Below, in pieces: positions 1 through 64,000 of a stretch of DNA of 64,000 nt. The notes beneath the pieces were generated by a model. The model saw only the letters and a program-made list of their open reading frames with translations, had not been told where the DNA came from and did no database searches. This DNA is from Pseudomonas putida (GTDB lineage: Bacteria > Pseudomonadota > Gammaproteobacteria > Pseudomonadales > Pseudomonadaceae), in contig NZ_CP109603.1 in assembly GCF_025905425.1 (NCBI RefSeq), positions 5,410,501-5,474,500 on the forward strand, read 5' to 3'. The translations under genes and the position numbers were made by a program. Every line of letters starts with the position of its first letter. The stretch's first letter is position 1.

Positions 1-2
1 CC

Positions 3-1385
3 ATGACGTCGGTCACCCCGTGCGCCAGTTCTTCCAGCGAGATGAATGACTTCCTCCAGGCCCATCCGGATACGCAGTATGTCGATCTGCTGATCTCCGA
101 CATGAACGGCGTGGTACGCGGCAAGCGCATCGAGCGGGCCAGCCTGCACAAGGTGTACGAGAAAGGCATCAACCTGCCGGCGTCACTGTTTGCCCTCGAC
201 ATCAACGGCTCGACCGTCGAGAGTACCGGCCTGGGCCTGGACATCGGCGATGCCGACCGCATCTGCTACCCAATCCCCGGCACGCTGTGCAACGAGCCGT
301 GGCAAAAACGCCCCACCGCTCAGCTGCTGATGACCATGCATGAGATCGAAGGCCAGCCCTTCTTCGCCGACCCGCGCGAAGTGCTGCGCCAGGTGGTGAG
401 CAAGTTCGACGACCTGGGCCTGGATATCTGCGCCGCATTCGAGCTCGAGTTCTACCTGATCGACCAGGACAACCTCAACGGCCGCCCGCAACCGCCGCGT
501 TCGCCCATTTCTGGCAAGCGCCCGCAGTCGACCCAGGTGTACCTGATCGACGACCTCGACGAATACGCCGACTGCCTGCAGGACATGCTCGAAGCGGCCA
601 AGGAGCAGGGCCTGCCAGCCGATGCCATCGTCAAAGAAAGTGCCCCGGCGCAGTTCGAGGTCAACCTGCACCACGTTGCCGACCCGCTGAAGGCCTGCGA
701 CTACGCGATCTTGCTCAAGCGCTTGGTCAAGAACGTCGCCTACGACCATGAAATGGACACCACGTTCATGGCCAAGCCCTACCCGGGCCAGGCGGGCAAT
801 GGCCTTCATGTGCACATCTCGCTGTTGGACAAGAAAACTGGCAAGAACATCTTCGCCAATAGCGACCCGCTGCAAAGCGACGCGCTGCGCCACGCCATCG
901 GTGGCGTGCTGGAGACCATGCCAGCGTCGATGGCCTTCCTGTGCCCGAACATCAACTCCTACCGCCGCTTCGGTGCGCAGTTCTACGTCCCCAATGCGCC
1001 GAGCTGGGGCCTGGACAACCGTACCGTGGCGGTCCGCGTGCCGACCGACAGCAGCGAAAACGTGCGCATCGAGCACCGTGTGGCCGGCGCCGACGCCAAC
1101 CCGTACCTGATGCTCGCGGCCATTCTCGCTGGCATTCACCACGGCCTTACCAGCAAGGTCGAGCCGGGTGAGCCCATTGAAGGCAACTCGTACGAACAAC
1201 TGGAACAGAGCCTGCCGAACAACCTGCGTGACGCCCTGCGCGCGCTGGATGACAGCGAAGTGCTCAATCAATACATCAGCCCGGACTACATCGATATCTT
1301 CGTCGCCTGCAAGGAAAGCGAGCTGGCCGAGTTTGAAGTGTCGATTTCCGACCTTGAGTACAACTGGTACCTGCACACGGTGTAA
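3..1385 (+). CDS. puuA: Gamma-glutamylpolyamine synthetase (glutamine synthetase family)
   Basis: A 460-residue glutamine-synthetase-fold ligase that most likely joins glutamate to putrescine or another polyamine using ATP, the first step of the gamma-glutamylated polyamine route. The N-terminal beta-grasp part holds VDLLISDMNGVVRGKR (about residues 27-42). The catalytic part carries AAFELEFYLI (about 143), KESAPAQFEVNLHH (about 212), NGLHVHIS (about 265) and the late arginine-rich block ENVRIEHRVAGADANPYL (about 352). Start and length match Pseudomonas PuuA/SpuI proteins, so the gene looks complete although it begins at the window edge; its promoter lies outside. It ends 4 bp before the PuuD-like gene, which supports the polyamine assignment over nitrogen-assimilating GlnA. 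The exact amine substrate is inferred. Confidence 0.9.
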   Translation: MTSVTPCASSSSEMNDFLQAHPDTQYVDLLISDMNGVVRGKRIERASLHKVYEKGINLPASLFALDINGSTVESTGLGLDIGDADRICYPIPGTLCNEPWQKRPTAQLLMTMHEIEGQPFFADPREVLRQVVSKFDDLGLDICAAFELEFYLIDQDNLNGRPQPPRSPISGKRPQSTQVYLIDDLDEYADCLQDMLEAAKEQGLPADAIVKESAPAQFEVNLHHVADPLKACDYAILLKRLVKNVAYDHEMDTTFMAKPYPGQAGNGLHVHISLLDKKTGKNIFANSDPLQSDALRHAIGGVLETMPASMAFLCPNINSYRRFGAQFYVPNAPSWGLDNRTVAVRVPTDSSENVRIEHRVAGADANPYLMLAAILAGIHHGLTSKVEPGEPIEGNSYEQLEQSLPNNLRDALRALDDSEVLNQYISPDYIDIFVACKESELAEFEVSISDLEYNWYLHTV

Positions 1386-1389
1386 GCCC

Positions 1390-2163
1390 ATGAGCGCAAA
1401 TGCGGTCCCCTTGATCGGTATCAGCGCCTGCCGCCAGCAGGTGGGGAAGAACTCGTCGCACACGGTGGGCGACAAGTATGTCGAGGCGGCCGGCTTTGCC
1501 GGGCTGCCGCTGATTTTGCCGGCGCGAGACGGGGGCAGTGATACCCCGGCGCTGCTGGCCCAGCTCGACGGCATTCTTTTTACCGGCTCGCCTTCAAATA
1601 TCGAACCGCATCATTACAATGGCGCCCCCAGCACGGAGGGTACCCGGCATGATCGCGCGCGCGATCGCCTGACCCTGCCGCTGCTGCAGGCGGCCATTGC
1701 CGCCGGTGTGCCGGTGTTGTGCATCTGCCGTGGGTTTCAGGAATTGAATGTGGCCCTTGGCGGCACCTTGCACCAGCGTGTGCAGGAGCTGCCTGGCTAC
1801 CTTGACCACCGCGAACCTGAGGACGCACCCCTGGAGGTGCAATACGGCCCTCGCCACCCTGTCGGCATCGAGCCTGGCGGGTTGTTCGAGCGCCTGGGCC
1901 TGGCTGCGCAATTCGAGGTCAACTCGTTGCACAGCCAGGGCATCGATCGCCTGGCCCCTGGGCTGCGCGTCGAAGCACGGGCCCCGGATGGCCTGATCGA
2001 AGCGGTGTCGATGCCGGATGCGCCGGGCTTCGTGCTTGGCGTGCAGTGGCACCCAGAATGGCGTTTCGCCGAAAACCCGGTCTCCCGGCGCCTTTTCCAG
2101 GCATTCCGTGAGGCCTGTATTGCCCATGCTGCACGGGAGGGTACGCGCCAGAAGGCATTCTGA
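1390..2163 (+). CDS. puuD: Gamma-glutamyl-gamma-aminobutyrate hydrolase (class I glutamine amidotransferase-like)
   Basis: A 257-residue class-I amidotransferase-fold hydrolase, expected to cleave gamma-glutamyl-GABA to glutamate and GABA and so release the glutamate added by PuuA. The nucleophile elbow is CICRGFQELN with the likely catalytic Cys113, and the dyad partner is in VQWHPEW (His221, Glu223). I chose the ATG at 1390, four bases after the puuA stop, because it gives the family N-terminus (PLIGISACRQ); the open frame extends further upstream inside puuA without support. It is co-transcribed with puuA and followed by a permease. PuuD-type function is strongly suggested by context; other amidotransferase-like hydrolases share the fold. 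Confidence 0.87.
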   Translation: MSANAVPLIGISACRQQVGKNSSHTVGDKYVEAAGFAGLPLILPARDGGSDTPALLAQLDGILFTGSPSNIEPHHYNGAPSTEGTRHDRARDRLTLPLLQAAIAAGVPVLCICRGFQELNVALGGTLHQRVQELPGYLDHREPEDAPLEVQYGPRHPVGIEPGGLFERLGLAAQFEVNSLHSQGIDRLAPGLRVEARAPDGLIEAVSMPDAPGFVLGVQWHPEWRFAENPVSRRLFQAFREACIAHAAREGTRQKAF

Positions 2164-2220
2164 CGTCACCCGAAAGTCTCGGATGACGCACCCCCTGTTG
2201 CAAGCTTTCAATGAGTGAAA

Positions 2221-2244
2221 GCGGGCCTTGTACGCAAGGCCCGC
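2221..2244 (+). terminator. Perfect hairpin between puuD and the permease gene
   Basis: A perfect 10-bp stem (GCGGGCCTTG / CAAGGCCCGC) with loop TACG sits 58 bp after the puuD stop and 33 bp before the permease start. No T-run follows on the plus strand, so it may be a weak or Rho-assisted terminator, an mRNA-stabilising hairpin or an attenuator. Confidence 0.45.
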
Positions 2245-2276
2245 GAAAACAATTCCAAAATTTACGGCAAATACTC

Positions 2277-3818
2277 ATGAGCGATTACACAGAAGCCGGC
2301 CGCCCACCCGATGTGGCGGCCGACGCGGACAACACCCAGCGCAGCAAGGGCTTGGCCAAAGGCCGCCTGGGTTTGCTGGCCAGCGTGGTGCTGGGCATTT
2401 CCACCATCGCCCCGGTCTATACCCTGACTGGCGCGCTTGGCCCTACCGTGCGAGAGGTCGGTGCCCACCTGCCTGCGGTGTTTATCGTCGGCTTCCTGCC
2501 GATGCTGCTGGTCGCCCTTGGCTATCGCGAGCTGAATTCGGCGGAGCCGGACAGCGGCACCTCGTTCACCTGGTCGGCGCGTGCCTTCGGCCCGATGATC
2601 GGCTGGATCGGGGGCTGGGGGCTGGTGGTCGCCACCACCATCGTGCTGTCGAACCTGGCCGGTGTGGCGGTCGATTTCTTCTACCTGTTCCTCGGCCAGA
2701 TCACCGGCAACCATGGCCTGGCGGCCTTGGCGGATAACCTGGTGATCAACATCGCCACCTGTTGCGTGTTCATCGCCCTGGCGGTGTGGATCTGCTGTCG
2801 CGGCATCGCCACCACCATGACGGTGCAGTATGGCCTGGTGGCCTTGCAGTTGCTGGTGCTGATCGGCTTTGCCTTCGCCGCCTTCGGTGGTACCACTGCG
2901 CCGCCACCGCTGGAATTCGATTTTGCCTGGTTCAACCCGTTCGGTGTCGAGTCGTTCTCGGCCTTTGCCGCGGGGTTGTCGCTGTCGATCTTCATCTTCT
3001 GGGGTTGGGACACGTGCCTGACTGTGAGCGAAGAGTCGGTGGGCAGCGAAGAGGTGCCCGGCAAGGCCGCCACTTGGACCGTGATGTTGATCCTTGGCCT
3101 GTACCTGTTCACCGCTATCGCCACCCTGCAGTTTGCCGGTATCAGTGAAACGGGCCTGGGCCTGAACAACCCGCGCATCCAGGAGAACGTCTTTGCCCAC
3201 CTGGCCGGCCCGGTCATGGGGCCGCTGGCGATCCTGATGTCCATCGCCGTGCTGGCCAGCACCGCAGCGTCGCTGCAGTCGACCTTCGTGGCACCGGCGC
3301 GCACCCTGTTGGCCATGGGTTATTACGGTGCGGTACCGCAGAAGTTCGCCAGCGTCTGCCCGCGTTCGCAAACCCCGCGCTACGCCACCATCTGCGCCGG
3401 CCTGGCGGCAGGCCTGTTCTACGTGACCATGCGTACCCTGAGCGAGAACGTGCTGGCCGATACCATCACCGCGCTGGGCATGATGATCTGCTTCTACTAC
3501 TCGCTGACCGCGTTTGCCTGCGTCTGGTATTTCCGCCACAGCCTGTTCGACAGCCTGCGCCACTTCGTCATGCGCGGCCTGTGCCCGCTGGTAGGCGGGG
3601 TGATCTTGTCGGTGATCTTCGCGCGTACCGCCATCGACAGCGCCTCGCCAGACTTCGGCAGCGGCTCGCATGTGGGCGGGTTGGGGCTGGTGTTCGTGAT
3701 TGCCGCGATCATTTCGGTGCTTGGCATCGGGCTGATGCTGCTGTCGCGCATGCGTGCGCCGGCGTACTTCCTGGGGGCTACCCTGCGTCAGCAGGCGACC
3801 CTGCCGCTGGCGGAATAA
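2277..3818 (+). CDS. APC-superfamily amino acid/polyamine permease
   Basis: A 513-residue integral inner-membrane transporter of the amino acid-polyamine-cation superfamily. A hydrophilic N-terminus of about 35 residues precedes at least twelve hydrophobic segments; the first contains LGISTIAPVYTLTGALGP, the unwound helix-1 substrate motif of APC carriers. I placed the start at the ATG at 2277 (MSDYTEAG) rather than an in-frame ATG at 2211, which would translate the hairpin. Its position behind puuA and puuD suggests import of putrescine, another polyamine or GABA; this is inferred from context. Substrate-specific residues cannot be assigned from the sequence alone. Confidence 0.82.
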   Translation: MSDYTEAGRPPDVAADADNTQRSKGLAKGRLGLLASVVLGISTIAPVYTLTGALGPTVREVGAHLPAVFIVGFLPMLLVALGYRELNSAEPDSGTSFTWSARAFGPMIGWIGGWGLVVATTIVLSNLAGVAVDFFYLFLGQITGNHGLAALADNLVINIATCCVFIALAVWICCRGIATTMTVQYGLVALQLLVLIGFAFAAFGGTTAPPPLEFDFAWFNPFGVESFSAFAAGLSLSIFIFWGWDTCLTVSEESVGSEEVPGKAATWTVMLILGLYLFTAIATLQFAGISETGLGLNNPRIQENVFAHLAGPVMGPLAILMSIAVLASTAASLQSTFVAPARTLLAMGYYGAVPQKFASVCPRSQTPRYATICAGLAAGLFYVTMRTLSENVLADTITALGMMICFYYSLTAFACVWYFRHSLFDSLRHFVMRGLCPLVGGVILSVIFARTAIDSASPDFGSGSHVGGLGLVFVIAAIISVLGIGLMLLSRMRAPAYFLGATLRQQATLPLAE

Positions 3819-3825
3819 TTGGAAG

Positions 3826-3946
3826 GGGCTGCTCTGCAGCCCATTCGCGGGCCAAGCCCGTTCCCACAGGATCACCGCTGCCGTCAATGTCGGCGCAGTA
3901 TTTGTGGGAGCGAGCTTGTCCCGCGAAAGGGCCTCGAAGAGGCCCC
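3826..3946. repeat. REP inverted pair
   Basis: Two facing, slightly diverged copies of the Pseudomonas REP palindrome (left ATTCGCGGGCCAAGCCCG, right GTGGGAGCGAGCTTGTCCCG) separated by about 45 bp, lying between the convergent permease and gmk genes. No coding potential is seen. Confidence 0.85.
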
Positions 3947-3954
3947 ATCGATCT

Positions 3955-5452
<1,498 letters not shown>

Positions 5453-5635
5453 GGGGAGTACCTCGCGTAGATGAATGAACAGGGAAGCCTCTCGGCTGCA
5501 AGGCGCAGGATTGTAGCGCAGTGGCGCCTCGGCGCCCAATCCAGCCATGTTACAGAGCGCGAAATGAGCAGTGGGAAAAGGCGACAGGCTGTCAGGGGCG
5601 CGACAATAGGCATGTCCTCCCGAGGCCGCGAGCTC

Positions 5636-5641
5636 TATAAT
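5636..5641 (+). promoter_or_regulatory. Probable sigma-70 -10 element for rph
   Basis: A perfect TATAAT lies 37 bp upstream of the rph start, in the short divergent region between yicC and rph. No convincing -35 hexamer is seen at standard spacing. Confidence 0.5.
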
Positions 5642-5677
5642 GCTCGGCAGATTCAAGTCCCAGTACAGGTATCCCAG

Positions 5678-6400
5678 ATGAAACGTCCAAGTGGTCGCGC
5701 CGCCGATCAGCTCCGCTCGATCCGCATCACCCGCAACTACACCAAGCACGCCGAAGGGTCGGTACTGGTCGAGTTCGGTGACACCAAGGTCATCTGCACG
5801 GTCAGCGTTGAAAACGGCGTGCCGCGCTTCCTCAAAGGCCAGGGCCAAGGCTGGCTGACGGCCGAGTACGGCATGCTGCCGCGCTCCACCGGTGAGCGTA
5901 ACCAGCGCGAAGCCAGCCGTGGCAAGCAGGGTGGTCGCACCCTGGAAATCCAGCGCCTGATCGGCCGCTCGCTGCGCGCCGCGCTGGACATGAGCAAGCT
6001 GGGTGACATCACCCTGTACATCGACTGCGATGTGATCCAGGCCGACGGTGGTACCCGTACCGCGTCGATCACCGGTGCGATGGTCGCGCTGTGTGACGCG
6101 CTGGCCGTGATCAAGAAGCGTGGCGGCCTCAAGGCCGGCAACCCGCTCAAGCACATGATCGCTGCGGTTTCCGTGGGCATGTATCAGGGCGAGGCAGTGC
6201 TTGACCTGGACTACCTGGAAGACTCCGCCGCCGAGACCGACCTGAACGTGGTCATGACCAGCGCCGGTGGTTTCATCGAGGTGCAGGGCACCGCCGAAGG
6301 CGCGCCGTTCCAGCCTGAAGACTTGAGTGCCATGCTCGCTGTGGCGCAGAAGGGCATGAACGAGATCTTCGAACTGCAGCAGGCCGCGCTGGCCGACTGA
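5678..6400 (+). CDS. rph: Ribonuclease PH
   Basis: A 240-residue phosphorolytic 3'-5' exoribonuclease that trims tRNA 3' ends using phosphate. It begins [15 protein letters not shown] and has [17 protein letters not shown] (about 30-46), the basic RNA-binding stretch [15 protein letters not shown] and the acidic [14 protein letters not shown] motif near residue 175. The start at 5678 is the family start; longer in-frame options reach into the yicC promoter region. It converges on crc, with a shared bidirectional terminator between them. Confidence 0.97.
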
Positions 6401-6414
6401 CGTTTCTGTAGATG

Positions 6415-6446
6415 CGAAAAAGCCGACATCAATGTCGGCTTTTTCG
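6415..6446. terminator. Bidirectional intrinsic terminator between rph and crc
   Basis: A perfect palindrome: 15-bp arms (CGAAAAAGCCGACAT and its complement) around a 2-base CA loop. The A- and T-rich flanks give a U-run on both strands, so it serves rph on the plus strand and crc on the minus strand. Confidence 0.93.
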
Positions 6447-6460
6447 TATCTGGATGACAC

Positions 6461-7240
6461 TCAGATGGTCAACGTCCAGTCATAGTCCACGATCAGCGGC
6501 GCATGCTGCGAGAAGCGCGGCTGACGCGGCAGGCGAGCGTTACGCACGAAGCGGCGCAGGCCTGGGGTGAGGATCTGGTAGTCGAACCGGTAGCCCAGGT
6601 TGAGCATCTCGGCCTGTTCGTTGTCCGGCCACCAGCTGTACTGGTCGCCTTCACGGCTGACTTCGCGCAGGGCATCCACGTAGCCCATCTCGCCGGTGAT
6701 CGCATCCATCCAGGCGCGTTCCGGCGCCAGGAAGCCAGGCGATTGCTGGCTGTCGCGCCAGTTCTTGATGTCGAGCTTCTGCTGCGCCACGTAGAACGAG
6801 CCGCAATAAATGTATTCGCGGCGCTTGCGGCGCTGCTTGTCCAGGTACTTGGCGAAATCGTCCATCAACTTGAATTTCTGGTTCAAGTCTTCGTCGCCGT
6901 TCATGCCCGAAGGCAGCAGCAGGCTGGCAATACTGACTTTGTCGAAATCTGCTTGCAGATAACGCCCGTAGCGGTCGGCTGTCTCGAAGCCCAGGCCGGT
7001 GATGACTGCCTTGGGCTGCATGCGCGAGTACAGTGCCACGCCACCTTGGGCGGGTACCTCCGCGTCGCAGGCATAAAGGAAATAGCCATCGAGCTGGAAA
7101 GCTGGGTCGTCGAGTTCAAAGGCCGAGGCGCGGGTATCCTGAAGGCAGATGACGTCGGCATTCTGGGCTTGTAACCAGCTGAGCAATCCACGCTCGGCCG
7201 CAGCCTGAATGCCATTTACGTTCACACTGATGATCCGCAT
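6461..7240 (-). CDS. crc: Catabolite repression control protein Crc
   Basis: A 259-residue protein of the exonuclease-endonuclease-phosphatase fold, recognisable from MRIISVNVNGIQAAAERG through ICLQDTRASAF to the C-terminal PLIVDYDWTLTI. In Pseudomonas, Crc has no nuclease role; it stabilises Hfq on A-rich motifs at ribosome-binding sites of catabolic mRNAs and blocks their translation while preferred carbon is present. The start at 7240 gives the canonical length; an in-frame ATG four codons earlier is less likely. It is divergent from pyrE, as in other pseudomonads. Candidate targets of its product occur in this window at amaA, amtB and the cupin gene. Confidence 0.98.
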   Translation of the reverse strand: MRIISVNVNGIQAAAERGLLSWLQAQNADVICLQDTRASAFELDDPAFQLDGYFLYACDAEVPAQGGVALYSRMQPKAVITGLGFETADRYGRYLQADFDKVSIASLLLPSGMNGDEDLNQKFKLMDDFAKYLDKQRRKRREYIYCGSFYVAQQKLDIKNWRDSQQSPGFLAPERAWMDAITGEMGYVDALREVSREGDQYSWWPDNEQAEMLNLGYRFDYQILTPGLRRFVRNARLPRQPRFSQHAPLIVDYDWTLTI

Positions 7241-7320
7241 AAATGGCCCCAAAAATCTCGTGCGTGTATGATACCCGAGCTCAACCCATTTAGCTAAATC
7301 CGTGGTGTCCGGGACTTTCC

Positions 7321-7962
7321 ATGCAGCCGTATCAGCGCGACTTTATCCGTTTTGCCATCGATCGCGGCGTTCTGCGCTTCGGTGAATTCACCCTGAAATC
7401 GGGGCGTACCAGCCCGTACTTCTTCAATGCCGGCCTGTTCAACACAGGTTCCGCCCTAGCAGAGCTGGGGCGTTGCTACGCGGCGGCCATCGTCGACAGC
7501 AAGATCCCCTTCGACGTGCTGTTCGGCCCGGCCTACAAGGGTATCCCCCTGGCGGCGACCACCGCCGTGGCCCTGGCCGATCAGCATCAGCTCGACGTGC
7601 CGTGGTGCTTCAACCGTAAAGAAGCCAAGGATCACGGCGAAGGTGGCAGCCTGGTCGGCGCGCCTTTGGCCGGTGACGTGCTGATCATCGACGACGTGAT
7701 CACGGCCGGCACGGCCATCCGCGAGGTCATGCAGATCATCAATGCCCAGCAGGCCAAGGCCGCTGGCGTGCTGATCGCGCTGAACCGCGAAGAGCGCGGC
7801 AATGGCGAGCTGTCGGCGATCCAGGAAGTGGAGCGTGACTTCGGTATTCCGGTGGTCAGCATCGTTTCGCTGACCCAAGTGCTGGAGTTTTTGGCGGATG
7901 ATCCGCAGCTCAAGCAGCATCTGCCGGCCGTTGAGGCGTATCGGGCGCAGTACGGGATTTGA
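7321..7962 (+). CDS. pyrE: Orotate phosphoribosyltransferase
   Basis: A 213-residue enzyme converting orotate and PRPP to orotidine monophosphate in pyrimidine synthesis. The PRPP-binding loop [16 protein letters not shown] starts near residue 120, and the flexible catalytic loop [13 protein letters not shown] lies near residues 98-110. Length and the start [16 protein letters not shown] are typical. It is divergent from crc across 80 bp and followed by an intrinsic terminator. Confidence 0.97.
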
Positions 7963-7978
7963 TCTCGGCCCGGTAATG

Positions 7979-8010
7979 AAAAAGGCGACCTTTGCGGGTC
8001 GCCTTTTTTT
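7979..8010 (+). terminator. Intrinsic terminator of pyrE
   Basis: The stem AAAAGGCGACC / GGTCGCCTTTT with a 6-base loop is followed by a run of seven T, beginning 16 bp after the pyrE stop. Confidence 0.92.
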
Positions 8011-8016
8011 GTTTCT

Positions 8017-8130
8017 GCCTGTTCCGGCCTCTTCGCGGGGCAAGCCCGCTCCCACAAGACCTCCGCTGAACCTGAATTCAGCGGGCATCCTGTGGGAGCG
8101 GGCTTGCCCCGCGAAGAGGCCGGAACAGGC
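8017..8130. repeat. REP inverted pair
   Basis: Two full REP units (TTCGCGGGGCAAGCCCGCTC and its reverse complement), with outer GTTCCGGCCTC / GAGGCCGGAAC arms, face each other around a short AT-richer centre. The pair lies between convergent pyrE and argB and could fold as one very long hairpin. Confidence 0.92.
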
Positions 8131-8141
8131 TAAGCAATCAC

Positions 8142-9077
<936 letters not shown>

Positions 9078-10475
9078 TCAGAACGGCAGTTGCAGCTCAG
9101 GGGCAACCCGCAGCAACTGGGCGCGGAAAACATCCTTGATACGTTGCAATTCGGCGTCGCTGTCGGCCTCGAAGCGCAGCACCAGCACCGGGGTGGTGTT
9201 GGAGGCGCGTACCAGGCCCCAGCCGTGGGTGTAGTCGACCCGCACACCGTCGATGGTGGTCAGGTTGGCTGCGCCCCAGTCGGCGTCGCGTTGCAGTGCA
9301 TCAATGATGCTGAATTTACCCTCGTCGGTCACATCAATATTGATTTCCGGCGTGGAAATATCGTTCGGGAACGCCGCGAACAAGCTTTCGGCGTCCTGGT
9401 CGGCCTTGCTGAGGATCTCCAGCAGGCGCGCGGCACTGTAGATGCCGTCATCGAAACCGTACCAGCGTTCCTTGATAAAGATGTGCCCGCTCATCTCGCC
9501 GGCCAGCAAGGAGCCGGTCTGCTTCATCTTCTTCTTGATCAACGAATGGCCGGTCTTCCACATCAAGGCTCGGCCGCCGTGCTGTTCGATCAGCGGGGTC
9601 AGGCGACGGGTGCATTTGACGTCGAAGATGATCTCGGCGCCCGGATTACGCGACAGCACGTCCTGGGCAAACAGCATCAACAGGCGGTCGGGGTAGACGA
9701 TGGTGCCGGTGTTGCTCACCACACCTACACGGTCGCCGTCGCCATCGAAGGCCAGGCCGATGTCGGCACCGGTTTGCTTGACCTTGGCGATCAGGTCTTC
9801 GAGGTTCTCCGGCTTGCCCGGGTCCGGGTGGTGGTTGGGGAAGTTGCCATCCACCTCGCAGAACAGCGGGATGACCTCGCAGCCGAGGGCTTCGATCAAC
9901 TGCGGGGCGATGACGCCGGCAGCGCCGTTGCCGCAATCCACCACGACCTTGAGCTTTTTCGCAAGCTTCACGTCACGGGTGATCTGCTGGAAGTAGCGCT
10001 CGAGGATCTCGACCTTTTCCACTCGGCCTTCGCCACGGGTCAGGTCATTGGTCTTGAGGCGGGTCAGCAGGGCCTGGATCTGTTCGTTGGCCAGGGTGTC
10101 GCCAGCAATGACGATCTTGAAACCGTTGTAGTCCGACGGGTTGTGGCTGCCGGTGAGCATCACCCCCGACTTGCCGGCCAGCACGTTGGCGGCGTAATAC
10201 AGCGCCGGGGTCGGCACCAGGCCCACGTCGCTCACCTGGCAACCCGCGTCGGCCAGGCCTTTGATCAGCTGCTCGACCAGCATCGGGCCGGACAGGCGGC
10301 CATCGCGGCCCACGGAGATCTGTGGCTCGCCCTGGGCGAGGGTCTGGGCGCCGATGGCGCGGCCGATCCAGTAGGCGGTTTCGGCATGGAGGGTCTTGCC
10401 GACCACGCCGCGGATGTCATAAGCGCGGAAAATGCTGTCCGGCAGTGCGGGGACCAGCTGGGCCATTTCGTTCAT
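9078..10475 (-). CDS. algC: Phosphomannomutase/phosphoglucomutase
   Basis: A 465-residue alpha-D-phosphohexomutase interconverting 6- and 1-phosphates of mannose and glucose, which feeds alginate, LPS and rhamnolipid precursors. The catalytic phosphoserine loop LTGSHNPSDYNG puts Ser at about 110, the metal loop is AFDGDGDRVG (about 243), the sugar-specificity loop is GEMSGHIF, and the phosphate-binding loop is RASNTTPVLVLR near the end. I chose the ATG at 10475 because a GGAG lies 9 bases upstream; ATGs at 10490 and 10466 are alternatives. It is followed by argB. Confidence 0.95.
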   Translation of the reverse strand: MNEMAQLVPALPDSIFRAYDIRGVVGKTLHAETAYWIGRAIGAQTLAQGEPQISVGRDGRLSGPMLVEQLIKGLADAGCQVSDVGLVPTPALYYAANVLAGKSGVMLTGSHNPSDYNGFKIVIAGDTLANEQIQALLTRLKTNDLTRGEGRVEKVEILERYFQQITRDVKLAKKLKVVVDCGNGAAGVIAPQLIEALGCEVIPLFCEVDGNFPNHHPDPGKPENLEDLIAKVKQTGADIGLAFDGDGDRVGVVSNTGTIVYPDRLLMLFAQDVLSRNPGAEIIFDVKCTRRLTPLIEQHGGRALMWKTGHSLIKKKMKQTGSLLAGEMSGHIFIKERWYGFDDGIYSAARLLEILSKADQDAESLFAAFPNDISTPEINIDVTDEGKFSIIDALQRDADWGAANLTTIDGVRVDYTHGWGLVRASNTTPVLVLRFEADSDAELQRIKDVFRAQLLRVAPELQLPF

Positions 10476-10586
10476 CTCTGGAAGCTCCATTAGTCAAAGG
10501 CTGTCTGGGCAGGCGCAAACTGAACGCTTGGACGGTGGTTTCGCCAGAGAGTTCGCCATCCTTGGCCTGAACGGTCAGCTGTCGGC

Positions 10587-11042
10587 TCAGTGGCTGCCTG
10601 AGTGGCCGAAACCGCCAGTGCCACGCTGGCTTTCATCAAAGGTTTCGACGATGTCGAAATGCGCCTGTACCACCGGCACCAGCACCAATTGGGCGATGCG
10701 CTCGCCAATGGCGATGGTGAACGGGGTGTTGCCGCGGTTCCAGCACGACACCATCAGCTCGCCCTGGTAGTCCGAGTCGATCAGGCCGACCAGGTTGCCC
10801 AGCACGATGCCGTGCTTATGGCCCAGGCCCGAGCGCGGCAGGATCATGGCCGCCAGGCCCGGGTCGCCGATGTAGATCGACAGACCGGTGGGGATCAGCA
10901 GGGTCTGGCCCGGCTCAAGGACGGTGTCCTCCTTGAGCAGGGCGCGCAGGTCCAGCCCGGCGGAGCCAGGGGTGGCGTACTGCGGCAGGGGGAATTCGGT
11001 GCCCAGGCGTGGGTCGAGGATCTTGGCTTGAAGAGCGTGCAT
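10587..11042 (-). CDS. dut: Deoxyuridine 5'-triphosphate nucleotidohydrolase (dUTPase)
   Basis: A 151-residue homotrimeric dUTPase that hydrolyses dUTP to dUMP and keeps uracil out of DNA. Family motifs are in order: [11 protein letters not shown] (1), [15 protein letters not shown] (2), [11 protein letters not shown] (3), [10 protein letters not shown] (4) and the C-terminal [10 protein letters not shown] (5) that closes over the active site. The start ([10 protein letters not shown]) lies 5 bp after the coaBC stop on the same strand, the usual dfp-dut arrangement. Confidence 0.97.
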
Positions 11043-11047
11043 GTAAC

Positions 11048-12259
11048 TTATTGAACCTGGTTGAGCCGTTCGGCGATGAAGGCGACCAGTTGCCGGGCAA
11101 TCTTGCCCTTGCTGGTCTGCGCAAAGAGGGTCTGGTGCTGCTGGCGGTCGATCACGGTCAGGGCGTTCTCTTCGCTGTTGAAGCCGATGCTGGGGTTGGC
11201 CACATCATTGGCGACGATCAGGTCGAGGTTCTTGTCCTTGAGCTTGCGTGTGGCGTAATCGAGCAGGTGTTCGGTCTCGGCGGCGAAGCCGACACTGAAC
11301 GGGCGGTCGCCACGGCCAGCAATGGTCGCAAGGATATCGGGATTGCGCACCATCTGCAGCAGCATGCCGTCGCCGGTCGTAGGATCTTTCTTGAGTTTTT
11401 GCGTGGCGACGACCTCTGGGCGGTAGTCCGCGACCGCTGCCGAGGCAATGAACAGGTCGCAGGGCATGGCCGCTTCACAGGCCGCGAGCATGTCACGCGC
11501 GCTGACCACGTCGATCCGGTTGACCCGGTCGGGCGTGGGCAGGTGCACCGGGCCGGTGACGAGGGTCACCCGAGCACCGGCTTCGGCGGCCGCTTCGGCC
11601 AGGGCGAAGCCCATCTTCCCGGAGCTATGATTGGTGATGTAGCGCACCGGGTCGATGTTTTCCTGGGTCGGGCCGGCGGTAATCAGCACGTGCTTGCCGG
11701 TCAGCGTCTGGCGCTTGAAGCTTTCGGCAGCGCACCAGGCCAGGTCGGTGGCTTCGAGCATGCGGCCAAGGCCAACGTCGCCACAGGCCTGGCTGCCGGA
11801 CGCCGGGCCGAAGACCTGAATGCCGCGGCTCTTGAGCAGGTCGAGGTTGGCCTGGGTAGCCGGGTCGCGCCACATCGCCTGGTTCATGGCCGGGGCCACG
11901 GCAACGGTGGCGTCGGTGGCCAGAATCAGGGTGGTCAGCAGGTCGTCGGCCATGCCTTGGGCCATGCGCGCCATGAGGTCGGCAGTGGCAGGGGCGATGA
12001 GCACCAGGTCGGCCCACTTGGCCAGCTCGATATGGCCCATGGCCGCTTCGGCGGCGGGGTCGAGCAGGTCCATGTGCACCGGGTGGCCGGACAGCGCCTG
12101 CAGGGTCAGCGGGGTGATGAATTCTGCACCGCCACGGGTCATGACGACGCGCACCTGCGCGCCGTGCTCCAGGAGTCGGCGGATCAGCTCGGCGCTTTTG
12201 TAGGCGGCAATGCCGCCACCGACGCCGAGAACGATGCGTTTGTGATACAGCCGCTGCAT
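11048..12259 (-). CDS. coaBC: Bifunctional phosphopantothenoylcysteine decarboxylase/synthetase
   Basis: A 403-residue fusion enzyme of coenzyme A synthesis. The N-terminal flavoprotein decarboxylase half (CoaC) starts [20 protein letters not shown] and contains the MNQAMW signature. The C-terminal ligase half (CoaB) begins near [18 protein letters not shown] and carries the nucleotide-binding glycines and GFAAETEHL. The start at 12259 ([12 protein letters not shown]) is the family start; the open frame extends about 500 bp upstream antisense to radC and is not coding there. It overlaps a tight operon with dut. Confidence 0.96.
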
Positions 12260-12386
12260 AGGCTTTTGCCTTTTTCCAGTGAAAGCGGGCGGCGACAAGA
12301 ACTGCCTGCGGCAGAACGTCGCATGTACGAGGCGAAATAGATTAACACAGGGCCCAAACGTGCCGCAGCAGGACCAAGGAGTGGGG

Positions 12387-13067
12387 ATGAGTATCAGGGA
12401 ATGGCCGGCTGAAGAGCGGCCGAGGGAGAAGTTGTTGTTGCGGGGGGCGAGCAGCCTTTCAGATGCTGAGTTGCTGGCCGTGTTTCTCGGGTCTGGCGTG
12501 CGCGGTCGCAATGTCGTAGAGCTGGCGCGAGGGTTGCTGGTGAAGTTCGGCGGGTTGCGCCAACTGCTGGAAGCCGACAGGGAGGCCTTTGTGGGGGAGC
12601 TTGGGCTTGGGCCGGTGAAGTACAGCCAATTGCAGGCATTATTGGAAATCGGGCGCAGGAACCTTGCAACCTGCATTGAGCGTGATTCTGCCATGGATAA
12701 CCCAGCGGCCGTTCGCAGGTACCTCAAGGCCATGCTGCGCCATGAGGCCAGTGAAGTATTTGGTTGCCTGTTTCTGGATACCAAGCACCGGCCGCTGGCG
12801 TTCGAGATCCTGTTCAGGGGGACGATCGACCGGGCCAGTATCTACCCGCGGGAGGTGGTGCGCCGTGCCTTGCTGCATAACGCGGCGGCGTTGATCCTGT
12901 GCCATAACCACCCGTCGGGTATCAGCGAGCCAAGCCAGGACGATGTGCACATGACGCTGGCGCTCAAGCATGCGCTAGGGCTGATCGATGTGCGGGTGCT
13001 CGACCACATCATCGTGGGTGATGGGGAGCCGTTGTCGATGGTGGAGGAGGGGTGGATCGTTGCTTAG
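12387..13067 (+). CDS. radC: RadC/MPN-domain family protein
   Basis: A 226-residue protein with an N-terminal helix-hairpin-helix region (about 1-100) and a C-terminal MPN/JAMM-type domain holding [16 protein letters not shown] (about 174-189), whose histidines and aspartate can bind zinc. The name radC persists from an old repair phenotype later traced to another gene; the biochemical role is unclear. The start at 12387 ([15 protein letters not shown]) follows GGAG-type purines and is divergent from coaBC across 127 bp. A REP pair follows. Confidence 0.93.
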
Positions 13068-13076
13068 CGGTGTACT

Positions 13077-13187
13077 TGTGCCGGCCTCTTCGCGGGGCAA
13101 GCCCGCTCCCACAGGTACCGCACAGCTTTCAAAGGCTGTGAGGTCCTTGTGGGAGCGGGCTTGCCCCGCGAAGAGGCCGGCACAGGC
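13077..13187. repeat. REP inverted pair
   Basis: Facing REP units with near-perfect outer arms (GTGCCGGCCTCTTCGCGGGG and complement) between convergent radC and the solute-binding protein gene. The centre itself is an inverted repeat (CACAGCTTT / AAAGGCTGTG). Confidence 0.92.
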
Positions 13188-14777
13188 TTACTTAGTCACC
13201 GAAACCTTGCTGAAATCCAGCCGCCCAAACGGGCTCACCTGGTACCCCTCCACCCCTTGGCGCAGCAGGGTCGCCGCCGTCGGATGCGCCAGCGGCACCC
13301 ACAGCGCCTGCTGCTGGATCAGCGTTTGCGCCTGTTGGTACAGCCGGCTGCGCACGCTCTGGTCATTGGTGGTGCGCCCTGCGTTGATCAACTGGTCGAG
13401 GCGGCTGTCGCAGAACCGCGCGAAGTTGGTCCCCGACTTCACCGCGGCACAGGCAAACTGTGGGCTGAGGAAGTTGTCTGGGTCACCGTTGTCACCCGCC
13501 CAACCCATGAACAGCAAATCATGCTCGCCGGCCTTGGCACGACGGATCAGCTCGCCCCACTCGATCACGCGGATCTCGGCCTTGATGCCGATCTTGCCCA
13601 GGTCGGCCTGCAGCATTTGCGCGCCAAGGCTTGGGTTAGGGTTGAGCAGGCTGCCCGAGGGGCGGGTCCAGATCGTGGTGCTGAAGCCCTCTGGCAGGCC
13701 CGCCTTGGTCAGCAGGGCCTTGGCCTTCTTCACGTCCAGCGGGTAGCCGGGCAAGTCTTTGGCGTAACTCCAGGTGTTGGGCGGGTAGGGGCCGTTGGCG
13801 GCCGTCGCGGTGCCTTCGAACACCGCCTTGAGGTAGGCCTGCTTGTCGAAGGCCAGGTTGATGGCCTGGCGTACTTCGGGCTTGTCCAGCGGCGGGTGTT
13901 CACTGTTGATGGCGACAAAAGCGGTCATGAAGGCCGGCGTGCTGGCTACCTTGAGGTTGCCCTCCTTGCTGGCTTGCGCGATATCCAACGGCTTGGGCGA
14001 CAGGGCGATCTGGCATTCGTTGCGCTTGAGTTTTTGCAGGCGCACGTTGGCGTCGGTGGTGATGGCGAAGATCAGCGGGTCCACCGCAGGCTTGCCGGCG
14101 AAGTAGTCGGGGTTGGCGCGGTAGCGCACCACGGCGTCCTTCTGGAAGCGCTGGAAGACGAACGGCCCGGTGCCAATCGGCTGGCTGTTGAGCTTGTCCG
14201 GGGTGCCCGCCTTGAGCAGCTTGTCGGCATACTCGGCGGAGTAGATCGAGGCGAAGCCCATGCTCAGGGTGGCCAGGAATGTGGCATCCGGGTGAGACAG
14301 GGTGAAACGTACGCTGTTCGGCTCCGGCGCCTCGATCGACTTGATCAGACTGCCCAGTTGCAACGATTGTGCATGTGGGTAGCCGCCCGGCGCGGTCTTG
14401 TGCCAGGCGTGGGCCGGGTAAAGCATGCGCTGGAAGCTGAACAGCACGTCGTCGGCGTTCAGCTCGCGGGTGGGCTTGAAGTACGCCGTGCTGTGGAATT
14501 TGACACCGTCACGCAGCTTGAAGTCGTAGTTCAGGCCGTCAGCCGACACCGTCCAGCTTTGCGCCAGGCTGGGTACAACCTTGCCTTGAGCAGCGTCGAA
14601 CTCGACCAGGCGGTTCATCAGCACGTCGGCCGAGGCATTGGTGGTGGTCAGCGAGTTGTACTGGACCACGTCGAAGCCTTCGGGGCTGGCTTCGCTGCAG
14701 ACACTCAGCGGGGCTGCCTGGGCGATGCCGGCGGCAAACAGGGAGGTGAACAATAAGGAAAAGGCGGCAGCACGCAT
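13188..14777 (-). CDS. ABC transporter periplasmic solute-binding protein (peptide/nickel type, SBP family 5)
   Basis: A 529-residue secreted protein with a clear Sec signal peptide (MRAAAFSLLFTSLFAAGIAQA, cleavage probably after AQA, residue 22). The mature part has the family-5 features: LSVCSEASPEGFDVVQYNS at the start, NADDVLFSFQRML (about 100-125) and RRAKAGEHDLLFMGWAGD near residue 420. Such proteins deliver di- or oligopeptides or related ligands to an inner-membrane ABC importer. No permease or ATPase genes are adjacent, so it is an orphan that may serve a transporter encoded elsewhere. The ligand cannot be told from sequence. Confidence 0.9.
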   Translation of the reverse strand: MRAAAFSLLFTSLFAAGIAQAAPLSVCSEASPEGFDVVQYNSLTTTNASADVLMNRLVEFDAAQGKVVPSLAQSWTVSADGLNYDFKLRDGVKFHSTAYFKPTRELNADDVLFSFQRMLYPAHAWHKTAPGGYPHAQSLQLGSLIKSIEAPEPNSVRFTLSHPDATFLATLSMGFASIYSAEYADKLLKAGTPDKLNSQPIGTGPFVFQRFQKDAVVRYRANPDYFAGKPAVDPLIFAITTDANVRLQKLKRNECQIALSPKPLDIAQASKEGNLKVASTPAFMTAFVAINSEHPPLDKPEVRQAINLAFDKQAYLKAVFEGTATAANGPYPPNTWSYAKDLPGYPLDVKKAKALLTKAGLPEGFSTTIWTRPSGSLLNPNPSLGAQMLQADLGKIGIKAEIRVIEWGELIRRAKAGEHDLLFMGWAGDNGDPDNFLSPQFACAAVKSGTNFARFCDSRLDQLINAGRTTNDQSVRSRLYQQAQTLIQQQALWVPLAHPTAATLLRQGVEGYQVSPFGRLDFSKVSVTK

Positions 14778-14961
14778 CGTGACTCCTTGGCTGTCAGTGG
14801 CCCATCTGCCAGTGCAGTCTGGAAACGTCCTACCCTAGTGTGCGCATAAGCAAATGACCACCCTCTTTTTCTGTCGGTTGGCGACGAGTGGTCGACAGCG
14901 CGCCGCGCTAGTCGCTATGCTGCTCGCGCACGATTTGTCTCAGCTAGATGCTCATCATCTG

Positions 14962-14990
14962 TTGTTGCAACGCAGTCTTTCTGGTATAAA
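14962..14990 (+). promoter_or_regulatory. Sigma-70 promoter of rpmB-rpmG
   Basis: TTGTTG (14962-14967) and TATAAA (14985-14990) are separated by 17 bp, about 150 bp upstream of rpmB in a 360-bp gene-free stretch. The rest of that stretch upstream holds only the divergent promoter region of the solute-binding protein gene. Confidence 0.65.
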
Positions 14991-15093
14991 GCAGCGCTCT
15001 TTTCTAGGGGCTCGGCCTGTCGCATCAGCGGATCCGGTCGATAAGACCTCCAGAATCACGGCGCCTGGCGCCAAAGACTGAGAGATTAAGCGG

Positions 15094-15117
15094 CCAACCC
15101 ATGCCGGGTTGGGCATG
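15094..15117 (+). promoter_or_regulatory. Overlapping hairpins in the rpmB leader
   Basis: CCAACCC (15094-15100) can pair with GGGTTGG (15106-15112). The overlapping CATGCC (15100-15105) can instead pair with GGCATG (15112-15117). The two stems are mutually exclusive and end 20 bp before the rpmB start, close to its ribosome-binding site. Confidence 0.4.
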
Positions 15118-15137
15118 TGGTTTTAGAGGGCTGAGTC

Positions 15138-15374
15138 ATGTCGAGAGTCTGTCAAGTTACTGGTAAGGGTCCAGTAACCGGGAACAACATTTCCCACGCA
15201 AACAACAAAACCCGTCGTCGTTTCCTGCCGAACCTGCAGCACCACCGTTTCTGGGTTGAATCCGAGAAGCGTTTCGTGCGTCTGCGCGTTTCCGCCAAGG
15301 GCATGCGTATCATCGACAAGCGCGGCATCGACGCCGTTCTGGTTGACATCCGTAAAGCTGGCGCCAAGGTTTAA
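15138..15374 (+). CDS. rpmB: Ribosomal protein bL28
   Basis: A 78-residue basic protein of the large ribosomal subunit. [16 protein letters not shown] at the N-terminus, [11 protein letters not shown] and the C-terminal [17 protein letters not shown] are unmistakable L28 features. It is the first gene of the two-gene rpmB-rpmG operon, preceded by a long leader with a promoter about 150 bp upstream. Confidence 0.98.
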
Positions 15375-15385
15375 GGGAGAACATC

Positions 15386-15541
15386 ATGCGTGAATTGATC
15401 CGTCTGGTTTCGAGTGCCGGTACCGGCCACTTCTACACCACCGACAAGAACAAGCGCACCACCCCGGACAAAATCGAGATCAAGAAATATGATCCGGTTG
15501 TTCGCAAGCACGTGGTGTACAAGGAAGCCAAGATCAAGTAA
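15386..15541 (+). CDS. rpmG: Ribosomal protein bL33
   Basis: A 51-residue large-subunit protein, [20 protein letters not shown] to the end EAKIK, 11 bp after rpmB and behind GGGAGA. It lacks the paired cysteines of zinc-binding L33, so it is the zinc-independent form. A strong terminator follows. Confidence 0.97.
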
Positions 15542-15556
15542 TTGATCGGCGACCTG

Positions 15557-15594
15557 AAAAAAAACCCGCATCCGAAAGGACGCGGGTTTTTTTT
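15557..15594. terminator. Intrinsic terminator of rpmB-rpmG (bidirectional)
   Basis: Eight A, a stem CCCGCATCC / GGACGCGGG with one mismatch and GAAA loop, then eight T. The A-run lets it also serve the convergent cupin gene. Confidence 0.92.
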
Positions 15595-15614
15595 GCCTGC
15601 GGTAAAGGCGGCGC

Positions 15615-15974
15615 TTATTTCTGCTCGAACATCACATAGATCTTGCGGCACGGCTCCAGCACCTCCCAGGTGCCCTTGAAGCCGGCCGGAATGACGAAGC
15701 GATCACCGGCGCGCAAGGTCTTGGCGCCGCCCTCCTGGTCGCGCAGCACCGAAACGCCCAGCACGATCTCGCAATATTCGTGCTCGGTATAGTTCACGGT
15801 CCATTGCCCGACTTCGCCTTCCCAGACGCCTGCAGCGAACTGGCCGCATGGGCTTGAGTAGTGGTTGAAGACGGCCTGGTCTGGCTCGCCCTTGAGGATT
15901 TTCTCTGCCGCCGGGCGGTAGCGTTCAGCCTCGGTCAGAACCTGGGCGAAGTCGATGATGCTGGCGATGCTCAT
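15615..15974 (-). CDS. Cupin-fold protein (DUF861/cupin_3 type)
   Basis: A 119-residue single-domain cupin. The two sheet motifs are near GVWEGEVGQWTVNYTEHEYCE (about 52-72) and LRAGDRFVIPAGFKGTWEV (about 86-104). This small family contains proteins of unknown enzymatic role found near amine and aldehyde metabolism genes. The start at 15974 (MSIASIIDFAQ) has an ideal AGGAG 7 bases upstream; 12 further codons are open upstream. An A-rich AAACAACAACA tract overlaps the ribosome-binding site, suggesting Hfq/Crc control. It is divergent from kauB across about 200 bp. Confidence 0.85.
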   Translation of the reverse strand: MSIASIIDFAQVLTEAERYRPAAEKILKGEPDQAVFNHYSSPCGQFAAGVWEGEVGQWTVNYTEHEYCEIVLGVSVLRDQEGGAKTLRAGDRFVIPAGFKGTWEVLEPCRKIYVMFEQK

Positions 15975-15985
15975 GGTGCGGCTCC

Positions 15986-15996
15986 TGTTGTTGTTT
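15986..15996 (-). promoter_or_regulatory. Candidate Hfq/Crc binding motif at the cupin start
   Basis: Read on the minus strand the tract is AAACAACAACA, matching the repeated A-A-N pattern bound by Hfq-Crc. It abuts the AGGAG ribosome-binding site of the cupin gene. Confidence 0.5.
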
Positions 15997-16170
15997 AATA
16001 AAATGCACATCAGTAGGCTTTTAGGCCTTTCGTGTCAAATATATTGATAGTTTACACGGCCTGGTTTAGGGTATCGCTTGCCCGTGTGCGCTCGTCGCCC
16101 GGCCAGAATTCTGACAACGCCTATGAGTCCTCAGTGCGGCGTTGCACCTAAACAAGAGGAGGAGTTTCGT

Positions 16171-17664
16171 ATGACCACCCTGACTCGTGCGGACTGGGAA
16201 CAACGTGCCCAGCAACTGAAGATCGAAGGCCGTGCCTTCATCAACGGCGAATACACCGACGCCGCATCCGGTGAGACCTTCGAGTGCCTGAGCCCGGTCG
16301 ACGGACGCTTCCTGGCCAAGGTCGCCAGCTGCGACCTGGCAGACGCCAACCGTGCTGTCGAGAACGCCCGCGCCACCTTTGACTCCGGCGTCTGGTCGCG
16401 CCTGGCTCCAGCCAAACGCAAAGCCAAGCTGATCCGCTTCGCCGACCTGCTGCGCAAGAACGTCGAAGAGCTGGCGCTGCTCGAAACCTTGGACATGGGC
16501 AAGCCGATTGGCGACTCCTCGAGCATCGACGTCCCAGGCGCGGCACAAGCCCTGCACTGGAATGCCGAAGCCATCGACAAGGTCTACGACGAAGTCGCAC
16601 CGACCCCGCATGACCAGCTCGGCCTGGTCACCCGCGAGCCGGTGGGTGTCGTCGGCGCCATCGTGCCGTGGAACTTCCCGCTGCTGATGGCCTGCTGGAA
16701 GCTCGGCCCGGCCCTGGCCACCGGTAACTCGGTCGTGCTCAAGCCGTCCGAAAAATCGCCACTGACCGCCATCCGCATCGCCCAACTGGCCATCGAAGCT
16801 GGCATCCCGGCTGGCGTGCTGAACGTGCTGCCAGGCTACGGCCACACCGTTGGCAAGGCCCTGGCCCTGCACATGGACGTCGACACCCTGGTGTTCACAG
16901 GTTCGACCAAGATTGCCAAGCAACTGATGATCTACGCCGGCGAATCGAACATGAAGCGCATCTGGCTGGAAGCCGGCGGCAAGAGCCCGAACATCGTCTT
17001 TGCCGACGCACCGGACTTGCAAGCTGCTGCCGAGGCCGCTGCCAGCGCCATCGCCTTCAACCAGGGCGAAGTCTGCACCGCGGGTTCGCGCCTGCTGGTC
17101 GAGCGCTCGATCAAGGACACATTCCTGCCGCTGGTGGTCGAGGCCCTCAAGGCCTGGAAGCCGGGCAACCCGCTGGACCCGGCGACCACCGTCGGCGCGC
17201 TGGTGGATACCCAGCAGATGAACACCGTGCTGTCGTATATCGACGCCGGCCACAAGGACGGCGCCAAACTGCTGGCCGGTGGCAAGCGCATCCTCGAAGA
17301 GACTGGCGGCACCTATGTCGAGCCAACCATCTTCGACGGCGTGACCAACGCCATGACGATCGCCCAGGAAGAGATCTTTGGCCCAGTACTGTCGGTGATT
17401 ACCTTCGACACTGCCGAAGAAGCCATCGCCATTGCCAACGACACGCCGTATGGCCTGGCCGCTGGCATCTGGACCTCGGACATTTCCAAGGCTCACAAGA
17501 CCGCCCGTGCCGTGCGCGCTGGCAGTGTCTGGGTCAACCAGTACGACGGCGGCGACATGACCGCGCCGTTCGGCGGCTTCAAGCAGTCGGGCAACGGCCG
17601 TGACAAGTCGCTGCATGCGCTGGAGAAGTACACCGAGCTGAAAGCGACCTGGATCAAGCTGTAA
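16171..17664 (+). CDS. kauB: Aminoaldehyde dehydrogenase KauB (4-guanidinobutyraldehyde/aminoaldehyde, NAD-dependent)
   Basis: A 497-residue aldehyde dehydrogenase colinear with Pseudomonas KauB/PuuC proteins from MTTLTRADWEQRAQ to LKATWIKL. It oxidises omega-aminoaldehydes from agmatine, putrescine and other polyamines. The cofactor loop is VPWNFPLLMACWKLGPAL (about 167-184), the general base lies in LEAGGKSPN (Glu about 268), and the nucleophile in NQGEVCTAGSR is Cys302. The start at 16171 is set by a strong AAGAGGAGG 6 bases upstream; the open frame begins earlier without a ribosome-binding site. A REP pair follows. It probably belongs to the PauR-type polyamine regulon. Confidence 0.93.
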   Translation: MTTLTRADWEQRAQQLKIEGRAFINGEYTDAASGETFECLSPVDGRFLAKVASCDLADANRAVENARATFDSGVWSRLAPAKRKAKLIRFADLLRKNVEELALLETLDMGKPIGDSSSIDVPGAAQALHWNAEAIDKVYDEVAPTPHDQLGLVTREPVGVVGAIVPWNFPLLMACWKLGPALATGNSVVLKPSEKSPLTAIRIAQLAIEAGIPAGVLNVLPGYGHTVGKALALHMDVDTLVFTGSTKIAKQLMIYAGESNMKRIWLEAGGKSPNIVFADAPDLQAAAEAAASAIAFNQGEVCTAGSRLLVERSIKDTFLPLVVEALKAWKPGNPLDPATTVGALVDTQQMNTVLSYIDAGHKDGAKLLAGGKRILEETGGTYVEPTIFDGVTNAMTIAQEEIFGPVLSVITFDTAEEAIAIANDTPYGLAAGIWTSDISKAHKTARAVRAGSVWVNQYDGGDMTAPFGGFKQSGNGRDKSLHALEKYTELKATWIKL

Positions 17665-17671
17665 ATCGCTG

Positions 17672-17782
17672 GGGCCGCGTTGCGGCCCATTCGCGGGACA
17701 AGCCCGCTCCCACACGTTCATCGCTGATTTCAGAATAGCGGAGTACCTGTGGGAGCGGGCTTGTCCCGCGAATGGGCCCAAG
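17672..17782. repeat. REP inverted pair
   Basis: Facing REP units (ATTCGCGGGACAAGCCCGC and complement) within GGCCC outer arms, between kauB and the MFS gene. The core is the GGACAAG variant rather than GGGCAAG. Confidence 0.9.
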
Positions 17783-17803
17783 AAAATCCAACAGGGGGAG
17801 CAC

Positions 17804-18943
17804 ATGCGCTGGGGCACCTACTTCGCTGTACTGGCATCCGTACTCAGTGTCGGCCTGGCGCTGGGCGTGAGCATGCCGCTGGTGTCCCTGCGCCTGGAGG
17901 GGTGGGGCTACGGCAGCTTCGCCATTGGCGTAATGGCAGCGATGCCAGCCCTGGGCGTGCTGCTGGGCGCCAGCCTTGCCAGCCGCCTGGCCGGTTGGGT
18001 CGGCGTGCCTTCGGCCATGCGCCTGTGCCTCTGGGGCGGCGCGCTGTCGATCGGCCTGGTGGCGGTGCTGCCCAGCTACCCGCTATGGCTGGCCCTGCGC
18101 CTGCTGATCGGCATGTCCCTGACCGTGGTGTTCATCCTTGGCGAAAGCTGGATCAACCAACTGGTGGTCGAGCAATGGCGTGGCCGGCTGGTGGCGCTGT
18201 ATGGCAGCAGTTACGCCTTGAGCCAGCTGGCCGGGCCATTGGTATTGGGCTTTCTCGGCTCGGACGACGACTTCGGGTTCTGGGCCGCGACTGGCTTGCT
18301 GCTGCTGGCACCGCTGGTGCTGTTGGGACGTGGCGGGGCGCCGACCACTGAAGCTTACAGTGTCACCTTCCGTGACCTGATCGCCTTCTGCCGACGCCTG
18401 CCGGTGATCGCTTGGGCGATCGCCTTGTTCGCCTCGTTCGAAGCGATGATCCTGACCTTGCTGCCGGTTTACAGCTTGCAGCAAGGGTTCAGCACCGAGA
18501 TTGCGCTGTTCATGGTCAGCACGGTGGTGGTGGGCGATGCGGTGCTGCAACTGCCCATCGGTGCGCTGGCCGACCACATGTCGCGGCGCACCTTGTTCAG
18601 TGGCTGTGCGGTGACCTTGATGTGTTCAAGCCTGGCGATACCGCTGTTGCTGCACACGCCGGTGATATGGCCGCTGTGGGTGCTGTTCGGGGCCAGTGCT
18701 GGGGGGTTGTTCACCCTGTCGCTGGTATTGATTGGCGAGCGTTATCGGGATGATGCGCTGGTGCGGGCCAATGCTCACGTGGCGCAGCTGTGGGGCATTG
18801 GTTGCCTGCTTGGGCCGCTGCTGGCCGGGGCAGGGAGCCAGTGGATCAGTGGGCATGCATTGCCGTTGCTGATGGCTCTCGGGGCCGCGGGGCTGGTGGT
18901 GCTGATCAGGCGGCGCGGGGCTTTCGAGCCGGCTTCTGCCTAA
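17804..18943 (+). CDS. MFS transporter (YcaD-like)
   Basis: A 379-residue major facilitator superfamily protein with about twelve hydrophobic segments and a short central loop (about 175-195). It starts MRWGTYFAVLASVLSVGLAL and has the intracellular loop RLAGWVGVPSAMRLCLWGG between helices 2 and 3, and LADHMSRRTLFSGC between helices 8 and 9, the second copy of the MFS signature. Length and layout resemble YcaD-type carriers of unknown substrate. The start follows AGGGGGAGC. It stands alone between two REP loci. Confidence 0.88.
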   Translation: MRWGTYFAVLASVLSVGLALGVSMPLVSLRLEGWGYGSFAIGVMAAMPALGVLLGASLASRLAGWVGVPSAMRLCLWGGALSIGLVAVLPSYPLWLALRLLIGMSLTVVFILGESWINQLVVEQWRGRLVALYGSSYALSQLAGPLVLGFLGSDDDFGFWAATGLLLLAPLVLLGRGGAPTTEAYSVTFRDLIAFCRRLPVIAWAIALFASFEAMILTLLPVYSLQQGFSTEIALFMVSTVVVGDAVLQLPIGALADHMSRRTLFSGCAVTLMCSSLAIPLLLHTPVIWPLWVLFGASAGGLFTLSLVLIGERYRDDALVRANAHVAQLWGIGCLLGPLLAGAGSQWISGHALPLLMALGAAGLVVLIRRRGAFEPASA

Positions 18944-18954
18944 GAGAGTTTGGG

Positions 18955-19000
18955 CCGCTTTGCGGCCCTTTCGCGACGCAAGGCCGCTCCTACAGGTACA
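18955..19000. repeat. Single REP-like unit of a different subtype
   Basis: One unit with the core CCCTTTCGCGACGCAAGGCC and CCGCTCCTACAGG, clearly related to but different from the other REP copies, and unpaired. It lies between convergent genes. Confidence 0.7.
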
Positions 19001-19024
19001 GCGCTCAGCGCCGGCCCCTAGAGA

Positions 19025-20581
19025 TCACAGCATCTTTTCCAGCCCGACCGCTTTGCTGACCCAGGCATTGAACCGCCGCCACATGCCGCCAGGCTCGGAC
19101 GTCAGCATCCGCCGCTTGCCATCATCCTCGGTCACCCACACCAGCTTGTCGCCCACCAGTTTCGGCTGGTAACTCAGCGCCGGCGCCATGCCCTGGACCG
19201 CCAGATCGCGCGTGTATTCAGCCAGTTCCGGGCTATCCACTAGTACCCCGACTTCGGTATTCCACAGCACCGAACGCGGGTCGAAGTTGAACGAGCCAAT
19301 GAACGTCTTGCGCCGGTCGAACACGATCGCCTTGCTGTGCAGGCTTGAATCCGAACTGCCGTGGAAGCTCAGCCCATGCCGGGCACTGGGGGCGCCAGGC
19401 TGGCGGCGCAGCTCGAACAGTTGCACGCCATGTTCGAGCAGCGCCCGTCGATACGGCGCATAGCCGCCGTGCACCGCGGGCACGTCGGTGGCCTCCAGCG
19501 AGTTGGTCAACAGTTTGACCGAGATGCCGGCATCGGCGCTGTGGGTCAAGTACACAAGGCCGGATTCGCCGGGCACGAAGTACGCCGACACCAGGATCAG
19601 TTCGTGGTGCACGTTGTTCAGGTCAGGGGCCAATTGCTGGGTCAGCAGCAGTTGAGGGTCCGGCTCGTCATGGGCCAGGACTTTGCTCGGCGCATCCCAC
19701 AGGGCCTGGCTGTGCGCCCAGATCAGCTCGTTGCGCCAGACATCCAGGCGCGGCTGAGACTGATAGGCCATCAAGCGGTCATACAAGGCCTTGCGCCGCG
19801 TCCGCGCCTCGGCCAGGGACACCTCCAGGCGATGGCGGCTGGCGCGCAGGTCAGCGGCATCCGGCAGGCGCCAGAGGAAGTCGCCGATGGGCCGGCTCAG
19901 GGCGCTGTTCCAGTACTGGTCGAAACTGTGACCCAGTTGTTCGGCCACCGGGCCCACGCCCAGCAGGTCGATGTCGGTGAAGTTGAGGTTGGGCTCCGCG
20001 TCGAAGTATTCGTCGCCCAGGTTGCGCCCGCCGACGATGGCCATGCTGTTGTCCACCAGAAACAGCTTGTTGTGCATGCGCCGGTGCTGGCGCGACAGGT
20101 TGAACAGGCGGCCCACCGCGCGCGTCACGCCGGTACTGCGGCCCAGGTGCAGTGGGTTGAAGACGCGGATGTGGATGTTCGGGTGGGCATCGAGGGTGCC
20201 CATGATGGTGTCCAGGCCATCGCTGGTGGTGTCGTCGAGCAGGATGCGCACGCGCACGCCACGGTCGGCGGCGCGCAACAGCTCATGGACCAGCGCGCGG
20301 GTGCTGAGGCCGTCGTGGACGATGTAGTACTGCAGGTCGATGCTGGCCTGGGCGTTGCGGATCAGCTCGGCCCGGGCGCGAAATGCCTCGTTGCTGTTGG
20401 GTAACAGGCGAAAGCCCGAGCGGCCCTCGTAGGGCGCTGCCTGGCGCAGCACCGAGCGGCCGAAGGCGGAGTCGTTGGCCGGCAGTGCCTGGCTGACTTC
20501 TCGGGGAGTGCCGACGCTGGCACAGCCTGCGAGGCCGAGCAGTAGCGTCAGCAGAAGCGGCAGAGCTCGCTGCAATCTCAA
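19025..20581 (-). CDS. Phospholipase D-family lipoprotein (cardiolipin synthase C-like)
   Basis: A 518-residue envelope protein with a lipoprotein signal peptide ending LLLGLAGC (lipobox Cys about 20). It has two HKD catalytic motifs: HNKLFLVDNSMAIVGGRN (about 185) and HSKAIVFDRRKTFIGSFNFD (about 415). These fit the ClsC/YmdC group, which joins phospholipids to make cardiolipin, though other transphosphatidylase or phosphodiesterase activity is possible. The C-terminal WRRFNAWVSKAVGLEKML is typical of this group. Its neighbours give no pathway hint. Confidence 0.9.
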   Translation of the reverse strand: MRLQRALPLLLTLLLGLAGCASVGTPREVSQALPANDSAFGRSVLRQAAPYEGRSGFRLLPNSNEAFRARAELIRNAQASIDLQYYIVHDGLSTRALVHELLRAADRGVRVRILLDDTTSDGLDTIMGTLDAHPNIHIRVFNPLHLGRSTGVTRAVGRLFNLSRQHRRMHNKLFLVDNSMAIVGGRNLGDEYFDAEPNLNFTDIDLLGVGPVAEQLGHSFDQYWNSALSRPIGDFLWRLPDAADLRASRHRLEVSLAEARTRRKALYDRLMAYQSQPRLDVWRNELIWAHSQALWDAPSKVLAHDEPDPQLLLTQQLAPDLNNVHHELILVSAYFVPGESGLVYLTHSADAGISVKLLTNSLEATDVPAVHGGYAPYRRALLEHGVQLFELRRQPGAPSARHGLSFHGSSDSSLHSKAIVFDRRKTFIGSFNFDPRSVLWNTEVGVLVDSPELAEYTRDLAVQGMAPALSYQPKLVGDKLVWVTEDDGKRRMLTSEPGGMWRRFNAWVSKAVGLEKML

Positions 20582-20641
20582 GGTAAGCGTGTCCTGTACA
20601 GCAAAGGCCTATGGAGTTGGACCGTGGGGGGCGGCGCAAAG

Positions 20642-22072
20642 TTACGCGCAGGCTTCGTCCTGATCCAGTAGACGAAGGGCGGTTTCACCCACGTTGCGCA
20701 CGGCTGCCTCGATTGCCGGCGTAGGCTGGGCGGCGAAGTTCATGCGCAGGCAGTGTCGGAACTTGCCCGAAGCCGAAAAAATGCTGCCCACGGCGACTTG
20801 CACCCCCTGCTCCAGTAAAGCGCGGTTCAGCCGCAGCGTGTCGAAATGTTCAGGCAGTTCCACCCACAGCATGAAGCCGCCCTGGGGCCGGCTGACGCGG
20901 GTGCCCGGCGGGAAGTAACGGGTCACCCAGTCACTCATCAGGTCGCGGCTGCGTTGGTATTGGCTGCGCATGCGCCGCACGTGGGGCTGGTAATGGCCGG
21001 CTTTGATGAAGTCGGCAATGGCCAGCTGGGGTTGGCTGGCGGTACTGCCAGTGCTGATGTATTTCATGTGCAGCACCCGCTCCAGGTAACGGCCCGGCGC
21101 GACCCAGCCGATGCGCAAGCCGGGTGCCAAGGTTTTGGAGAACGAGCTGCACAGCAACACGCGGCCGTCGTCGTCGAACGACTTGAGGGTGCGCGGTCGC
21201 GGGTAGGTGTAGGCCAGGTCGCCGTACACATCGTCTTCGAGTATGGCCACGTCATAGCGCTGGGCCAGGCTCAGCAAAGCCTTCTTGCGCGCCTCGGGCA
21301 TGATGTAGCCCAGCGGGTTGTTGCAGCTTGGGGTGATTTGAATGAGCTTGATCGGCCACTGCTCCAGGGCCAGCTCAAGCGCTTCGAGGCTGATGCCGGT
21401 GACCGGGTCGGTGGGAATTTCCAGCGCCTTCATGCCCAGGCCCTTGAGGGTTTGCATGGCGCCATGAAAGCTTGGGGAATCGACCGCGACGATATCGCCC
21501 GGCTCGCACACGGCGCGGATGCTGCAGGACAGCGCCTCATGGCAGCCGGTGGTCACCACCAGGTCGGCCGGGCCCAGGCGGCAGCCGGAGTCCAGCATCA
21601 AGCGGGCGATCTGTTCACGCAGGGCGAGGTTGCCATGGATGTTGTCGTAGTACAGGCCTGGCATGTCCTGGCGCCGGCTTAGCTGGGCGAGGCTGCGCAG
21701 CAGCGGTTTGAGGGTCGGGCTGTTGACGTCGGGCATGCCGCGCCCTAGCTGCATCACATCCTGGCGCGGGGTACTGCGGACCAGTTCCAGCACCTGTTCC
21801 CACTGGGATATGTCTACCGGGCGCTGGGCTGGGCGGCTGACGGCGGGCAGGGCAGGGAGGTGGCGGTGTTCGCTGACAAAATAGCCGGATTTTGGCCGGG
21901 GCGAGACCATGCCGCTGTCTTCGAGCGTGCGGTAGGCCTGTTGCACGGTGCTCAGGCTGACGCCGTGCTCCACGCTCAGGGCGCGCACCGAGGGCAGGCG
22001 CTGGCCGGGGCGATACAGGCCTTGTTCGATACGAGCGCCGAGCAACTCGGCAAGATTGAGGTAAAGCGTCAC
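20642..22072 (-). CDS. MocR/PdxR-type GntR regulator with aminotransferase-like domain
   Basis: A 476-residue regulator: an N-terminal winged helix (LPSVRALSVEHGVSLSTVQQ, about 25-45) fused to a fold-type-I PLP domain. SSFSKTLAPGLRIGWV near residue 300 holds the PLP lysine, and YIMPEARKKALL and LEDDVYGDLAY are the other cofactor landmarks. I start it at the GTG at 22072, six bases behind GGAG; an ATG at 22132 is possible but would put a repeat of the control region inside the gene. It is divergent from the small DUF1127 gene, with evenly spaced CTGTAT repeats between them. The effector and target are unknown. Confidence 0.88.
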   Translation of the reverse strand: MTLYLNLAELLGARIEQGLYRPGQRLPSVRALSVEHGVSLSTVQQAYRTLEDSGMVSPRPKSGYFVSEHRHLPALPAVSRPAQRPVDISQWEQVLELVRSTPRQDVMQLGRGMPDVNSPTLKPLLRSLAQLSRRQDMPGLYYDNIHGNLALREQIARLMLDSGCRLGPADLVVTTGCHEALSCSIRAVCEPGDIVAVDSPSFHGAMQTLKGLGMKALEIPTDPVTGISLEALELALEQWPIKLIQITPSCNNPLGYIMPEARKKALLSLAQRYDVAILEDDVYGDLAYTYPRPRTLKSFDDDGRVLLCSSFSKTLAPGLRIGWVAPGRYLERVLHMKYISTGSTASQPQLAIADFIKAGHYQPHVRRMRSQYQRSRDLMSDWVTRYFPPGTRVSRPQGGFMLWVELPEHFDTLRLNRALLEQGVQVAVGSIFSASGKFRHCLRMNFAAQPTPAIEAAVRNVGETALRLLDQDEACA

Positions 22073-22123
22073 GGCATACTCCAGCGTCGCCGGCCTGCGG
22101 CGACCAGTACAGTTGCGCTGAAA

Positions 22124-22189
22124 ATACAGCATTCACCCGTCGATTCGCCAATTCTGTATGGGAATAATAAGCGGTGAGTGGATCTGTAT
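22124..22189. promoter_or_regulatory. Three CTGTAT boxes at 30-bp intervals between the MocR and DUF1127 genes
   Basis: ATACAG (22124-22129, inverted), CTGTAT (22154-22159) and CTGTAT (22184-22189) begin exactly 30 bp apart, about three helical turns. The last box is 61 bp upstream of the DUF1127 start. They are candidate binding sites of the adjacent MocR protein. Confidence 0.5.
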
Positions 22190-22250
22190 TGTCACCATTG
22201 CCGACGCGCATGCTTTCTCCACGGTATCAACTGAATGGGAGAACGCAGCG

Positions 22251-22481
22251 ATGGGTGGCATGAGCGATGTGCGCTTGCAACTGATGGCCAAGGAGCTGGA
22301 AACCGGGCAGCAGGCCAAGGTCTTCAACGCGCCGGCAGGCCTGAACCGTTGGGGGCTGATGGTGCATCGCTGGCATACCCGCAGGGCGCTGCTGCAGCTG
22401 ACAGACGATGAGTTGCGCGATGTCGGACTGAGCTGGGAGCAGGCCCGTGAAGAAGGGCGTAAGCCATTTTGGAAAGACTGA
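22251..22481 (+). CDS. DUF1127 domain protein
   Basis: A 76-residue arginine-rich small protein. The middle and end, LMVHRWHTRRALLQLTDDELRDVGLSWEQAREEG (read in two parts), are the DUF1127 signature: a WHTRRAL-type helix, then LxxLxDxxLxDxGLS. Such small proteins are linked to RNA binding, phosphate or stress responses in other bacteria; here the role is unknown. GGGAGA precedes the ATG at 22251, and another ATG three codons on is possible. It is divergent from the MocR regulator, its most likely controller. Confidence 0.82.
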   Translation: MGGMSDVRLQLMAKELETGQQAKVFNAPAGLNRWGLMVHRWHTRRALLQLTDDELRDVGLSWEQAREEGRKPFWKD

Positions 22482-22513
22482 CGCCGCTCCCACAAGGAGG
22501 GCGGTGTAAGCTT

Positions 22514-23806
22514 TTAGGTCAGCTCTTTGAGTCGGTGCCAGAGCATCCCCAATGCCAGCAGCGGCGAGCGCAGGTGCTTGCCGCCGGGGAAGGTGATGTG
22601 TGGCACCTTGGCGAACAGGTCGAAGCGCCCGCTCTGCTGGCCGCTGATGGCCTCGCCCAGCAGGCGCCCGGCCAGGTGGGTAGCGTTGAGCCCATGGCCA
22701 GAGTACGCCTGGGCGTAATAGACGTTCGGCTGGCTGGCCAAACGCCCAATCTGTGGCAGACGGTTGGCACCGATGCCGATCATGCCGCCCCACTGGAATT
22801 CGATGCGCACATCGGCCAGGTGCGGGAAAACCTTGAGCATTTTCGGCCGCATGTAGGCGGCGATGTCTTGCGGGTCGCGGCCGGAATAGTGGCAAGCACC
22901 GCCGAACAGCAGCCGGTGGTCCGCAGACAGGCGATAGTAGTCCAGCGCTACGCGCTGGTCGCACACGGCCATGTTCTGCGGCAACAGCGAGCGCGCGCGT
23001 TCTTCACCCAGTGGCTCGGTGGCGATGATGTAGCTGCCGGCGGGCAGCACCTTGCCGCCCAGCTCGCGGTTGAGGTCGTTGTGGTAGGCATTGCAGCACA
23101 GCACGAGGGTCTTGGCGCGGACCCGGCCCTGAGCGGTGTGCACCTTGACCTCAGGGCCATACTCGATGCGGGTGACTTCCGACTGCTCATACAGGCGCAC
23201 GCCAAGGCGGCTGGCTACGGCCGCCTCGCCAAGGGCCAGGTTGAGCGGGTGCAGATGGCCAGAGCCCATGTCGATCAGGCCGCCCACATAGCAATCGGCG
23301 CCGACCACGCTGTGGATATCGTCTTTGCCGACCAGGCGCAGCTCATGTTCGTAGCCCAGGCTGCGCAGTTCTTCAGCGTCCTCGGCAAAGCCCAGCAGCT
23401 CAGCAGGTTTATTGGCCAGGTCGCAATAGCCCCAGGTCAGGTCGCAGGCGATGGCGTGGCGCTCAACCCGCTCGCGGACGATCTCCACGGCTTCCAGGCC
23501 CATCAGCTTCATGCTGCGCACGCCTTCTTCGCCGATGACCGGGAGGAACTGATCCAGGCCATGGCCGACACCACGGATGAGTTGCCCACCGTTGCGCCCG
23601 CTGGCGCCCCAGCCGAGCTTACGGGCTTCCAGCAGGATGACCGAGAGGCCACGCTCGGCCAGTTCGATGGCGGTGTTAATGCCCGAATAGCCACCCCCGA
23701 CGATGCACACGTCGGCGCTGTGCTCGCCTTGCAGGAACGCGTGGTCGGGGTGGGGCGCGCTGCTGGCGGCGTAGTAGGAGGCGGCGTGCTGCGCGCTGTG
23801 GATCAT
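22514..23806 (-). CDS. puuB: FAD-dependent amine oxidase (PuuB/PauB-like gamma-glutamylpolyamine oxidoreductase)
   Basis: A 430-residue DAO-fold flavoenzyme. The dinucleotide motif CIVGGGYSGINTAIELAERG lies near residues 33-52, the covalent- or tight-FAD region GASGRNGGQLIRG near 68-80, and the C-terminal FAD-contact segment GYSGHGLNATHLAGRLLGEA-like near 385. Its start (MIHSAQHAASYYAASS) resembles PauB/OrdL proteins that oxidise gamma-glutamylputrescine and relatives to the aldehyde handed to KauB/PuuC. The substrate is inferred from family and from the other polyamine genes in the window; it is transcribed alone. Confidence 0.85.
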   Translation of the reverse strand: MIHSAQHAASYYAASSAPHPDHAFLQGEHSADVCIVGGGYSGINTAIELAERGLSVILLEARKLGWGASGRNGGQLIRGVGHGLDQFLPVIGEEGVRSMKLMGLEAVEIVRERVERHAIACDLTWGYCDLANKPAELLGFAEDAEELRSLGYEHELRLVGKDDIHSVVGADCYVGGLIDMGSGHLHPLNLALGEAAVASRLGVRLYEQSEVTRIEYGPEVKVHTAQGRVRAKTLVLCCNAYHNDLNRELGGKVLPAGSYIIATEPLGEERARSLLPQNMAVCDQRVALDYYRLSADHRLLFGGACHYSGRDPQDIAAYMRPKMLKVFPHLADVRIEFQWGGMIGIGANRLPQIGRLASQPNVYYAQAYSGHGLNATHLAGRLLGEAISGQQSGRFDLFAKVPHITFPGGKHLRSPLLALGMLWHRLKELT

Positions 23807-23939
23807 CGGTTGTGTCCTGGCATTGAGACGAAAGGGCGAGGATAAGCCGGGGCCGGGAGGCGGGCAACATGGCGAGGGCTGCGGGTTCAGCTGTGAATAG
23901 GCCTATAATCCAACCTGAATTCTTGCCCTGTACCCCGCC

Positions 23940-24293
23940 ATGTCCTGCAACCGCCACAAAATCCACTTCCTGCGTGAGCTCATCCCTGCCTTCGAGTGCG
24001 AGCCCGGCTGCCACGACTGCTGCGGCCCGGTCACTACGTCAGCCGAAGAAATGGCCCGCCTGCCGCGCAAGTCCGAGGCCGAGCAGGCCGCTGCGCTGGA
24101 GCACCTGGACTGCGTGCACCTGGGGCCCAACGGTTGCACGGTGTATGAAGAGCGGCCGATGATCTGCCGTCTGTTCGGTACCACCCCGCGCATGGCCTGC
24201 CCGCGCGGTCGTGGCCCGGAACAGATGATCGAGCCCGAGGCCGAGCAGCTCGTTCACCAGTTCATTGCCACCACCCGCCAGGTGCTGGTCTAG
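23940..24293 (+). CDS. YkgJ-family zinc/iron cysteine-cluster protein
   Basis: A 117-residue protein with a conserved cysteine pattern: CEPGCHDCCGP (about 20-30), LDCVHLGPNGCTVYEERP (about 56-73) and MICRLFGTTPRMACP (about 74-88). The pattern is typical of the YkgJ/UPF0153 family, which binds a metal or iron-sulfur cluster and has no settled function. It lies between the PuuB-like gene and dadR, ending 2 bp from the convergent dadR stop. Confidence 0.87.
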   Translation: MSCNRHKIHFLRELIPAFECEPGCHDCCGPVTTSAEEMARLPRKSEAEQAAALEHLDCVHLGPNGCTVYEERPMICRLFGTTPRMACPRGRGPEQMIEPEAEQLVHQFIATTRQVLV

Positions 24294-24295
24294 CC

Positions 24296-24784
24296 TCAGT
24301 CCGGAATCGGCAGGCAGAGGCTCTCCTTCACCTCTTCCATGACGATGTAGCTCTTCGACTCGCGCACATGCGGCAGCTTCAGCAGGATGTCGCCCAGCAG
24401 CTTGCGGTACGAGGCCATTTCCGAAATACGCGCTTTGACCAGGTAGTCGAAATCGCCCGAAACCAGGTGGCACTCCAGCACATGGGGCAGCTTGAGCACC
24501 GCGCGGCGAAACTCCTCGAAGGTGTCGCCAGACTTGTAGTCAAGGCTGATTTCGACGAACACCAGCAGGCTGCCCTTCAAGTGCTGTGGGTTGAGCCGGG
24601 CGTTGTAGCCCATGATGATGCCCTCGCGCTCCAGGCGGCGGACGCGCTCGGTGCACGGGGTGGTGGAAAGCCCAACTTTCTCGCCCAGTTCGGTGAAGGA
24701 AATACGCCCGTCATTCTGCAGGATCCGCAGTATGTTGCGGTCGATCTTGTCCAGTTCACGCTTGCTCTGGTGCTGGGTTCTCAT
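24296..24784 (-). CDS. dadR: Lrp/AsnC-family regulator (DadR-like)
   Basis: A 162-residue leucine-responsive-type regulator. The helix-turn-helix is RISFTELGEKVGLSTTPCTE (about 28-47), followed by the RAM effector domain (LVFVEISLDYKSG, then VLECHLVSGDFDYLVK). It starts at 24784 (MRTQHQSKRELDKIDRNIL); the frame stays open into the dadA promoter but without support. It is divergent from dadA, whose homologues are activated by DadR/Lrp in response to alanine and leucine. The size equals that of enterobacterial Lrp. Confidence 0.92.
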   Translation of the reverse strand: MRTQHQSKRELDKIDRNILRILQNDGRISFTELGEKVGLSTTPCTERVRRLEREGIIMGYNARLNPQHLKGSLLVFVEISLDYKSGDTFEEFRRAVLKLPHVLECHLVSGDFDYLVKARISEMASYRKLLGDILLKLPHVRESKSYIVMEEVKESLCLPIPD

Positions 24785-24939
24785 AGGGGATGCCCCTCCG
24801 TGAAAGGCGATATTGCCGAGAATTCTCGCCAAATATAGGCTTTTATATAGTGAATTGCACTGGTCTGTAATTTTTATACTGCGCGCATCCATGCCAATTC
24901 AACAAAAGACTGCGGTGCGCCGCGTGCGAGGGATCAACA

Positions 24940-26244
24940 ATGCGAGTTCTGGTACTTGGTAGCGGTGTAATCGGAACCGCCAGTGCCTATTATCTGGCCC
25001 GGCAAGGTTTCGAAGTGACGGTGGTCGACCGCCAGCCGGCGGCAGCCATGGAAACCAGCTTCGCCAACGCAGGCCAGATCTCGCCCGGCTATGCCTCACC
25101 CTGGGCTGCCCCGGGCGTGCCGCTCAAAGCGATCAAGTGGCTGCTCGAACGCCACGCGCCGCTGGCCATCAAGCTCACCGGCGACGTCGACCAGTACCTG
25201 TGGATGGCACAGATGCTGCGCAACTGCACCGCCAACCGGTATGCGGTGAACAAGGAGCGCATGGTGCGTCTGTCCGAGTACAGCCGCGATTGCCTCGACG
25301 AGCTGCGTGCTGAAACCGGCATCGCTTACGAAGCCCGCACCCTGGGCACTACCCAGTTGTTCCGCACCCAGGCTCAGGTCGATGCCGCTGCCAAGGACAT
25401 CGCCGTGCTTGAGCAGTCCGGTGTGCCCTATGAGCTGCTCGACCGCGATGGCATTGCCCGCGTCGAGCCGGCCCTGGCCGGGGTGAAAGACATTCTCGCC
25501 GGTGCACTGCGCCTGCCCAACGACCAGACCGGCGACTGCCAGCTGTTCACCACCAAGCTTGCCGACATGGCGCAGAAGCTGGGCGTGGAGTTCCGCTTCG
25601 GCCAGGACATCCAGCGCCTGGACTTTGCCGGCGATCGCATCAATGGCGTGTGGATCGACGGCAAGCTGGAAACCGCCGACCGCTACGTGCTGGCCCTGGG
25701 CAGCTACTCGCCGCAGATGCTCAAGCCACTGGGCATCAAGGCGCCGGTCTACCCGCTCAAGGGTTACTCGCTGACCGTGCCGATCACCAACGCCGAGATG
25801 GCGCCGACGTCGACCATTCTCGACGAGACCTACAAGGTCGCCATCACCCGTTTCGACAACCGCATCCGCGTTGGCGGCATGGCTGAGATCGCCGGTTTTG
25901 ACCTGTCGCTCAACCCACGTCGACGCGAAACGCTGGAGATGATCGTCAACGACCTTTATCCTCGCGGCGGTGACCTGAGCCAAGCCAGTTTCTGGACCGG
26001 CCTGCGCCCGGCCACCCCGGACGGTACGCCGATCGTGGGTGCCACTGCGTTCCGTAACCTGTTCCTCAACACCGGTCACGGGACCTTGGGCTGGACCATG
26101 GCGTGCGGCTCCGGTCGCCTGCTGGCCGACCTGATTGCGCGCAAAAAGCCGCAGATCAGTGCCGAAGGGCTGGATATTTCCCGGTATGGCAACAGCCGGG
26201 AAGTGGCCAAGCAAGGCCAGACCGCGCCGGTCCACCAGCAGTAA
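24940..26244 (+). CDS. dadA: D-amino acid dehydrogenase, small subunit
   Basis: A 434-residue FAD flavoprotein that oxidises D-alanine and other D-amino acids to 2-oxo acids, passing electrons to the respiratory chain at the inner membrane. [20 protein letters not shown] is the N-terminal dinucleotide motif, [19 protein letters not shown] the next FAD contact, and [17 protein letters not shown] the C-terminal one. The start and length are canonical. A 155-bp divergent region with dadR holds a TATACT -10-like box at 24875-24880. The racemase gene dadX follows past a REP pair. Confidence 0.97.
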
Positions 26245-26250
26245 GTTCAC

Positions 26251-26350
26251 CTGTACCGGCCTCTTCGCGGGCAAGCCCGCTCCCACAGGTACTGCACAGT
26301 GTTCGATAGCTGTGCTGACCTTGTGGGAGCGGGCTTGCCCCGCGAAGAAG
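26251..26350. repeat. REP inverted pair inside the dadA-dadX region
   Basis: Facing REP units (CTCTTCGCGGGCAAGCCCGC and GCGGGCTTGCCCCGCGAAG) lie between dadA and dadX, which point the same way. It is one of the few REP pairs between co-directional genes of one pathway, so it could set the dadA:dadX mRNA ratio. Confidence 0.9.
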
Positions 26351-26392
26351 CAAACACTGTTCTTAAACTGAACCACCATAAGGCATGCCGCT

Positions 26393-27466
26393 ATGCGTCC
26401 CGCCCGCGCCCTGATCGACCTCCAGGCCCTGCGCCACAACTACCGCCTCGCCCGTGAACTGACCGGCGCCAAAGCCCTTGCCGTGATCAAGGCCGATGCC
26501 TACGGCCACGGCGCGGTGCGTTGCGCCCTGGCGCTGGAGGCCGAAGCCGATGGCTTTGCCGTGGCCTGCATCGAAGAAGCGCTGGAACTGCGCGCCGCAG
26601 GCATCAAAGCCCCGGTGCTGCTGCTCGAAGGCTTTTTCGAGGCCAGCGAGCTGGCGCTGATGGCCGAGCACGACCTCTGGTGCGTGGTGCATTCGCTGTG
26701 GCAACTCGAAGCGATCGAAAAGACCCACGTGCACAAGCCACTGACCCTCTGGCTGAAACTCGACAGCGGCATGCACCGCGTCGGCTTGCACCCCAAGGAT
26801 TACCACGCGGCGTATGAGCGCCTGCTGGCCACTGGCAAGGTTGCGCGCATTGTCTTGATGAGCCACTTCGCCCGTGCCGACGAACTGGACGCCGACGCCA
26901 CCGCCGAGCAGATCGCGGTGTTCGAGGCCGCGCGCCAGGGCCTGGCCGCCGAGTGCAGCCTGCGCAATTCGCCCGCAGTGCTGGCATGGCCGCAGGCCGG
27001 CGGCGACTGGGTGCGCCCAGGCCTGATGCTGTATGGCGCTACGCCGTTTGAAGTGGCCCAGGCCGAGGCGCAACGCCTGCAACCGGTGATGACCCTGCAA
27101 TCGCGGGTCATCAGCGTGCGCGAACTGCCGGCCGGCGAGCCGGTGGGCTATGGCGCCAAGTTCATCAGCCCGCGGCCGACCCGGGTCGGTGTGGTTGCCA
27201 TGGGCTATGCCGATGGCTACCCGCGCCAGGCGCCCAACGGCACCCCGGTGATGGTTGCCGGCAAGCGCACCCAGCTGATTGGCCGGGTGTCGATGGACAT
27301 GCTCTGCATCGACCTGACCGATGTCCCTGAGGCTACCGTCGGCAGCCCGGTGGAGCTGTGGGGCAAGCAGGTGCTGGCCAGCGAAGTGGCTGCGCATGCC
27401 GGTACCATTCCCTATCAGATCTTCTGCAACCTGAAGCGGGTGCCGAAGGACTACTGCGGTGAGTAA
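26393..27466 (+). CDS. dadX: Alanine racemase, catabolic
   Basis: A 357-residue fold-type-III PLP racemase that interconverts L- and D-alanine so that DadA can use L-alanine. [12 protein letters not shown] contains the PLP lysine (Lys33), and [17 protein letters not shown] near residue 250 contains the catalytic tyrosine region. It is the second gene of the D-alanine locus. A biosynthetic alr paralogue is presumably elsewhere. Confidence 0.96.
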
Positions 27467-27590
27467 GTGCGACGAATAAGACGCTGAAGCGGACAGCGTG
27501 AGGGGTGGTGTGTTGTAAATACTGAACGGCATTGCCATGATATCGTTCACATCCACCCCCCATTTCTACCCGTTTCAGGAGGCTCCAGCT

Positions 27591-28139
27591 TTGGACGTCG
27601 GCGAACGACTGCAAGCCATCCGCAAGCTCAAGGGCCTGTCACAACGTGAACTCGCCAAGCGCGCGGGCGTAACCAACAGCACCATCTCGATGATCGAGAA
27701 GAACAGCGTCAGCCCTTCGATCAGTTCGCTGCGCAAGGTGTTGAGTGGCATTCCGATGTCCATGGTGGAATTCTTTTCGGTCGAATTGGCCGCTGAAAGC
27801 CCAACGCAGGTCGTCTACAAGGCCCACGAGCTGATCGATATCTCGGACGGTGCGGTGACCATGAAGCTGGTGGGCAAGTCGCACCCCAACCGCGCCATCG
27901 CGTTTCTCACCGAGGTCTACCCACCGGGTGCCGACACTGGCGCCGAGATGCTCACCCACGACGGCGAAGAGACCGGCATCCTGCTCGAAGGCCGGCTTGA
28001 GCTGGTGGTCGGCAACGAGATCTTCATCCTTGAGGAAGGCGACAGCTACTACTTCGAAAGCACCCGCCCGCACCGCTTTCGCAACCCCTTCGATGAACCC
28101 GCCCGGCTGATCAGCGCTGCAACACCTTCAAACTTTTGA
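27591..28139 (+). CDS. pauR: Cupin-type HTH regulator PauR (polyamine-responsive repressor)
   Basis: A 182-residue regulator: an N-terminal XRE helix-turn-helix (GLSQRELAKRAGVTNSTISM, about 14-33), then a C-terminal cupin with LLEGRLELVVGNEIFILEEGD-like sheet motifs (about 143-163) and the end RPHRFRNPFDEPARLISAATP. This is the PuuR/PauR family that represses polyamine catabolic genes and is released by putrescine or cadaverine. The likely start is a TTG at 27591, eight bases behind a perfect AGGAGG; an ATG at 27537 lacks one. The place next to dadX is as in P. aeruginosa. Candidate targets here are puuA-puuD, kauB and the puuB-like gene. Confidence 0.88.
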   Translation: MDVGERLQAIRKLKGLSQRELAKRAGVTNSTISMIEKNSVSPSISSLRKVLSGIPMSMVEFFSVELAAESPTQVVYKAHELIDISDGAVTMKLVGKSHPNRAIAFLTEVYPPGADTGAEMLTHDGEETGILLEGRLELVVGNEIFILEEGDSYYFESTRPHRFRNPFDEPARLISAATPSNF

Positions 28140-28275
28140 TCCAGCGCAGTGCATTGATTCGGCAATACCCCTTTCCTGTGTGGGGTCGTTTCACGGTCTC
28201 TGGGTTCCCGCTATACTTTTCAACGCTCGCCGACCCGTGGCCGCGAGCGTGATTAGCCACCATGAGGGTGTACGC

Positions 28276-28698
28276 GTGAACCAAATCAAGAAGATGCTGG
28301 CCGTACCAGCAGCCGTATTCGCCCTCTGGGCAATGAGCGCAACCGCTGCGACCAATGACGATATCGCCAAGCGCCTCGAGCCGGTTGGCCAGGTGTGCGT
28401 CCAGGGCCAGGAGTGCAAGGGCATGGAAGTGGCTGTTGCAGCAGGAGGCGGGGGTGCCAAGACGCCCGATGAGATCATCGCCAAGCACTGCAATGCCTGC
28501 CATGGCACCGGGCTGCTTGGTGCGCCTAAAGTGGGCGACACCGCCGCGTGGAAAGAACGCGCCGACCACCAGGGCGGCCTGGATGGCATCCTGGCCAAGG
28601 CCATTACCGGCATCAACGCCATGCCGCCCAAAGGCACCTGCGCGGACTGCTCGGATGACGACCTGAAAGGGGCGATCAAGAAAATGTCCGGGCTGTAA
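28276..28698 (+). CDS. Cytochrome c5-type protein
   Basis: A 140-residue periplasmic c-type cytochrome. A signal peptide (MNQIKKMLAVPAAVFALWAM, ending about ATAA) precedes a linker and the haem site CNACH (Cys72, Cys75, His76). GINAMPPKG supplies the distal Met ligand near residue 117, and CADCSDDDLKGAIKKM forms the C-terminal helix with the extra disulphide of cytochrome c5. Translation starts at GTG 28276 behind GAGGG; no ATG is available in frame nearby. It likely carries electrons between respiratory complexes. Confidence 0.92.
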   Translation: MNQIKKMLAVPAAVFALWAMSATAATNDDIAKRLEPVGQVCVQGQECKGMEVAVAAGGGGAKTPDEIIAKHCNACHGTGLLGAPKVGDTAAWKERADHQGGLDGILAKAITGINAMPPKGTCADCSDDDLKGAIKKMSGL

Positions 28699-28719
28699 GA
28701 CACAGCTGAATCGCACGAG

Positions 28720-28749
28720 GCCCGCCGTTGATGGCGGGCTTTGTATTTG
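28720..28749 (+). terminator. Terminator of the cytochrome c gene
   Basis: GCCCGCC / GGCGGGC stem with loop GTTGAT, followed by TTTGTATTTG. The U-run is interrupted, so strength is uncertain. Confidence 0.75.
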
Positions 28750-28753
28750 TGCT

Positions 28754-28865
28754 GCCTGTACCGGCCTCTTCGCGGGCAAGCCCGCTCCCACACGGACCTC
28801 ACAGTCTTTGAATGCTGCGCTGTACCTGTGGGAGCGGGCTTGCCCGCGAAGGGGCCCGCACAGGC
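28754..28865. repeat. REP inverted pair
   Basis: Facing REP units (CTCTTCGCGGGCAAGCCCGC / GCGGGCTTGCCCGCGAAGG) within GCCTGTACCGG / CCCGCACAGGC outer arms, between the cytochrome gene and the CoA hydrolase gene. Confidence 0.92.
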
Positions 28866-28925
28866 AACCAACCCGCCATACCCCATGTCCAACCCCTGAA
28901 CCCACGGAAGACTCAGGAGGCCAAG

Positions 28926-30782
28926 ATGCACCTCTGCGCCATCGATCAGGCCGTCGAGCAAGTCCTGTCGCGCCTGCCGGCCCATATCCACATGGGCCTG
29001 CCACTGGGCCTTGGCAAACCCAACGCCTTCGTCAACGCCTTGTACGCCCGAGTGCGCGAACTGCCCGAGCGGCGCCTGACGATCTACACCGCCTTGTCCC
29101 TTGGCCGTCCTCCCTTGGGCGATGGCCTGCAGCGGCGCTTCCTCGAGCCTTTCGTCGAACGTGTGTTCGCTGACTACGAAGAGCTCACCTACCTCGCCGA
29201 CCTGCGCCACGACCAGCTGCCACCGAACATCCGCGTCGAGCAGTTCTTCATGCAGCCTGGCAGCCTGCTGCACAGCGAGGCCGCCCAACAGGACTACATC
29301 AGCAGCAACTACAGCCATGCCGCCCGCGACATCAACGCCAAGGGCTTGAACCTGATTGCCCAGCTGGTGGCTGCCACGCCAGAAAAGCCCGTGCACCTGA
29401 GCCTGGCCTGCAACCCCGACATCACCCTCGACCTGTTGCCGATGATCGCCAAGCGCCGTGCGGCCGGTGAGACCATTCTCATGCTCGGGCAGGTTCATGC
29501 CGAACTGCCCTACATGCCGGGCGATTCGGAGCTGAGCATCGACGCCTTCGACCTGCTGATCGACCAGGTGGAGCAACGCCGGCTGTTCTCCACGCCGAAC
29601 ATGCCAGTCAACACCCAGGACCACTGCATCGGCCTGCACGCCAGCACGCTGGTACGCGACGGCGGTACCCTGCAGATCGGCATCGGTGCCATGGGCGATG
29701 CAGTCGCCGCCGCGTTGCTGGCGCGCCAGGGTGATAATGCGGGTTTCCGTGCCTTGCTCGACGAGCTGGATGTCGGCCCTTGGCAGGCCCTGATCGAGCG
29801 CGAAGGGGGGCTGGGCACGTTTGCCCAAGGCCTGTATGGCTGCAGCGAGATGTTCGTCAATGGCCTGCTGGTGCTGGCCGAAGCGGGCCTGCTGCGACGC
29901 CCGGCCGAGGACCATGGGCCGGTCGTGCATGGCGGCTTTTTCCTCGGCCCGCAGGCGTTCTATCAGCGGTTGAGGGAGATGCCACTCGAACAGCGCGCAC
30001 GTTTTGCCATGACCCGCATCAGCTTCATCAACGAGCTGTACGGGCAGGAAGAGCTGAAGCGCCGCCAGCGCCGCGATGCGCGCTTCATCAACACGGCGTT
30101 CGGCATGACGTTGCTCGGCGCCGGGGTGGCCGACCAGCTGGAAGACGGCCGCGTGCTCAGCGGCGTGGGCGGGCAGTACAACTTCGTCGCCCAAGGCCAT
30201 GCGCTGGAAGGCGGGCGCTCTATCCTGCTATTGCGCAGCTGGCGCGAGGCAGGTGGGGAGGTGACCTCAAACCTGTTCTGGACCTATGGGCACTGCACCA
30301 TTCCCCGGCACCTGCGCGATATCGTGGTGACCGAGTACGGCATCGCCGACTTGCGCGGGCAGACCGACAGCGAAGTGATTGCGCGATTGCTGGCGGTCAG
30401 TGATGCCAGGTTCCAGGGCGAGCTGATCAAGCAGGCCAAGAAGGCCGGCAAGCTGGCCAAGGATTTCGAGCTGGATGCACGCTTTACAGGCAACACGCCG
30501 GAGCGCCTTGAGGCCATCCGGGCACGGCATGCAGGGTTGTTTCCGGAGTATCCGCTGGGGACTGATTTCACGGCAGAGGAGCGGGATTTGCTGCGGGCGC
30601 TGAACTGGTTGAAGAGCAAGTTCAAGTTGAGCGAGGTGCTGGAGCTGGGCAAGGCCGCGCTGGATGCGCCGGGGCCGGAGGGCTATGAGGGGCACCTGAA
30701 GCGGATGGGGCTGGACGCTCCGCAGGGATTGAAGGAAGAGTTGTATCAGCGGCTTTTGCTGGCAGGGTTGGCGGCGTCCTGA
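28926..30782 (+). CDS. Acetyl-CoA hydrolase/transferase family protein
   Basis: A 618-residue member of the family-I CoA-transferase/acetyl-CoA hydrolase group, which moves or hydrolyses CoA thioesters of short acids. VLSGVGGQYNFVAQGHALEG-like (about 415) is the conserved GGQxDF-type stretch, and VVTEYGIADLRGQTDSEVI (about 470) is the C-terminal domain signature. It is longer than typical family members (about 500), with an extended C-terminal helical region. The start at 28926 sits five bases after AGGAGG. No partner genes are adjacent, so the acyl substrate is unknown. Confidence 0.86.
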   Translation: MHLCAIDQAVEQVLSRLPAHIHMGLPLGLGKPNAFVNALYARVRELPERRLTIYTALSLGRPPLGDGLQRRFLEPFVERVFADYEELTYLADLRHDQLPPNIRVEQFFMQPGSLLHSEAAQQDYISSNYSHAARDINAKGLNLIAQLVAATPEKPVHLSLACNPDITLDLLPMIAKRRAAGETILMLGQVHAELPYMPGDSELSIDAFDLLIDQVEQRRLFSTPNMPVNTQDHCIGLHASTLVRDGGTLQIGIGAMGDAVAAALLARQGDNAGFRALLDELDVGPWQALIEREGGLGTFAQGLYGCSEMFVNGLLVLAEAGLLRRPAEDHGPVVHGGFFLGPQAFYQRLREMPLEQRARFAMTRISFINELYGQEELKRRQRRDARFINTAFGMTLLGAGVADQLEDGRVLSGVGGQYNFVAQGHALEGGRSILLLRSWREAGGEVTSNLFWTYGHCTIPRHLRDIVVTEYGIADLRGQTDSEVIARLLAVSDARFQGELIKQAKKAGKLAKDFELDARFTGNTPERLEAIRARHAGLFPEYPLGTDFTAEERDLLRALNWLKSKFKLSEVLELGKAALDAPGPEGYEGHLKRMGLDAPQGLKEELYQRLLLAGLAAS

Positions 30783-30787
30783 AGATA

Positions 30788-30903
30788 GCCGGGGCTGCTT
30801 TGCAGCCCATCGCCGGCAAGCCAGCTCCCACAGGAACTTCACGAGGCCGAGCCTTGTGCAGTACCTGTGGGAGCTGGCTTGCCGGCGATGGGGCCGGTAC
30901 AGG
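30788..30903. repeat. REP inverted pair, CCGGCAAGCCAGC variant
   Basis: Facing units with the variant core ATCGCCGGCAAGCCAGCTCC instead of the GCGGGCAAGCCCGC core, between convergent CoA hydrolase and xpt genes. Both halves carry the same change, so the pair varies as a unit. Confidence 0.88.
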
Positions 30904-30904
30904 C

Positions 30905-33552
<2,648 letters not shown>

Positions 33553-33839
33553 GCTAGAAACCGGGGGTCGCCAGAAAATAGCCGCGCATTCTAACAGGCA
33601 TGGGCCGGTTGTGGCGCGACCGTCTGACGTCTGAGTCAGACTTTTGTCTGCGCATAAGCATTAGTCAGGCTCATGCTATTCCCTTAAAAAATCGTATTTG
33701 CCGCTTTGCTTGGTTTCGCGCAGGATGCACGACGGAATACGTCGTTGCCTACCTGTATAAAAACGTAAATCATTTCCATTCATGCAGTGGCATACTTTGC
33801 TTCTGCCGTTGTACCCCGCCCAAGCCCTAAGGAGCCCGC

Positions 33840-35504
33840 TTGTCCACGCCTGTCGAACCTTTGCGTTTGCTGCTGTTGGCTGATGAGCCGCAATGGGCGG
33901 TGCTGTTGCGTGAGTGCGTGCAGGCACTGGGCGGCAGCGCAGTGCTGCTGACCGCACCTGACTGGGAGTCGGTCGACAGCCTGTTCAGCCATGAGCGTCA
34001 GGCCGTGATCCTGGCCACCCCGGCCTTGCAGCCGGCCCCTGGGCGCTGCGAGTTGCCCACCATCTTGCTGCTCGACCACGAGCCAGAGGTCGCGCCCAGC
34101 GGGGTCAGCGACTGGCTGGTGCGCGACCATCTGAATGTCGATGCCTTGCGCCGGTCATTGCGCCATGTGCGCGAGCGCGGCGTGCTGGTCGCCACCTTGC
34201 AGCGCCTGGCCGAGCAGGACCCGCTGACCGGCATTGCCAACCGCCAGGGTTTTCAGGCCTTGCTGACGGCGCGTCTGGCCGAAAGTGACGGCCGTGGCCT
34301 GGCCCTCGGCCACCTGGACCTGGACAACTTCCGCCACGTCAACGATGCCCTCGGCCACCAGAGTGGCGACCGCCTTATCCTGCAGGTGGTGGCTCGGCTC
34401 AAGCAGCAGTTGGAAGCCGGTGACCAGCTGGCGCGCCTGGGCAGTGACGAGTTTGCCCTGCTGATCGATACCCGCCGTGACCCAAACCGTGCCGAGTGGA
34501 TGGCCGAACGCATTATCGAGGCCTTGGCCGAACCCTACTGGATCGACGGCGAAAGCCTGCTGCTCGGCTGCAGCCTGGGCCTGGCGCATGCCCGCGCGCA
34601 GAGCGGCGCTGACCCGCTGATGTGGCATGCGCACATCGCCATGCGCCAGGCCAAGGGCAGCCAGGGCTGTACCTTTCATGTGTTCAATGAACGGATCAAC
34701 CGCAACGCACGCAGCCTCGCCGACCTGGAAAGCGAGCTGCGCCGGGCGCTACGCCGTGACGAGCTGGAGCTTCACTACCAGCCACGGCTGAACCTGGCCG
34801 ACGGGCGCATCGTGGGCCTTGAGGCGCTGGTGCGCTGGCGCCATGCCGAGCGCGGCCTGTTGCCACCGAGCGAGTTCGTGCCGCTGGCCGAGCAGAGCGG
34901 GTTGATCGTGCCGCTGGGCTACTGGGTGATATCGCGCGCGCTGCGCGACATGCAGGCGCTGTGCGAACAAGGCTTCGCGCCGCTGCACATGGCGGTGAAC
35001 CTTAGCTTTCGCCAGTTTCAGGACAGCCAGCTACTGACGACCCTGAGCCGGTTGATCATCGAGCACGGTGTCGATGCCCGCTGGTTGGAGTTCGAGCTGA
35101 CCGAGACGGCGGTCATGCGCCGCAACGAGCTGGTGCGCCAGACCATGGATGCCCTGGGGCGCCTGGGCGTGCGTTTTTCCCTCGATGACTTTGGTACCGG
35201 GTTCTCGTCGTTCGTGCACCTGAACAGCCTGCCGATTGCCTTGCTCAAGGTTGATCGCAGCTTTGTCGCCGAGATGGAAATGCGCGAAGAGAACCGCAAG
35301 CTGGTGCACGCCATGATCAACCTGGCGCACAACCTCAACCTCGAAGTGGTCGCCGAGGGCGTGGAGAACGAGGCACAGATGGCCCTGCTGCGTGAGTTCG
35401 GCTGTGACCAGGTACAGGGTTTTTTGGTCAGCAAGCCGCTACCGGTGGGGGAACTGATGACGTTTTTGCAGGAAAGTGACAGGCCGCACCTGGTTAGCTT
35501 GTAA
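33840..35504 (+). CDS. GGDEF-EAL cyclic-di-GMP protein with degenerate receiver-like N-terminus
   Basis: A 554-residue signalling protein. Residues about 1-110 look like a receiver-type fold without its phospho-acceptor set. The GGDEF domain (about 120-280) begins DPLTGIANRQGF, but its active-site motif reads GSDEF. The EAL domain (about 295-545) is complete: ELHYQPRLNLADGRIVGLEA, ALVRW, the DDFGTGFSS loop and VAEGVENEAQ. It therefore probably degrades c-di-GMP, with the GGDEF part regulatory or weakly active. Translation starts at TTG 33840 behind AAGGAG (5-base spacer). It is divergent from rep. The 287 bp between them hold a 13-bp palindrome and a TATAAA at 33756. Confidence 0.92.
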   Translation: MSTPVEPLRLLLLADEPQWAVLLRECVQALGGSAVLLTAPDWESVDSLFSHERQAVILATPALQPAPGRCELPTILLLDHEPEVAPSGVSDWLVRDHLNVDALRRSLRHVRERGVLVATLQRLAEQDPLTGIANRQGFQALLTARLAESDGRGLALGHLDLDNFRHVNDALGHQSGDRLILQVVARLKQQLEAGDQLARLGSDEFALLIDTRRDPNRAEWMAERIIEALAEPYWIDGESLLLGCSLGLAHARAQSGADPLMWHAHIAMRQAKGSQGCTFHVFNERINRNARSLADLESELRRALRRDELELHYQPRLNLADGRIVGLEALVRWRHAERGLLPPSEFVPLAEQSGLIVPLGYWVISRALRDMQALCEQGFAPLHMAVNLSFRQFQDSQLLTTLSRLIIEHGVDARWLEFELTETAVMRRNELVRQTMDALGRLGVRFSLDDFGTGFSSFVHLNSLPIALLKVDRSFVAEMEMREENRKLVHAMINLAHNLNLEVVAEGVENEAQMALLREFGCDQVQGFLVSKPLPVGELMTFLQESDRPHLVSL

Positions 35505-35511
35505 CACTGCA

Positions 35512-35528
35512 GGGGCGCAAAGCGCCCC
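35512..35528. terminator. GC hairpin between convergent EAL and MATE genes
   Basis: GGGGCGC / GCGCCCC stem with AAA loop, between the two stop codons. No T-run on either side, so only a possible terminator. Confidence 0.4.
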
Positions 35529-35536
35529 CCCGGCCG

Positions 35537-36925
35537 TCAGGCCGACACCGCCTTTTTGCCAGCCAGCCCCGCCTTGCCCAGAAGCCGCTTCATCCGCCAT
35601 TCAAAGCCAAAGGTCAGTGCCACTGCCGCACAGGCCAGCCCCAACGCCAGCCCCCACCAGATCCCGACCGCACCGCCACCCAGGGTGAAGGCGAACAGCC
35701 AGGCGCTGGGTGCGCCCACCAACCAATAACAGCAAAGCCCGATCAGGAAGGTGGTCTTGGCATCCTTCAACCCGCGGATCGAACCCATGGCGATGGTTTG
35801 CATGCCGTCGAACAATTCGAACCACGCTGCCACCATCACCAGCTGTACGGCCAACAGATAGATGGCCGCGAACGCGGGGTCGTTGCGGTCGATGAACAGA
35901 CCCACCAGCGCATCCGGCAACAGCCAGAACAGCGCCGCGAAGGCGAACATGATCATCCCCCCGAAACCGATCCCCACCCGGCCTGCGCTGCGGGCGGCGA
36001 GCAGGTTGCCGCCGCCGTAGTACAAGCCCACGCGCATGGTCACGGCATAGGACAGCCCGGTGGGCACCATGAATGCCGTGGAAACAATCTGCAGCGCGAT
36101 CTGGTGCGCCGCCAGTTCGGTACTGCCGAGCACGCCCATGCACAGCGCAGCAAAGGCGAACAGGCCGACCTCCACCATGTACGTGCCGCCAATCGGCAGG
36201 CCCAACCGCCACAGCTCGCGCAACGCCGGCAGCGAAGGGCGTGACAGGCCCTTGCGCAGCGGGTAAGGGGCATAGGCCGAATGCCAGCGAATGTACAGGG
36301 CCAGGGCAATGGCCATGCCCAGCGACACCACTGCGGTGACCAGGCCGATACCCATCAGGCCCAGCTTGGGTAGGCCGAACATGCCTTCGATCAGCGCGAC
36401 GTTGAGCAGGTAGTTGAGCACTGTGCCAATCACGCTGATGACCATCACCGGCGTCGAGCGGCCCAGGGCGCTGGTGAAGCCGCGCAAGGCCATGAAGGTC
36501 AGGTAGCTGGGCAGGGCCAGCGGCAGCAGGGTGAGGAACTCGGCTGCAGAGGCGACGTTCTCGGGTTGCTGGCCGAACATCAACAACACCGGTTGCAGGT
36601 TCCACAACACCAGCGCCGCCACCAGCGCCAGGCCCCAGGCCAGCCACAAGCCGCTCTGCGCCAGGCGGGTGACGCCTTCGATGTCATTGGCACCCTTGCG
36701 GATGGCCACCAGCGTGCCGACTGCGGCGATCACGCCCAGGCAGAAAATCGACACGAACGAGTAGGTTGCAGCGCCCAGGCCACCGCCCGCCAAGGCCTGC
36801 GGGCTGATACGGGCCATCATCAGGGTGTCGGTCAGCACCATCAGCATGTGCGCCAACTGCGAGGCGATCAGCGGCCCGGCCAGGCGCAGCAAGGCCTTGA
36901 GTTCGGTGGTGGGCGCTACATGCAT
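35537..36925 (-). CDS. MATE-family multidrug efflux transporter (NorM-like)
   Basis: A 462-residue inner-membrane antiporter with about twelve helices arranged as two homologous halves. The N-terminal half has PLIASQLAHMLMVLTDTLMMAR (first 20 read PLIASQLAHMLMVLTDTLMM) with the conserved helix-1 and helix-2 start, and the second half has LPIGGTYMVEVGLFAFAALC. These are NorM/PmpM-type features; such pumps export cationic drugs using sodium or protons. It is divergent from a LysR regulator, and a perfect LysR-type box lies between them, so regulation by that neighbour is likely. Confidence 0.9.
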   Translation of the reverse strand: MHVAPTTELKALLRLAGPLIASQLAHMLMVLTDTLMMARISPQALAGGGLGAATYSFVSIFCLGVIAAVGTLVAIRKGANDIEGVTRLAQSGLWLAWGLALVAALVLWNLQPVLLMFGQQPENVASAAEFLTLLPLALPSYLTFMALRGFTSALGRSTPVMVISVIGTVLNYLLNVALIEGMFGLPKLGLMGIGLVTAVVSLGMAIALALYIRWHSAYAPYPLRKGLSRPSLPALRELWRLGLPIGGTYMVEVGLFAFAALCMGVLGSTELAAHQIALQIVSTAFMVPTGLSYAVTMRVGLYYGGGNLLAARSAGRVGIGFGGMIMFAFAALFWLLPDALVGLFIDRNDPAFAAIYLLAVQLVMVAAWFELFDGMQTIAMGSIRGLKDAKTTFLIGLCCYWLVGAPSAWLFAFTLGGGAVGIWWGLALGLACAAVALTFGFEWRMKRLLGKAGLAGKKAVSA

Positions 36926-37014
36926 GAGCGGGGTCCTTTTTCCTGTTTCCGTGAGCGGAGAACGATTCTGGGGCTTTGGTCAACTTTGCACAAAAGGATA
37001 AAAACGATCATTGG

Positions 37015-37031
37015 CATGAGTTTGACTCATG
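37015..37031. promoter_or_regulatory. LysR-type operator between MATE and LysR genes
   Basis: A perfect inverted repeat CATGAGT-TTG-ACTCATG, containing T-N11-A, lies 89 bp from the MATE start and 49 bp from the LysR start. This is the textbook position for an autoregulatory LysR site. Confidence 0.65.
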
Positions 37032-37080
37032 TGTTTATGCTGTCATCGAACCGTTCCCCAGCCCGCATGGCAGGTGCCCA

Positions 37081-38034
37081 ATGTCTCGTCAGCTCCCCCC
37101 GTTGTATGCCTTGCGCGCATTCGAAGCTGCTGCGCGACTAAGCTCGTTCACCCGTGCCGGCGAAGAGCTTTCGATTACCCAGAGTGCCGTCAGCCGCCAT
37201 ATTCGCACCCTTGAACAACACTTTGCCTGCCGCCTGTTCGTGCGCAGCGGCCGCAGCCTGCAACTGACCGAAGCGGCGAGGGTGTTGCTGCCGGGTGTGC
37301 GCGAAGGTTTCACCGCGCTGGAACGGGCCTGCGACACCTTGCGCGGCGAAGATGACATCCTGCGCATGAAAGCGCCCTCTACCCTGACCATGCGCTGGTT
37401 GCTGGCGCGCCTGAGCCGCTTTCGTCACCTGCAGCCGGGTAACGAAGTGCAGCTGACCAGCGCCTGGATGGACGTTGACCATGTCGATTTCAACCAGGAG
37501 CCCTTCGATTGCGCGGTGTTGCTCAGCGATGGTGTGTTCCCGGCGCATTGGGAGGTGCGTCGGTTGTTTCCTGAACTGCTGATCCCGGTGGGCGCGCCGG
37601 ACCTGCTCGATGAAGCACCCTGGGACGAACGCCGGCTGGCGTGCATCGAACTGCTGCACCCGACGGTGGACAAGCGCGACTGGCGGGAATGGCTGGAACG
37701 CATGGGGCTTAGCGACAAGGTATCGCTCAAGGGCGGCCAGGTGTTCGATACCCTGGAGTTGGGCATGATTGCGGCAGCGCGTGGCTACGGGATATCGATG
37801 GGTGACTTGCTGATGGTCGCCGAGGATGTGGCACAAGGGCGTTTGAGCCTGCCATGGCCGACCGCAGTGCCCAGCGGCATGGACTACTACCTGGTGTGGC
37901 CGCGCACCCGGCCGGGGGGTGAGCGGTTGCGGCGCTTGAGTGCGTTTTTGCACGATGAGGTGGCGGCAATGGACCTGCCGGATGTGCAGATCCTGCCGGC
38001 GATTGGGCCGCAGCGCGACCCAATGCGCCCCTGA
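37081..38034 (+). CDS. LysR-family transcriptional regulator (GcvA-like)
   Basis: A 317-residue LysR regulator with helix-turn-helix LSSFTRAGEELSITQSAVSR (about 21-40) and a periplasmic-binding-type effector domain from about residue 95. The start MSRQLPPLYALRAFEAAAR at 37081 is typical of the GcvA branch. It is divergent from the MATE gene and ends 3 bp from the convergent hglS stop. It could control the pump, hglS or both; the operator position favours the pump. Confidence 0.88.
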   Translation: MSRQLPPLYALRAFEAAARLSSFTRAGEELSITQSAVSRHIRTLEQHFACRLFVRSGRSLQLTEAARVLLPGVREGFTALERACDTLRGEDDILRMKAPSTLTMRWLLARLSRFRHLQPGNEVQLTSAWMDVDHVDFNQEPFDCAVLLSDGVFPAHWEVRRLFPELLIPVGAPDLLDEAPWDERRLACIELLHPTVDKRDWREWLERMGLSDKVSLKGGQVFDTLELGMIAAARGYGISMGDLLMVAEDVAQGRLSLPWPTAVPSGMDYYLVWPRTRPGGERLRRLSAFLHDEVAAMDLPDVQILPAIGPQRDPMRP

Positions 38035-38037
38035 GCC

Positions 38038-39432
38038 TTACATCGACCCCAGGTTCAACGCCTGTGCACACGCCTGCAGCGAACGGCGCTCGCTCTGTGC
38101 ATACAAGGCCAGTTCATCCTGCACCTTCAGCTGCAGCGCGGCCTCGAAGGCTTCACGGTTGGCGTTGCTGCCGTATTCCGCCTGCGCATCATCGCCCAGG
38201 TTGGACTGGAAGATCCCCGCCGCGCTCACCGGCAGGAAGTCTTCGTACACCAATGCCTCGAAGTGCACATGCCCGGCGTCGATCAGCCCTTGCAGGGTGG
38301 TCGGGCGGTCGCTGTGATCGCGTGCGGCCAGGCCTTTTTCGGTGGCGAAGTAACGGAAGTAGGCCAGGCCCTGCTCACGCATCTGCGCCAGGTCGTCGGG
38401 GAACTCGGCAAACTGCGCTTTGAGCAAGCTCATGTAGCGTTCGGCATTGGCCTCCGCCGGGGCGCCGCCGAGGGCTGCGCGGGTTGCGTCGAGCAGTTTG
38501 TCGTACAGCTGGCGGCCCTTCGGCGTCAGCGCTGCACCGCGCTGTTCGATCTCGCCAAAGCGCGCGGTGTGGCTGCCCTCGCTGCCTTGCTGGCCGCTGA
38601 AGGCGACTTTCTCTTGCAGCGCCTTGAAGCTGGTCTGGCGCAGCAGGATCGGATGACGACGCGTGGGCGGGCCTTCGACCACGGCCTTTGGCGGGATGCC
38701 CTTGGCCGGCATGCCGACCTGGATGGCGTCGATGTCCAGGGTGCGTGGGGTCAGGTGGTTGATGTGCGGGCCTTTGAAGGCCACCACGTCGGCGATCAAA
38801 CGGTGTTGGTCGTGCAGTTGCTGGTACTGCTCGGCGGTTACCGTGGCGTCGTGGTGCCAGCGGAAGGTGTGCAGCGCTTCCTGTACGAAGGCCTCGGCAT
38901 CGGCCGCGCTCAAGCCACCGTCCCGCTCGCACTGGGCGATCAGTTCAAGCACGCGCGGGGTGAAGATCTTGCGTTTGGCCAGGATGCTCTGTGCCAGTTC
39001 ACGCAACTGCGGGTTGTCGATCAGTTCCAGGCGCAACAGCGAGGTGAATACCCGGAACGGGCTGACATGCAGGGATTGTTCGTGCACGGCGCGGAAGGCG
39101 GTGGAATGCACCGGTACGCCCGCCGAGCTGAGGTCGTAGTAGCCGACGGGCTCCATGCCCATCACTGCGAACAGTTTGGCGATGGTGGCCAATTCTTCGG
39201 CGGTGCCGACGCGGATGGCGCCGTGGCGTTCCTGGTCCAGGCGCTCGATCTCGCCGGTCCAGCGTAGCGCTTCGGCCACCTGAGGTTGCTGGGTCATCAC
39301 CTGCTGGTTGATTTCGCTCACCAGCTCCAGCAGCGTGCCATATAGCGGCACTTCCTGTTTGTACATGAGCGACATGGCGGCAGAGAACTGCGCGCGGATG
39401 CTGTCTGGGCTGACGAAATCGTGGGCGGGCAT
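38038..39432 (-). CDS. hglS: 2-oxoadipate dioxygenase/decarboxylase (D-2-hydroxyglutarate synthase)
   Basis: A 464-residue DUF1338 (YdcJ family) Fe(II) enzyme that converts 2-oxoadipate to D-2-hydroxyglutarate in Pseudomonas lysine degradation. The metal ligands reported for the P. putida enzyme are present at the same numbers: His70 in QERHGAIR, His226 in PHINHL and Glu294 in RFGE; Arg74 binds the substrate. Counting from MPAHDFVSPDSIRAQF (start 39432) makes these numbers fit, which supports that start over an open frame 20 codons longer. It is near amaB and amaA, which feed the same route. Confidence 0.95.
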   Translation of the reverse strand: MPAHDFVSPDSIRAQFSAAMSLMYKQEVPLYGTLLELVSEINQQVMTQQPQVAEALRWTGEIERLDQERHGAIRVGTAEELATIAKLFAVMGMEPVGYYDLSSAGVPVHSTAFRAVHEQSLHVSPFRVFTSLLRLELIDNPQLRELAQSILAKRKIFTPRVLELIAQCERDGGLSAADAEAFVQEALHTFRWHHDATVTAEQYQQLHDQHRLIADVVAFKGPHINHLTPRTLDIDAIQVGMPAKGIPPKAVVEGPPTRRHPILLRQTSFKALQEKVAFSGQQGSEGSHTARFGEIEQRGAALTPKGRQLYDKLLDATRAALGGAPAEANAERYMSLLKAQFAEFPDDLAQMREQGLAYFRYFATEKGLAARDHSDRPTTLQGLIDAGHVHFEALVYEDFLPVSAAGIFQSNLGDDAQAEYGSNANREAFEAALQLKVQDELALYAQSERRSLQACAQALNLGSM

Positions 39433-39569
39433 CGCTAGCTTCCTGGTTGGGTTCGGACGCTTACATGAAAGCTGGGAATGCACATGGCTCACAAGCGAAA
39501 AAAAGTGAGTGTATCATTCCTTTTTTGATCGACCTTAGGGCCATGGGCCGCAAAGCGGCCCCAGCACTC

Positions 39570-40460
39570 TCAAGCCTGCAACTGCTCGCGAATCCACTCC
39601 ACCAACGCCCGCACCTTCGGCACCTCCGCCGCATGCTCGGCATACGCCAGGTAATGCGCCCCGGTACTCTTCATCGCGTGGTTCCAGGCAATGACCAAGC
39701 TCCCGTCATTCAGCTCCTTGGCCACCAGGTAGCGCGGCACCAGCGCCACACCACACCCGGCCTGCGCCGCGCTCAAGGCCATGTAGAAGGTATCGAAACG
39801 CGGCCCATGGTAGGCGCTGACACTCTGCAGCCCCAGCTCAAGGAACCACTCATGCCACGCCTCAGGCCGCGACGTGCTCTGCAACAGCACCAGCTCGGCC
39901 AGCTCACCGGCATCGGCCAGCGTGCGCCCGGCCAACAGCTCTGGCGCGCAGACCGGCACCACCTCTTCGCGGAACAGCTCCACGCAGGTCGCCCCCGGCC
40001 AGGTGCCCTGCCCATAGAAGAACACCACGTCCGCCGAGCCTTGCAGCAAGGCGAACGGCTCCATCTCGTTGCGGATGTCCAGGTGGATATTGGTGTGGCG
40101 CTTGCCAAACCCTTTGAGGTGAGGAATCAACCAGCGCACGCCAAAACTCGGTTGAGTGGCTACCTTGAGTATCTCGGTCTGCTCGCCATAGGTCAGTACG
40201 TAGCGGCTGGACATGTCCACCTGGGTGAGGATCTTGTTGACCTCGGCCAGGTACAGGCTGCCCGCTGGCGTCAGCTGCAGACGGCGGCGAATGCGCAGGA
40301 ACAGGTGGTGGCGCAGCATGTCTTCGAGTTGCGCCACTTGCTTGCTGACGGCGCTCTGGGTCAGGTGCAGCTCTTCGGCGGCACGGGTGAAACTTAAATG
40401 ACGGGCTGCGGCTTCAAAGCACTGCAGGGCGGTCATGGAGGGCACCAGGCGTTTGGACAT
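39570..40460 (-). CDS. LysR-family regulator divergent from amaB
   Basis: A 296-residue LysR protein: helix-turn-helix HLSFTRAAEELHLTQSAVSK (about 21-40), effector domain from about 95. It begins MSKRLVPSMTALQCFEAAAR and is divergent from amaB across 135 bp that contain a T-N11-A inverted repeat. The likely target is amaB and perhaps hglS, with an intermediate of lysine or pipecolate breakdown as effector; that is inferred from position. Confidence 0.88.
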   Translation of the reverse strand: MSKRLVPSMTALQCFEAAARHLSFTRAAEELHLTQSAVSKQVAQLEDMLRHHLFLRIRRRLQLTPAGSLYLAEVNKILTQVDMSSRYVLTYGEQTEILKVATQPSFGVRWLIPHLKGFGKRHTNIHLDIRNEMEPFALLQGSADVVFFYGQGTWPGATCVELFREEVVPVCAPELLAGRTLADAGELAELVLLQSTSRPEAWHEWFLELGLQSVSAYHGPRFDTFYMALSAAQAGCGVALVPRYLVAKELNDGSLVIAWNHAMKSTGAHYLAYAEHAAEVPKVRALVEWIREQLQA

Positions 40461-40479
40461 AGCGGTCTCTGTGGCTCAA

Positions 40480-40500
40480 ATCATTACCTGACGGAATGAT
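40480..40500. promoter_or_regulatory. Candidate LysR operator upstream of amaB
   Basis: ATCATT and AATGAT arms around ACCTGACGG, a perfect 21-bp inverted repeat with T-N11-A inside. It lies 20 bp from the LysR start and 96 bp from amaB. Confidence 0.55.
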
Positions 40501-40595
40501 ATGCGGAATAAAGGTCGTTTGTTGCACCGGTGTGATCGGATTAATACTGATCCACATCATTTTTCCACCCCATCACCGATGTAGGAGATGCACAA

Positions 40596-42086
40596 ATGGT
40601 TGCTGGATTGCTCGAGCGCCTTGGCGTTGCCGCCGAGGCTTACACCCAGGGCGACTACCCTGTTCACACGCCGATCGACGGCAGCCAGATCGCCTCGGTG
40701 AAATTGCTCGGCAAGGCCGAGACCATCGCCCGCATCGATCAGGCCCAGAGCGCTTTCGAAGCCTGGCGCAGCGTGCCGGCTCCGCGCCGTGGCGAGCTGG
40801 TCCGTCTGTTCGGCGAAGTGCTGCGTGAGCACAAGGCCGACCTCGGCGAGCTGGTTTCGATCGAAGCCGGCAAGATTACCCAGGAAGGCCTGGGCGAAGT
40901 GCAGGAAATGATCGACATCTGCGACTTCGCCGTCGGCCTGTCGCGTCAGCTGTACGGCCTGACCATCGCCTCCGAGCGCCCTGGCCACCACATGCGTGAA
41001 TCCTGGCACCCGCTGGGCGTGGTTGGCGTGATCAGCGCCTTCAACTTCCCGGTTGCCGTCTGGGCCTGGAACACCGCCCTGGCCCTGGTGGCCGGTAACT
41101 CGGTGGTGTGGAAGCCGTCGGAAAAAACCCCACTGACCGCCCTGGCTTGCCAGGCGCTGTTCGAAAAAGCCCTGAAAGCCTTTGGCGATGCGCCGGCTGG
41201 CCTGGCGCAGCTGGTCATCGGTGGCCGTGAAGCGGGCGAAGCGATGGTCGATGACCCGCGTGTGCCGCTGGTCAGCGCCACGGGCAGCACCCGCATGGGC
41301 CGTGAAGTCGGCCCACGTGTCGCTGCCCGCTTTGGCCGCAGCATCCTGGAACTGGGCGGCAACAACGCCATGATCCTGGCCCCGAGCGCGGACCTGGACC
41401 TGGCTGTGCGTGGCATCCTGTTCTCGGCCGTCGGCACTGCTGGCCAGCGCTGCACCACCCTACGTCGCCTGATCGTGCACCGCTCGATCAAGGACGAAGT
41501 GGTTGCCCGCGTGAAAGCTGCCTACGCCAAGGTGCGTATCGGTGACCCACGCAAAGACAACCTGGTTGGCCCGCTGATCGACAAGCTGTCCTTCGACGCC
41601 ATGCAGGGCTCGCTGGCCAAGGCCCGCGACGAAGGTGGCCAGGTGTTTGGCGGTGAGCGTCAGCTGGCTGACCAGTACCCGAATGCCTACTACGTATCCC
41701 CAGCCATTGCCGAGATGCCGGCCCAAAGCGACGTGGTTCGCCACGAAACCTTCGCGCCGATCCTCTACGTGCTGGCCTACGACGACTTCGAAGAGGCCCT
41801 GCGCCTGAACAACGAAGTGCCACAAGGCCTGTCCTCGTGCATCTTCACCACCGACATCCGTGAAGCCGAGCGCTTCCAGAGCGCCTCGGGCAGCGACTGC
41901 GGCATCGCCAACGTCAACATCGGCACCAGCGGCGCCGAGATCGGCGGGGCGTTTGGCGGCGAGAAGGAAACCGGCGGTGGCCGTGAGTCCGGTTCGGATG
42001 CCTGGAAAGGCTACATGCGTCGCCAGACCAACACCGTCAACTACTCGCGCGAGCTGCCGCTGGCGCAGGGTATCGTGTTCGACTGA
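40596..42086 (+). CDS. amaB: L-aminoadipate-semialdehyde (piperideine-6-carboxylate) dehydrogenase
   Basis: A 496-residue aldehyde dehydrogenase of the ALDH7 type that oxidises the semialdehyde of L-2-aminoadipate, the open form of piperideine-6-carboxylate, to L-2-aminoadipate. The cofactor loop is SAFNFPVAVWAWNTALALV (about 148-166), the general base lies in LELGGNNAM (Glu about 252), and the nucleophile in AGQRCTTLRR (Cys about 287). The NGG-rich IGGAFGGEKETGGGRESGSD near residue 450 is an ALDH7 mark. amaA, which supplies its substrate, follows 178 bp downstream past a REP pair. Confidence 0.95.
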   Translation: MVAGLLERLGVAAEAYTQGDYPVHTPIDGSQIASVKLLGKAETIARIDQAQSAFEAWRSVPAPRRGELVRLFGEVLREHKADLGELVSIEAGKITQEGLGEVQEMIDICDFAVGLSRQLYGLTIASERPGHHMRESWHPLGVVGVISAFNFPVAVWAWNTALALVAGNSVVWKPSEKTPLTALACQALFEKALKAFGDAPAGLAQLVIGGREAGEAMVDDPRVPLVSATGSTRMGREVGPRVAARFGRSILELGGNNAMILAPSADLDLAVRGILFSAVGTAGQRCTTLRRLIVHRSIKDEVVARVKAAYAKVRIGDPRKDNLVGPLIDKLSFDAMQGSLAKARDEGGQVFGGERQLADQYPNAYYVSPAIAEMPAQSDVVRHETFAPILYVLAYDDFEEALRLNNEVPQGLSSCIFTTDIREAERFQSASGSDCGIANVNIGTSGAEIGGAFGGEKETGGGRESGSDAWKGYMRRQTNTVNYSRELPLAQGIVFD

Positions 42087-42094
42087 TGCTGCAT

Positions 42095-42216
42095 GGCCGG
42101 GGGCTTCGCCCCCGGTTCGCGGGGCAAGCCCGCTCCCACAGGTTCCCCGCAATCGGCAGTTTAGCGAGGTACTTGTGGGAGCGGGCTTGCCCTGCGAATG
42201 GGCCGAAAGCGGCCCC
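42095..42216. repeat. REP inverted pair with extra hairpin, between amaB and amaA
   Basis: A hairpin CCGGGGG / CCCCCGG with loop CTTCG (about 42097-42115) runs directly into a REP pair (TTCGCGGGGCAAGCCCGCTC and GAGCGGGCTTGCCCTGCGAA). It separates two genes of one pathway. Confidence 0.88.
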
Positions 42217-42236
42217 AACACACCAGATGCACCCGC

Positions 42237-42249
42237 AATAAGAACAACA
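42237..42249 (+). promoter_or_regulatory. Candidate Hfq/Crc motif upstream of amaA
   Basis: AATAAGAACAACA is four consecutive A-A-N triplets, ending 16 bases before the amaA ATG and just upstream of its GGAG. It matches the A-rich sites through which Hfq-Crc represses catabolic mRNAs. Confidence 0.6.
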
Positions 42250-42264
42250 CTGCTGGAGCCGGCC

Positions 42265-43551
42265 ATGTCCGAACTGCGTCAACAATGCTTGTGGGAATTC
42301 GTCAGCAAACCGACCGTCGCCTCCCAGGCCCTGGCCGGTGAGCACAAGGCCGATGTCTGTGTGATCGGCGGCGGCATCACCGGCCTGTCCGCAGCGATCC
42401 ACCTGCTCGAACAGGGCAAGTCGGTGATCTTGCTGGAAGCCTGGAAGATCGGCCACGGTGGCTCCGGACGTAACGTCGGCCTGGTCAATGCCGGCACCTG
42501 GATCCGCCCCGACGACGTCGAGGCGACCCTCGGCCAGAAGCAGGGCAGCCGCCTGAACAAGGTGCTTGGCGAGGCGCCGGGCGAGGTCTTCGCCATGATC
42601 GAGCGCCTGGGCATCGACTGCCAGGCCCAGCACAAAGGCACGCTGCACATGGCGCACAACGCCACTGGCATCGCCGACCTTGAAGCACGCCATGAACAGT
42701 GGAGCCGCCGTGGCGCTGACGTAGAGCTGCTGACCGGCGCCCAGTGCCAGGAATACTGTGGTACCGACAAGATTTCCGCTGCGCTGCTCGACCGCCGCGC
42801 CGGCACCATCAACCCCATGGGATACACCCAAGGCCTGGCCGCTGCGGTCTCGCGCCTGGGTGGCAAAGTGTTCCAGCAGTCCTCGGTCGAGGGCCTGGAG
42901 CGCGAGGGCGATGGCTGGCGCGTGAAGACAGCACGCGGCTCGGTGCGCGCCGACAAGGTGGTGATCTCCACCGGCGCCTACACCGAAGGCGACTGGAGCA
43001 ACCTGCAGAAGCAGTTCTTCCGCGGTTACTACTACCAGGTCGCCTCCAAACCGCTACACGGCGCCGCCGCCGATAAGGTGCTGCCGCATGGCCAGGGCTC
43101 CTGGGACACCCGCACGGTGCTCAGCAGCATTCGCCGCGACGACCAGGGCCGCCTGCTGCTGGGCAGCCTGGGCCGGGTCGACAACAAGCCGGCCTGGTTC
43201 GTGCGCAGCTGGGCTGACCGTATCCAGAGCCATTACTACCCCGAGCTGGGCAAGGTCGAGTGGGAGATGCACTGGACGGGCTGCATCGACTTCACCCCCG
43301 ATCACCTGATGCGCCTGTTCGAGCCGGCGCCGGGGCTGGTGGCGGTGACCGGTTACAACGGCCGCGGCAATACCACCGGAACCGTGATCGGGCGAGCCTT
43401 TGCCGAGTTCTTGCTCAAGGGTGAAGCGGACAGCCTGCCGATTCCGTTCTCGCCGATGACCGGGGTGAGCGCGCCGTCGCTGCGTACGGCGTTCTACGAG
43501 TCCGGGTTCTCGCTGTACCACGCTGGGCAGTGCTTGAGGGTGGTGTTGTAA
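42265..43551 (+). CDS. amaA: L-pipecolate oxidase
   Basis: A 428-residue DAO-fold FAD oxidoreductase that oxidises L-pipecolate to piperideine-6-carboxylate in the pipecolate branch of lysine breakdown. DVCVIGGGITGLSAAIHLLE (about 30-49) is the dinucleotide motif, GHGGSGRNVGLVNAG (about 64-78) the flavin region, and VTGYNGRGNTTGTVIGRAFA (about 363) the C-terminal contact. The start at 42265 (MSELRQQCLWEFVSKP) follows GGAG; the frame is open upstream across amaB but not coding. Context with amaB and hglS settles the assignment. Confidence 0.94.
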   Translation: MSELRQQCLWEFVSKPTVASQALAGEHKADVCVIGGGITGLSAAIHLLEQGKSVILLEAWKIGHGGSGRNVGLVNAGTWIRPDDVEATLGQKQGSRLNKVLGEAPGEVFAMIERLGIDCQAQHKGTLHMAHNATGIADLEARHEQWSRRGADVELLTGAQCQEYCGTDKISAALLDRRAGTINPMGYTQGLAAAVSRLGGKVFQQSSVEGLEREGDGWRVKTARGSVRADKVVISTGAYTEGDWSNLQKQFFRGYYYQVASKPLHGAAADKVLPHGQGSWDTRTVLSSIRRDDQGRLLLGSLGRVDNKPAWFVRSWADRIQSHYYPELGKVEWEMHWTGCIDFTPDHLMRLFEPAPGLVAVTGYNGRGNTTGTVIGRAFAEFLLKGEADSLPIPFSPMTGVSAPSLRTAFYESGFSLYHAGQCLRVVL

Positions 43552-43552
43552 T

Positions 43553-43657
43553 GACTGGCCCCTTCGCGGGCAAGCCCGCGCCCACAGGGTTTTCACAGCC
43601 TTCAGCAACTGTGGATTACCTGTGGGAGCGGGCTTGCCCGCGAAGAGGCCGGTGCAT
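43553..43657. repeat. REP inverted pair
   Basis: Facing units (CTTCGCGGGCAAGCCCGCG, slightly altered, and GCGGGCTTGCCCGCGAAGAG) between convergent amaA and the mechanosensitive channel gene. Confidence 0.9.
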
Positions 43658-43659
43658 GT

Positions 43660-45087
43660 TTACTTGTGCAACCAACTGAGGAAGCCGCCTTTCTTGATCA
43701 GGGTCGGCTTCTGCAGCAACAACGATTCCCGGCTCTGCCGCCGGAACCGCTGCAACTTGCTCAACGCCGTCTGCACCTCGCCGCGCTGCACCAGGCAGCT
43801 TTTCACCTGTTCCTTGTCGATGCGGTATAGCACGCAACTGGTCAGCGTGCGGAACTCGGCAAAAGCATCGTCCTCGTCAATGATGCCCTCGATCCCCAGC
43901 ACCTCCCCTGGCCCCATGCGCCCGGCCTCCAGCAGCTTGTCGCCATCGCGAACTGACGCCGAAACCACCCCGCTGCCAATCACCAGCAAGTGATCCGAAC
44001 GCTCGCCCACCCCCAGGATCACCTGGTCGGCCAGGTATTCCACGGCCGTCATGCGCTGGCTTAGCGCATCGCGCTCTTCATCGCTCAGCGAGCGGAACAC
44101 CCGCACTTCGTCCAACACTTCGCGCTGGCGGCTGCGCGGTGGCATGGCCAGGTCGACGTTCCACATCACGCCACTGGCCTCAAGGTGCCGATGGGCCAGG
44201 TCGAACAGCTGATTGCGTGCGTCGCCCTTGCCGCCCATGTCGGCAACGAAGCCGCTGGCCTCGTATTCCACCGACTCCAGGGTCGAGGCCTTCACTGTGA
44301 CTTTCGGTTTGGGCGAGGCGAGTATCGCGCGCGTGCCCTGCAGGGCCTTTTCCAGTGCATCGAACACCCGCTTGGGGCGCACTTTGGCCGGCACCACCAC
44401 GCTGATCGACACCCCATGCACGTCAGGCGGGCGGCTGTGGTTAAGCAGCTTGGCCTTGGCCGCCACCGAGTTGGGGATTACCGCCAGGCTGCCTGCGCTG
44501 GTCAGCAGGCGGGTGGCGCGCCAGTCGATGTCCAGCACCTTGCCTTCCGTGCCATCGATGGAGATCGCATCACCGATCTGATAAGGCCGCGTCGTGTTCA
44601 GCACGATGCCGCTGAACACGTCGGCCAAGGTGCTTTGCAATGCCAGGCCGATGACGATAGCCATGACCCCGGAGGTGGCCAGCAGCCCCTTCACCGGCAG
44701 TTGCATTACGTAGCCCGCAGCGGCCACCACAGCCGCCAGGAAAATCAGCGCCCCCAGCACATCCTGCAGTAACCGGCCGCCGTGGCTGCCGCGGGCCACC
44801 AGCAGTTGCCCGAACACCACGGTCACCGTGCGCGCACCGAACAGCCACCAGCCAATCGTCAGCACTGTTGCCATCAGGTTGCGCGACACGTCGTCGGGCC
44901 ACGGCGGCGGTTGCAGCGGGCTCATGCCGGCGGCCAGCAGCACCCAGCTGAACAGCAGGAAGATCGTCAGCCGCGCGCCGATACGCCAGGCCCGGCGCTG
45001 AATGGGGATAAGTTGCCAGAGAACCAGGTCGAGCAGGATCAGTGAAGTGCCGAGCAACAACGGGGACGACTGGATGAAGGCCAGCAT
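43660..45087 (-). CDS. MscS-type mechanosensitive channel with C-terminal cyclic-nucleotide-binding domain
   Basis: A 475-residue membrane protein. Four hydrophobic segments (about 5-25, 38-55, 70-95, 105-130) precede the MscS pore helix (GVMAIVIGLALQSTLADVFS, about 140-159) and the beta domain (YQIGDAISIDGTEGKVLDI). The C-terminal 130 residues form a cyclic-nucleotide-binding/CAP effector fold (FRSLSDEERDAL, LLEAGRMGPGEVLGIEG-like, FRTLTSCVLYRIDKEQV). This layout suggests a channel gated or tuned by cNMP as well as membrane tension. It is divergent from the first ycaC gene. Confidence 0.88.
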   Translation of the reverse strand: MLAFIQSSPLLLGTSLILLDLVLWQLIPIQRRAWRIGARLTIFLLFSWVLLAAGMSPLQPPPWPDDVSRNLMATVLTIGWWLFGARTVTVVFGQLLVARGSHGGRLLQDVLGALIFLAAVVAAAGYVMQLPVKGLLATSGVMAIVIGLALQSTLADVFSGIVLNTTRPYQIGDAISIDGTEGKVLDIDWRATRLLTSAGSLAVIPNSVAAKAKLLNHSRPPDVHGVSISVVVPAKVRPKRVFDALEKALQGTRAILASPKPKVTVKASTLESVEYEASGFVADMGGKGDARNQLFDLAHRHLEASGVMWNVDLAMPPRSRQREVLDEVRVFRSLSDEERDALSQRMTAVEYLADQVILGVGERSDHLLVIGSGVVSASVRDGDKLLEAGRMGPGEVLGIEGIIDEDDAFAEFRTLTSCVLYRIDKEQVKSCLVQRGEVQTALSKLQRFRRQSRESLLLQKPTLIKKGGFLSWLHK

Positions 45088-45230
45088 GGTGGTCTCGGGG
45101 TGGGGGAGGGCTTCGGGTAGTAATAGAGCAGGTTGCTCAGGCAGGCAATGGGGCTAGCAAATCGTTTGCCACTCCATCGTTCACAAAACAGAACGGTAAA
45201 GCCAAAAACCGCTATCTACCGCTCCAAAGG

Positions 45231-45255
45231 TGATGGTTTTAATCTTCTCCCATCA
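45231..45255. promoter_or_regulatory. 25-bp inverted repeat upstream of the first ycaC gene
   Basis: TGATGG-N13-CCATCA, perfect 6-bp arms, 51 bp upstream of the gene. The neighbourhood (AAAGGTGATG, TTTTAATCT, CATCAACGCGAAACACCCCA) is shared with the second ycaC gene, where the arms read TGATGA / TCATCA. Confidence 0.6.
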
Positions 45256-45306
45256 ACGCGAAACACCCCACTGACTGAACATCAAAACCCTTTAGGAGCA
45301 ACGACC

Positions 45307-45936
45307 ATGGCCCCATTCAAATACAACCGCCTGAACAAAGACGACGCTGCCGTGCTGCTGGTCGACCACCAGGCTGGCCTGCTGTCGCTGGTACGCGATA
45401 TCGAGCCGGACGCCTTCAAGAACAACGTGCTGGCCCTGGCCGACCTGGCCAAGTTCTTCAACCTGCCGACCATCCTCACCACCAGCTTCGAGCAAGGCCC
45501 CAACGGCCCGCTGGTGCCGGAATTGAAAGCCCTGTTCCCAGATGCCCCGTACATCGCCCGCCCAGGCCAGATCAACGCCTGGGACAACGAAGATTTCGTG
45601 AAGGCCGTGAAGGCCACTGGCAAGAAACAGCTGATCATCGCTGGTGTGGTCACCGAGGTCTGCGTTGCCTTCCCGGCGCTGGCGGCCCTGGAAGAAGAAT
45701 TCGAGGTGTTCGTGGTGACCGACGCTTCTGGCACCTTCAACGCGATGACCCGCGACGCTGCCCATGACCGCATGAGCCGTGCCGGTGCGCAGCTGATGAC
45801 CTGGTTCGGCGTGGCCTGTGAGCTGCACCGCGACTGGCGCAACGACATCGAAGGCCTGGCGGCGCTGTGCTCCAACCACATCCCGGACTACCGCAACCTG
45901 ATGACCAGCTACAACGCGTTCAACGCCGGCAAGTAA
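45307..45936 (+). CDS. ycaC: YcaC-type isochorismatase-family hydrolase, copy 1
   Basis: A 209-residue cysteine-hydrolase-fold protein of the YcaC group. DAAVLLVDHQAGLLSLVRDI (about 12-31) holds the catalytic Asp, Lys lies in the NAWDNEDFVKAVKATGKKQL region (about 94-115), and the nucleophile in IAGVVTEVCVAFPALAALEE is Cys about 118. YcaC proteins form octamers and their substrate is not established. The start at 45307 lies seven bases after AGGAGC. A second gene at 51117 encodes an almost identical protein, and even the upstream region is shared, so the two arose by duplication. Confidence 0.9.
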   Translation: MAPFKYNRLNKDDAAVLLVDHQAGLLSLVRDIEPDAFKNNVLALADLAKFFNLPTILTTSFEQGPNGPLVPELKALFPDAPYIARPGQINAWDNEDFVKAVKATGKKQLIIAGVVTEVCVAFPALAALEEEFEVFVVTDASGTFNAMTRDAAHDRMSRAGAQLMTWFGVACELHRDWRNDIEGLAALCSNHIPDYRNLMTSYNAFNAGK

Positions 45937-46053
45937 CCCGCCGCGCACCGGGCACCGGCAGTCGGTGCCCGGTTAGGGCAGCACACTCATTCAATCTTCC
46001 GCCCGTTCGCCGTTGCACAGTGGATGCGGGCCAGCTCATCCCAAGGAACGCCG

Positions 46054-46620
46054 ATGAACACCGCATCCCAAGACAACCGCAACGTGGTCACCCTGGTCAT
46101 CCAGCACAAGGTTCGCGCCGAGTCGCTGGCAGGCTACGAAGCGTGGCTCAAGCACACAGTCAGCGCCGCGCGCCGTCAACCCGGCCACCTCGACGTCAAC
46201 GTGATCCGCCCGGAAGACGGCGGCCGCCACTTCACCACCGTGGTGCGTTTCAGCGACGCCGGCCTGCTGCAGGCCTGGGTCAACTCCACCGAGCGCCAGA
46301 CGCTGGTCAGCCAGGTGCTGCCACTGCTGGAGGAGGGTGACAACACCCAGGTGCACGACGACCCGGAATTCTGGTTCACCCCGCCGAGCACCACCGCGGC
46401 ACCACCGCCGCGCTGGAAGCAGGCATTGCTGACTTACCTGGTGATCTGCCCGATGACTCTGGTCATCCCGCAATTGCTGGCACCGTTGTTCGCGCGTTTC
46501 CCGCAGTTGGGCGGGGCGATCACCGGCAACCTGATCGGCAACCTGTTTGTCATCCTGCCCGTGGTGTTCTACATCATGCCGTGGGTAACCCGCCGCTGTG
46601 CCAACTGGCTGCGTGGCTGA
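46054..46620 (+). CDS. Antibiotic-biosynthesis-monooxygenase-domain protein with C-terminal membrane anchor
   Basis: A 188-residue protein of two parts. Residues about 10-105 form an ABM ferredoxin-like domain (VTLVIQHKVRAESLAGYEAW, then HLDVNVIRPEDGGRHFTTVV). Residues about 118-180 contain two hydrophobic helices (ALLTYLVICPMTLVIPQLLA, then LFVILPVVFYIMPWV). A cytoplasmic ABM domain attached to the membrane is the likely arrangement. Small ABM proteins act on quinones, haem or polyketides, but no substrate can be named. It follows the first ycaC gene and precedes an alpha/beta hydrolase in a co-directional cluster. The start at 46054 follows AAGGAA. Confidence 0.82.
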   Translation: MNTASQDNRNVVTLVIQHKVRAESLAGYEAWLKHTVSAARRQPGHLDVNVIRPEDGGRHFTTVVRFSDAGLLQAWVNSTERQTLVSQVLPLLEEGDNTQVHDDPEFWFTPPSTTAAPPPRWKQALLTYLVICPMTLVIPQLLAPLFARFPQLGGAITGNLIGNLFVILPVVFYIMPWVTRRCANWLRG

Positions 46621-46659
46621 TCCAGCCTCTTCCCCATAGACTTTCAAGGAGATACCGAC

Positions 46660-47478
46660 ATGAGCACTTTCGTAACCCGCGACGGCACTTCGATCTATTT
46701 CAAGGACTGGGGCAGCGGCAAGCCCGTGCTGTTCAGCCACGGTTGGCCGCTGGATGCCGACATGTGGGATGCGCAGATGGAGTTTCTGGCCAGTCGTGGC
46801 TACCGCGCCATCGCCTTCGACCGCCGTGGCTTCGGCCGGTCGAGCCAGCCGTGGAGCGGTTATGACTACGACACCTTTGCCGATGATATCGCCCAGTTGA
46901 TCGAGCATCTCGATCTGCGTGAGGTGACCTTGGTGGGCTTCTCCATGGGCGGCGGCGATGTCAGCCGTTATATCGCGCGCCATGGTAACGAGCGGGTCGC
47001 CGGGCTTGTGTTGTTGGGTGCGGTGACGCCGGTGTTCGGCAAGCGGGATGACAACCCCGAGGGGGTCGATGCAGCTGTGTTCGAGGGTATTCAGGCGGGC
47101 CTGCGTGCCGACCGGGCGCAGTTCATCGCCGATTTCGCCACGCCGTTCTATGGGTTGAACCAAGGGCAGCAGGTGTCCCAGGGGGTGCAGACGCAGACCC
47201 TGAACATCGCGCTGCTGGCCTCGATCAAGGGCACGCTGGATTGCGTCACTGCGTTCTCCCAGACCGACTTCCGCCCGGACATGGCCAAGATCGAGGTGCC
47301 GACCTTGGTGATCCACGGTGACGCGGACCAGATCGTGCCGTTCGAGACCACGGGCAAGAAGGCCGCCGAGTTGATTCGTGGGGCCGAGCTGAAAGTGTAT
47401 GAAGGTGCGCCGCATGGGTTTGCTGTGACGCATGCGCAGCAGCTGAATGAAGACCTGTTGGCGTTCTTGGGCCGATGA
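46660..47478 (+). CDS. Alpha/beta hydrolase (non-haem chloroperoxidase/arylesterase type)
   Basis: A 272-residue alpha/beta hydrolase with all catalytic landmarks: oxyanion loop FSHGWPLDADMW (about 24-35), nucleophile elbow GFSMGGGDV (Ser95), acid in VIHGDADQIVP (Asp221) and base in APHGFAVTH (His252). It begins MSTFVTRDGTSIYFKDWGSG, as in the cofactor-free haloperoxidase/esterase group. It is probably an esterase or lactonase. It lies 39 bp after the ABM gene and 146 bp before the amidohydrolase gene, all on the plus strand. Confidence 0.9.
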   Translation: MSTFVTRDGTSIYFKDWGSGKPVLFSHGWPLDADMWDAQMEFLASRGYRAIAFDRRGFGRSSQPWSGYDYDTFADDIAQLIEHLDLREVTLVGFSMGGGDVSRYIARHGNERVAGLVLLGAVTPVFGKRDDNPEGVDAAVFEGIQAGLRADRAQFIADFATPFYGLNQGQQVSQGVQTQTLNIALLASIKGTLDCVTAFSQTDFRPDMAKIEVPTLVIHGDADQIVPFETTGKKAAELIRGAELKVYEGAPHGFAVTHAQQLNEDLLAFLGR

Positions 47479-47624
47479 AAAGCGGGGGTCGGCCGAGGCT
47501 GCACAAAAGCTGATCAAGGCTAACCTTCACCCACCCACCGCACATCCATCCAATCCTCAGCCCTGCACGAACCGGCATGCTCCGCAGTTGCGCCTGCCGC
47601 TGCCGCACCCAGACGGAGAAGACC

Positions 47625-49607
47625 ATGTCCCAGGACCCCAACGACAAGAGCCGTCGCCAGTTCCTCGCCACCAGCACCGTGCTCGGTGCCGCCGGCGCGC
47701 TCTGGTCCGCATTGCCCTTCGCCGGCACCGCCGGTTCCGCCCATGCATCCACCCAAGGAGGCCCCATGACCGCCGACCTCATTCTGTTCAACGGCAAACT
47801 GCACACCGTCGACCGTGAGAAGCCCACGGCCACCGCCGTCGCCATCAAGGACGGCCGCTTCATAGCCGTTGGCAGCGACGCCGAAGCCATGGCCCACAAA
47901 AGCGCCGCCACGCAGATCATTGACCTCAAGCAGCGCACCGTCATCCCAGGCCTGAACGACTCCCACCTGCATCTGATCCGCGGTGGCCTGAACTACAACC
48001 TGGAGCTGCGCTGGGAAGGCGTGCCGTCGGTGGCCGATGCCCTGCGCATGCTCAAGGACCAGGCCGCCCGTACCCCAACCCCGCAGTGGGTGCGTGTGGT
48101 CGGTGGCTGGAACGAATTCCAGTTCGCTGAAAAGCGCATGCCGACCCTGGAGGAAATCAACCAGGCCGCGCCTGATACCCCGGTGTTCCTGCTGCACCTG
48201 TACGACCGCGCGTTGCTCAACCGCGCCGCGCTCAAAGCTGTCGGTTACACCAAGGACACGCCGAACCCGCCCGGGGGCGAGATCCAGCGCAACAAGTTCG
48301 GCGAGCCGACCGGTATGCTTATCGCCCGCCCTAACGCGATGATCCTTTACGCCACCCTGGCCAAAGGGCCGAAGCTGCCGCTGGAATACCAGGTCAACTC
48401 GACCCGCCAGTTCATGCGCGAGCTCAACCGCCTGGGCCTGACCAGCGCTATCGATGCCGGCGGTGGCTACCAGAACTTCCCCGACGATTACTCGGTGATC
48501 CAGGAGCTGGCAGACAACAACCAGCTGACCGTGCGCATCGCCTACAACCTGTTCACTCAGAAGCCCAAGGAAGAGCTGGACGACTTCAAGAAGTGGACCT
48601 CCAGCGTCAAGCTGCACAGCGGCACCGATTTCCTGCGCCATAACGGCGCTGGCGAGATGCTGGTGTTCTCCGCTGCCGACTTCGAGGACTTCCTGGAGCC
48701 GCGCCCGGACCTGCCGCAAACCATGGAAGAAGAGCTGGAGCCGGTGGTGCGCCACCTCGTCGAGCAGCGCTGGCCGTTCCGCTTGCACGCCACCTATAAC
48801 GAATCCATCACGCGCATGCTCGATGTGTTCGAGAAGGTCAATCGCGACATCCCGTTCAATGGCCTGCCGTGGTTTTTCGACCACGCCGAAACCATCACCC
48901 CGCAAAACATCGAGCGCGTGCGTGCCCTGGGCGGCGGTATCGCGATCCAGGACCGCATGGCCTTCCAGGGTGAATACTTCGTCGATCGCTACGGCGCCAA
49001 GGCGGCCGAACAGACCCCGCCGATCAAGCGCATGCTCGACATGGGTGTGCCTGTCGGGGCCGGTACCGACGCGACCCGCGTCTCTAGCTACAACCCGTGG
49101 ACTTCGCTGTATTGGCTGGTCAGCGGCAAGACCGTCGGGGGGATGGAACTGTACCCCGAGGGCCTGAGCCGCGACACCGCGCTGCAGTTGTTCACCCAAG
49201 GCAGCGCCTGGTTCTCTAGCGAGCAGGGCAAGAAGGGCCAGATCAAGGTTGGCCAGTTGGCGGACCTGGCGGCGTTGTCGCTGGACTTCTTCAGTGTCGA
49301 TGAAGACGCGATCAAGGGCATCGAGTCGGTGCTGACCGTTGTCGACGGCAAGGTCGTGTATGCCGCCGGCGAGTTCGACAAACTCGGCCCGCCTCAGGTG
49401 CCGGTCCTGCCGGAGTGGTCGCCAGTGGCCAAGGTGCCTGGGCACTGGCGTGTGGGTACGCCATCGCTGGCTGCAGCGGTGCACCAGTGCAGCGGGCCGT
49501 GTGGAGTGCATGCGCACAGCCATGAGAAGGCGCGGCATTCCAGCGTGCCCGTGAACGACTTCCAAGGGTTCTGGGGGGCGTTGGGTTGCTCGTGCTTTGC
49601 GTTTTAA
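47625..49607 (+). CDS. Tat-exported amidohydrolase (YtcJ-like, amidohydrolase_3)
   Basis: A 660-residue metal hydrolase with a twin-arginine signal (KSRRQFLATSTVLGAAGALW, residues about 8-27; cleavage about SAHA), so it acts in the periplasm. The catalytic part starts MTADLILFNGKLHTVD (about 48), with the metal-binding NDSHLHLIRGG near residue 112 and later FDHAETITPQNI and GAGTDATRVSSYNPW (about 470). YtcJ-type enzymes hydrolyse amides or esters of unknown physiological substrates. The start at 47625 follows GGAGAA; an internal ATG at 47766 would remove the signal. It ends the co-directional cluster begun by the first ycaC gene; a terminator follows. Confidence 0.87.
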   Translation: MSQDPNDKSRRQFLATSTVLGAAGALWSALPFAGTAGSAHASTQGGPMTADLILFNGKLHTVDREKPTATAVAIKDGRFIAVGSDAEAMAHKSAATQIIDLKQRTVIPGLNDSHLHLIRGGLNYNLELRWEGVPSVADALRMLKDQAARTPTPQWVRVVGGWNEFQFAEKRMPTLEEINQAAPDTPVFLLHLYDRALLNRAALKAVGYTKDTPNPPGGEIQRNKFGEPTGMLIARPNAMILYATLAKGPKLPLEYQVNSTRQFMRELNRLGLTSAIDAGGGYQNFPDDYSVIQELADNNQLTVRIAYNLFTQKPKEELDDFKKWTSSVKLHSGTDFLRHNGAGEMLVFSAADFEDFLEPRPDLPQTMEEELEPVVRHLVEQRWPFRLHATYNESITRMLDVFEKVNRDIPFNGLPWFFDHAETITPQNIERVRALGGGIAIQDRMAFQGEYFVDRYGAKAAEQTPPIKRMLDMGVPVGAGTDATRVSSYNPWTSLYWLVSGKTVGGMELYPEGLSRDTALQLFTQGSAWFSSEQGKKGQIKVGQLADLAALSLDFFSVDEDAIKGIESVLTVVDGKVVYAAGEFDKLGPPQVPVLPEWSPVAKVPGHWRVGTPSLAAAVHQCSGPCGVHAHSHEKARHSSVPVNDFQGFWGALGCSCFAF

Positions 49608-49620
49608 GCTGATGTGAAGA

Positions 49621-49649
49621 AAGGGGCCTGCAGCGGCCCCTTTTTTTGC
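49621..49649 (+). terminator. Intrinsic terminator after the amidohydrolase gene
   Basis: AAGGGGCC / GGCCCCTT stem with loop TGCAGC, then seven T, 13 bp after the stop codon. Confidence 0.9.
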
Positions 49650-49692
49650 GCCGCCAGCACGGTATTTGAGCGCAGCGGGTTATCCGCCTATT

Positions 49693-49821
49693 TCAAAAAC
49701 TGCCGTTGAGTGGGTATTCGGCGAGCAGCGACCAGCCGGGCTCTTCTGCCTGGCTGAGTGCAGGGCAGAGAGCGAGGCTGGCGAGCAGGGCGCGGCCTGG
49801 TCCGTGAGTGGCGCGGATCAT
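49693..49821 (-). CDS. Possible small secreted peptide or truncated gene start
   Basis: A 42-codon frame, MIRATHGPGRALLASLALCP then ALSQAEEPGWSLLAEYPLNG, ending SF. It reads like a signal peptide with cleavage after SQA followed by a 17-residue mature piece. GGAG lies five bases before the ATG. It could be a genuine small secreted protein or the stump of a larger exported protein whose rest was lost. It occupies part of the 460-bp gap between the amidohydrolase and LysR genes; the rest holds a terminator and REP sequence. Confidence 0.35.
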   Translation of the reverse strand: MIRATHGPGRALLASLALCPALSQAEEPGWSLLAEYPLNGSF

Positions 49822-49898
49822 GGGGGCTCCGGGGTGGATGATCCGGGGGATAGGGCAGGGTCTTGTAAGGGTGTGCTGGGTGGAGGTATTGCTGTGCC

Positions 49899-50053
49899 TG
49901 TGCTGGCCCTTTCGCGGGGCAAGCCCGCTCCCACAGATTCACTGATGTATTTAAATTGAGCCCAGTGGACTGCCCCCAAGGGTTGGATTGGTGTCCAACT
50001 TCTTGGGGGCAGTCCACAGTGTGGGAGCAGGCTTGCCCCGCGAAAGGGCCCGT
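49899..50053. repeat. REP inverted pair interrupted by an IS remnant
   Basis: Left unit CTTTCGCGGGGCAAGCCCGC and right unit GCAGGCTTGCCCCGCGAAAG face each other. The usual 35-45 bp centre is enlarged by a 51-bp element with a CAG duplication, placed directly before the right unit. Confidence 0.88.
49966..50016. mobile_element. 51-bp internally deleted IS3-type remnant with 3-bp target duplication
   Basis: The ends are inverted repeats: left TGGACTGCCCCCAAGGGTTG and, read from the right, TGGACTGCCCCCAAGAAGTT, 15 bp identical. They begin TG and end CA like IS3-family termini. CAG precedes (49963-49965) and follows (50017-50019). No transposase remains; the two ends nearly meet. Confidence 0.7.
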
Positions 50054-50069
50054 ACTAACAGCAACTGAT

Positions 50070-50981
50070 TCAGGCCATGTCGCTGATAGCGAACGCCTCG
50101 GCCAGGTGATCGATCAGCGACCGCACCGACGGCAACAACCCGCGTCGTGACGGGAAGATGGCATGGACGATGCCGCAACGCGGGTGCCACTCCGGTAGCA
50201 GCTCCACCAACCTACCCTCGGCTAAATCCTCGCGCACCGCGACCCGTGGTAAATGCGCGATGCCCACCCCAGCCACCACGAAATGCCGCAGGGCAAACAG
50301 GTCATCGGTGACCATGCGTGGCTTGTGCGGAATCACGATGCTACGGCTCATGTCCTCGCCTTGGAACAGCTCCCACTGGTACTCACGCTGGGCACTGCCC
50401 CAGTGCACGCTGGGCAGCGTACCGAGCAGCTGCGGGTCGAAGCCTTTGGGCAGTTGTTGCAGATACTGCGGATGCCCCACCAGGCACTGGGTGCTGTTGC
50501 TCAGCACTTTCATCACCATGTCGGTGTTTTCCAGTGGCGGAAAGCGTACGCGCAGCGCCAAGTCGAAGCCCTCATGCAGCAGATCGACGCGGCGGTTGGT
50601 GCTTTCGATGAACAGCTCCACCTGCGGGTACTTGAGCATGTAGCGGGTCAGCATCGGCCCGACCCAGGCGTTGAGCAGGGTGGTCGGGCAACTGATGCGC
50701 ACCAGGCCGCGAGGCTCGCTGCGGTTGCGTTCGATGATCTCCGCCGCGCCCTCGGCCTCTACGCGCATGGCCAGGCAACGGTTGTAGTAGGCCTGGCCGA
50801 TTTCGGTCAGCGAGCAGTGCCGGCTGGTGCGGTGCAGCAGGCGCACGCCCAGGCGGTCCTCAAGGTCGGCGACGCGCCGGCTGAGCTTCGACTTGGGCAT
50901 GTCCAGCGCCCGCCCGGCCGGGGCGAAGCCACCGTGCTCCACGACTTGGGTGAAGTAGTAGAGGGAGTTGAGGTCTTCCAA
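50070..50981 (-). CDS. LysR-family regulator divergent from the second ycaC gene
   Basis: A 303-residue LysR protein: helix-turn-helix HGGFAPAGRALDMPKSKLSR (about 16-35), PKSKLSRRVADLE as recognition helix, and an effector domain from about residue 90 (RISCPTTLLNAWVGPML). It belongs to the DsdC/AaeR-like branch that often controls hydrolase or aromatic-acid genes. It is divergent from the second ycaC gene across 135 bp that carry a 25-bp inverted repeat also found before the first ycaC gene, so it is the prime candidate to regulate both. Confidence 0.88.
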   Translation of the reverse strand: MEDLNSLYYFTQVVEHGGFAPAGRALDMPKSKLSRRVADLEDRLGVRLLHRTSRHCSLTEIGQAYYNRCLAMRVEAEGAAEIIERNRSEPRGLVRISCPTTLLNAWVGPMLTRYMLKYPQVELFIESTNRRVDLLHEGFDLALRVRFPPLENTDMVMKVLSNSTQCLVGHPQYLQQLPKGFDPQLLGTLPSVHWGSAQREYQWELFQGEDMSRSIVIPHKPRMVTDDLFALRHFVVAGVGIAHLPRVAVREDLAEGRLVELLPEWHPRCGIVHAIFPSRRGLLPSVRSLIDHLAEAFAISDMA

Positions 50982-51038
50982 TGATCGTTCTCCAGGTGGA
51001 ACGCTAAGGGCAGTTTTCGCAGTCTACCGCAGCAAAGG

Positions 51039-51063
51039 TGATGATTTTAATCTGTGCTCATCA
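51039..51063. promoter_or_regulatory. 25-bp inverted repeat between LysR and the second ycaC gene
   Basis: TGATGA-N13-TCATCA, perfect 6-bp arms, 57 bp from the LysR start and 53 bp from ycaC. Compared with the first copy, both arms changed at the paired position (G to A, C to T), keeping the symmetry. Confidence 0.62.
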
Positions 51064-51116
51064 ACGCGAAACACCCCAAATTGCTGAAAAATTCATAAAC
51101 CTTAGGAGCACAGACC

Positions 51117-51746
51117 ATGAGCAAATTCACCTACAACCGCCTGAACAAAGACGATGCCGCTGTGCTGCTGGTTGACCACCAGGCTGGCTTGCTGTCCCTG
51201 GTGCGCGACATCGAACCGGATAAGTTCAAGAACAACGTGCTGGCCCTGGCTGACCTTGCCAAGTTCTTCAACTTGCCGACGATCCTTACCACCAGCTTCG
51301 AGCAAGGCCCCAACGGTCCGTTGGTACCCGAGTTGAAAGCGCTGTTCCCGGACGCGCCCTACATCGCCCGCCCAGGCCAGATCAACGCCTGGGACAACGA
51401 AGATTTCGTCAAGGCGGTGAAGGCGACTGGCAAGAAGCAGCTGATCATCGCTGGTGTGGTCACCGAGGTGTGCGTGGCGTTCCCGGCGCTGGCGGCCCTG
51501 GAAGAAGAGTTCGAGGTGTTCGTGGTGACCGATGCTTCCGGCACCTTCAACGCGATGACCCGCGATGCCGCTCATGACCGCATGAGCCAGGCCGGTGCGC
51601 AATTGATGACCTGGTTCGGCGTGGCCTGTGAGCTGCACCGCGACTGGCGCAACGATGTTGAAGGGCTGGCGGCGCTGTGCTCCAACCACATTCCGGATTA
51701 TCGGAACTTGATGACCAGCTATAACGCGCTGACTGCTGGTAAGTAA
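51117..51746 (+). CDS. ycaC: YcaC-type isochorismatase-family hydrolase, copy 2
   Basis: A 209-residue protein nearly identical to the one at 45307. The N-terminus differs (MSKFTYNRLNKD instead of MAPFKYNRLNKD), as do a few other places: DKFKNN for DAFKNN, MSQAGAQ for MSRAGAQ, DVEGL for DIEGL, SYNALTAGK for SYNAFNAGK. All catalytic regions are kept. Many synonymous third-position changes separate the genes, so the duplication is not recent or has been under selection at the protein level. It is transcribed away from the LysR gene at 50070. Confidence 0.9.
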   Translation: MSKFTYNRLNKDDAAVLLVDHQAGLLSLVRDIEPDKFKNNVLALADLAKFFNLPTILTTSFEQGPNGPLVPELKALFPDAPYIARPGQINAWDNEDFVKAVKATGKKQLIIAGVVTEVCVAFPALAALEEEFEVFVVTDASGTFNAMTRDAAHDRMSQAGAQLMTWFGVACELHRDWRNDVEGLAALCSNHIPDYRNLMTSYNALTAGK

Positions 51747-51932
51747 TGCCTTTGCATCGCACTGCATGAAATTCCACAACATCTTGCCGTTGTCTGCGAT
51801 CAGAGCCGCTGAAGCGGTAGCGACCAAGTGAGCCTATGGAGAAGGGTTTCTGCGGGCTATCAGACGAGGGGGGACCCTTTGTGTAGGGTGTTTCCTCAAT
51901 TGAGGTGGGCAGTCCTCGGCGTTTCGAGGCCC

Positions 51933-51954
51933 AAAAAAGAGGGCCTAAGCCCTC
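51933..51954 (-). terminator. Terminator of kefB
   Basis: On the minus strand a GAGGGC / GCCCTC stem with a 4-base loop is followed by six T, 23 bp after the kefB stop. The 230 bp between this gene and ycaC hold nothing else recognisable. Confidence 0.82.
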
Positions 51955-51976
51955 CTGTTGTTTCCACGTACCTGCC

Positions 51977-53764
51977 TCAATCCGCATCCGAATCAAACAG
52001 CCGCTCCAACTCCACCCGCGCTTCCTTGGCCGTCTGCATCACCTTGGCCCGGTCATCGCGCACCTGCCCCTGGGCCTCCAGCACTTCTTCGTCATGCTGG
52101 GTAAACCGCGCAATACGGTCCGCCGCCTGTGCGTCACTCAGCCCCAACCCCACCAGCGCACGGCGGGTCAGTTCCAGGCTTGAGTAAAACGTCTCGCGAA
52201 TCGGCTCGGCACCCACGTCCACCAGCTTGTGCACATGCTGGCGGTTACGTGCCCGGGCCAGCACTTTCAGGTGCGGGTACAGGCGCTTGACCCGCTCCGC
52301 CGTGCGGGTGGTGACCTCGGGGTCGTCGGTGGTGATCACGAAATACTCCGCTTCGCCCACCTTGGCCGCATGCAGCACTTCAGGGCGCAGCGGGTCGCCG
52401 TAGAACACCGGGGCCTGCTCGAACATGCGGGTCATCTCGATGGCGTCCACCGAGGTTTCCAGGGCGATGAAGGGGATCTTCTGGGCACGCAGGATGCGCG
52501 ACACGATCTGCCCCATGCGGCCCATGCCAACGATTACCACGCGCGGTGCATCGGTCTGGATCTGTTTGTATTGCTCAGGCACTTCACGCTGCGGTTGCGG
52601 GCGCTTGAGGGCGCGGGCACAGCCGAGCATCAGCAGGGGCGTAAGGGCCATCGACAGGGTAATGGTCATCATCAGCAGGTCGTAGGTCCGGGTATCGAAC
52701 AGGCCCTGGTCCTTGCCCAGCTTGAACACCACGAAGGCGAATTCGCCGCCCGCTGCCAGCACCATCCCCAGGCGCAGGGCGCTGGCGCTGTTGAGGCCAC
52801 CGGCCAATCGGCCGACCACGATCAGCAAGGTCAGCTTGACCGCGATCAGCAGCAGGGTCAGGCCCAACAACACCAGCGGCATTTCCAGCAGCAGGCTCAG
52901 GTTGGCGCCCATGCCGACACTGATGAAGAACAGCCCCAGCAGCAGCCCTTTGAACGGTTCGATCTGCGATTCCAGCTCGTGGCGGTACTCCGAGTCGGCC
53001 AGCAACAGGCCGGCCAGGAATGCCCCCAAGGCCATGGAGATGCCGGCCTCTTCCATCAGCCAGGCAGTGCCGATCACCACCAGCAGTGCGGTAGCGGTGG
53101 ACACCTCTGGCAGGCCGGTGCGGGCGACGATGCGAAATACCGGGCGCAGCAGGTAGCGGCCGCCGACGATGACCACGGCGATGCTGGCGAACACCTTCAG
53201 GGCGTGTTCGAGGCTGTCACCGTGGCTGGTATCGGGGCCGCTGGCGGCCAGCAGGGGAACCAGGGCAATCAGCGGAATGGCGGCGATGTCCTGGAACAAC
53301 AGAATGGCGAACGCCAGGCGACCGTGCGGTGCGTTGAGCTGCTTGCTTTCGGCCAGGCTCTGCAGGCCGAGGGCGGTGGATGACAGCGCCAGGCCGAGCC
53401 CCAGCACCAAGGCTGCAGGCAACGACTGGGCAAAGCCGAACAGGGCGATGGCGCCGATCACCGCGCCGGTCAGCAATACCTGCGCCGCGCCCACGCCGAA
53501 TACCGATTTGCGCATCAGCCACAGACGCTTGGGTGACAGCTCCAGGCCGATGATGAACAGCAGCAGGACAACGCCAAGCTCAGAAATGTGCGCAACGCTT
53601 TCGGTGTCGCGGATCAGCCCCAGCGCCTGCGGGCCGATGGCCACGCCGGCCAGCAGGTAGCCGATCACCGCGCCCAGTTGCAGGCGCTTGGCCAGGGGGA
53701 CGGCAACGACCGCGGCGAGCAGGAAGATCACCGCGGTTTGTAGAAGGCTGCCTTCGTGTGGCAT
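51977..53764 (-). CDS. kefB: Monovalent cation:proton antiporter-2 with RCK domain (KefB/KefC type)
   Basis: A 595-residue potassium efflux antiporter. About twelve membrane helices (residues 1-380) include GYLLAGVAIGPQALGLI (about 35-51) and SELGVVLLLFIIGLELSP. A cytoplasmic RCK/KTN domain follows, with the dinucleotide fold VVIVGMGRMGQIVSRIL (about 408-424) and VITTDDPEVTTRTAERVKRL. Homologues acidify the cytoplasm during electrophile attack, gated by glutathione adducts. I start it at ATG 53764 (MPHEGSLLQ), nine bases after GGAG; an ATG at 53779 is possible. The 182 bp upstream of it show no gene. Confidence 0.92.
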   Translation of the reverse strand: MPHEGSLLQTAVIFLLAAVVAVPLAKRLQLGAVIGYLLAGVAIGPQALGLIRDTESVAHISELGVVLLLFIIGLELSPKRLWLMRKSVFGVGAAQVLLTGAVIGAIALFGFAQSLPAALVLGLGLALSSTALGLQSLAESKQLNAPHGRLAFAILLFQDIAAIPLIALVPLLAASGPDTSHGDSLEHALKVFASIAVVIVGGRYLLRPVFRIVARTGLPEVSTATALLVVIGTAWLMEEAGISMALGAFLAGLLLADSEYRHELESQIEPFKGLLLGLFFISVGMGANLSLLLEMPLVLLGLTLLLIAVKLTLLIVVGRLAGGLNSASALRLGMVLAAGGEFAFVVFKLGKDQGLFDTRTYDLLMMTITLSMALTPLLMLGCARALKRPQPQREVPEQYKQIQTDAPRVVIVGMGRMGQIVSRILRAQKIPFIALETSVDAIEMTRMFEQAPVFYGDPLRPEVLHAAKVGEAEYFVITTDDPEVTTRTAERVKRLYPHLKVLARARNRQHVHKLVDVGAEPIRETFYSSLELTRRALVGLGLSDAQAADRIARFTQHDEEVLEAQGQVRDDRAKVMQTAKEARVELERLFDSDAD

Positions 53765-53946
53765 TGGCTCGTACTCCATGAACTGCCGGGGCAGCGTTTA
53801 ACTGTGTGGAGGACAATTTTGGGCACTGCGGGTCTGTCAGACAATCCGGCTTTGAGGAGAAACATTGTCCCGCGCAGCGAGACAAACAGCAGGGCGCGCC
53901 GGAAACCACCGCTGATTGTGTGGGTGTTGCTCAAGCAATGGCCGAA

Positions 53947-55434
53947 TCAACTCCCAGGCCGATACTGCAGCGCCTCGGCCAGGTGAGCCCTGGCAATCGA
54001 TGCCACACCCTCCAGATCCGCCAGCGTGCGCGCCACTTTCAGCAACCGATGGGCAGCGCGTAGCGACAGGCTCAGGCGCTCGCAGGCAGTTTCCAACCAC
54101 GCCTGGTCCGCTGCCTGTAGCAGGCAATGGCGGCGCAAGCCGTTGAGGTCGAGAAAGGCATTTGCGCACCCTTGCCGGCGTTGCTGCAGTTCACGCGCTT
54201 CGGCCACCCGCTCGGCGACTGCGGCGCTGGTCTCGCCGCTGGGTTGGTTGTTCAGGGTGGTGGTTTCACGCGCTACGGTCAGGTGCAGGTCGATGCGGTC
54301 CAGCAGCGGCCCCGACAGCTTATTGCGATAACGCTGGATCTGCTCGGTGCTGCAGCGGCAGCGGCCGGTGGGGTCGCCCAGGTAGCCGCAAGGGCAGGGG
54401 TTCATTGCCGCCACCAGCTGAAAACGCGCGGGGAAACGCACCTTGTCCCGGGCTCTTGCGATCACGATCTCGCCGGATTCGAGCGGTTCGCGCAATACCT
54501 CCAGCACGCGCCGCTCAAATTCGGGCAATTCATCGAGAAACAGCACACCATGGTGCGCCAAGGTGATCTCGCCGGGCTGTGGCCGACTGCTGCCGCCTAC
54601 CAGTGCAGGGCCAGAGGCGGAGTGGTGCGGGTGGCGGAAGGGGCGTTGCGGCCAGCTGTTTAGCGGCGCATGGCCGCTGACCGACTGAATGGCCGCCACC
54701 TCCAGTGCTTCGCGCTCATCCAGCGGCGGCAGAAGCCCTGGCAGGCGGCTGGCAAGCAGTGTCTTGCCGGTACCGGGTGGGCCGGTAAACAGCAGGTTAT
54801 GGGCCCCGGCTGCGGCCAGCAGCAAGGCGCGCTTGGCCGCCACCTGGCCCTGTACCTCGCTGAGGTCGGGGTAGGGCCGGCTGTTCAAGACCAGGCCATT
54901 GGCGGCATAGGGCGGCAGAGGCACTTGGCCGTTCAGGTGGGCGACCAGTTCCAGCAGGTGCCCGACGGCATACACCACAAGCCCGCCTGCAAGGCTTGCT
55001 TCCTCGGCGTTTTCCCGTGGTACTACCAGGGCGCGGCCCGCTTCTCTTGCCGCCAGAGCCGCCGGCAGCACACCCTGCACGGGGCGCAGTTGGCCGGACA
55101 GCGCCAGTTCGCCCAGGCACTCGATGTCACAAAGGGTAGCCACCGGGACCTGCCCACTGGCGGCGAGAATGCCCAGGGCAATGGCCAGGTCATAGCGCCC
55201 GCCATCCTTGGGCAGGTCGGCAGGTGCCAGGTTCTGCGTGATGCGCCTGGCGGGGTAATCCAGGCTGGAATTGACGATGGCGCTGCGTACCCGGTCTTTG
55301 CTTTCCTTGACCGTGGTTTCGGGCAGGCCGACCAGGGTCAGGTGGGGGAGCCCGTTGGCCAGATGTGTTTCGACGCTGACCGCCGGTGCCTGCACGCCAA
55401 CCTGGGCGCGGCTGTGGACGAGGGCAAGTGACAT
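53947..55434 (-). CDS. comM: ComM/YifB-type Mg-chelatase-family AAA+ ATPase
   Basis: A 495-residue AAA+ helicase-like protein; ComM promotes branch migration during natural transformation. The N-terminal domain is MSLALVHSRAQVGVQAPAVS and LPHLTLVGLPETTVKESKDR. The Walker A is FTGPPGTGKTLLASRLPGLL (about 214-233), the Walker B is GVLFLDELPEF (about 301), and the sensor region is VAAMNPCPCGYLGD with a cysteine cluster (CRCS). The C-terminal part is helical. The start at 55434 is the family start; the frame continues 26 codons into the 68-bp repeat upstream. Confidence 0.93.
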   Translation of the reverse strand: MSLALVHSRAQVGVQAPAVSVETHLANGLPHLTLVGLPETTVKESKDRVRSAIVNSSLDYPARRITQNLAPADLPKDGGRYDLAIALGILAASGQVPVATLCDIECLGELALSGQLRPVQGVLPAALAAREAGRALVVPRENAEEASLAGGLVVYAVGHLLELVAHLNGQVPLPPYAANGLVLNSRPYPDLSEVQGQVAAKRALLLAAAGAHNLLFTGPPGTGKTLLASRLPGLLPPLDEREALEVAAIQSVSGHAPLNSWPQRPFRHPHHSASGPALVGGSSRPQPGEITLAHHGVLFLDELPEFERRVLEVLREPLESGEIVIARARDKVRFPARFQLVAAMNPCPCGYLGDPTGRCRCSTEQIQRYRNKLSGPLLDRIDLHLTVARETTTLNNQPSGETSAAVAERVAEARELQQRRQGCANAFLDLNGLRRHCLLQAADQAWLETACERLSLSLRAAHRLLKVARTLADLEGVASIARAHLAEALQYRPGS

Positions 55435-55469
55435 GGACGCTCCATTGTCGCGGAATGGGGCCGCTTCCT

Positions 55470-55537
55470 GCGGCTTGGGCAAGCTTAGCGGCGTCAGCCA
55501 CGAACAGCGCAAGAAGTGTGCGTCCGGGTTTTTCAGG
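55470..55537. repeat. 68-bp direct repeat, copy 1 (upstream of comM)
   Basis: Begins GCGGCTTGGGCAAGCTTAGC and ends GGGTTTTTCAGG; 66 of 68 positions match the copy at 56778. It starts 36 bp from the comM ATG, in the same orientation as the other copy. Together they enclose the PIN toxin-antitoxin pair. GCTTG-GG-CAAGC inside it is a small hairpin. Confidence 0.88.
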
Positions 55538-55585
55538 CCTGAACTATGAAGCTGACACGTTGCTGCGATTCAGACGGCAGGATGC

Positions 55586-56161
55586 TCAGATCAACAGTTC
55601 GTAATTCGAGAGTTGCTTGACGATCTCTGGGAGTCGCTGCTTGAGGAGCGTATCGAGTAGCTCGCGGGGTGTATAAACAGGGTTCTTCAGCGCCACGCGC
55701 TGCTTCTTGACGGCCTCGAGCACGGCTGCTTGGTCAAGGTCCCAAATGTCGGAAAGGAACACGTCGGGATGCAATGCTTCGATCTCAAAACGTTTCAAGA
55801 TCGTGGGCGGGAAATCTTTGAGGTTGTATGTGACGATCACTGTGGCGCCACATTTGATGGCTGCCGCCAAGACGTGTCTATCGTCTTCGTCAGGAAGGTC
55901 TAGCCCTTGTATCAACGGCTCGTAGTCGCTCACCAAGGAGTCAGCAACAGCCTGATTCATGAATGCGACTGTGCGAGCAAGTTGTGCAGCCGCTATGTCA
56001 GGGCGGTTTTTCAACACGTTTCGCGTCCATTCATCGTGAATTTGCTCGGACCAGCGCGCGCGATACACGCCTGTCAGAGCCAGATGCATCAGTAGATCAC
56101 GCAAGGGCGCGGGATACAGCACGCAGGCATCATAGACAACAGTAAAGGGTGACTGCCTCAT
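55586..56161 (-). CDS. PIN-domain ribonuclease toxin
   Basis: A 191-residue PIN protein, longer than classical VapC (about 130) because of a C-terminal helical tail of about 60 residues. Acidic and accessory residues are in place: Asp11 in VVYDACVLYP, Glu44 in HDEWTRN, Asp93/Asp94 in LPDEDDRHVLAAA, and Thr111, Asn113 and Asp116 in VTYNLKDFP. It is expected to cleave RNA when free of its partner. The ATG overlaps the antitoxin stop by one base (TGATG), implying translational coupling. Base composition is visibly less GC-rich than the neighbours, which points to transfer. Confidence 0.87.
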   Translation of the reverse strand: MRQSPFTVVYDACVLYPAPLRDLLMHLALTGVYRARWSEQIHDEWTRNVLKNRPDIAAAQLARTVAFMNQAVADSLVSDYEPLIQGLDLPDEDDRHVLAAAIKCGATVIVTYNLKDFPPTILKRFEIEALHPDVFLSDIWDLDQAAVLEAVKKQRVALKNPVYTPRELLDTLLKQRLPEIVKQLSNYELLI

Positions 56162-56625
56162 CAATACCCCATATTGAGTTCTTGGGCTTGTGCAGCCAGT
56201 GCTTCCATGGCGGCCTGGCTCGCTTTATCACGCTCAGCCTTGTAAGCCATCAGGTCGGTGAACTTTATGCGGCGGTGGCTGCCGGTTTTGGTATGTGGGA
56301 TTAGCCCCTCGTCTAGAAGCTTGACCAGGTGAGGGCGCGAGACGTTGAGCATGTCTGCGCCTTCTTGAGTGGTCAGTTCTGCATGAATAGGCACCACCTT
56401 TACGGTGTTGCCCAAGGCCAGTTCGTTAAGTATGTCGCCGAGCAGTCTGAGCGCGAACGTTGGCAGTTCAACGGTCTGACGTTGCTGGGCTTCATCAACG
56501 AGCTCAATGCGCTGAGTATCCAGCTTCGTCGAGAGGAAAGCGGCAATCTGGCGGCTTGACTCAATAGCCGCAGCGATCGCTTTTTCATCGGGGAGGATGG
56601 TTTGAGCGAGGTCGGCGGTGGTCAT
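56161..56625 (-). CDS. Excisionase-type HTH antitoxin of the PIN toxin
   Basis: A 154-residue protein. The C-terminal part has an excisionase/MerR-like DNA-binding domain: LTTQEGADMLNVSRPHLVKL, then LDEGLIPHTKTGSHRRIKFT (about 83-120). The N-terminal 75 residues are helical and probably bind the toxin or dimerise. The start at 56625 (MTTADLAQTIL) follows GGAGAA by five bases; the open frame reaches back into the upstream 68-bp repeat but is not supported there. It is the first gene of the pair and likely represses its own promoter, where two 19-bp direct repeats lie. Confidence 0.85.
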   Translation of the reverse strand: MTTADLAQTILPDEKAIAAAIESSRQIAAFLSTKLDTQRIELVDEAQQRQTVELPTFALRLLGDILNELALGNTVKVVPIHAELTTQEGADMLNVSRPHLVKLLDEGLIPHTKTGSHRRIKFTDLMAYKAERDKASQAAMEALAAQAQELNMGY

Positions 56626-56688
56626 GGGTGTTCTCCAGCAGCTAATTGGAATTCCTGACGCCTGGTACGACAGGTAGCTAATTTTTAT

Positions 56689-56732
56689 TCGAAACAAACG
56701 AAACAAGCAATAGTCGAAATAAACGAAACAAG
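56689..56732. promoter_or_regulatory. Tandem 19-bp repeats upstream of the antitoxin gene
   Basis: TCGAAACAAACGAAACAAG (56689-56707) and TCGAAATAAACGAAACAAG (56714-56732) differ at one base, with a 25-bp period. They lie 64-107 bp upstream of the antitoxin start, within the 325-bp gene-free stretch before 56951, and are candidate operators. Confidence 0.6.
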
Positions 56733-56777
56733 AGATGGCGCTGGAGTTGCGCTGCAGTTGGCCGTCGGTGCCTGTGC

Positions 56778-56845
56778 GCGGCTTGGGCAAGCTTAACGGC
56801 GTCAGCCACGAACAGCGCAAGAAGTGTGCGTCCTGGTTTTTCAGG
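56778..56845. repeat. 68-bp direct repeat, copy 2
   Basis: The same 68 bp as at 55470, with A for G near position 19 and T for G near position 57. It closes the toxin-antitoxin island on its right side, 105 bp before the DUF4034-like gene. Confidence 0.88.
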
Positions 56846-56950
56846 TCAGGGGTTTTCCCTGGGCTTTCACACTATTTGACAAAAATGGATCCAATTGGCT
56901 TTGCGCAGGTCCAGGGTATGGCTTAGTGTTGAAGTGCTACTGCGATTGCC

Positions 56951-59011
56951 ATGGGATGGCAACGCGACTTCCTTCAAATGGACTTGAGGTATTGCCCCGT
57001 GCAAACGCTCACTCGTACTCGCCAGACCATTCGTGAACTGGTGCAGGCCAGTGCATTCGTTGAACTCAACCGCTTCTTCGACATCCTTGAAGTGCGCTGG
57101 CGGCAGTCGCTCCCCGGTGAGTTTCCTGCCTATCTGGAGGCGGTCGAAGGGCACATGCTGGTCGATTGGGACAGCCAGGGCGACAAGGCCCTGACGCAGA
57201 TTCTCAAGGCCTGGATCGATGCCTGCCCCAAGGCCTATCACCCTCAGGTGGTGATGGGTTTCCACTGTTTCAGCCGGGCCTGTCATATCCGCATTAAGGC
57301 CGCGGCAGACGCCATTAGCGCCGAGTCCAGGCTGGCGGCCGATCAGGTTTGCGAACTAGGCGCCGCCCACTTGTTGCGTGCCATGGGCCGTTCGGCGCAG
57401 CCGGTGGCGGCGACTATTGGCATGCTGCGGATCAGCGCGCACTTTGCCGAGCCCGGCTGGTTGCTTGAACTGTTCAACGGCCAGCCGGCGCGCTTCAGCC
57501 CGAGTGCTCATGCCGATGTGGAGGTGCAGGAGGCTGCCGCGCCGCTTCTGGTGAAATACGGCCTGCTGCCACTGGCCGAGCTGCCACAAGCCTTGCCAGC
57601 GTGCCTGGGCGAACGTGCCGAGCAAGGGCGAGAAGATGCCCAGCATTATTGGCTGCGCCATGCCCTTGGCGCATTCCCCGGCTGTTTTGAAGCGCTCCAG
57701 GCCCGTGCTGCCTACCTGTTACCCCGTTGGGGAGGCAGTTACGCGGCGATTGAGCAATTGGCCAGTGGCCCGCTGTGCGAACGCTGGAGCGAAGAGCAGC
57801 GCAATGCGCTGCGCTGGCTGGCTATCGAGGACCAGCTCGAACTGCCGCATGCCGGCCAATCGCAGTCGATTGCGGCCTGGCAGCAGGTCTTCATGGCGTG
57901 GTCGCTTCGTCCGCTCAGGCCCAGGGAGCGCGCTACCTTGTTGGCATGGCGTGGCGCTTTGCGTTGTGGTGCTCAGCACGACTACGCGGGCGGCCTGCGC
58001 GATTTTGTCGTCTGTGTGAATCTTTACCCTGACCTGGGGTTCGTCCCGGCCATCGGCCAGCCCTTCCGTAGTTTTGTCTGCCTCATGCTGTTCCATGGTG
58101 TGAAGGATGACCAGCAGGCATTTCGTATCGCCATCGAGCACCTTTGCGAGAGCCACTCGCACCCCGCCGCTTGCGCGCTGCGGGCGGTGGGGCATTGGTT
58201 TGGTCTGTGGGGTTTTCAGTGTTCGAACGAGCAGGCACGTGTTTGGTCGCAGGCTGCGGTTAAACGCCAATGTGGCCGTCAAGGGCCGGGTTTGGACGTG
58301 CTGGAAGTGGCACGCCTGCTCTGGGCTGCCAACCTGCACGAGGCCGCCTTCTACCTTTATGAACGGTGTGCCGAGCTGAGCCTGCCAGAGGCTGCCCTCA
58401 GCCTCCATGACCTGCACCGTGGTGCGCTGACCAACACCCCAGAGCAGTACCTGGATACCCGTGCCGCCGAGTATTGGTTGCTGCGCGCGGTAGAGACCGG
58501 TTGCAAGCAGGCCAAATACGCCCTGGCATGCCGACGCATGCAAAGCGCAGAAGCCTTGAATGAGCGCAGTGCCATGCTGGCAGTCAGGCGCTTGCTGAGC
58601 GATGCGTTGGGCAACGTGCAGACCGCTGCCAGTGCGCGTCTACAGCTGGGTATTCTGCTGCGTCAGTTCGGTGAGCCGCAGGAGCAGGCCGAAGCCGTCG
58701 AATACTTGCTTGGCCTGGTCGAGCACCCGGACGACTGGATTGCCGCCCGCGCCAGCGCGGAGCTGGGGCTGGCCTGGATGCAAGGGCAGGGCACGCGCAA
58801 GCAAAGCCGCTTCGCGGCCATCGAGTGGATCAACCGCGCGGTTGCGTTGCAGCCGGCTGACAACGACATCGAGCATATCCAGGCCGAAATACTCAACTCG
58901 CACAACCGGGTAAAAACGCTGTTCACTTTGTGCGGTGCGACGCTGTTCCGCGGCACATTGCACCCCAGCGAGTTACCACCGAAGCGAGCGAGCGCTCAGG
59001 CCTGGGCATGA
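56951..59011 (+). CDS. DUF4034-like protein with Sel1/TPR-type repeats
   Basis: A 686-residue cytoplasmic-looking protein without signal or membrane segments. The N-terminal third (IRELVQASAFVELNRFFDIL, YLEAVEGHMLVDWDSQGDKA) resembles DUF4034 domains. The C-terminal part is helical repeat, with Sel1-like segments AAEYWLLRAVETGCKQAKYA and AELGLAWMQGQGTRKQSRFA, suggesting a protein-binding scaffold. The function is unknown. The start is uncertain: ATG 56951 or ATG 56978 (MDLRYCPVQ), neither with a good ribosome-binding site. A TTGACA lies at 56876. Confidence 0.68.
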   Translation: MGWQRDFLQMDLRYCPVQTLTRTRQTIRELVQASAFVELNRFFDILEVRWRQSLPGEFPAYLEAVEGHMLVDWDSQGDKALTQILKAWIDACPKAYHPQVVMGFHCFSRACHIRIKAAADAISAESRLAADQVCELGAAHLLRAMGRSAQPVAATIGMLRISAHFAEPGWLLELFNGQPARFSPSAHADVEVQEAAAPLLVKYGLLPLAELPQALPACLGERAEQGREDAQHYWLRHALGAFPGCFEALQARAAYLLPRWGGSYAAIEQLASGPLCERWSEEQRNALRWLAIEDQLELPHAGQSQSIAAWQQVFMAWSLRPLRPRERATLLAWRGALRCGAQHDYAGGLRDFVVCVNLYPDLGFVPAIGQPFRSFVCLMLFHGVKDDQQAFRIAIEHLCESHSHPAACALRAVGHWFGLWGFQCSNEQARVWSQAAVKRQCGRQGPGLDVLEVARLLWAANLHEAAFYLYERCAELSLPEAALSLHDLHRGALTNTPEQYLDTRAAEYWLLRAVETGCKQAKYALACRRMQSAEALNERSAMLAVRRLLSDALGNVQTAASARLQLGILLRQFGEPQEQAEAVEYLLGLVEHPDDWIAARASAELGLAWMQGQGTRKQSRFAAIEWINRAVALQPADNDIEHIQAEILNSHNRVKTLFTLCGATLFRGTLHPSELPPKRASAQAWA

Positions 59012-59022
59012 ATCCAGGCCTG
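58997..59022. terminator. Hairpin overlapping the stop of the DUF4034-like gene
   Basis: CAGGCCTGG / CCAGGCCTG, nine perfect pairs with an 8-base loop that contains the TGA. It lies between convergent genes; no T-run, so terminator function is only possible. Confidence 0.4.
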
Positions 59023-59036
59023 TGGCAGTCAATGGG

Positions 59037-59465
59037 TCAGGGCCTTGCGCCGAGGATGATGTGCGAGGCCTTGATCAGCGCAGTGGCGCTTACACCGGGG
59101 GCAAGGCCAAGCTCTTGAACGGCTTCGCGGGTGACGATGGCAAAAACCTCGGTCCCCCCCGCCAGCTTCAGCACGACTTCTGCGTTGACCGCGCCGTCGC
59201 CGACTCGCACCACTTCACCTTCCAGGGCATTGCGCGCCGAGAGGCGGTAGCCGTCGGCATCGGTCATCAGCACGACCCATGGCGCCTTCACCAACGCTAC
59301 GGCTTGTTTGCCGACGTTGATGCCAAGGTTATGCAAGCTGGTCATGGTGACCACGGCCACCAGTTTTTCGCCGCCGGCCAGGGTCAGTTCGACCTCGGCA
59401 TTGACCGCACCGGGCTGAACCGCACTGACGGTACCTTCGAAGACATTGCGGGCACTGACTTTCAT
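59037..59465 (-). CDS. mop: Molybdenum-pterin-binding protein with two TOBE (Mop) domains
   Basis: A 142-residue molbindin-type protein made of two TOBE repeats. Repeat 1 is MKVSARNVFEGTVSAVQPGA (1-20) with SLHNLGINVGKQAVALVKA; repeat 2 is LSARNALEGEVVRVGDGAVN (about 75-94) with QELGLAPGVSATALIKASHI. Such proteins store or buffer molybdate or tungstate in the cytoplasm. The gene ends 26 bp from the convergent DUF4034-like gene and follows ubiK by 23 bp. Confidence 0.93.
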   Translation of the reverse strand: MKVSARNVFEGTVSAVQPGAVNAEVELTLAGGEKLVAVVTMTSLHNLGINVGKQAVALVKAPWVVLMTDADGYRLSARNALEGEVVRVGDGAVNAEVVLKLAGGTEVFAIVTREAVQELGLAPGVSATALIKASHIILGARP

Positions 59466-59488
59466 GCTGAAGCACTCCGTGTCGATTG

Positions 59489-59752
59489 TTATTCCTGGGT
59501 GGGTGGCGCCATCCGCGCTTCCAGCTCGGCGACCTGCTTTTCCAGCGCTTCCAGGCGAGCACGGGTACGGGCCAGGACGACCATCTGGCTGTCGAATTCT
59601 TCGCGGCTGACCAGGTCCAGCTTACTGAAGGCACCCTGCATCAGCACCTTGAACTGGCTTTCGAGTTCGGCGCGGGGCTGGGCGGTATCGCTGCTGAAAA
59701 GGCGCGAGGCCTGGTCGCTCAGGGCATCGAGGAGGGCTTTGGGCGCGAGCAT
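59489..59752 (-). CDS. ubiK: Ubiquinone biosynthesis accessory factor UbiK (BMFP domain)
   Basis: An 87-residue protein with an amphipathic N-terminus (MLAPKALLDALSDQASRLFS) and a long C-terminal coiled coil (MVVLARTRARLEALEKQVAE, then LEARM). It matches the YqiC/UbiK family, which binds membranes and UbiJ and aids ubiquinone synthesis. The start at 59752 is the family start; the longer open frame lies in the glnK control region. Confidence 0.92.
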   Translation of the reverse strand: MLAPKALLDALSDQASRLFSSDTAQPRAELESQFKVLMQGAFSKLDLVSREEFDSQMVVLARTRARLEALEKQVAELEARMAPPTQE

Positions 59753-59864
59753 GTTCGGCTGTCCACTGAAACTGAAAAAATGACCTGCAGTGTAGCACGC
59801 ACCAAAACCCGCTTTTGCAGGGGTTGTGCGCTGCACATTTTTCGAGCAAGCCGCCTGGCCGTGA

Positions 59865-59881
59865 TGCACCGAAGTTGTGCA
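59865..59881. promoter_or_regulatory. NtrC binding site upstream of glnK
   Basis: TGCAC-N7-GTGCA (TGCACCGAAGTTGTGCA) matches the 17-bp NtrC consensus and lies 74 bp upstream of the sigma-54 promoter, a normal enhancer distance. It belongs to the 378-bp gene-free stretch between ubiK and glnK. Confidence 0.75.
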
Positions 59882-59941
59882 TCTTTTTGATGCTGGCGAC
59901 TGGCCAACCGCGGCTGTTTCAGGCAACTCGCTGTTTTTTGA

Positions 59942-60469
<528 letters not shown>

Positions 60470-60507
60470 GTAACAAAAAAGCCTCACCAAACCCAACGCC
60501 CCAGGAG

Positions 60508-60516
60508 AAAACAACA
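60508..60516 (+). promoter_or_regulatory. Candidate Hfq/Crc motif at the amtB start
   Basis: AAAACAACA runs from the end of the ribosome-binding site (AGGAG) into the amtB ATG, three A-A-N triplets. Short, so less certain than the amaA site. Confidence 0.35.
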
Positions 60517-61847
60517 TGACTCTGCGTAAGATCGCAGGGCTAGGAGCCCTATTGTCCCTCGTAATGCCCGGGCTTGCCCTGGCAGAGGAAGCTGCCCCAG
60601 CGCTGAACTCCGGCGACACCGCCTGGATGTTGACCGCTACGGCGCTGGTGCTGTTCATGACCATCCCGGGCCTGGCCCTGTTCTATGGCGGCATGGTGCG
60701 TTCCAAGAACGTGCTTTCGGTGATGATGCAGTGCTTCGCGATCACCGGTCTGATGAGCATTCTCTGGGTCGTCTACGGCTACAGCATGGCCTTCGATACC
60801 ACCGGTATGGAAAAGGGCGTGCTCAACTTCAATTCCTTCGTCGGTGGCTTCTCCAAGGCCTTTCTCAGTGGCGTCACGCCCGACAGCCTGACCTCGGCCG
60901 CCGCGTTGTTCCCTGAGGCGGTGTTCATCACCTTCCAGATGACCTTCGCCATCATCACCCCGGCGCTGATCGTCGGTGCCTTCGCCGAACGTATGAAGTT
61001 TTCCGCGATGCTGGTGTTCATGGGCATCTGGTTCACCCTGGTGTATGCACCGATCGCACACATGGTGTGGAGCGGCGATGGCGCGCTGATGTGGGACTGG
61101 GGCGTACTGGACTTCGCTGGCGGCACCGTGGTGCACATCAACGCAGGTATCGCAGGCCTTGTGTGCTGCCTGGTACTGGGTAAGCGCAAGGGCTACCCGA
61201 CCACGCCGATGGCCCCGCACAACCTGGGCTACACCCTGATGGGCGCGGCCATGCTGTGGATCGGCTGGTTTGGCTTCAACGCAGGTTCCGCCGCTGCCGC
61301 CAACGGCACCGCCGGGATGGCCATGCTGGTGACCCAGATCGCTACCGCTGCTGCTGCCCTGGGTTGGATGTTCGCCGAATGGCTTGGCCACGGTAAACCG
61401 AGCGCACTGGGCATCGCCTCGGGTGTGGTCGCCGGCCTGGTCGCCATCACGCCTGCCGCAGGCACCGTGGGCCCGATGGGGGCCCTGGTGATCGGCCTGT
61501 CCTCGGGTGTGATCTGCTACTTCTGCGCCACCAGCCTCAAGCGCAAGCTGGGCTATGACGACTCGCTGGACGCCTTCGGTGTGCACGGCATCGGCGGTAT
61601 CGTCGGCGCCATTCTGACCGGTGTGTTCGCGGCACCGGCCCTGGGCGGGTTCGGCGCTGTCACCGATATCGGCATGCAGGTCTGGATCCAGGCCAAGGGC
61701 GTGATATTCACCGTGGTCTACACCGCCATCGTTACCTACGTGATCCTCAAGGTACTGGATGTGGTGATGGGGCTGCGGGTCAACGAAGAAGAAGAGTCGG
61801 TCGGCCTCGACCTGGCTCAGCACAACGAACGCGGCTACAACCTGTAA
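60516..61847 (+). CDS. amtB: Ammonium transporter AmtB
   Basis: A 443-residue ammonium channel with an N-terminal signal peptide (LSLVMPGLALAEEAA, cleavage near residue 23) and eleven membrane helices. Landmarks are FYGGMVRSKNVLSVMMQ (about 58-74), the first pore His in DFAGGTVVHINAGIAGLVCC (about 203-222), and DAFGVHGIGGIVGAILTG (second pore His, about 354). GlnK closes the channel by inserting its T-loop. The C-terminal cytoplasmic tail is normal in length. A terminator follows at once. Confidence 0.97.
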   Translation: MTLRKIAGLGALLSLVMPGLALAEEAAPALNSGDTAWMLTATALVLFMTIPGLALFYGGMVRSKNVLSVMMQCFAITGLMSILWVVYGYSMAFDTTGMEKGVLNFNSFVGGFSKAFLSGVTPDSLTSAAALFPEAVFITFQMTFAIITPALIVGAFAERMKFSAMLVFMGIWFTLVYAPIAHMVWSGDGALMWDWGVLDFAGGTVVHINAGIAGLVCCLVLGKRKGYPTTPMAPHNLGYTLMGAAMLWIGWFGFNAGSAAAANGTAGMAMLVTQIATAAAALGWMFAEWLGHGKPSALGIASGVVAGLVAITPAAGTVGPMGALVIGLSSGVICYFCATSLKRKLGYDDSLDAFGVHGIGGIVGAILTGVFAAPALGGFGAVTDIGMQVWIQAKGVIFTVVYTAIVTYVILKVLDVVMGLRVNEEEESVGLDLAQHNERGYNL

Positions 61848-61866
61848 CCGCGACGCAGGAAAAACT

Positions 61867-61890
61867 TGCCCGGTTCGCCGGGCATTTTTT
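61867..61890 (+). terminator. Intrinsic terminator of glnK-amtB
   Basis: TGCCCGG-TTCG-CCGGGCA followed by six T, 19 bp after the amtB stop. The TTCG tetraloop makes it very stable. Confidence 0.93.
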
Positions 61891-61987
61891 CGTCTGATTT
61901 TTGCCATTTCCCGCACGGCAAACGGTTTATCCCTCACGTTCGCGACGTAGGCGGAAAACTTACAAGATGACGGGTGTTTATGGAGCT

Positions 61988-62279
61988 TTGCTTTTTCCAC
62001 GGGCGCGCTAGAATGCGCGCCGAAGGGTGTTGGACAAGCAGTCCGCATGCTTCCCCAGCCTTTGCTAGGCTTGCCATGAGTGCGTGGCCGGCAAGTGGCT
62101 CAAGAATTTCGTCAGGCCCTGCCAGGAGCAGGGCCTGCAGGGTACAAACCCTCCCATCAGGAGGTGGATGCCCAGGGCAGTGGCCAACCCACGGCCAGTT
62201 GAATTTTCACTGGTGGCTGCCGGTCTACGGCTGCACTGGTCTATAACTAACCTGCTTTTCGCAAGTCATGAGGTAGAAC
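61988..62279 (+). ncRNA. Structured leader or small RNA upstream of sutA, with its promoter
   Basis: A promoter-like pair (TTGCTT at 61988, TAGAAT at 62009, inside a GGCGCGC / GCGCGCC hairpin) is followed by about 260 nt without a credible gene. The stretch folds well: CAGGCCCTG / CAGGGCCTG with loop CCAGGAG (62113-62137), AGGGT / ACCCT (62139-62152), CATC / GATG with loop AGGAGGTG (62155-62170) and TGGCC / GGCCA further on. Two of the loops expose GGA, the RsmA/CsrA recognition feature. It may be the sutA 5' leader or a separate RNA; a TATAAC at 62242 might be a second sutA promoter. Confidence 0.42.
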
Positions 62280-62606
62280 ATGAGCGACGATGATCTGGAA
62301 AACGACGACCTCGAAGTAGGCGACGATGATGAGGCTGATGAAGGTCTAGAAGCAGCGGCTGATGACGTTGCGGAAGACTCCGGCGAAGACGATAGCCCCG
62401 CGCCCACTGCCAAAGGCAAGTCCAAGGCCGCTGTCTCGGTAGACGAGATGCCGAGCATGGAAGCCAAGCAGAAGGAGCGCGATGCCCTGGCCAAGGCGAT
62501 GGAAGAGTTCCTTTCGCGCGGTGGCAAGGTGCAGGAAGTGGAGGCCAACGTGGTCGCCGACCCGCCCAAGAAGCCGGACAACAAATACGGTAGCCGCCCT
62601 ATCTGA
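62280..62606 (+). CDS. sutA: RNA polymerase-binding regulator SutA
   Basis: A 108-residue acidic, largely disordered protein. The N-terminal half is extremely acidic (MSDDDLENDDLEVGDDDEAD) and the C-terminal half has a short helix (KQKERDALAKAMEEFLSRGG) and a tail ending DNKYGSRPI. This matches SutA of P. aeruginosa, which binds RNA polymerase during slow growth and raises ribosomal and maintenance gene expression. GAGG lies seven bases upstream of the ATG. An intrinsic terminator and then an IS element follow. Confidence 0.92.
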   Translation: MSDDDLENDDLEVGDDDEADEGLEAAADDVAEDSGEDDSPAPTAKGKSKAAVSVDEMPSMEAKQKERDALAKAMEEFLSRGGKVQEVEANVVADPPKKPDNKYGSRPI

Positions 62607-62623
62607 GTGGTTGCACACAAAAG

Positions 62624-62650
62624 AGCCCGCCGTCGCTGCGGGCTTTTTTG
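62624..62650 (+). terminator. Intrinsic terminator of sutA
   Basis: AGCCCGC / GCGGGCT stem with a 7-base loop, followed by six T. The IS element begins eight bases later and leaves it intact. Confidence 0.92.
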
Positions 62651-62711
62651 TGGGCTGTGTCCCGTCCTGAATAAGGTTTACACCTCCCATCCCGAATTTC
62701 CGGAGAGTCAG

Positions 62712-63110
62712 ATGGAGCAAGGTGTAAAGCGCACACAGCGGGATTACTCACTGTCTTTTAAATTGGCGGTGGTTGATCAGATTGAAAAAGGCGAACTGAC
62801 CTACAAGCAGGCCCAGGTGCGGTATGGCATCCAGGGTCGGTCGACGGTTCTGGTATGGTTGCGTAAGCACGGTCGGCAGGATTGGAGCCAGGGGGCCTCG
62901 ATCCGCGACGAGAGGAGCTGCGCGATGTCTGACCCCAAAACGCTTACTCCAGAGCAGCGGATCAAAGAGCTTGAGCAACAGCTTGAGCTGATGAGCCAGA
63001 AGGCCCAGTTTTTTGAAACGGTCGTTGATGTTCTGAAAAATGACTATGGTGTCTCGGTCGTAAAAAAGCGATCCGGCAAGTCCTCTCGCAAGGTCAAGTC
63101 GCAGGACTGA
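62712..63110 (+). CDS. IS3-family transposase OrfA
   Basis: A 132-residue DNA-binding protein. The helix-turn-helix is FKLAVVDQIEKGELTYKQAQ then VRYGIQGRSTVLVWLRKHG (about 12-52), and a leucine-zipper helix RIKELEQQLELMSQKAQFFE follows (about 83-102). The start at 62712 (MEQGVKRTQRDYS) is the usual one; the frame is open further left but would run out of the element. The slippery heptamer A-AAA-AAG at 62062+1000 (63062-63068) lies near its end, in the correct phase to shift ribosomes into orfB. Confidence 0.92.
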   Translation: MEQGVKRTQRDYSLSFKLAVVDQIEKGELTYKQAQVRYGIQGRSTVLVWLRKHGRQDWSQGASIRDERSCAMSDPKTLTPEQRIKELEQQLELMSQKAQFFETVVDVLKNDYGVSVVKKRSGKSSRKVKSQD

Positions 63111-63931
63111 GCATTGCCAGGGCTTGTCAGTTTCTAGGCATCAGTCGACAGGCTTACTACAAGCGCAACCGAGCTGCTGATGGCAAAGAGCGCCAGGCAG
63201 ATCGGGTGGTTGAGTTTGTTCAGCAAGTCCGGATGCGCCAGCCTCGTCTGGGTACACGCAAGCTGCACTATCTGCTGCATTGCCAACCGGACAAACGATT
63301 CCAAGTCGGCCGAGATAGGCTGTTCCAGGTCTTGGGAGAGCGCCGTCTGCTAGTGCTGCCTAAGCGGGCTTACCACAAGACAACACAAAGCTTTCATCGC
63401 TTCTACCGCCATCCCAACTTACTCAAGCCGGGCCCAAGCCAAGTCGTTCCGACAAGACCGGAGCACGTCTGGGTTGCCGATATTACTTACCTGCCCGCAC
63501 GTAACGGCCCGCTATACCTGAGCCTGGTAACGGATGCGTACTCCAGGAAAATTGTTGGCCACCACGTCCATGAAAGCCTGCATGCCGAGTCAGTGGCGCA
63601 AGCCTTCAAGCAGGCATTACGAAAGCGACGTCGTCGCCAGCCATTAGTCCACCATTCGGATCGAGGCATCCAATATTGCTCGGCGCTGTACCAGTCACTG
63701 CACCAACGGCACGATGTTCAGTGCTCCATGACTGATGGGTATGACTGCTACCAGAACGCGCTGGCCGAGCGAATCAACGGAATCCTCAAGATGGAGCTGC
63801 TGTTGAGCAGCCCTGAAGATCTTGAGCAAGCGAGGCAGATGGTTGACGAGGCAGTGCAGATCTACAACACAGAACGGCCCCATATGGCCCTGAAAAATAA
63901 AACGCCCGATGCAGTGCATCGGGCGTTTTGA
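63068..63931 (+). CDS. IS3-family transposase OrfB (catalytic part, made by -1 frameshifting)
   Basis: The DDE integrase part. The frame opens at 63044 and has no ATG until 63206, but translation of the region before that ATG gives the conserved LSIARACQFLGISRQAYYKR, so the real product is an OrfAB fusion of about 406 residues formed by a -1 shift on 63062-63068. Catalytic residues lie in VWVADITYLPA (first Asp), VHHSDRGIQYCSALY (second Asp) and DCYQNALAERINGILKMELL (Glu). The last ten codons are part of a 31-bp perfect palindrome that looks like a terminator. Confidence 0.92.
   Translation, partial: AIRQVLSQGQVAGLSIARACQFLGISRQAYYKRNRAADGKERQADRVVEFVQQVRMRQPRLGTRKLHYLLHCQPDKRFQVGRDRLFQVLGERRLLVLPKRAYHKTTQSFHRFYRHPNLLKPGPSQVVPTRPEHVWVADITYLPARNGPLYLSLVTDAYSRKIVGHHVHESLHAESVAQAFKQALRKRRRRQPLVHHSDRGIQYCSALYQSLHQRHDVQCSMTDGYDCYQNALAERINGILKMELLLSSPEDLEQARQMVDEAVQIYNTERPHMALKNKTPDAVHRAF
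63899..63929. terminator. Perfect palindromic terminator inside the 3' end of orfB
   Basis: AAAACGCCCGATGCA, one G, then its exact complement: 15-bp arms with A and T runs at the outer ends. It covers the last codons up to the first two bases of the TGA and would act in both directions. Confidence 0.78.
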
Positions 63932-64000
63932 GGCCTGTCGGCCTACCTGAACAGGTGTAAACCTATTTCAGGACTAGACACTGGGGCTTATCGCTGCCTG

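Follow-up and report, generated by a model that had tools for sequence, protein, structure and literature searches.

A predicted LysR-type operator, rather than a compensated inverted repeat, as the probable shared control site of two ycaC promoters in Pseudomonas putida

In the available portions of the sources cited here, sites of the LysR family are described as carrying a T-N11-A sequence positioned near −65 (PMC8407307), and two Escherichia coli regulators of that family are the closest described counterparts of the locus analyzed below. Deletion of the LysR-type gene ycaN lowered expression of E. coli ycaC (PMC9068703). YhaJ is a LysR-type activator whose targets include yhaK and yhhW and whose inducers are quinol-like compounds (PMC5031710, PMC11739112). 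In Pseudomonas putida KT2440, the gene ycaC-I (PP_0711) is a listed Rsm-bound RNA (PMC7937890) and is negatively affected by ArgR and RoxR (PMC10963909); a match of PP_0711 to either of the two ycaC copies treated here is not implied.

The window, which is the whole 64,000-nucleotide stretch of P. putida contig NZ_CP109603.1 that was analyzed, contains two ycaC genes, and a gene for a LysR-type regulator is divergent from the second of them. The genes are given by window coordinates.

45307..45936, + strand: ycaC copy 1, isochorismatase-like cysteine hydrolase YcaC, 209 aa (NCBIfam NF041461, 400 bits, cut-off 310)
51117..51746, + strand: ycaC copy 2, YcaC, 209 aa (NCBIfam NF041461, 402 bits, cut-off 310)
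50070..50981, − strand: LysR-type regulator gene, divergent from ycaC copy 2 (Pfam HTH_1 plus LysR_substrate)

Both copies are full-length members of the YcaC hydrolases, for which solved structures exist, and the regulator carries an N-terminal HTH_1 domain and a C-terminal LysR_substrate domain, each scoring above its Pfam cut-off. The best NCBIfam model for the LysR protein was PRK14997, whose score of 343 bits falls short of the cut-off of 380. At the DNA level the two ycaC genes share 89% identity, differing at 67 of 630 positions, and their products are 8 residues apart. Upstream of the genes, a gap-free alignment extends over 106 bp and contains 33 mismatches. A third ycaC gene in the genome (4460572-4461183, minus strand, 86% identical) lacks the shared promoter described below, as both the operator and the −10 motif are absent, and thus not every ycaC gene would be under the LysR regulator. 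The gene order across 43660-49607 is an MscS-like channel with a cyclic-nucleotide-binding domain, ycaC, an ABM-domain protein, an alpha/beta hydrolase and a Tat-type amidohydrolase, followed by LysR.

An earlier note on this DNA had drawn attention to a 25-bp inverted repeat shared by the two ycaC promoters, and the repeats are found exactly as it gave them, in both sequence and coordinates.

45231..45255, no strand assigned: 25-bp repeat of copy 1, TGATGG-N13-CCATCA; present and judged coincidental, the arms being independent in relatives
51039..51063, no strand assigned: 25-bp repeat of copy 2, TGATGA-N13-TCATCA; present and judged coincidental, most copy-2-like promoters having an unpaired A-C

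Related promoters were collected by running the pattern TTTAATCT-N9-AACGCGAAAC, with at most one mismatch, on 398 genomes of the genus, 50 of which were matched. The pattern leaves the left arm of the 25-bp repeat free and fixes one base of its right arm. All matches were pooled with L001 to L018 (the 18 of 80 named loci found by protein at which the same pattern matched), and removal of identical contexts left 87 sites, from which L095, having no ycaC, was excluded to give 86 putida-type promoters. Two of the 86 (L166 and L167) lie at contig ends where the full ycaC is missing. The sequence CGTTC-N8-GAACG is absent from every pattern used to find these promoters, and yet all ten positions of its arms were identical in 86 of 86, around 40 different N8 spacers. 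Moreover, the distance from the start of CGTTC-N8-GAACG to TTTAATCT was a constant 60 nt in all 86 promoters. The constancy of TTTAATCT and AACGCGAAAC themselves is partly by construction, as both are in the search pattern. The predicted promoter elements of the two window copies are as follows.

45178..45195, no strand assigned: predicted LysR-type operator of ycaC copy 1, CGTTC-N8-GAACG with T-N11-A, arms invariant in 86/86 promoters; putative binding site
50986..51003, no strand assigned: predicted LysR-type operator of ycaC copy 2, CGTTC-N8-GAACG, separated by 4 nt from the start codon of LysR
45215..45222, + strand: conserved TCTACCGC of copy 1, from column-by-column conservation; likely activation site or −35 region
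51023..51030, + strand: conserved TCTACCGC of copy 2, from column-by-column conservation; likely activation site or −35 region
45238..45243, + strand: likely −10 of ycaC copy 1, TTTAAT, at the fixed 60-nt operator spacing; predicted start near 45250
51046..51051, + strand: likely −10 of ycaC copy 2, TTTAAT, at the fixed 60-nt operator spacing; predicted start near 51058
45251..45266, + strand: CATCAACGCGAAACAC block of copy 1 at the expected transcript 5′ end; includes most of the right arm of the repeat
51059..51074, + strand: CATCAACGCGAAACAC block of copy 2 at the expected transcript 5′ end

Each window copy of the operator is a dyad-symmetric box with perfect arms and two T-N11-A sequences. 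A distance of 51.5 nt separates the operator centre from the first T of the downstream TTTAAT, which would correspond to approximately −63 if transcription started 12 nt after that T. A consensus scan of both ycaC promoters detected no sigma-70-like pair, as expected of a promoter with a poor −35; an activator-dependent promoter could give this result, which nevertheless does not count as evidence of activation. Of 63 more distantly related ycaC loci (L019 to L080 and L083), 16 had CGTTC-N8-GAACG within 260 nt, 15 of which have TTTAATCT 60 nt on while one (L026) has TTTAAGCT, and a divergent LysR gene whose product is 77 to 81% identical was found at 10 of the 16. The bare pattern CGTTC-N8-GAACG showed no genomic enrichment (9 occurrences versus 26 for the reversed pattern), and the claim of an operator therefore rests on the whole operator-promoter unit.

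The operator-promoter unit, defined as CGTTC-N8-GAACG-N42-TTTAATCT with at most one mismatch, was detected in 152 of the 398 Pseudomonas genomes, with one match to the reversed control (G245) among the matches listed, and a LysR orthologue (E ≤ 1e-110) was detected in 175. Unit and orthologue occurred together in 142 genomes, with the unit alone in 10 and the orthologue alone in 33, an association (Fisher p 9e-62) that is uncorrected for shared ancestry and hence inflated by common descent. Two of the 10 genomes with the unit alone, G018 and G370, have flanking sequence that is unrelated and look like chance matches, and the stretch around the G018 match contained neither a ycaC nor a LysR gene. 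Among the loci returned (31 unit sites in 30 loci, with more matches listed), 17 sites preceded ycaC, 13 preceded a pirin gene and 1 (L203) preceded neither, and at 26 of the 31 a LysR gene lay on the opposite side at a distance of at most 200 nt. At many ycaC loci without the operator, another gene is located between LysR and ycaC; at L033, this intervening gene (1499-2362) is a pirin gene that is itself preceded by the operator-promoter unit and followed by ycaC. The unit was also observed before a pirin gene at L190, L201, L205 and other loci, as in many other Pseudomonas.

Six genomes with a single unit and a LysR gene set apart from it were chosen from a larger number of such genomes. The sole unit in each was at a ycaC gene beside the MscS gene, 4.3 to 7.0 kb from the LysR start, with LysR following ycaC beyond the amidohydrolase, and no second ycaC was present in the stretch fetched. 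Most of the neighbours seen across 43660-49607 of the window were also found in these six genomes, and one of the six (L219) also kept CGTTC-N8-GAACG before the start of LysR itself.

The invariant operator, its fixed spacing, the co-occurrence with LysR and the presence of the unit at ycaC genes distant from LysR together indicate that one LysR-type regulator probably serves both promoters. Shared control of the two ycaC promoters by one LysR regulator had been proposed in the earlier note, and that part of the proposal is upheld by the operator, the co-occurrence and the six genomes, but the control does not appear to run through the 25-bp repeat. The shared site that had been missed is probably the operator, 38 nt further upstream than the repeat. 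We conclude, with a probability that we place at roughly 0.8 on the basis of comparative sequence, that the product of the LysR-type gene at 50070-50981 controls both ycaC copies via CGTTC-N8-GAACG.

One way in which such control could operate is that a pair of LysR dimers docks on CGTTC-N8-GAACG, with its centre at about −63 relative to the predicted start, and that the resulting tetramer reaches to the conserved TCTACCGC or −35 region. The regulator, when bound by its inducer, would then bring RNA polymerase to the −10 element TTTAAT. The copy 2 operator is close to the start codon of LysR, and its spacer overlaps a sequence that probably serves the LysR gene as its Shine-Dalgarno, such that autoregulation of LysR through this operator is likely. 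Copy 1, 5.8 kb away, would be a duplicate of ycaC together with its promoter and would be served by the LysR regulator in trans.

Among the targets named for YhaJ, both yhaK and yhhW are pirin genes. The predicted regulator resembles YhaJ in the type of its targets, as many of the orthologous operators precede a pirin gene, but the motif proposed for YhaJ, TCA-N7-TGA, is unlike CGTTC-N8-GAACG (PMC5031710, PMC11739112, available portions). The likeness to E. coli YcaN and ycaC lies in a LysR-type gene near ycaC whose deletion lowers ycaC (PMC9068703, available portion). Compared with the LysR family as described in the available portion of PMC8407307, the locus is alike in the HTH_1 and LysR_substrate domains, in the T-N11-A dyad and in having a divergent target at copy 2, its operator would lie at a similar position (near −63) if transcription starts where predicted, and it differs in that copy 1, to which the regulator gene is not divergent, offers a second target promoter 5.8 kb off and in that some genomes have their sole unit non-adjacent to the regulator. 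Judged by these sequence features, the arrangement is an ordinary LysR-type one in which the predicted operator is newly defined. No account of CGTTC-N8-GAACG as an operator was found in the open-access papers searched on LysR sites, YhaJ, pirin and YcaC, and one may still be published. The conserved regulator predicted for ycaC (elsewhere for a pirin-ycaC operon) is present in well over one-third of the sampled Pseudomonas genomes, and the operator would provide a direct route to the inducer of the regulator and hence to the physiological signal of YcaC.

The 25-bp repeat spans both the likely −10 (TTTAAT) and the likely start of transcription. Within the 91-bp promoter block of each copy, it is the single repeat with 6-bp arms and a 3- to 20-nt spacer; at least one such repeat occurred in 13% of shuffled 91-bp blocks, and 28 repeats of the 6-N13-6 form are present in the 64-kb window. 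When the copy 1 repeat was taken as given and 23 random substitutions were simulated, 0.8% of the simulations ended with a repeat that was perfect and included one or more compensated pairs. A compensated repeat in two copies is slightly unusual, although it was chosen post hoc, and it fails once more promoters are compared.

The earlier note held that the repeat was kept by paired changes, either as the site of a dimeric regulator or as an RNA stem. A dimeric site, for example that of a repressor sitting over the −10, would fit with the repeat being perfect both in the two window copies and in 20 of the 86 promoters. Consistent with such a site, the alignment contained 13 doubly changed cells versus 6.4 in shuffles and gave a covariation score of 0.077 versus 0.054, a value reached in 0 of 500 shuffles; the excess is not decisive, as related sequences alone easily exceed shuffles of this kind. 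However, 66 of the 86 promoters break at least one pair, with five pairs remaining in 42, four in 12 and three in 12 (80.6% of cells paired across the alignment), and there are 20 variants of the left arm and 3 of the right. The key pair is G-C in 44 promoters, A-C in 28, A-T in 12 and G-T in 2, and the repeat was rejected as a compensated structure on account of these A-C cases and of the broken pairs. Moreover, when the partners were slid by −3, the doubly changed cells rose to 37 and the covariation score to 0.168, higher than in the real register. The paired and unpaired arm substitutions, which the earlier note had proposed to count, were followed on a tree of the ycaC genes from 82 of the 86 sites (midpoint rooting, simple parsimony; L108 and L118 were left out because the gene start was not found, and L166 and L167 because the contig piece carries no ycaC). 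Parsimony changes per column were 3, 16, 20, 9, 0 and 13 in the left arm and 0, 0, 1, 0, 0 and 10 in the right, such that left-arm columns 57, 58 and 59 changed 16, 20 and 9 times and their partners 0, 1 and 0 times. The arms therefore vary independently, an outcome that the earlier note had named as refuting its reading, with the left changing far more often than the right at three of the six pairs. The key pair changed 13 times on the left and 10 on the right, and there were two branches on which both sides changed. A tree with the promoter added and the arms removed gave 6 plus 7 changes at the key pair and a single branch on which A-T became G-C, which is the only result favouring coupled change and appears in one of the two trees. 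Outside the putida type, six pairs in this register were present in 1 of 53 promoters, some species possibly being counted twice. We consider a dimeric site at the repeat highly improbable, and the most fitting account of the copy 2 repeat of the window is an A-C promoter in which a chance C-to-T change, also seen in L164, created a pair.

The same broken pairs bear on the RNA stem, for which the observation in favour is that the isolated 25 nt fold into a stem at −4.7 and −3.1 kcal/mol in the two copies. The z-scores of these folds were just −2.0 and −1.3, the copy 2 stem was not the best fold in longer context, no Rfam match was found within 45000-51900, and the left arm would precede the predicted transcription start, all of which leaves a stem barely plausible. 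The 25-bp repeat is, from the comparison of promoters, a chance symmetry, its left arm falling in a variable spacer and its right arm in a conserved block where the transcript is expected to begin. A tempting covariation argument drawn from two sequences is thereby corrected, and a testable predicted operator is put in its place. The predicted operator could in turn be the site of another regulator, with LysR merely a conserved neighbour, as no more than 24 of the 86 promoters have the LysR start 150 nt or less from the site and sites are kept without an adjacent LysR. Nevertheless, of the 50 genomes matched by the putida-type pattern, 49 contain LysR and the remaining one (G256) has its match at a place without ycaC, and the position, the T-N11-A sequence and the overlap with the LysR start all suit a LysR-type operator. 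Another regulator at CGTTC-N8-GAACG is in our estimation quite unlikely, and control by the LysR-type regulator is the reading that we prefer.

Within the genome, CATCAACGCGAAACAC has exact copies at the two ycaC genes of the window and nowhere else, and other Pseudomonas types have a different sequence in its place. Just past the copy 2 −10, TCTGTGCTC (51051-51059) is complementary over 9 nt to GAGCACAGA (51107-51115) in the Shine-Dalgarno region. Related promoters keep 7 to 9 nt of this complementarity, one of them with TTTGC/GCAAA replacing TGTGC/GCACA. The longest helix between TCTGTGCYC and the Shine-Dalgarno region had a mean length of 4.95 versus 4.18 in shuffled controls, with 0 of 2000 as high and kinship uncorrected. 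The TCTGTGCYC segment surrounds the expected start of transcription and may lie upstream of it, in which case it would not be transcribed. CATCAACGCGAAACAC might be a second control element besides the operator, located at the expected transcript 5′ end and in some copies joined by the Shine-Dalgarno-complementary segment, such that both paralogues would be under one trans regulator plus 5′-end control; we regard this addition as rather unlikely.

Two further loci carry related sequences. At L203 (G278), a LysR gene whose product is 95% identical is accompanied by the operator and a degraded −10, TTTAGTCT, with no adjacent ycaC or pirin gene, and this operator is apparently what remains of a lost target. 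At the Yersinia locus L070, the corresponding sequence is TGTTC-N8-GAACA.
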